Positions 1 through 22,214 of a stretch of DNA of 22,214 nucleotides are shown here, in pieces. A program made the translations under genes and the position numbers. The stretch is from a virus: positions 1-22,214 of the IMG/VR virus record IMGVR_UViG_3300046028_000298; one strand, written 5' to 3'. The first letter of the stretch is position 1, and each line of letters opens with the position of its first letter. The notes under the pieces are model-generated. The model was not told where the DNA came from and did not search any database. It saw nothing but the letters and a program-made list of their open reading frames with translations.

Positions 1-99
1 GGTACTGTGACAAGTTTGTGCCTTAAGGGTAATTCGCGCCACGACTTTCGCCTAGTGACAGAATTTAACACTGTCGGTTTTCATGGCAAAGGATGACAA
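1..99. other. Leader upstream of the terminase genes, no gene seen
   Basis: No reading frame of credible length lies here. A weak 5-bp hairpin (GACAG at 57-61 with CTGTC at 71-75, 9-nt loop) is the only structure noticed. In lambda-type phages the cohesive-end (cos) site and the Nu1 binding sites lie just upstream of the small terminase gene, so part of a packaging site could be here. I cannot identify a cos nick site or repeated binding boxes in these 99 bases. Confidence 0.4.
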
Positions 100-636
100 T
101 TGATAGTTAACAAAACGCAACTTGCTGAGATCATTGGCCGCTCTGAGAAGTGGATCACTGATATGCAAAACCTTCACGACTTCCCTGTTTTAAAGCGTGG
201 AAGGGGCAGACTTGGTTCACAGTTCATCACAGGCGATGTGGTCGCTTGGATGGAAAAAAAGAAGGTTGAGAATCTGATTGGCAATCAGGACGCAATTGAT
301 TTAGAGGAAGCCAAGCGGAGAAAAATGGCGGCTGAGGCTGGACTGGCTGAACTTGAATTGATGAAAGAGCAAGGGGTTTTGGTTGAGATTGATAAGGTCG
401 CTCAGGATTTTGGTGAGCAATTAACCAACTTCAGGGCGAAAATGATCTCAATCCCTAGTAAGTGTGCAGCGCAAATATACACAGCAGAGAATGTTCAGGA
501 AATAAAGTCCATATTAGAGGACTCAATAAACGAGGCATTGAATGAAATTAGAGGAATCGGTCAGAGCAATCCAGAGGGAGAGTTTGCAGAAGGCGATTCA
601 GAAGCAGATTTGGAATCGACTGAAGCCACCAACTAA
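100..636 (+). CDS. terS: Terminase small subunit, Nu1-like
   Basis: DNA-recognition subunit of the packaging terminase, which binds the phage packaging site and brings in the large subunit. Residues 1-55 form a MerR/Nu1-like winged helix: the segment NKTQLAEIIGRSEKWITD is the helix-turn-helix, and the SQFITGDVVAWM stretch matches the wing and following helix of the Nu1 family. Residues about 65-110 are charged and helical, suited to oligomerisation, and the end is very acidic (EGEFAEGDSEADLES), the likely contact to the large subunit. The start is a TTG at 100: the in-frame stop at 94-96 rules out anything upstream, and AAAGGA at 87-92 sits 7 nt before it. The last 95 bases overlap the large terminase gene. 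Length (178 aa) is typical of lambda Nu1 (181 aa). Confidence 0.88.
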   Translation: MIVNKTQLAEIIGRSEKWITDMQNLHDFPVLKRGRGRLGSQFITGDVVAWMEKKKVENLIGNQDAIDLEEAKRRKMAAEAGLAELELMKEQGVLVEIDKVAQDFGEQLTNFRAKMISIPSKCAAQIYTAENVQEIKSILEDSINEALNEIRGIGQSNPEGEFAEGDSEADLESTEATN

Positions 637-2389
637 ACTCACAATCTCGGATTGGGCTGATGAATATCGAAAACTGAGTCCAGAGTCCTCGGCTGAGGCG
701 GGGAACTGGAACACCTCTCGCGCTGAATACCAAAGAGGCGTGATGAATGCGCTATCTGACCACAGCATTGAGACTGTGGTGATGATGTCCTCGGCTCAGG
801 TGGGTAAGACTGAGATTCTAAATAATGCGGTTGGATTCTTTATCTCTCAAGACCCAAGCCCCATGTTGGTGGTGCAGCCGACTCTCGATATGGCTCAGAC
901 TTGGAGCAAAGACCGACTTGCACCAATGCTGAGAGACACACCCATTCTGGCTGGCTTGGTCAAAGACCCGAGATCGAGAGACTCTGGCAACACGACACTG
1001 CACAAAGTCTTTGCTGGTGGCCATGTGACTGCTTGCGGTGCAAACTCTCCATCGAGTCTGGCATCGAGGCCAGTGAGGGTGGTTTTCTGTGACGAGGTTG
1101 ATCGCTATCCTGTCTCGGCTGGCTCAGAAGGTGATCCAGTGTCTTTGGCCAAAAAAAGGGCAACAACCTTTTGGAATCGAAAAATCTTGCTTGTCTCCAC
1201 TCCGACCAACAAAGGTGCAAGTCGCATCGAGGCGGCTTATGAAGAAAGCGATCAGAGAAGATTTCACATCTGTTGTCCAGACTGCCAACATGAGCAAACC
1301 CTGAAATGGGGTCAGGTCAAGTGGGAAACTGACAAGCCTGAGACAGCGAAATATGTTTGCGAGGAATGTGGCTCACTTTGGGATGATGCTCAAAGAGCAA
1401 GGGCAATCAAAAAAGGTCGCTGGATTGCAAGCAAGCCAACAGGCAAGGTGGCAGGGTTTCACTTGTCTGCACTTTACTCTCCTTGGAGTCCATTGGCTGA
1501 GGGAGTTCAAGATTTCCTTGAGGCCAAGAAACAACCAGCAACTCTAAGAGTCTGGGTTAATACTTATCTTGGAGAGTCTTGGGAGGAGGAGGGTGAGCAA
1601 GTCGATGACTACTCACTGTCAAACAGGGCTGAGGATTGGGACGCAATTCCCGATGATGTTTTGCTTTTGACTGCTGGAGTTGACGTTCAGGATGATCGAC
1701 TGGAGGCCGAGGTGGTCGGATGGGGTCTTGACGAGGAATCTTGGTCTATTGCTTACAAAACCTTCTATGGCGACCCTTCAGCACCCCATATTTGGAAAGA
1801 CCTCGATGAATTCTTGGCTCAGACTTATGAGCATGAGTCTGGCGAGGAAATGATTGTCAGAGCGACTTGCATTGACTCTGGTGGCCACAATACTCAAGCA
1901 GTTTACAAATATGTTCACCCAAGAGAAGGAAAGCGCATATTTGCGATCAAGGGTGTTGGCGGTGAGGGAAAACCCATTGTTGGCAAGCCTTCAAAGAACA
2001 ATATCGGAAAGATCAAGTTATTTCCAGTGGGTGTGGATACTGTCAAACTGCTTTTATTCTCTCGATTCAAGATTCAGGAGGCTGGCGCGGGATATTGCCA
2101 CTTCCCTGTCGGGCGAGAGGATGAATATTTCAAACAGTTAACGGCTGAGAAAATAGCAACTCGCTATCACAAAGGCTTTGCAAGGCGTGAGTTTGTGAAG
2201 ACTCGGACTCGAAACGAAGCACTCGATGTTCGGGTGTATGCAATGGCAGCACTTTCCCTTTTGAATGTTAATCTGGCATCATTAGCAAAAAGGGCAGAAT
2301 TGCGGAAACAGGCGACTGAGGTGGTTAAAACAACCAAACCCACCAGTCGAGCAAAGCCACAATCGTCATTTGTTAATGGTTGGCGTTAA
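542..2389 (+). CDS. terL: Terminase large subunit, lambda gpA family
   Basis: ATP-driven packaging motor with endonuclease activity; it cuts concatemeric DNA and pumps it through the portal into the prohead. The N-terminal stretch around residues 28-60 (RLKPPTKLTISDWADEYRKL) is the gpA-family signature. The ATPase follows: Walker A-like SSAQVGKTE at about 83-91, Walker B VVFCDEVD at about 180-187, and a coupling segment LLVSTPTNKG at about 216-224. Cysteine pairs CPDC (245-248) and CEEC (273-276) look like a zinc ribbon. The nuclease domain begins near AGVDVQDDRLE, whose aspartates match the metal ligands of gpA-type nucleases. The 615-aa length is close to lambda gpA (641 aa). ATG at 542 has GAGG at 532-535 inside the small subunit gene, so the two genes overlap by 95 bases in different frames, suggesting coupled translation. 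Confidence 0.96.
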   Translation: MKLEESVRAIQRESLQKAIQKQIWNRLKPPTKLTISDWADEYRKLSPESSAEAGNWNTSRAEYQRGVMNALSDHSIETVVMMSSAQVGKTEILNNAVGFFISQDPSPMLVVQPTLDMAQTWSKDRLAPMLRDTPILAGLVKDPRSRDSGNTTLHKVFAGGHVTACGANSPSSLASRPVRVVFCDEVDRYPVSAGSEGDPVSLAKKRATTFWNRKILLVSTPTNKGASRIEAAYEESDQRRFHICCPDCQHEQTLKWGQVKWETDKPETAKYVCEECGSLWDDAQRARAIKKGRWIASKPTGKVAGFHLSALYSPWSPLAEGVQDFLEAKKQPATLRVWVNTYLGESWEEEGEQVDDYSLSNRAEDWDAIPDDVLLLTAGVDVQDDRLEAEVVGWGLDEESWSIAYKTFYGDPSAPHIWKDLDEFLAQTYEHESGEEMIVRATCIDSGGHNTQAVYKYVHPREGKRIFAIKGVGGEGKPIVGKPSKNNIGKIKLFPVGVDTVKLLLFSRFKIQEAGAGYCHFPVGREDEYFKQLTAEKIATRYHKGFARREFVKTRTRNEALDVRVYAMAALSLLNVNLASLAKRAELRKQATEVVKTTKPTSRAKPQSSFVNGWR

Positions 2390-2422
2390 AATGCGCTATA
2401 TTCCGTAAAACTAGGGGGGCCG

Positions 2423-3010
2423 ATGGCTAACCTTTTCGACTCAAGCAACGCTCCAACGACTGAGCCTGAAAACATTGTGATTGGTAGTTTTTTCCAATGG
2501 AAACGCACCGATCTTGGGGATGATTACCCTCCATCACTTTACACTCTCAAATATACAGCCCGAATTCAGGGCGGTGGAAACGATGAGATCAATATCACTG
2601 CGACAACCAGTGGGACTGCTTATCTGGCCACCATAACCAACGCAACAAGCGCGGCTTTCATCAAGGGAAGTTATGTCTGGCAAGCGGACATCGAGCGCAA
2701 CTCTGACTCGGCTCGGGTCACTGTGGACAAAGGTTATTGGGAAATTGTCGCAGACTTGAATCTGACCTCTGCTGATTTGCGGACTCATGCTCAAATAATG
2801 ATTGGCAAGATCGAAAGCATTTTGTCTGGTCGGGCTGACTCGGATGTTTCAAGTTACTCAATTGCTGGTCGCAGTCTTTCAAAGATGTCATTCAGAGAAT
2901 TGACAGACGCTCGGGATTATTACAAGCGTGAGCGTCAAAAAGAATTGATTGCTGAGAATATTGCCAAAGGCAAACCGACTGGTTCAACAATTCAAGTGAG
3001 GTTCGGATAA
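2423..3010 (+). CDS. Head-tail connector protein with C-terminal gpW-like hairpin
   Basis: The last 70 or so residues (about 117-170) resemble the gpW/gp6-like connector class: two helices around the hairpin SYSIAGRSLSKMSFREL, followed by DARDYYKRERQ. Lambda gpW (68 aa) sits between the terminase and portal genes, is added at the bottom of the portal after DNA filling and is needed for tail joining; the gene order matches. The first ~110 residues are not part of gpW. They are beta-rich with alternating hydrophobic positions (FFQWKRTD, YTLKYTARI, YVWQADIE, KGYWEIVADL), like a small beta-sandwich, and I cannot name that domain. ATG at 2423 follows a purine-rich AGGGGGG about 5 nt upstream. The stop overlaps the portal start (TAATG). 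Connector role is inferred from the C-terminal similarity and position. Confidence 0.72.
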   Translation: MANLFDSSNAPTTEPENIVIGSFFQWKRTDLGDDYPPSLYTLKYTARIQGGGNDEINITATTSGTAYLATITNATSAAFIKGSYVWQADIERNSDSARVTVDKGYWEIVADLNLTSADLRTHAQIMIGKIESILSGRADSDVSSYSIAGRSLSKMSFRELTDARDYYKRERQKELIAENIAKGKPTGSTIQVRFG

Positions 3011-4467
3011 TGGGAATTATGGACATCTTTTCCAGAAAGAAACCTCTGAAAAAGCGCAGTTATGCGGGTGCGAATGTTGGACGCTTATTCAGTGACTTCA
3101 TTTCATCCTCCAAGTCTGCTGACGAGGAAATCAGACCAGCCATAAGAATCTTGCGGGATCGCTCTCGGGATTTAACGCGAAACAATGAATATGCCAAGCG
3201 ATTCATCAATCTGGCCAAATCAAATGTGGTCGGTGAGCGCGGTGTGACTGTCCAGATCAAAGCCAGAAACGACAATGGCTCAATGGATAACATTGGCAAC
3301 GATCAGATCGAGAATGCTTTTGCTCAGTGGTCAAGATTAGGTGTCTGCACTGTTGATGGCAAATACTCATGGGTTGATGCTCAGAGATTCTTTGTCGAGT
3401 CTCTGGTGCGTGATGGCGAGGTTTTGTGTCGCAAGGTGCGCTATCCAAACAAGTTTGATTTTGCCCTTGAGTTTCTTGAGCCAGATTATTTGGACGAGAA
3501 CTATAACGACAACCTCCCAAATGGAAATCGAATCCGCATGAGTGTGGAACTCGATCAGTTTGGCAGACCAGTTGCTTATCACTTGCTGACTCGACATCCT
3601 TTTGACGCATACAGCCAGACATTCTCTGAGCCAAGGATTCGAGTCCCTGCTGACAGGATCATTCACTGCTTTATTGGTGAGCGAGCGCAACAGACCCGAG
3701 GTGTGCCTTGGATGGCTCCAGTTTTAACCAGCCTCAAAATGCTTAATGGCTATCGAGAGGCCGAGTTGGTGGCGGCTCGGGTTGGTGCATCTAAGATGGG
3801 TTTTTTCACCTCTCCACAGGGTGATGGTTTCACGGCTGACGACAAGATTGACAACGTGCCAATCATGCAAGCCGATCCTGGGACTTTCCACCAATTGCCA
3901 GAGGGCGTGGACTTTAAACAGTTTGATCCTACCCATCCGACAGGTGCATTTGCTGAGTTTGAAAAGGCAGTTCTGCGCGGTATCGCTTCAGGTCTGGGTG
4001 TGAGTTACACATCCTTGGCCAACAATCTGGAAGGTGTCTCATATTCATCGATCAGGCAAGGCACTCTTGAGGATCGTGACCAGTGGAAAATGGTTCAGGA
4101 CATTCTCATTCAGCACTTTGTCGAGCCAGTTTTTCGAGAGTTCTTGATGTCGGTAATGGAGAATGGTGTGATTAACATTCCATCAACTCGATTTGACAAG
4201 TTTGCAGATGCGGCCATATTCAGGGCGCGGGGCTTCCAGTGGGTTGACCCATTGAAAGAGATGAATGCGGCTGTCATCGGCATGAAAAACGGCATTTTGT
4301 CGATGCAAGATGTGGCCAATCAATATGGTCGGGATGTCGAGGAAACCTTCTCAGCAATTAACGCTGAGAAAGAGTTGGCTGCTTTTTATGGTCTGAAATT
4401 GGCTTTTGAGCCATTTGGTGACAAACTTCCAACTGAGGCTGAGGTGTCAAATGTCAGTGGCGAATGA
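3010..4467 (+). CDS. Portal protein, lambda family
   Basis: Dodecameric ring at one vertex of the head through which DNA enters and leaves, docking terminase, connectors and tail. Lambda-family features run along the whole protein: the basic start FSRKKPLKKRSYAGA, the segment IRILRDRSRDLTRNNEYAKR (about 45-64) with NVVGERG just after, WVDAQRFFVESLVRDGEVLCR, the RIIHCF...QTRGVPWMAPVL stretch near the middle, and the LAASGLGVSYTSLANN-type segment (here GIASGLGVSYTSLANN) followed by YSSIRQGTLEDRDQW, all characteristic of this family. Length 485 aa is within the usual range (lambda gpB 533 aa). GTGAGG at 2996-3001 serves as ribosome binding site; a second ATG at 3019 is a possible alternative. 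The end overlaps the next gene by 17 bases. Confidence 0.95.
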   Translation: MGIMDIFSRKKPLKKRSYAGANVGRLFSDFISSSKSADEEIRPAIRILRDRSRDLTRNNEYAKRFINLAKSNVVGERGVTVQIKARNDNGSMDNIGNDQIENAFAQWSRLGVCTVDGKYSWVDAQRFFVESLVRDGEVLCRKVRYPNKFDFALEFLEPDYLDENYNDNLPNGNRIRMSVELDQFGRPVAYHLLTRHPFDAYSQTFSEPRIRVPADRIIHCFIGERAQQTRGVPWMAPVLTSLKMLNGYREAELVAARVGASKMGFFTSPQGDGFTADDKIDNVPIMQADPGTFHQLPEGVDFKQFDPTHPTGAFAEFEKAVLRGIASGLGVSYTSLANNLEGVSYSSIRQGTLEDRDQWKMVQDILIQHFVEPVFREFLMSVMENGVINIPSTRFDKFADAAIFRARGFQWVDPLKEMNAAVIGMKNGILSMQDVANQYGRDVEETFSAINAEKELAAFYGLKLAFEPFGDKLPTEAEVSNVSGE

Positions 4468-6892
4468 AGCCATGAAAGAGGAAGCCCAAAGGGGGCTTGA
4501 CTGGCGGTCTGAGTTTGGTCGCGGTGGCACTGAGATTGGCATTGCCAGAGCCAGAGACATTGTGAATGGGGCTAATTTGTCAAACGATACAATCGGGCGA
4601 ATGGTCAGCTACTTTGCTCGGCATGAGGTTGACAAAGAGGCTGAGGGCTTTAGAGTTGGCGAGGAAGGTTATCCATCAAACGGCAGAATTGCTTGGGCTT
4701 TGTGGTCTGGTGATGCTGGCAAAACGTGGTCTGAGCGTGAATATGAAAAGATCAAAAGTGATCGGTCATTAGATGACGCAAGACCTTATCCAAATGAACA
4801 CGCTGCAAGGCTGAAAGACCCTGAACAATATGACTCATTTGCGCGAAAAAATAATGAAGGCGGTGAAGGAATTGATTTTATTTATGGGATCAAAGATGGA
4901 GTCTCTGAACTCCAAGCGATTCGGTTTGACAAAACTCGCTTCACTACTCAAGAAGCAAAAGCGTGGTTAAAATCACATGACTTTGAGCCAATACTGTTTG
5001 AAGAAGCATCCGAAAGGAAAATTATGAGTGACGAAGAAAGAGCAATGGTCAGTGTTTCAATTCACGTTGACACTGAGGATGTTGCTGAAATCATCGAGGC
5101 ACAAACTGAGCAAATGGCCACTGCTGCACAAATCGACCTAGAGTCAAGCGCAGAAAACGCTCTAGTTGAGCAACCAATGGAAATGTCCGTTGATGTTGCC
5201 GAAGATCGCAAGTCTGGTGAGCGAGTGACTCGCGCTGACGCTATGGAAGCCCGAGTGGAAAGCGTTGATGATCGCAGGGTGTCGATGTCGATTTCCTCTG
5301 AGATGCCAGTCGGTCGCTCTTATGGCGAGGAAGTCCTCGACCACAATCCCCAATCAATCGACTTGAGTTTCTTAAACTCTGGTCGCGCACCATTGCTTAT
5401 GGATCACGATCCTGAGCGTCAAATTGGTGTAATCGAATCTGTAAGTCTCGATGGCTCGGCTCGCAAGTTGCGGGCGACAGTGCGTTTCGGTAAGAGCGCA
5501 CTGGCTTCAGAGGTTTACGGAGATGTCGCGGATTTGATTCGCGGTAATGTTTCCATTGGATACTCAATTGCCAAGATGGTAAAAGAGAACGATGGCAAAA
5601 CTTATCGTGCAACAAATTGGCGACCAGTTGAAGTGTCTATTGTTTCAATTCCAGCCGATGTGTCAGTCGGTGTGGGTCGAAGCATGGAAACTGAAACAAC
5701 CTCTGAAGCGGTGATGGAAACATCACAAATTACCGAAACTTTGGTTGAAGCGCAAACTCAAGTCGCTGAAACCGAAACCCCAAAGGAAAGAAAAATGGAA
5801 AACTCTGCAACTGTGGCGACTGAAAGTCGCGCTTATGACGCTCCTATCCAAGCCGAAGTCGGTTTGACACAGAAGGAAGTTCGTCAATTCTCATTTGTTC
5901 GCGCAATCAATGCTTTGGCTAATCCCCAAGACAAACGTGCATGGGCTAACGCTGCTTTCGAGCGTGAAGTCTCTGATGCTGCTCAAAAGACTTATGGTCG
6001 CTCTGCTCAAGGCATTTTCGTTCCAAACGAAGTTGTCCATGCAAAACGTGACTTGACAGTTGGCACTGCATCTGCTGGTGGCAACTTGGTTGCAACTGAT
6101 CTTTTGGCTGCATCTTTCATCGAGATGCTCCGCAATCGTTCAGTTGTTCAACGTGCTGGTGCAACAGTTCTCAATGGTCTGGTTGGCAATGTGGCAATTC
6201 CTAAGCAATCTGGCGCGGCCACTGCTTATTGGGTTGCTGAGTCTGGCGCACCTACTGAGAGCCAACAAACTCTGGCTCAAGTCACAATGTCTCCAAAGAC
6301 TGTCGGTGCTTACACTGACTTTTCACGCAAATTGATGATCCAGTCATCAATTGACGTTGAAAGCATGGTTCGCAGAGACTTGGCCACTGTGATTGCTTTG
6401 GCGATTGACGCTGCTGCCCTTTATGGCACTGGTTCAAACAACCAGCCAACAGGCATCAAGTTGGTTTCTGGCATCAACACCAAAGACTTTGCAGCCACAA
6501 ACCCAACATTTGCTGAGTTGGTGGGAATGGAGTCTGAGGTTGCAACCGACAATGCTGACATCGGAACAATGACTTATTTGTTCAATCCTGCTCAACGCGG
6601 TGCATTGAAGACAACTGAAAAGTCATCTACATCTGCTGGTCAGTTTGTTTGGGAAGCTGGCAATACTGTCAACGGATATCGCACAGAAACTTCTAATCAA
6701 GTGACTGCTGGCGATGTGTTCTTTGGCAACTTTGCTGACTTGCTGATTGGTTTCTTCTCTGGTTTGGATTTGATGGTCGATCCTTACAGCAACTCCACAA
6801 GCGGCACAATGCGCGTGGTGGCGTTGCAAGACACTGACATTGCAGTTCGCAATGCGGTTTCCTTCTGCTATGGCGATGCTGACATTGCTTAA
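4451..6892 (+). CDS. Fusion: N-terminal phage module + prohead protease + HK97-fold major capsid protein
   Basis: One uninterrupted frame of 813 codons. Residues 1-95 carry a phage-associated helical module (RGLDWRSEFGRGGTEIGIARARD, then RMVSYFARHEVDK and GYPSNGRIAWALWSGD); 108-185 a second one (DARPYPNEHAARL, IDFIYGI, ELQAIRF). Residues about 270-410 are the prohead protease: His319 in LLMDHD, Ser368 in RGNVSIGYSI, Glu394 in RPVEVSIVSIP fit its catalytic positions. After a Glu/Thr-rich linker (412-448), residues 449-813 are the major capsid protein: an N-terminal delta-like region, then VGTASAGGNLVATDLL, VAIPKQSG, WVAESGAP, DFSRKLM, ALYGTGSNNQPTGI typical of HK97-fold shells. The frame is open upstream to an ATG at 4406, but ATG 4451 with GAGG at 4441-4444 is the better start. 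Internal starts at 5024 and 5795 probably yield protease and capsid separately. Self-cleavage inside the prohead is inferred from the family. Confidence 0.93.
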   Translation: MSVANEAMKEEAQRGLDWRSEFGRGGTEIGIARARDIVNGANLSNDTIGRMVSYFARHEVDKEAEGFRVGEEGYPSNGRIAWALWSGDAGKTWSEREYEKIKSDRSLDDARPYPNEHAARLKDPEQYDSFARKNNEGGEGIDFIYGIKDGVSELQAIRFDKTRFTTQEAKAWLKSHDFEPILFEEASERKIMSDEERAMVSVSIHVDTEDVAEIIEAQTEQMATAAQIDLESSAENALVEQPMEMSVDVAEDRKSGERVTRADAMEARVESVDDRRVSMSISSEMPVGRSYGEEVLDHNPQSIDLSFLNSGRAPLLMDHDPERQIGVIESVSLDGSARKLRATVRFGKSALASEVYGDVADLIRGNVSIGYSIAKMVKENDGKTYRATNWRPVEVSIVSIPADVSVGVGRSMETETTSEAVMETSQITETLVEAQTQVAETETPKERKMENSATVATESRAYDAPIQAEVGLTQKEVRQFSFVRAINALANPQDKRAWANAAFEREVSDAAQKTYGRSAQGIFVPNEVVHAKRDLTVGTASAGGNLVATDLLAASFIEMLRNRSVVQRAGATVLNGLVGNVAIPKQSGAATAYWVAESGAPTESQQTLAQVTMSPKTVGAYTDFSRKLMIQSSIDVESMVRRDLATVIALAIDAAALYGTGSNNQPTGIKLVSGINTKDFAATNPTFAELVGMESEVATDNADIGTMTYLFNPAQRGALKTTEKSSTSAGQFVWEAGNTVNGYRTETSNQVTAGDVFFGNFADLLIGFFSGLDLMVDPYSNSTSGTMRVVALQDTDIAVRNAVSFCYGDADIA
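5013..5026 (+). promoter_or_regulatory. Internal ribosome binding site and ATG for the protease part
   Basis: AAAGGA at 5013-5018 lies 5 nt before ATG at 5024-5026, in frame inside the fusion gene. Translation from it would begin MSDEERAMVSVS and include the protease and capsid parts (622 codons) without the N-terminal module. It falls exactly at the boundary between the second N-terminal module and the protease. Use in vivo is an inference. Confidence 0.55.
5782..5797 (+). promoter_or_regulatory. Internal ribosome binding site and ATG for the major capsid protein
   Basis: AAAGGAA at 5782-5788 lies 6 nt before ATG at 5795-5797, in frame. Starting here gives a 365-residue protein beginning MENSATVATESR, the size of a normal stand-alone HK97-fold capsid precursor, and it falls right after the Glu/Thr-rich linker that ends the protease. 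Since a capsid needs hundreds of copies of this protein and few of the protease, use of this start would solve the stoichiometry. The use itself is inferred. Confidence 0.6.
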
Positions 6893-6899
6893 TTGACAA

Positions 6900-6929
6900 G
6901 GTGGGGCTAAAAACCCCACCATCTTTTTT
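6900..6929 (+). terminator. Rho-independent terminator-like hairpin after the capsid gene
   Basis: GGTGGGG at 6900-6906 pairs perfectly with CCCCACC at 6914-6920 across a 7-nt loop (CTAAAAA), followed by ATC and six T at 6924-6929. It begins 7 nt after the capsid stop codon and ends just before the next ribosome binding site (GGAG at 6930-6933). Because the same-strand late genes continue downstream, it probably lets part of the transcripts end after the abundant capsid message or protects the 3' end; an antiterminated polymerase would read through. Confidence 0.8.
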
Positions 6930-6939
6930 GGAGATTTAA

Positions 6940-7311
6940 ATGGTTAATTATGGCGATAATTCTCAACTGGTTGCATTGATTCCTTCAAACACAATCACTG
7001 CGACAACTACTGGTTCTGCTGTTGATTTGCTTCAATACACAAACGAAGTGGCAGTTATTCTTAATTGTTCTGCTGGCGGTGCTGGTGCAACTTGCAATGT
7101 CAAGTTGACTCACAGCGACACCTCTGGTGGTTCTTACACAGATGTAACTGGTGCAGCGTTTACTGAAGTTGGAAACACAGCCAGCGTTCAGAAATTGAGC
7201 GTCAACAAAAATGAAATGAAGCGTTTTGTCAAAGCAGTTTGCACTGTTGCTGGCACAGCGTCTTACAAAATTGGTGTCGAGTTGATTGGTGAGTACCAAT
7301 ACGTCAGCTAA
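6940..7311 (+). CDS. Small beta-rich capsid-associated protein, possible decoration protein
   Basis: A 123-residue protein directly after the major capsid gene, the position usually held by head decoration or stabilising proteins (lambda gpD lies beside gpE). The sequence is rich in Thr, Ser, Ala, Gly and Val with beta-type alternation (ITATTTGSAVDLL, EVAVILNCSAGG, CNVKLTHSDTSGGSYTDV, KRFVKAVCTVAGTASYKIGVELI), like a single jelly-roll or Ig-like domain. Similar small proteins with the HSDTSGGSYTDV-type turn and the KRFVKA...VAGT end are common next to phage capsid genes, usually as uncharacterised structural proteins. No catalytic motif, signal peptide or membrane segment is seen. GGAG at 6930-6933 is placed 6 nt before the ATG. 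The decoration role is inferred from position, size and composition. Confidence 0.65.
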   Translation: MVNYGDNSQLVALIPSNTITATTTGSAVDLLQYTNEVAVILNCSAGGAGATCNVKLTHSDTSGGSYTDVTGAAFTEVGNTASVQKLSVNKNEMKRFVKAVCTVAGTASYKIGVELIGEYQYVS

Positions 7312-7313
7312 AC

Positions 7314-7532
7314 ATGAATTTATATTTCATCAGAAATACGATGACAAGCCAAGGCAAAGCCCGAATGGGCGATGTCTTGGAATTGCCTGATTTAGAAGGC
7401 AAGAGTCTTATTCAAATGGAGAGATGCGTTTTGCATACTTTTGAAACTCCACTGGTGAATAAGAGTCTTGGTTTAGAAATATCGGATGCCATGCCAATAA
7501 TTAAGCGTGGAAGGCCAAAAAAGAATGTTTGA
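7314..7532 (+). CDS. Small conserved-type head-region protein with basic C-terminus
   Basis: A 72-residue protein in the head-completion segment. I do not recognise a named family. The start (MNLYFIRNT) looks like a short beta strand, the middle GDVLELPDLEGKSLIQME resembles the small phage head-region proteins that carry a GxxxELPxxEAxxLI-type pattern, and the C-terminus is a basic AT-hook-like patch (KRGRPKK). No clear ribosome binding site precedes the ATG; the previous gene stops only 2 nt upstream, so translational coupling is likely. An in-frame ATG at 7341 is an alternative start. The end overlaps the next gene by 8 bases if that gene starts at 7525. Confidence 0.6.
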   Translation: MNLYFIRNTMTSQGKARMGDVLELPDLEGKSLIQMERCVLHTFETPLVNKSLGLEISDAMPIIKRGRPKKNV

Positions 7533-7827
7533 GTCTGCTGCTGATCGCTTGATGTACTTGAAAGACTTTGGGATTGATGTGAAATACACAATCCAGAATG
7601 GAGTCCCAAAGACTATTCGAGGAATCTTTGACAACCAGTTCATCGATGTCGAGACTGGTGGCGATGTTGGCTTTGCTATTCAGCAACCCAGACTCATGGT
7701 TCGCACCTCGGATGTGGAGTCATGCACTGAGGGTGATGCCTTCCTGATTGCCAGAGTTAGTTATAAGTCCAGAATTGTTCAGGACGATGGGACTGGCATG
7801 ACAATGATAGTTTTGGAGAAACAATAA
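7525..7827 (+). CDS. Head-tail joining protein, lambda gpFII-like
   Basis: Likely the stopper or adaptor at the head-tail junction, added after DNA packaging to close the head and provide the surface to which the tail binds. The 100-residue beta-barrel pattern matches the gpFII family: a pushed-out GIFDNQF strand, PRLMVRTSDV in the middle, EGDAFLIARVSYKSR, and the family ending DDGTGMTMIVLE. Position between the capsid group and the tail terminator agrees. A GTG at 7507 would add six residues, but ATG at 7525 is preferred because MFESAADRL fits the family start and the upstream part overlaps the basic tail of the previous protein. The stop overlaps the next start by one base (TAATG). Confidence 0.82.
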   Translation: MFESAADRLMYLKDFGIDVKYTIQNGVPKTIRGIFDNQFIDVETGGDVGFAIQQPRLMVRTSDVESCTEGDAFLIARVSYKSRIVQDDGTGMTMIVLEKQ

Positions 7828-8270
7828 TGAGCCATGTTCGGCAGCAAATCAGGGATGCGGTAGTCACTGCTTTGACTGGTCTGACAACGACTGGCACTCG
7901 GGTTTTCAAGTCTCGGGTTTATCCATTTGAGTCTGGCAAACTGCCAGCACTCATTGTTTATACAAAGTCAGAGACATCGACAAATGAAACAATGACCAGA
8001 CCCAGAACTCAGTTGAGAGTTTTAGAGGTGATGGTTGAGTGTTATGTCATGGCAAACACTAATTTTGACAATACGATTGACACCATTGCGGTTGAGGTAG
8101 AGGAAGCCCTCTATCAGAATATCACGCTTGGTGGCAAAGCAAAGGACATCAACACAGTCGCTTTTGAATCTGATTATTCAGGGGATGGAGAACAAGTGGT
8201 GGGTGTTGGGCGTTTCACTGTTGAGGTAACTTACTCGACAAGAGAAAATGATGTTGAATCTGCTGCTTAA
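7827..8270 (+). CDS. Tail terminator protein, gpU-like
   Basis: Proteins of this type form the ring that stops tail-tube growth at the length set by the tape measure and make the tail competent to join the head. The start HVRQQIRDAVVTALTGLTTTGTRVFKSRVYPF followed by LPALIVYTK is highly characteristic of gpU-like tail terminators, and the alpha/beta pattern continues with QLRVLEVMVECYV and RFTVEVTYSTRE near the end. At 147 residues it is close to lambda gpU (131 aa). GGAG at 7815-7818 precedes the ATG by 8 nt within the end of the joining-protein gene. Its place immediately before the tail tube gene is the normal one. Confidence 0.85.
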   Translation: MSHVRQQIRDAVVTALTGLTTTGTRVFKSRVYPFESGKLPALIVYTKSETSTNETMTRPRTQLRVLEVMVECYVMANTNFDNTIDTIAVEVEEALYQNITLGGKAKDINTVAFESDYSGDGEQVVGVGRFTVEVTYSTRENDVESAA

Positions 8271-8306
8271 TGTGGCAAAATTGTAAAACTTGAAAGGGGC
8301 TTAATT

Positions 8307-8696
8307 ATGGCTACTCATACTGGTTCAGAAGGTACACTCAAAGTTGGTGCAAACACCATTGGCGAGATTCGCAGTTTCTCGATTTCCGAGTCTGCTGACA
8401 CATTAGAGGACACATCGATGGGCGATGCGGCTCGCACCTACAAACCCTCACTGACAACCTTCACTGGTTCAGTTGATGTGTTTTGGGATGAGGCTGACGC
8501 TGGCCAAATGGCCATGACTGTTGGTGCAAGCGTTACATTCTCGGCTTATCCCGAAGGTGCAACGGCTGGCGATAAATATTACACTGGCTCTGCCATTGTG
8601 ACTGGTCTGACAATCAATTCATCTTTTGATGGCATGGTTGAGGCTTCCATCACATTGCAAGGCACTGGCGTATTGGCTCTAAGCACTGCTGCGTAA
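8307..8696 (+). CDS. Major tail tube protein
   Basis: The repeating hexameric-ring subunit of the non-contractile tail tube. The 129-residue sequence has the tube-protein beta-barrel pattern: GTLKVGANTIGEIRSFSISESADTLEDTSMGD at the N-terminus, GSVDVFWDEADAGQ in the middle, and YYTGSAIVTGLTINSSFDGMVEASITLQGTG at the end, all typical of this family in proteobacterial siphoviruses. It lacks the C-terminal Ig-like domain of lambda gpV, hence the shorter length. Ribosome binding site AAAGGGG lies about 9 nt before the ATG. The 36-nt gap upstream is one of the larger ones in the tail operon. The stop codon overlaps the next start (TAATG). Confidence 0.9.
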   Translation: MATHTGSEGTLKVGANTIGEIRSFSISESADTLEDTSMGDAARTYKPSLTTFTGSVDVFWDEADAGQMAMTVGASVTFSAYPEGATAGDKYYTGSAIVTGLTINSSFDGMVEASITLQGTGVLALSTAA

Positions 8697-9034
8697 TGGG
8701 TGCGATTGATCGGGCAAAAGCCCATTTCAAGTCACTCCAGATCAAGGCCATTGAAGTGCCTGAATGGGGTGACGAGAATGGCCCTCTGATCGTTTATGTT
8801 GAGCCTTTCACATTGAAAGACAAAGCAAGACTTCAGGCGGTGACTCGATTGGGCAACTCTGAGGCTGACACTCTGGTTGAGTTGTTGGTGATGAAGTGCC
8901 TAGATAAAGAAGGTGGAAAGATTTTCACCATCGAGGACAAGCCAGTTTTGCGAAACATGGTCGATGCCTCAATTTTGGAAAGAGTTTCAACAGAAATCAT
9001 GCGAGTTGATTTCAAGGAACTCGAAAAAAACTAA
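8696..9034 (+). CDS. Tail assembly chaperone, gpG-like
   Basis: Unshifted product of the tail chaperone locus (112 aa). Proteins in this slot between tube and tape measure bind the tape measure during tail assembly and are absent from the finished virion. The sequence contains a small beta-rich start (IEVPEWGDENGPLIVYVEPFTLKDKARLQ), as in the gpG-like family described for many proteobacterial phages, followed by helical segments with AVTRLGNSEADTLVELLVMKCLDKEGGKIF. It ends GAA AAA AAC TAA, where the A AAA AAC run is a slippery site. It starts on the last base of the tube gene stop. Confidence 0.85.
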   Translation: MGAIDRAKAHFKSLQIKAIEVPEWGDENGPLIVYVEPFTLKDKARLQAVTRLGNSEADTLVELLVMKCLDKEGGKIFTIEDKPVLRNMVDASILERVSTEIMRVDFKELEKN

Positions 9035-9180
9035 GGGAGACTCCTGAGCGACAGTTCATGTTTTATCTTGCTGAGAAGTTACACAAAACAGTTGGCGAGA
9101 TCGAGGAAATGTCTGTTGAGGAGTTCCTAGAATGGCAAGTTTGGATTAAGTTTCAGTCGGAGAGAAGCAATGGCAAGTAA
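8696..9180 (+). CDS. Tail assembly chaperone GT fusion made by -1 frameshift
   Basis: Minor product of the chaperone locus, analogous to lambda gpGT. A -1 shift on A AAA AAC (9025-9031) skips the stop at 9032-9034, and reading resumes at CTA (9031-9033), giving 49 more residues and a 161-residue protein. The extension reads LRETPERQFMFYLAEKLHKT, then VGEIEEMSVEEFLEWQVWIK, then a short tail ending at the TAA of 9178-9180. This is helical and closely resembles gpT-type extensions (an FYLAEKL helix, a VGEIEEMSVEEF turn, then a Trp-rich helix). It has no credible separate start after the stop at 9034, which supports the shift. The stop overlaps the tape measure start by 11 bases. Frequency of shifting is unknown. 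Confidence 0.88.
9025..9031 (+). promoter_or_regulatory. -1 ribosomal frameshift slippery heptamer A AAA AAC
   Basis: The heptamer A AAA AAC is in the correct phase of the gpG-like frame (GAA AAA AAC then TAA) and of the canonical X XXY YYZ form. It is two codons before the zero-frame stop. An AAGGA at 9014-9018, 6 nt upstream, resembles a Shine-Dalgarno sequence, a known type of stimulator, although the spacing is shorter than in dnaX. I see no strong downstream hairpin. Confidence 0.88.
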
Positions 9181-11134
9181 AGATGTAAGCATTGACATTG
9201 TTGCTCAGGACAGGACTGGCGCGGCCTTCAAATCAGTCAAAGGCGGTCTTACTGATCTAAGTACCAGTGTTGGTGCGGTGACAGGCAAGATCGCTGGTCT
9301 GACTGCTGTTTTGGCGGCCATTGGAAGCGCGGCTCAGATCAAGGGCTTGATCGACAGTGCTGACAACATGAATAAACTGTCTCAAAAGACAGGGATTGCG
9401 GTCAGCGAATTATCATCATTGGCAAACACGGCTGATCTGGCTGGTGTCTCAAACGAGCAACTTGGCTCGGCTCTAGTTAAATTAAACAAAAGCATTGCAG
9501 AGGCGGCCTCTGGCAGTAAAGAACAATCAGAAGCATTTAAGAATCTCGGCATTAGTGTCAAAGATGCCAATGGCAATATCAGGCCAACTGCTGACATCCT
9601 TGGCGATGTGGCGGGAGCATTTAGTGGTGCAGCCGATGGAGCGACCAAGACTCAATATGCAATGGCCTTGTTTGGCAAGGCTGGTGCTGATCTGATTCCT
9701 TTCCTGAATACTGGCAAACAAGGAATTACAGAGTTTGGTGCAAGTTTTGGTGATGACTTTGCAAAGAATGCTGAGGCTTTCAATGACAACATCACAAAAA
9801 TCAATCAGCAATTAAAACTTATCTTGGTCGATGGCATCAACCCGATGCTTGTTGGACTTTCCAAGATGATTGTTGAGTTTCAAGAGGGCATAAAGTATTC
9901 GGGCGGTTTCCTTGATGCCCTTAGAAATTTTGGAACAATCAACCCTTTCAAAAATACAGAAGAAAATCTTAAAACTGTAAGAGATGAAATTGATTCAAAC
10001 AATGCTGCCATCGAGCGTTATAAAAAAGCCAATGCTGACACTTCCTCTCTTGATGAATATAACAAGCACTTACAAAATCGTTTAAATTATTTAAAGGCAA
10101 TTCAAAGAAATGAAATGTTTGCAACTCCAAGACAAGGAGAGGCAAGTGGCATGGATAGGCGATTGCTTGGAATTGACAAACGTGCAGCAAAACCATTGCC
10201 ATCTTTGGGTGGCGAGAAAGCAAAGAAAGAAGACAACGAATTAGAAAAGTCTCTTTTAAAGATTCGAGATTCTTATCTGTCTGTTATCGATCAGGTCACA
10301 AAACTCACCGATGGCGAGGACGCACTGAAGGTTGCTCAGTTTGCCAGATTGGGTGCAACTGACGAGCAAATCAAGGCTTATGAGACTTACCTAGTTTTGA
10401 TCAGAAACATCACTGAGGCTGACAAAGAAAAACTGGAAAATGACAAAGAGAAGCAGAAATATGATGAGCAAAAAACAAAGGATAGAAAAGACTTTGCTGA
10501 CTCAATCAAAAAGTTGTTTGAAGACACTCGCACACCCCTTGAGAACTACATCGAGCGCATTCAATACTTGCAAGGATTATTGACTAACAAAGACATTGAT
10601 CCAGACACCTTCAGTCGCTCTATTGGTTTGGCAAGTGAGGAGCTTAAAAAGTTTACTGATAAAGGCAAGTCTGATATTGATCTTTTGCTTGATGCGATTA
10701 ACAACTTTGGCAGTGAGTTCACCAGCACTCTGACTGAAGCCTTTATGACTGGCAAACTAAACTTCAAAGACATGGTGAACTCGATCCAGCGCGACATTCT
10801 GAGAATGTTGATTAAAAAGAATATCAGCGATCCAGCAGTCAGTTTTCTTGGGGAGTTCTTTAAAGGCTTTGGTGGCCGAGCGATGGGTGGCCCTGTTTCA
10901 TCAAATACCCCTTACATGGTCGGTGAGCGTGGCCCTGAACTCTTTGTGCCAAATGGCGCGGGTAATATCGTGCCAAACAATAAACTCGGTGGCGGTGGTG
11001 TGACTGTTGTTCAAAACATCAACATTGACTCTCGGACTGATAGATCATCGATCATGGCTGCAATGAATCAGGCTAAAGAACAAGCCAAAGCGGAAATTTA
11101 CAGATCAATGAAATCTGGTGGAGCGTTTGCATGA
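9170..11134 (+). CDS. Tail tape measure protein
   Basis: The long internal tail protein that fixes tail length and is released into the cell envelope during DNA entry. The 654 residues begin with the common phage motif SIDIVAQDRTGAAFKSVKGGL, then a hydrophobic stretch (about 38-60, GKIAGLTAVLAAIGSAAQIKG), then a region full of the SADNMNKLSQKTGIAVSELSSL kind seen in lambda-type tape measures. The middle (about 280-500) is charged and predicted helical or coiled. Residues about 512-565 (FTSTLTEAFMTGKLNFKDMV onward) form the conserved tape-measure C-terminal segment, and the end carries TPYMVGERGPELFVP. At about 1.5 angstroms per residue it would specify a tail of roughly 100 nm. The start overlaps the GT extension by 11 bases; the end overlaps the next gene by ATGA. 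Confidence 0.95.
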   Translation: MASKDVSIDIVAQDRTGAAFKSVKGGLTDLSTSVGAVTGKIAGLTAVLAAIGSAAQIKGLIDSADNMNKLSQKTGIAVSELSSLANTADLAGVSNEQLGSALVKLNKSIAEAASGSKEQSEAFKNLGISVKDANGNIRPTADILGDVAGAFSGAADGATKTQYAMALFGKAGADLIPFLNTGKQGITEFGASFGDDFAKNAEAFNDNITKINQQLKLILVDGINPMLVGLSKMIVEFQEGIKYSGGFLDALRNFGTINPFKNTEENLKTVRDEIDSNNAAIERYKKANADTSSLDEYNKHLQNRLNYLKAIQRNEMFATPRQGEASGMDRRLLGIDKRAAKPLPSLGGEKAKKEDNELEKSLLKIRDSYLSVIDQVTKLTDGEDALKVAQFARLGATDEQIKAYETYLVLIRNITEADKEKLENDKEKQKYDEQKTKDRKDFADSIKKLFEDTRTPLENYIERIQYLQGLLTNKDIDPDTFSRSIGLASEELKKFTDKGKSDIDLLLDAINNFGSEFTSTLTEAFMTGKLNFKDMVNSIQRDILRMLIKKNISDPAVSFLGEFFKGFGGRAMGGPVSSNTPYMVGERGPELFVPNGAGNIVPNNKLGGGGVTVVQNINIDSRTDRSSIMAAMNQAKEQAKAEIYRSMKSGGAFA

Positions 11135-11691
11135 CAACCTTTGCTTGGCCTAGTGTCAAAACACCTCAATCTGCTCTTTGGGAGTTGAGGTCAAACACAC
11201 AGATTTTCACCTCACCTTTGAGCCAGCAGTCTCAAACAGTCGAGTTGGCTGGTGCGAAATGGTATTGCTCAGTCGCTTGGAACAACCTTTCAAGGGCTGA
11301 GGTCGCACCGATTCAGGCTTTGTTTTACAAAATGCGCGGTATGGCAAACACAGTCTATTTGCCAAGATTCGGTGAGACTGCTCCAATCGGCACTGTCACT
11401 GGCTCGATCACTGTGAGTTCCTCCACTGGCTCGACTGCGACTCTTTCCTCATCAAGTCTGTCAATTGGCGACTTCATTCAGTTTGCCAATTACGAGGTCA
11501 AGATGATTGTTGGTAAGGCTTCAAGTGTTTACACAATTGAGCCACCATTCAGGACTCAGCCAACTGCATCGACTTCTGTGACTTACAACAACCCTTCAGC
11601 AATCATGCGACTTGATGGCACATCGGTTGCAATCAACAAGTCGCTAGAAGGCGTTTATTCGGTCTCTGCTGGCTTTTTGGAGGCGATATGA
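11131..11691 (+). CDS. Tail-tip protein, probable distal tail/minor tail component
   Basis: A 186-residue protein following the tape measure, where lambda-like phages place minor tail proteins of the tip (gpM, gpL) and other siphoviruses the distal tail ring. The N-terminal half has WELRSNTQIFTSPLSQQSQT, WYCSVAWNNLSRAEVAPIQALF and MRGMANTVYLPRFGET, a pattern that recurs in tail-tip proteins of proteobacterial phages. The second half is a Ser/Thr-rich beta domain ending KSLEGVYSVSAGFLEAI. No enzyme motif is visible. The ATG overlaps the tape measure stop (ATGA at 11131-11134) and its own stop overlaps the next gene the same way, so three genes in a row are translationally linked. The exact ring position is an inference. 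Confidence 0.68.
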   Translation: MTTFAWPSVKTPQSALWELRSNTQIFTSPLSQQSQTVELAGAKWYCSVAWNNLSRAEVAPIQALFYKMRGMANTVYLPRFGETAPIGTVTGSITVSSSTGSTATLSSSSLSIGDFIQFANYEVKMIVGKASSVYTIEPPFRTQPTASTSVTYNNPSAIMRLDGTSVAINKSLEGVYSVSAGFLEAI

Positions 11692-12311
11692 CCCGAAGCC
11701 TTGCCAGTGCCATCACATCGGCTCTGACAGACGACAATCTGACAGTTTGCTTTTTAGTCGATCTTGACTTTTCATCTGGCCATATTTACTACACAAATGG
11801 TGGCAAGTCGATTGTCTATGGTGGCAACACTTATTTGGCAGTCGGTGGGCTTGGCGGGATTGACACAATCTCTGAGACATCCAATCTTGAGGCTAAAGGG
11901 TTAACCCTAACACTCTCTGGAATTGACTCAAACCACATTGCAATTGCTTTGGGCGAGAATTATCAGGGAAGGGCAGCAAAGATTTATTTTGCCTTGCTCG
12001 ATGCCAATCACGATCTGGTGGCTGCGGCTTTAATGTTTACTGGTCGCATGGATGTGATGTCAATCAGTCTTGGCCAGACAGCCACCATCTCACTTTCTAT
12101 CGAGCATCAAATGATCGATGCCAACAGACCAAAGATCAAACGCTTCACTTATGAGGAGCAACAAGTCAGGGATGCCACAGATGAGGGTCTGCAATATGTG
12201 GTGGCCATCGAGAATCTGGATATAAATTGGGGTCGCACTGATCCAACTGGTGCAAATGCTGGTGGTGGTGGAAACCCCAATTCTGGTGGATTTATTACAG
12301 AAGTTCCATGA
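11688..12311 (+). CDS. Tail-tip/hub-type protein, DUF2163-like
   Basis: A 207-residue structural protein of the tail tip. The start (TDDNLTVCFLVDLDFSSGHIYYTNGG followed by VYGGNTYLAVGGLGGI) and the centre (SETSNLEAKGLTLTLSGID, then KIYFALLDANHDL and MFTGRMDVMSISLGQTATISLSIEH) match a phage/gene-transfer-agent baseplate-hub type with DUF2163-like N-terminal features. It is shorter than Rhodobacter gene transfer agent hub proteins, which carry an additional C-terminal part. The final 25 residues are a flexible Gly/Asn stretch (GANAGGGGNPNSGG). ATGA overlaps bind it to both neighbours. The family link is from pattern memory; exact placement would need a profile comparison. Confidence 0.65.
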   Translation: MTRSLASAITSALTDDNLTVCFLVDLDFSSGHIYYTNGGKSIVYGGNTYLAVGGLGGIDTISETSNLEAKGLTLTLSGIDSNHIAIALGENYQGRAAKIYFALLDANHDLVAAALMFTGRMDVMSISLGQTATISLSIEHQMIDANRPKIKRFTYEEQQVRDATDEGLQYVVAIENLDINWGRTDPTGANAGGGGNPNSGGFITEVP

Positions 12312-12700
12312 GAAAAGACAACTGGCCTAGATTGCTTGAGGACTACATTGTTCAAAAGAAGGATTTGCCTTTTGAATGGGGAACAAACGACTGTTGGCAG
12401 TTTTCGATTAAGGCAGTCAAAGAGATTTCAGATAAAGACTTGACCAGTCTTTTTGAATATGAGACACCCAGAAGGGCTGCTGAGTTAATGAGTGAGCATG
12501 GTGGAATGATAAGCGCGGCTGACAAATACTTTGGTCAATCCAAGTCAGTTCTGCTGGCTCAAAGGGGCGATGTGGTCTGTTTAATGAATGAGGGGCGAGA
12601 ATTGCTTGGTGTTTGTGTTGGCGAATTGTCGGCTTTTGTGGCCGAGTCTGGCATCATCATGCAACCGACTCTCAATTGTGAAAAGGCTTGGAGCATATAA
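12308..12700 (+). CDS. DUF6950-type NlpC/P60-like tail protein
   Basis: A 130-residue protein just before the gpJ-like gene, the slot of the lambda gpK-type cell-wall peptidase. The segment DLPFEWGTNDCWQFSIKAV matches the conserved start of DUF6950/NlpC-P60-like phage proteins, with Cys at about residue 29 in the catalytic position, and the later AQRGDVVCLMN followed by LLGVCVGELSAFVAESGI fits the beta core. The typical catalytic His of peptidases, usually in an HVGI-like strand, is replaced here by ELSAFV, so activity on peptidoglycan is uncertain and the role may be structural. It starts with an ATGA overlap and stops immediately before the next ATG. Confidence 0.75.
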   Translation: MRKDNWPRLLEDYIVQKKDLPFEWGTNDCWQFSIKAVKEISDKDLTSLFEYETPRRAAELMSEHGGMISAADKYFGQSKSVLLAQRGDVVCLMNEGRELLGVCVGELSAFVAESGIIMQPTLNCEKAWSI

Positions 12701-15700
12701 ATGGCTGAACTGGTAGTCTATTTGGCTGGTGAGTTTCTTGCAGAACAGGCAATTGCTTATTTTGCAATCGGCAAAGAAGCCATCTTTTTAAGGGCGGCTA
12801 TTCGGGCTGGCTCTTTTGTTCTGACCACAAAGGCGGCTCAGAGCATGGGTCTGATTGGTGGAAGCACTGCCAATGAACTCAAGGGTCAAACAATCAATGT
12901 CAGGTCATCCACAGCCCCAAGGCAACTGATCTATGGCCAAAGCCTAGTCGGTGGTGTGATGTTCTATGCGGCCACCACAGGCTCAACAAACGAATATCTG
13001 CACACAGTCTTTGGATTGGCAGACCACCAGATTCAATCGGTTGAAAAGGTTTACTTTGGTGACGAGGATGTTGGCACTGTTTCTGGAAGTGTCTCAAGTG
13101 GTCGCTATTCTGGAAAAGCCAGAATTCAAAACTCACTGACTGGTGGCACTGCTTATGCTGATCTAGTGACTGAGACTGCGGCTCTCACAAACAAATGGAC
13201 ATCGAGCCACAAGTTGACTGGCATTTCCTCGGTTTATGTGAGGATGCAATACGACACATCCATCTTTACCAGCATTCCAACAGTCAGGGCTTTGGTCAAG
13301 GGCAAATTAGTCTATGACCCTAGATCGACAACAACGGCTTGGTCTGACAACCCTGCCCTTTGTATCCGCGATTACATAATGAGCGAATATGGGATGCGGG
13401 TCACATCGGATGAGATCGACTCAGCGTCATTTATTGCTGCGGCAAATATCTGTGATGAGACTGTCACTGTAAAAACTGCTGTCACTCAGAAACGCTACAC
13501 CTTAAATGGCGTGGTTGACACCTCAAAGAGTCCTCGGGAAGTCTTGCAAGATATGCTCTCGACTTGCGCTGGAATGTTGATTTATTCCTCTGGCAAATAT
13601 AAGTTGATTGTTGGTGCGTTCTCAAGTCCTGTTCAGACAATCACTGTCGATGATTTGAGAGGCGATGTTCAACTCTCATGCGCTAATGAAAAAGCCAATC
13701 TATTTAACCGAGTGGCTGGTGTGTTTGCTGATGCTGACAAACTTTATTCAGCGACAGAATATCCAGCGATTGCTTCATCTACTTTCAAGACTCAAGATGG
13801 CAATGAGGAATTGTCTGCTCAACTCGATCTGAATTTCACGACTAATTATCTTGAGGCTCAAAGGCTTGCAAAGATTAACCTTTTAAAGTCGCGTCAAGGC
13901 ATTGTTGTCAGCATTTCATGCAAGCCAACTTGTCTCAACATCACGGCTGGCGATGTGGTGGCTTTGACCATTGCTCAACTGGGATGGTCTGGCAAATATT
14001 TCAGGGTCATGGAGTGGAAACTGAATGAGGACATTGGAGTTGATCTGGTTCTCAAAGAGGAAGACTCGACTGCTTATGACTGGTCAACCTCAGACGCTCA
14101 GGATAACGCTCCAAACACCAGTCTGACGCTAATTCAACCACAGGCTGCACCGACTGGATTAACAGCCACTAATCAAAATTTAAGCCTTCCTGATGGGACA
14201 ATATTACCTGGGGTTCGGGTTACATGGACTGCTGTTTCATCTGCTTATGTGACAGGCTATGAGTTGCAATTTAAACTCTTTTCTGACACTCTTTGGCAAT
14301 CAATTTTCACCTCGCAAACTGTTTATGACTATGCTGGCCAGCAAGATGTTGCTTTGGTCTATAACATCCGAGTCAGGGCAATTTTCTCTGACAAAGAAGG
14401 CCCATTCTCGACAACGATCAATCACACCTTATCTGGTGACACCACTGCACCTTCAGCCCCAACAAGTTTGAGTGCTGTTGGCTCTGCAAAAACAATTCAA
14501 TTGTCTTGGACTAATCCAACGGCTGCTGATTGGTTTTATAACGAGATTTGGGAAAACTCAACAAATAATTCCGCGACTGCCACAAAGATTGGTGAAGTTT
14601 CAAGTTCGACATTTGCTCGATCTGGTTTGCCAGCTTCTGCGACAAGATATTATTGGCTCAAGGCTGTTGATTTCTCTCGCAATGTTTCAGGATTCTCAAC
14701 TGGTGCTAATGCGACAACGGATGCGGCTGCGGCTGCTGGAACCGATGGAATAAACGCAATTACGGCTTATAAGCAACAACTTCAATCCGATCCAACACCA
14801 ACATTCACGACACCCACAAGCGGTTCTGCGGCTCCAAGTGGTTGGTCTTTAACTTCACCAACTGCTGTTGTTGGTCAAGTCATTTGGTACATACAGGGAC
14901 GATATAACAGCAATGCTGTGACTGTTGATGGAATTGCGGCAAACACGACTGCATGGACTGGCCCTGTTGCTGCAAATATTTTCCAAGACATCAAGTCAGA
15001 CAATTGGGATGGATCAAACCCTCCGACTTTTGGAAGTTCTGGAACTTATGGGACTGTCGGTTATTACATAAAAAGAAACACTGGTGATGCTTTTTTCAAC
15101 AATGGTCTTTTTAGAGGAACTGTTGAGTCTGCTGCTTCTGGAAATAGAGTCATCCTTAATGAATCATCATCTTCTTATTTGAAAGTTTATGACTCAGGTG
15201 GAGGAACGATTTTCAGCCTTTTGGGTGTTGCTGGTTTATATACAAACTGCACTCTAAATGGTGCGTCTTCAATCAGTGCATTGAATGTCACAAACGCTTC
15301 AGGCTATAACGGCACTGCAATAACTGGAACAAACAATGGTACAGGGCATGGTGTTCTAGGGGTCACAAACGCTACAGGAACAACTCGCAATGGTGTCTTA
15401 GGTATTAGCGCGGGTACAGGCTCACAGGCGGCTGGTGTTTTTGGATCATCGTCTTCAGGGTCTGGAGGGACTGAGTTTGGTCTTTATTCTTTTGGTAGGT
15501 TTGGAATTAGCAACAACACTGTTGTCGCAAACTTAAATGCAGATTTACTTGATGGACAAGAAGCCTCTGCATTTGCAACTGTTGCTTCTGGGACTGACGC
15601 TTATGCTGCCAATCGTTTGAATGGATCGGGTGGAACTAATGTTTTGAGATTTGTCCAAGGCACTGTCACAGGCTCGGCCACCGCAACTTTCAATGGTGCA

Positions 15701-15784
15701 AACAAACCAGCAAGCAATTCAACAAATGTTTGGATTCAGATCACAATTGATGGAACAACCCTTTACTTACCCGCATGGACATAA
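12701..15784 (+). CDS. Central tail tip/host-specificity protein, gpJ-like, with FN3 domains
   Basis: A 1027-residue protein of the gpJ type, which forms the trimeric tip that contacts the receptor. Residues about 60-470 are the conserved tail-tip core: INVRSSTAPRQLIYGQSLVGG, a TVFGLADHQIQSVEKVYFGD stretch, LTGISSVYVRMQYD, and NPALCIRDYIMSEYGM, followed by an LNGVVDTSKSPREVLQDML segment. Two fibronectin type III-like domains follow (about 478-580 and 582-675; APTGLTA...VRVTWTAV and APSAPTSLSAVG...IQLSWTNP). The C-terminal part has a GYYIKRNTGDAFFNNG segment, a Gly-rich run with repeated GVLG/GVFG around residues 880-930, and NLNADLLDGQEASAF at about 944, a common phage fibre motif. TTGGAG at 12688-12693 precedes the ATG by 7 nt. 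Receptor is unknown. Confidence 0.9.
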   Translation: MAELVVYLAGEFLAEQAIAYFAIGKEAIFLRAAIRAGSFVLTTKAAQSMGLIGGSTANELKGQTINVRSSTAPRQLIYGQSLVGGVMFYAATTGSTNEYLHTVFGLADHQIQSVEKVYFGDEDVGTVSGSVSSGRYSGKARIQNSLTGGTAYADLVTETAALTNKWTSSHKLTGISSVYVRMQYDTSIFTSIPTVRALVKGKLVYDPRSTTTAWSDNPALCIRDYIMSEYGMRVTSDEIDSASFIAAANICDETVTVKTAVTQKRYTLNGVVDTSKSPREVLQDMLSTCAGMLIYSSGKYKLIVGAFSSPVQTITVDDLRGDVQLSCANEKANLFNRVAGVFADADKLYSATEYPAIASSTFKTQDGNEELSAQLDLNFTTNYLEAQRLAKINLLKSRQGIVVSISCKPTCLNITAGDVVALTIAQLGWSGKYFRVMEWKLNEDIGVDLVLKEEDSTAYDWSTSDAQDNAPNTSLTLIQPQAAPTGLTATNQNLSLPDGTILPGVRVTWTAVSSAYVTGYELQFKLFSDTLWQSIFTSQTVYDYAGQQDVALVYNIRVRAIFSDKEGPFSTTINHTLSGDTTAPSAPTSLSAVGSAKTIQLSWTNPTAADWFYNEIWENSTNNSATATKIGEVSSSTFARSGLPASATRYYWLKAVDFSRNVSGFSTGANATTDAAAAAGTDGINAITAYKQQLQSDPTPTFTTPTSGSAAPSGWSLTSPTAVVGQVIWYIQGRYNSNAVTVDGIAANTTAWTGPVAANIFQDIKSDNWDGSNPPTFGSSGTYGTVGYYIKRNTGDAFFNNGLFRGTVESAASGNRVILNESSSSYLKVYDSGGGTIFSLLGVAGLYTNCTLNGASSISALNVTNASGYNGTAITGTNNGTGHGVLGVTNATGTTRNGVLGISAGTGSQAAGVFGSSSSGSGGTEFGLYSFGRFGISNNTVVANLNADLLDGQEASAFATVASGTDAYAANRLNGSGGTNVLRFVQGTVTGSATATFNGANKPASNSTNVWIQITIDGTTLYLPAWT

Positions 15785-15787
15785 AAT

Positions 15788-16054
15788 ATGAGAGAAATCA
15801 ACATTCCTGCACAGCAAGTTTTTGAGGAAATCAAATCAATTGAGGAGATTCCTCCACACTCTGTCATGGTCATGGTCGGCAAAACCAATGAAAATGGCGA
15901 GTTTATTGTTCCTCAAGCCTTTGAAATTTATATGATTGAGGGCGACAACTACACAGAATTAAATGGCCCACCACAGGCTTGGGCAACTGACAAACCGACT
16001 GGAACTTACCGAAACTCGGATTTGTGGCATTTCATTGACATTTTGCGAAATTGA
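15788..16054 (+). CDS. Small hypothetical protein after the gpJ-like gene
   Basis: An 88-residue, acidic protein three bases after the gpJ-like gene. I do not recognise a family. It has an N-terminal helix (IPAQQVFEEIKSIEEI) and several beta-type segments (SVMVMVGKTNENGEFIVPQ, AFEIYMIEGDNYTEL, SDLWHFIDIL). There is no signal peptide or membrane segment. The tight spacing to the tail-tip gene suggests a tail accessory or assembly factor, but that rests on context only. A candidate promoter overlaps its end. Confidence 0.6.
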   Translation: MREINIPAQQVFEEIKSIEEIPPHSVMVMVGKTNENGEFIVPQAFEIYMIEGDNYTELNGPPQAWATDKPTGTYRNSDLWHFIDILRN

Positions 16055-16079
16055 TTAAGTTTCTAGTTTCCACTAAAAT
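16051..16079 (+). promoter_or_regulatory. Candidate sigma70-like promoter before the fibre genes
   Basis: TTGATT at 16051-16056 and TAAAAT at 16074-16079 are separated by exactly 17 bp, in one of the few intergenic gaps of the window (16055-16100). The boxes match the -35 and -10 consensus at 4 of 6 and 5 of 6 bases. Host sigma-factor preferences are unknown and A/T-rich DNA gives such matches by chance. Confidence 0.3.
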
Positions 16080-16100
16080 CCATCCTGAAAGGAATCAACA

Positions 16101-16517
16101 ATGGCCTCTCTAATCTACAATTCAGCCTTGAATGACATGGCAACTGGTGCAATTGATTTTGACACCAACTCATTTAAGATCATTCTGGTCACATCCAGTT
16201 ACACACCAAACAAAGATACGCACACAAAGCGTTCTGACGTTACCAACGAGATCAGTGGCACTGGCTACACATCGGGCGGTGTTTCCACTGCTGTGACTGT
16301 GACCAACGACACAGCCAATGACCGAATTGACATCAACTTTGCGGATGTCTCTTGGGCTTCAGCAACTTTGACTGCGGCTGCTGCTGTGATCTATAAGACC
16401 ACTGGCACTGCTTCAACCGACAATTTGGTTGCTTACCTTGATTTCGCTGGCAATGTGATCTCTACAAACGGCACATTTACAGTGGACATCACATCCCCAC
16501 TGCGTATTCAAAACTGA
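16101..16517 (+). CDS. Tail fibre-associated beta-rich protein
   Basis: A 138-residue Thr/Ser/Ala-rich protein at the start of the fibre region. The N-terminus (SLIYNSALNDMATGAIDFDT, then FKIILVTSSYTPNKDTHTKRSDVTNEISGTGYTSGG) follows a well-spread phage structural pattern, LVYN...DLxTGAIDLDTDTFKVMLVTSSYTPDKD, found near tail fibre genes of many phages. The rest continues as beta strands (VSTAVTVTNDTANDRIDINF, AAVIYKTTGTASTDNLVAYLDF) and looks like a compact knob or an attachment domain. AAAGGAA at 16088-16094 is the ribosome binding site. No function has been shown to my knowledge; a virion component next to the fibre is the most likely role. Confidence 0.72.
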   Translation: MASLIYNSALNDMATGAIDFDTNSFKIILVTSSYTPNKDTHTKRSDVTNEISGTGYTSGGVSTAVTVTNDTANDRIDINFADVSWASATLTAAAAVIYKTTGTASTDNLVAYLDFAGNVISTNGTFTVDITSPLRIQN

Positions 16518-16524
16518 GTTTTTT

Positions 16525-16544
16525 AGCCACCACCGAGGGTGGCT
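16525..16544 (+). other. Stem-loop directly upstream of the first fibre's ribosome binding site
   Basis: AGCCACC at 16525-16531 pairs perfectly with GGTGGCT at 16538-16544 over a 6-nt loop. The T-run (16519-16524) is on the 5' side, so it is not a standard + strand terminator, and the minus strand reading gives an A-run after the stem, so not that either. It ends one base before CGGAGG, the fibre's ribosome binding site (16545-16550). It could shape the 5' end of a processed message or influence initiation. Confidence 0.5.
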
Positions 16545-16556
16545 CGGAGGTTATTT

Positions 16557-19337
16557 ATGGCTTTAATCCTTGCTGATCGAGTTAAGCAATCAACCACCAC
16601 TACTGGAACCAGTGATTTTGTCCTAAGCGGATCAGTCACTGGTTTTCAGACATTTGCGGCTGGTGTCGGTGCAAACAACACCACTTATTACTCAGTTGCG
16701 GATGGTGCTGATTGGGAGGTCGGTCTTGGCACATTGTCGAATGATGGTCTGACGCTTGCTCGGACAACTGTTTTACAGTCCAGCAATTCAGACGCTAAAG
16801 TTTTATTTGCGGCTGGCACAAAAGAAGTCTTTGTCACTTACCCTGCTGACAAAGCGGTTTCTGACATTACATCAACTGACGCAAGCATTGTTGTTTCTAG
16901 GAATGGAAGCATCATTGATTTAGCGGTTTCTGAAGCTTCACCAGCATCAACATTATTGGCGGCAGTTAGAAACACAACTGGCGCAACCTTAACCAAAGGC
17001 ACTGCTGTTTACATATCTGGTGCAACTGGTCAAAAATCAACAGTCTCAAAAGCGTTAGCAACAGGCGACTCAACATCTGCACAAACATTAGGTTTGATAA
17101 CCTCTGACTTGGCAAACAACTCAAATGGTTATGTTACTGTCATTGGCTTAGTAAGCAACATTAACACATCTGCTTATACAGATGGAGCGCAGTTATATTT
17201 AAGCCCAACAACGGCTGGGACATTGACTGCGACAAAGCCTTATGCACCAGATCATTTGGTTTATGTGGCTATTGTTGAGTACGCTCATGCAACTCAGGGC
17301 AAGTTGTTTGTCAAAGTGCAAAACGGCTATGAGATGGATGAGTTGCACAATGTCTCGGCACAGTCTCCCACCACTGGCCAAACCCTTGTCTATAACGCAA
17401 GCACAAGCCTATGGGAAAAGAACACAGTTTCTCTGACTGCTGGTGTCAATGGAACGCTGCCAGTCGCTAATGGTGGAACTGGCATCACATCATTGGGAAC
17501 TGGTGTTGCGACTTTTCTTGGAACTCCAAGTTCTGCCAACTTGCTGGCAGCAGTAAGTGACGAAACTGGCACTGGTGCTTTGGTATTTGCAAACACTCCG
17601 ACACTGGTCACTCCAATTCTAGGAACTCCGACAAGTGCAACTCTGACTAATGCGACAGGGCTTCCAATTGCAAGTGGTGTGTCTGGTCTTGGGACTGGAG
17701 TTGCAACTTTCTTGGCTACTCCAAGCAGTGCAAATCTGATTGCAGCTTTGACAGATGAGACTGGCACTGGCTCTGCTGTGTTTGCTAATAGTCCAACTCT
17801 GGTCACTCCCGCCCTTGGCACTCCATCTGCCTTGGTAGGCACAAACATCACAGGGACTGCTACTAACTTCACTGCAAGCAATGTCACGACAAATGCCAAT
17901 CTGACAGGAATGGTTACTTCTGTTGGCAACGCAACAACTGTTGTCACTAATGCAAATCTGACTGGTGCAATTACTTCAAGCGGAAATGCCACATCATTAG
18001 GCTCATTCACTTCTGCTCAACTGTTGGCGGCTTTGACGGATGAAACAGGAACTGGAGCAAATGTTTTTGCAACTTCACCAACTCTGGTGACACCAGCATT
18101 AGGAACACCCAGCGCATTGGTTGGAACTAACATCACAGGCACAGCAGCCAATTTCAACATCAACGGCACTGTCGGAGCAACAACACCCAGCACTGGCAAT
18201 TTCACAACCCTGACTGAAAATGGCGTTGCAGTAGTTACGCAATCCGACATTGGTAGCGCACCTAATGAAATTCCATTGAATCAGTATTTGGGTTCATTGG
18301 CTTACCAAAATGGTGATGCGTACTACAACACGGGCATGACTGTTGGATTCCGCAACCGAATCATCAATGGCGCAATGATGATTGACCAACGCAATGCGGG
18401 TTCGGCAATTACAACTTCTACGGGTTTTCCAGTTGATAGATTTAATTATTCTTTTGGTGGCGGTGCTTTTACTGCCCAAAGAATTAGTGACGCACCATCA
18501 GGATTTGTTAATTCTTTAAGAATTTCATGCACATCAACTTCAAGTGCAGATGTAGGATTTGAAACAAAATTTGAAGGTAACAATATTTTTGATATTGGTT
18601 TTGGTACTGCAAATGCTTCACTTATGACGCTAAGTTTTTGGGTCAAATCTAATTTAACAGGACAATTTAGCGCATTTTTATACAGACCTGATGCAAATCG
18701 TTCATGTGTTTTAGGCTACACAATAAATGTGGCAAACACTTGGGAGTACAAAACGATTTTGATTCCCGCTGATTCAACTGGTGCAGTTACCGCAACAAAT
18801 GGTGAAGGTTTACGACTTGATTTTTTCCTTGCTTTATCTTCAGCAACAGGAAGCCCAAGTGTTTGGAAATCGTTAGATTCACAACGGGGAATAACTGGTC
18901 AAGTAAATTTAGGTTCATCTGCTTCAAATACTTGGCAAATCACAGGCGTTCAACTAGAAAAAGGCAACATAGCAACATCGTTTGATGTGCGACCTTTTGG
19001 GACTGAGTTGGCTTTGTGCCAACGGTATTGTCAAACAGTTAGCACAGCAACTAGCAGTAGTATTGTTGGTGTATCAAGTGATTCAAATATTTATAGTTAT
19101 GGTTTGATACAACCAATGAGAGCAAGCCCATCATTCTCAGGTAATTTAGCGGTGATGCAATATTACTTTGCTTCTGTTGGCGCGGCAATTTCATATCAAA
19201 CACTTAGTTATTCTGCACTTGGTTTTGGTAGTGGTGTTAATCAAATTCGTTTTGTTACATCATTAGCGGGCGGTAAAGGGCTTGCAAGTTGGATTGATGC
19301 TAATTCAGGTTTATTAGTTATAAGCGCAGAGTTATAA
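16557..19337 (+). CDS. Tail fibre with LGTP-type repeats and a variable C-terminal domain
   Basis: A 926-residue fibre in three parts. Residues 1-105 ([21 protein letters not shown], then a [21 protein letters not shown] segment) resemble the N-terminal virion-attachment part of many phage fibres. Residues about 313-533 are tandem repeats built on DETGTG..VFA.(T/S)PTLVTP.LGTP, typical of shaft regions in aquatic phages. Residues about 598-926 start [19 protein letters not shown], a widespread phage C-terminal cassette with a beta-rich, carbohydrate-binding-like body ([27 protein letters not shown]), then [10 protein letters not shown]. Two starts are in frame, GTG at 16539 and ATG at 16557; the ATG is chosen because GGAGG at 16546-16550 is 6 nt ahead of it. 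It probably recognises a surface glycan or protein; the ligand is unknown. Confidence 0.88.
17494..18155 (+). repeat. Degenerate in-frame repeats in the fibre shaft
   Basis: Three related units are visible at about 17494-17645, 17691-17870 and 18006-18155. Each holds the protein core DETGTG, VFA and PTLVTP, and LGTP, the last two also sharing [17 protein letters not shown]. Between the second and third lie two shorter copies ([16 protein letters not shown] and [16 protein letters not shown], about 17890-18006). The copies differ at many synonymous sites, so they are old or selected duplications rather than recent slippage. Confidence 0.85.
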
Positions 19338-19338
19338 A

Positions 19339-19512
19339 ATGATTACATACAAATTAACTTTAGACCCAATCACAAATCTTGATGGAAAAATGATTTATCG
19401 TTCGGATGGATTGTGGCTACCAAAAGACCCCGCCAACACCGACTACCAAGCCTACCTAAAATGGCTTGCTGAAGGCAATACACCCGAACCCGCAGATGGA
19501 GAACAAGCATGA
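19339..19512 (+). CDS. Small fibre-associated protein (57 aa) with [17 protein letters not shown] motif
   Basis: A short gene one base after the fibre stop. The 57 residues start [20 protein letters not shown] and include [20 protein letters not shown], then [13 protein letters not shown]. The DPAN(T/S)DYQAYLxWLAxGNTP pattern is widespread at the ends of phage tail fibres and in small proteins next to them, so this is almost certainly a real gene despite its size. It could be a fibre-tip or assembly helper. No clear ribosome binding site is seen, but coupling with the fibre stop is plausible. It ends 31 nt before the preferred start of the endonuclease. Confidence 0.78.
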
Positions 19513-19543
19513 GCATCCAATCAAACTTTCCCAATCTGAAACC

Positions 19544-20359
19544 ATGAACGCTGAACGCTTTTACGTCTACGAACACATCCGTAAAGATACGGGTGCGGTG
19601 TTCTATGTCGGTAAAGGTTCAGGAAAGCGATGCAAGCACTTTGTTAATCGTGGCAAGTTTTGGAACAACTTTTGCAAATCAAAAGACAACGTAGAAGTTA
19701 GATTGCCCATTAAAAATGTTGATGAAGAATTTTCATTACTAGCAGAAGTTGAACTGATTGATTTGTATCGTAGGCGTGGCGTTAGGCTTGTCAACATTTC
19801 CGATGGCGGTGAAGGTACAAGCGGTTGGATTCCATCACAGGAAACACGACAAAGAATTGGTGAAGCAAACAAGCACACGCCAAAGGCTAGTGGCGAAAAG
19901 CATGGGATGTTTGGCAAAAAACATACTGCTGAATCTTTGGAAAAAATGTCGGCTTCGCAAAATAAGCGTGACTATACAAATCATCCAATGCTAGGCAAAC
20001 ACCACACCAATGAAGCCAAAGCAAAGGTTTCACTTGCAAGAAAAGGTAAGTGTGTTGGTAAAGACAATCCCTTTTATGGCAAAACGCATAGTCCTGAAGT
20101 ATTAGAAAAAATGCGGTCGGTTCATATTGGTAGAAAAGCAAGTGAGCAAACAAGAAAAAATATGTCAATTGCGGCATTAGCAAGCGCACCAACAAATAAA
20201 TTATCTAAGCCAGTTTTATGCCTTACAAATGGCGTGAAATACTATGGGTTAAATGACGCATCAAAACAGTTAAATTTGCATCGTCAAACAATTAGAATGG
20301 TTTGCAACGGCAAGTTAACGCAAACTGGCGGTTATAAATTTGAATGGGGAACAAAATGA
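19544..20359 (+). CDS. Free-standing GIY-YIG homing endonuclease with NUMOD3 motifs
   Basis: A selfish endonuclease gene that cuts alleles lacking it and spreads by repair. Residues 6-30 are the GIY-YIG nuclease start (FYVYEHIRKDTGAVFYVGKG, with YVY and YVG standing for GIY and YIG and Arg29 in KRCKHF as likely catalytic), and Glu68 or Glu70 in AEVELIDLYRRRG is the probable metal ligand. Residues about 117-210 contain repeated NUMOD3 DNA-binding motifs (GMFGKKHTAES, HPMLGKHHTNEA, NPFYGKTHSPE, and a degenerate one around HIGRKASEQTR). The end (SKPVLCLTNGVKYYGLNDAS and after) is NUMOD1/helix-turn-helix-like. ATG at 19544 is preferred because the domain begins right there; in-frame ATG at 19496 and TTG at 19466 exist. 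The stop overlaps the next fibre start (ATGA), an unusually tight integration. Confidence 0.9.
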   Translation: MNAERFYVYEHIRKDTGAVFYVGKGSGKRCKHFVNRGKFWNNFCKSKDNVEVRLPIKNVDEEFSLLAEVELIDLYRRRGVRLVNISDGGEGTSGWIPSQETRQRIGEANKHTPKASGEKHGMFGKKHTAESLEKMSASQNKRDYTNHPMLGKHHTNEAKAKVSLARKGKCVGKDNPFYGKTHSPEVLEKMRSVHIGRKASEQTRKNMSIAALASAPTNKLSKPVLCLTNGVKYYGLNDASKQLNLHRQTIRMVCNGKLTQTGGYKFEWGTK

Positions 20360-22143
20360 GTATTTCACAAAACTTTGGAAACGTATCGCCAAGCCTTTTA
20401 CTTGACTTTGCTAACACCAAGCAATTAGATAACCGCATTACTTTTACTAGGTCAACCCCTGCGGTTTACTACGATGGTAAAACTACTGCGATGGCAGAAC
20501 AGAATTTGTTGTTGTACTCGCAAGAATTTGACAATGCGGCTTGGTCTAAAGTTAACAGTACAGTTACGGCAAACAGTACCGTAGCACCCGATGGGACTTC
20601 AACCGCTGACACACTTACGCCTAACACTACAAATGGATTTCATTACTGCCATCTTAACGGCCCTGCTATTTCTAATAATGTTCAGACACATTCAATTTAT
20701 GTAAAAGCAAATGGCAATACAAAAGTTGGTTTGCGTGAAGGTGCATATAGTGGGGCAAGTGCAACTTTTAATTTAACAACTGTTGCCGTTATAAGTCAAA
20801 ATAATGCCGCCGCTATAGTGTCAAACTCTGCTATTACTAGTGTCGGAAACGGTTGGTACAGAATTTCAACTACTTATACGGGCGCAGGGGTTTCACGATT
20901 AGAACTTTGGGTTTTGCCCGACTCTTACACTTCGGGCGATGTTACTAGTTTTTCTTGGGCGGGTAATGGAACATCCGGTGTGTTTTTATGGGGGGCGCAA
21001 GTTCAAGCCAGTAGCACTTTAATAGCATACACCGCAACAACAACGCAAACGATAACAAACTACATCCCCGTTCTACTAAGTGCGGGTGGTAATCAAGCAA
21101 GGTTTGATTGCAACCCTACTACTGGTGAATCGTTGGGATTGTTGATTGAGGAACAGAGAACAAATCTTGCACTTTATTCTGAAGATTTTTCTTATTACTC
21201 GGGTTCAAGTTCTATTACTGTTAATCAAGGCATTGCACCAAATGGAACTCAAACTGCTGATTTAGTTACTGGAACTAGCGACATATATCAAACATTGGTT
21301 GGAAGTTCTAGTGGAACTTATGCTTTAAGTATGTATGTTCGCAGTATTACTGCGCCTTATTTCATGTTGTCATTTGGATACCCAAGTATTCAAAGAGTTG
21401 TGTTTAATCTTTCCAATGGTTCAGTAAGTTCAACTGTTGGCACTAATATAACTGGTAGTTCTATTAGTGTTGGTAATAATTGGTATAGATTAACTATTGT
21501 TGGAATATCTCAAGGAAGTATTTTATACAATCAATTTAATGCCTATGCCAGTACAACTTATAACGACAAAACAACTGGTGCTTTAATTTGGGGAGCACAA
21601 TTAGAACAGGGTGCATTTCCAACTTCATACATTGCAACAACTTCAGCAAGTGCTACAAGAACGGCAGATGTGGCACAAATTACGGGAAGTAATTTTAGTA
21701 GTTGGTTTAATGCAAGTGAAGGCTCAGTTTATTATGAACTAAACACTTCTCGCATAACTACTGATTCTTTTAGTTTTAATTTTGATAATGGGACATCTTC
21801 TTCTGATCCAAATTTTATATATTCATCACCTGTTTCTTCTAGAAATTTATTTGTAAGTTCACTCGGTTCTACGCAAGTTAATTTAGGGGCTGGTGTAACT
21901 GTATCAAGTAATACTTTTTTTAAAACAGCATTAGGATACAAGAACAATGATTTTGGAGTTTCTGTTAACGGAAGCGTTACGGCAACTGACACAATAGGAG
22001 TAGTTCCTTTAGGACTTGCTAGATTGGTTCTTGGAACTGCATATGACCTTTCAAATGCCAACTACATAAATGGATGCATTCGTAAATTTACTTATTACCC
22101 AATAAAAGTAACTTCAACAAACTTGCAAGCCCTAACTTCATAA
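20356..22143 (+). CDS. Second tail fibre/adhesin with two tandem carbohydrate-binding-like modules and lectin-like C-terminus
   Basis: A 595-residue adhesin. The N-terminus (SPSLLLDFANTKQLDNRITF, then TRSTPAVYYDGKT) and the GESLGLLIEEQRTNLALYSE segment (about 258-275) are hallmarks of a common phage adhesin family. Two similar beta-sandwich modules follow one another: about 48-235 (NLLLYSQEFDNAAW ... GNGWYRIS ... FLWGAQVQ) and about 266-430 (NLALYSEDF ... VGNNWYRLT ... LIWGAQLEQG). The last ~150 residues (SSWFNASEGSVYYEL ... GYKNNDFGVSVNGS ... NYINGCIRKFTYYP) look like a laminin-G/concanavalin-type domain. ATG at 20356 overlaps the endonuclease stop and has GGGGA at 20346-20350, 5 nt ahead. 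A capsule- or polysaccharide-binding role is inferred. The DNA is clearly A/T-rich compared with the tail genes. Confidence 0.85.
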   Translation: MSISQNFGNVSPSLLLDFANTKQLDNRITFTRSTPAVYYDGKTTAMAEQNLLLYSQEFDNAAWSKVNSTVTANSTVAPDGTSTADTLTPNTTNGFHYCHLNGPAISNNVQTHSIYVKANGNTKVGLREGAYSGASATFNLTTVAVISQNNAAAIVSNSAITSVGNGWYRISTTYTGAGVSRLELWVLPDSYTSGDVTSFSWAGNGTSGVFLWGAQVQASSTLIAYTATTTQTITNYIPVLLSAGGNQARFDCNPTTGESLGLLIEEQRTNLALYSEDFSYYSGSSSITVNQGIAPNGTQTADLVTGTSDIYQTLVGSSSGTYALSMYVRSITAPYFMLSFGYPSIQRVVFNLSNGSVSSTVGTNITGSSISVGNNWYRLTIVGISQGSILYNQFNAYASTTYNDKTTGALIWGAQLEQGAFPTSYIATTSASATRTADVAQITGSNFSSWFNASEGSVYYELNTSRITTDSFSFNFDNGTSSSDPNFIYSSPVSSRNLFVSSLGSTQVNLGAGVTVSSNTFFKTALGYKNNDFGVSVNGSVTATDTIGVVPLGLARLVLGTAYDLSNANYINGCIRKFTYYPIKVTSTNLQALTS

Positions 22144-22152
22144 GGTATCAAA

Positions 22153-22214
22153 ATGGATTACAGATTCACATTCACCGATGAAGCCCAATGGTGGGAACTT
22201 GCCGATGCAAATGG
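22153..22214 (+). CDS. Start of a small gene after the second fibre (cut by window end)
   Basis: ATG at 22153 opens a frame that stays open to the window edge, giving 20 residues MDYRFTFTDEAQWWELADAN. It begins 9 nt after the fibre stop. Size, family and function cannot be judged, but position after an adhesin gene parallels the 57-residue gene after the first fibre. Confidence 0.5.
   Translation, partial: MDYRFTFTDEAQWWELADAN

Follow-up and report, generated by a model that had tools for sequence, protein, structure and literature searches.

How does a homing endonuclease gene come to lie in a row of overlapping phage tail genes, and what does it do to the adhesin gene that follows it? Homing genes are generally held to enter coding sequences safely only with a splicing partner, and otherwise to sit between genes or to split them. 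The window analysed here is a whole virus record of 22,214 bases (IMG/VR record IMGVR_UViG_3300046028_000298), in which such an enzyme meets the start codon of an adhesin. We compared this locus with enzyme-free and enzyme-bearing relatives and with similar arrangements in other phages.

The adhesin locus and its enzyme

All features of the locus are on the plus strand. The long tail fibre gene (16539-19337; PHROG 4492 tail fiber, E 5.1e-43), whose C-terminal part is a variable module, lies upstream of the enzyme and is followed by a small open reading frame (ORF) of 57 amino acids (19339-19512), which matches PHROG 20370, a family of unknown function (E 1.4e-11). The enzyme gene (19544-20359; 271 amino acids) comes next, and then the adhesin or tail protein gene (20356-22143; 595 amino acids; PHROG 5939 tail protein, E 8.6e-98), whose product begins MSISQNFGNVSPSLLLDFAN. 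The original prediction described a GIY-YIG/NUMOD3 enzyme between the small ORF and the adhesin, with the stop codon of the enzyme overlapping the adhesin start and the adhesin ribosome-binding site inside the enzyme gene. These elements are all present: the enzyme TGA (20357-20359) overlaps the adhesin ATG (20356-20358), and GGGGA (20346-20350; −5.5 kcal/mol) lies within the enzyme 3′ end. The span first assigned to the feature (19339-20359) takes in the small ORF as well.

Two side observations concern the neighbouring genes. The small ORF family is very common in phages, with at least 558 confirmed relatives, and its 3′-terminal bases (GAAGGCAATACACCCGAACCCGC) are nearly identical DNA across otherwise different phages, as if the end of this ORF were a recombination seam. 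Within the adhesin, the block 21005-21191 has 88% DNA identity to L084, while the two adhesins are about 46% identical overall; this block looks like a second seam for module exchange.

Although the predicted feature is real, the prediction missed a second adhesin start, which alters the meaning of the locus. Translation and alignments identify 19509-19547, just 5′ of the enzyme, as the stranded 5′ end of the same adhesin gene, 12 codons long and closed by TGA. The old ribosome-binding site GGAGAA (19498-19503; −6.4 kcal/mol to the anti-Shine-Dalgarno sequence) is still in front of it, and the same or nearly the same site was found in 11 of 11 enzyme-free alleles of relatives checked (−5.9 kcal/mol in L181). 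Three ATGA overlaps follow in succession, at 19509-19512, 19544-19547, and 20356-20359. Because the stranded codons are the adhesin’s own, the enzyme sits within a coding sequence and is not intergenic; the break in the adhesin follows codon 12, a CCA within a conserved stretch.

The enzyme contains three NUMOD3 stretches (Pfam, E 7.8e-19) and an I-HmuI-NUMOD-like C-terminus (E 2.3e-6), and it matches PHROG 314 ‘homing endonuclease’ (E 3.9e-29). The GIY-YIG model PF01541 gave no Pfam match in the window enzyme, whereas it does match the enzyme of L128. An AlphaFold model of the enzyme was of low confidence (pLDDT 64), and its top PDB matches include I-HmuI, the UvrC GIY-YIG domain, and the I-TevI catalytic domain, at E-values of 1e-3 to 0.08. 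Residues R29, E70, and N84, which we take to be the equivalents of the I-TevI catalytic residues, are all present, and E70 and N84 are invariant across seven aligned sequences. The enzyme thus has the fold, by matches of weak E-value, and the motif with Arg, Glu, and Asn that define a GIY-YIG homing endonuclease. Loss of the catalytic Arg or Glu, named beforehand as grounds for giving up the prediction, has not occurred.

Enzyme-free relatives and the two adhesin starts

We scanned viral_contigs with a pattern for the junction, to which alleles lacking the old start are invisible, and obtained 16 records, or 17 with the window. Twelve are enzyme-free (L176 to L183, L185, L188, L190, and L191), four carry the window-type GIY-YIG enzyme (the window, L187, L184, and L189), and one (L186) carries an unrelated NUMOD4-HNH enzyme. 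L176 and L188 have the same sequence over the compared part, and L191 stops soon after the adhesin start. L187, also labelled L086, shares 5,504 identical bases with the window and breaks off within the enzyme gene. L184 and L189 are nearly identical to each other, and their enzyme is 91% identical to that of the window. The four GIY-YIG-bearing records span two allele backgrounds with the same insertion base. Presence/absence polymorphism at one site is expected of a homing endonuclease, and a locus occupied in every relative, the other outcome named as fatal to the prediction, is not what the 12 enzyme-free records of 17 display. In the enzyme-free relatives, the small ORF passes via ATGA directly into the adhesin, and the adhesin ATG is exactly 87 nt from a downstream block in all 10 records that hold this block.

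Comparison with these alleles, proposed in the original prediction for locating the insertion boundaries, defined an inserted segment of 847 bp (19545-20391). On its left side, the stranded end of the window is identical to enzyme-free L176 at 35 of 36 nt, and that of L184 is identical to enzyme-free L178 and L182, which represent another allele, at 36 of 36 nt; in the third case, the match of the stranded end to enzyme-free relatives is 46 of 48 nt. Two recipient alleles (NLKP and AIAP) join the element at the same base, after CCA. A flank that moved together with the element would be the same in both, so the left flank is the recipient’s each time. Phage homing genes are often found between genes (Table 1 of PMC2988022, in the part available), which would suit an ordinary free-standing intergenic gene with the 12-codon remnant as a chance upstream ORF. 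However, this remnant is the near-perfect match to the functional adhesin starts of relatives just described, and we rejected the intergenic reading, which is hardly credible given that identity and the junction alignment.

On the right side, the adhesin restarts with 12 supplied codons, MSISQNFGNVSP (20356-20391). These 36 nt are identical between the window and L184, and in the window they reach at most 67% nucleotide identity to any of 53 other unique alleles; the best identities over nt 1-36 of the supplied ends are 67, 69, and 78%. Downstream, the best related allele matches at 90-92% over nt 37-84 and at 97-98% over nt 85-150, and adhesins with supplied ends are 94-98% identical to relatives at nt 85-150. 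A foreign stretch of 36 nt after which identity to relatives is regained therefore sets the insert at 19545-20391, consisting of the enzyme and a foreign 12-codon start. From this supplied start, the adhesin reading frame (20356-22143) is full-length again.

The supplied copy differs from the copy it replaces at about 40% of bases. Elsewhere in viral_contigs, the MSISQNFGN end occurs only beside this enzyme, and a degenerate pattern used to seek the source of the supplied end matched just two enzyme-bearing contigs and no donor adhesin. Of 78 codons compared between the stranded and the supplied ends, 54 differ synonymously (P 0.47 against random codon choice); this is the random level, so nothing points to selection for divergence over and above ordinary saturation. 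The supplied ends may simply come from a distant adhesin.

We consider it probable that the insert is a homing cassette that breaks a gene end, brings a divergent copy to replace it, and needs no intron or intein. In such a cassette, the enzyme would recognise the conserved adhesin 5′ end and cut enzyme-free alleles during co-infection. Break repair would then copy the 847-bp cassette into the cut allele, including the spare start, that is, the divergent adhesin codons 1-12 with their ribosome-binding site and ATG. The old 12 codons would remain ahead of the enzyme as a mini-cistron and pass ribosomes to it by ATGA, the enzyme would hand them by a further ATGA to the restored adhesin, and the spare start would keep the invaded gene working. 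With about 40% of its bases different, the supplied copy should neither restore the recognition site nor recombine with the stranded copy in a way that would remove the cassette. Cleavage of the enzyme-free 5′ end, spread by repair, resistance of the supplied copy, and coupled translation are thus predictions from the sequences.

Local duplication with drift, in which the 5′ end was doubled at the insertion of the enzyme, with later divergence of the downstream copy, would account for old and new ends that are alike in protein, as in L186, where 13 of 16 residues are alike and many synonymous changes separate the two. Against this, the new end of the window is identical to that of L184 at all 36 nt although the enzymes differ by 9%, so the new end is not fast-evolving, and the divergence, which is saturated, ends sharply at codon 12-28. 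We regard duplication as improbable. The window and L184 enzymes differ with dN 0.059 and dS 0.225; their last 201 nt are identical, and nt 511-612 (window 20054-20155) match at 69 of 102 positions. By dN/dS and this patchy identity, the enzyme appears to be kept functional by purifying selection and to be itself mosaic. The divergent stretch at 20054-20155 is directly 3′ of the NUMOD3 repeats and lies in what is probably the DNA-binding part.

The translation signals are compatible with the proposed handover. The enzyme ATG lacks a Shine-Dalgarno sequence (+0.4 kcal/mol in the window, +1.9 in L184, and +0.7 in L384), and the supplied adhesin starts have one (−5.5 to −6.5 kcal/mol); these energies are suggestive only, as random 20-nt stretches reach such values at about the 5% level. 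Translation of the enzyme appears to rely on ribosomes that load at the old adhesin start and then move on to the new one. The insert copies the ATGA arrangement of the enzyme-free alleles. It had been claimed that the adhesin depends on the enzyme, and the present adhesin start codon and ribosome-binding site do lie in the enzyme 3′ end. The dependence is not new, however, because the enzyme-free adhesin couples by ATGA to the small ORF (19339-19512) in the same way.

The original prediction also held that the enzyme may drive exchange of the adhesin. In nearly all pairs, whether or not the enzyme is present, the adhesin bodies have about 40-57% identity; the exceptions are one enzyme-free pair at 69% and one identical pair. 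For example, enzyme-free L177 and L178 are 94% identical over 1,458 nt upstream and 46% identical in the adhesin. The exchange claim was not borne out by these comparisons, and we rejected the enzyme as a driver of adhesin diversity; judged from the sequences, it is not needed to account for that diversity. The location of the adhesin start and ribosome site inside the enzyme gene would suit an enzyme kept as a regulator or exchange driver, but in relatives that lack the enzyme the adhesins are just as diverse and are coupled to the small ORF in the same way, which leaves this reading very unlikely.

Recurrence of the arrangement at other loci

The arrangement recurs with a second enzyme family in L186, which is the same contig as L008 and L192. 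Its NUMOD4-HNH enzyme follows adhesin nt 50 (codon 16/17) and is read as a fusion to the adhesin’s own start, after which come ATGA and the supplied start MSVQSNYPNLRPSLLLDFANTRQ. L384, a 4.5-kb contig binned with a Saccharibacteria genome, looks like phage judged by its genes. It holds a GIY-YIG enzyme 66% identical to that of the window and fused to MTISANYPSVIPSLS, followed by ATGA and MTISANFSNVRPSLLLDFANEQ; L383, from the same bin, is enzyme-free. The HNH case of L186 and the L384 case are a single contig each. At least three further fibre genes have GIY-YIG enzymes in this arrangement (L137, L114, and L128). In L114, the stranded end MSNARELAELGGSYGTGGFVGMKNRII, the enzyme, and a supplied start follow one another, and the enzyme-free allele L106 matches the stranded end at 72 of 84 nt and the supplied start at 40 of 75. 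Among the sequences in hand, no enzyme-free allele was found for L137, L128, or L216, and no Pfam family was reported for the L137 enzyme. In all repeat cases, the overlap between the enzyme stop and the new start is 4 or 10 nt long.

On the reverse strand of L216 (4789-5379), MSFLGGPPNQA is stranded and MSFLGNPPSQAR is new; the HNH enzyme that they flank is encoded on the other strand. This locus may be an example in which enzyme and gene run in opposite directions.

These repeats bear on two other explanations. The locus could be what remains of a tandem pair, adhesin 1, enzyme, and adhesin 2, with adhesin 1 deleted down to 12 codons and the new start being adhesin 2’s own. L305 does have tandem adhesins with similar starts, and since the adhesin body differs in nearly all pairs, a whole foreign adhesin 2 is possible. 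However, the left junction falls at the same base in two allele backgrounds, 90-98% identity to single-adhesin relatives is regained after codon 12-28, and the architecture is repeated with a second enzyme family and at conserved motifs of other fibre genes. No locus with two full adhesins around the enzyme was seen. We therefore consider remains of a tandem pair unlikely, if less so than duplication.

A self-splicing intron or an intein that rejoins the old start to the adhesin would likewise place an insert inside coding sequence with related sequence on both flanks. Of the 847 inserted bases, however, only the last 32 lie outside the enzyme, which is followed by another start that has an ATG and ribosome site of its own; in L186 and L384, the old start and the enzyme form one continuous reading frame. 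An Rfam search of 19200-20700 gave no match at E up to 1, and a Pfam search of the enzyme found no intein family. We rejected an intron or intein on these searches and find either one barely conceivable here.

We screened for further examples of the homing cassette with its replacement gene end. The focused screen took 119 enzyme frames, with both flanks in 83, and one contig may recur in it. The best 15 rows were all cases described here and the next score was 29; the shuffled-pair null, which includes same-target pairs, had its 95% level at 22 and its 99% level at 39, with scores of at least 36 in 12 of 817. Of 75 loci screened earlier, the other one with a high score was a tandem enzyme pair (L228:4998-5818), two NUMOD4-type enzymes with similar starts. 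The general screen gave 25 pairs outside the tandem-like class, and 10 were inspected. Among its pairs, L008, L384, and L001 (the window) were already known cases and L228 was the tandem enzyme pair; L258, L127 at 9664, L109, L101, L100, and L124 were rejected as neighbouring genes with similar starts and not enzyme insertions. Eleven pairs lay outside the inspection (L089 twice, L113 twice, L127 at 7217, the second L258, L349, L169, L207, L369, and L019).

The architecture was absent from 16 of 16 named-phage enzyme loci checked. When sets of 399 and 379 genomes were searched for additional copies of the enzyme, only the distant L389 and the known L384 contig were found, and the L389 contig begins just 5′ of the distant enzyme relative.

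Some loci have features at the 3′ end of genes. In L271:4558-5510 and L256:4132-5159, a NUMOD4-HNH-like enzyme ends with KDERLS and a stop; the adjacent upstream gene has the same last six residues, encoded by different codons at 5 of the 6 positions. This suggests a mirror image in phages, with a supplied 3′ gene end. In L091:4972-5761 (and L092), the C-terminus of an upstream methyltransferase-like protein resembles a stranded C-terminus 3′ of the enzyme (score 44, where the 99% level of the null is 20), a possible second 3′-end case. Separately, a GIY-YIG gene with a spacer on either side divides the annotated large terminase of L396 and L399 (Enterococcus phages VD13 and Entf1) in two, which perhaps marks an unrecognised intron.

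Relation to known homing systems

The closest likeness is to the mobile ORFs (mORFs) of fungal mitochondria, described for Glomus atp6, atp9, cox2, and nad3 and Allomyces atp6, which replace the 3′ end of a gene with a foreign one and leave the native end stranded (PMC3630166); Phlebia atp6 and cox2 provide a further example (PMC4019555). In the portion of the mORF account available, the native stranded end has 91-98% nucleotide identity to close relatives, compared with 64-81% for the inserted copy (PMC3630166). As here, an endonuclease ORF lies inside a gene together with a diverged copy of the gene end, and the native end is stranded and matches relatives (PMC3630166). However, the mORFs replace the 3′ end and are mitochondrial, whereas the phage cassettes replace the 5′ end, with start codon and ribosome site. 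The mORF enzymes are described as mostly LAGLIDADG, with GIY-YIG in atp9 (PMC3630166), and, as far as that account extends, the phage cassettes differ in being free-standing and in having their parts joined by stop-start overlaps.

Tremella mitochondrial introns with an ‘N-terminal duplication’ of the host gene (PMC7315562; also PMC8393795) are likewise mobile elements with a partial host-gene copy, and they have been proposed to swap gene fragments between species (PMC7315562). Those elements are introns, unlike the phage cassettes, and the duplicated piece resembles the following exon and in several cases is located in or after the transcript; the available part of the account describes no free-standing enzyme with a new start codon (PMC7315562).

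The T4 Seg and Mob enzymes share the GIY-YIG and HNH families, phage hosts, and lack of an intron, and mobE in Aeh1 nrdA is likewise coupled by an overlapping stop and start (PMC2988022). In the part of that review available (PMC2988022), T4 enzymes either occupy intergenic positions or divide a gene into two functional parts, whereas here the gene is restored whole. The window enzyme thus resembles T4-type free-standing enzymes in lying outside an intron or intein and departs from them in not lying between genes. The out-of-frame HNH insertion in the methylase of phage ShiLan is also a homing insertion in coding sequence for which no splicing element was found, but its host gene is read through the insertion, and no replacement gene end appears in the available description (PMC11855218).

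We found no case of a supplied gene start in a phage in the open-licence PubMed Central literature as far as it was accessible, which does not prove absence. Relative to these systems, what seems new is an mORF-like replacement of a gene end that takes place at the 5′ end, in phages, with a free-standing and stop-start-coupled enzyme.

There is a parallel to engineered gene drives, which carry a recoded rescue copy according to the available text (PMC9240394). There may be a general phage class of such ‘cut and rescue’ homing elements, in which GIY-YIG and HNH enzymes independently carry cleavage-resistant gene ends, mostly 5′ and sometimes 3′, slot into stop-start coupling, and favour receptor-binding genes; we give this generalisation an even chance. 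The cassette reading makes precise predictions of the target, of the resistant product, and of the outcome of recombination. For homing genes, it would add a further route of invasion, with clear before-and-after alleles, two enzyme families, and several genes.
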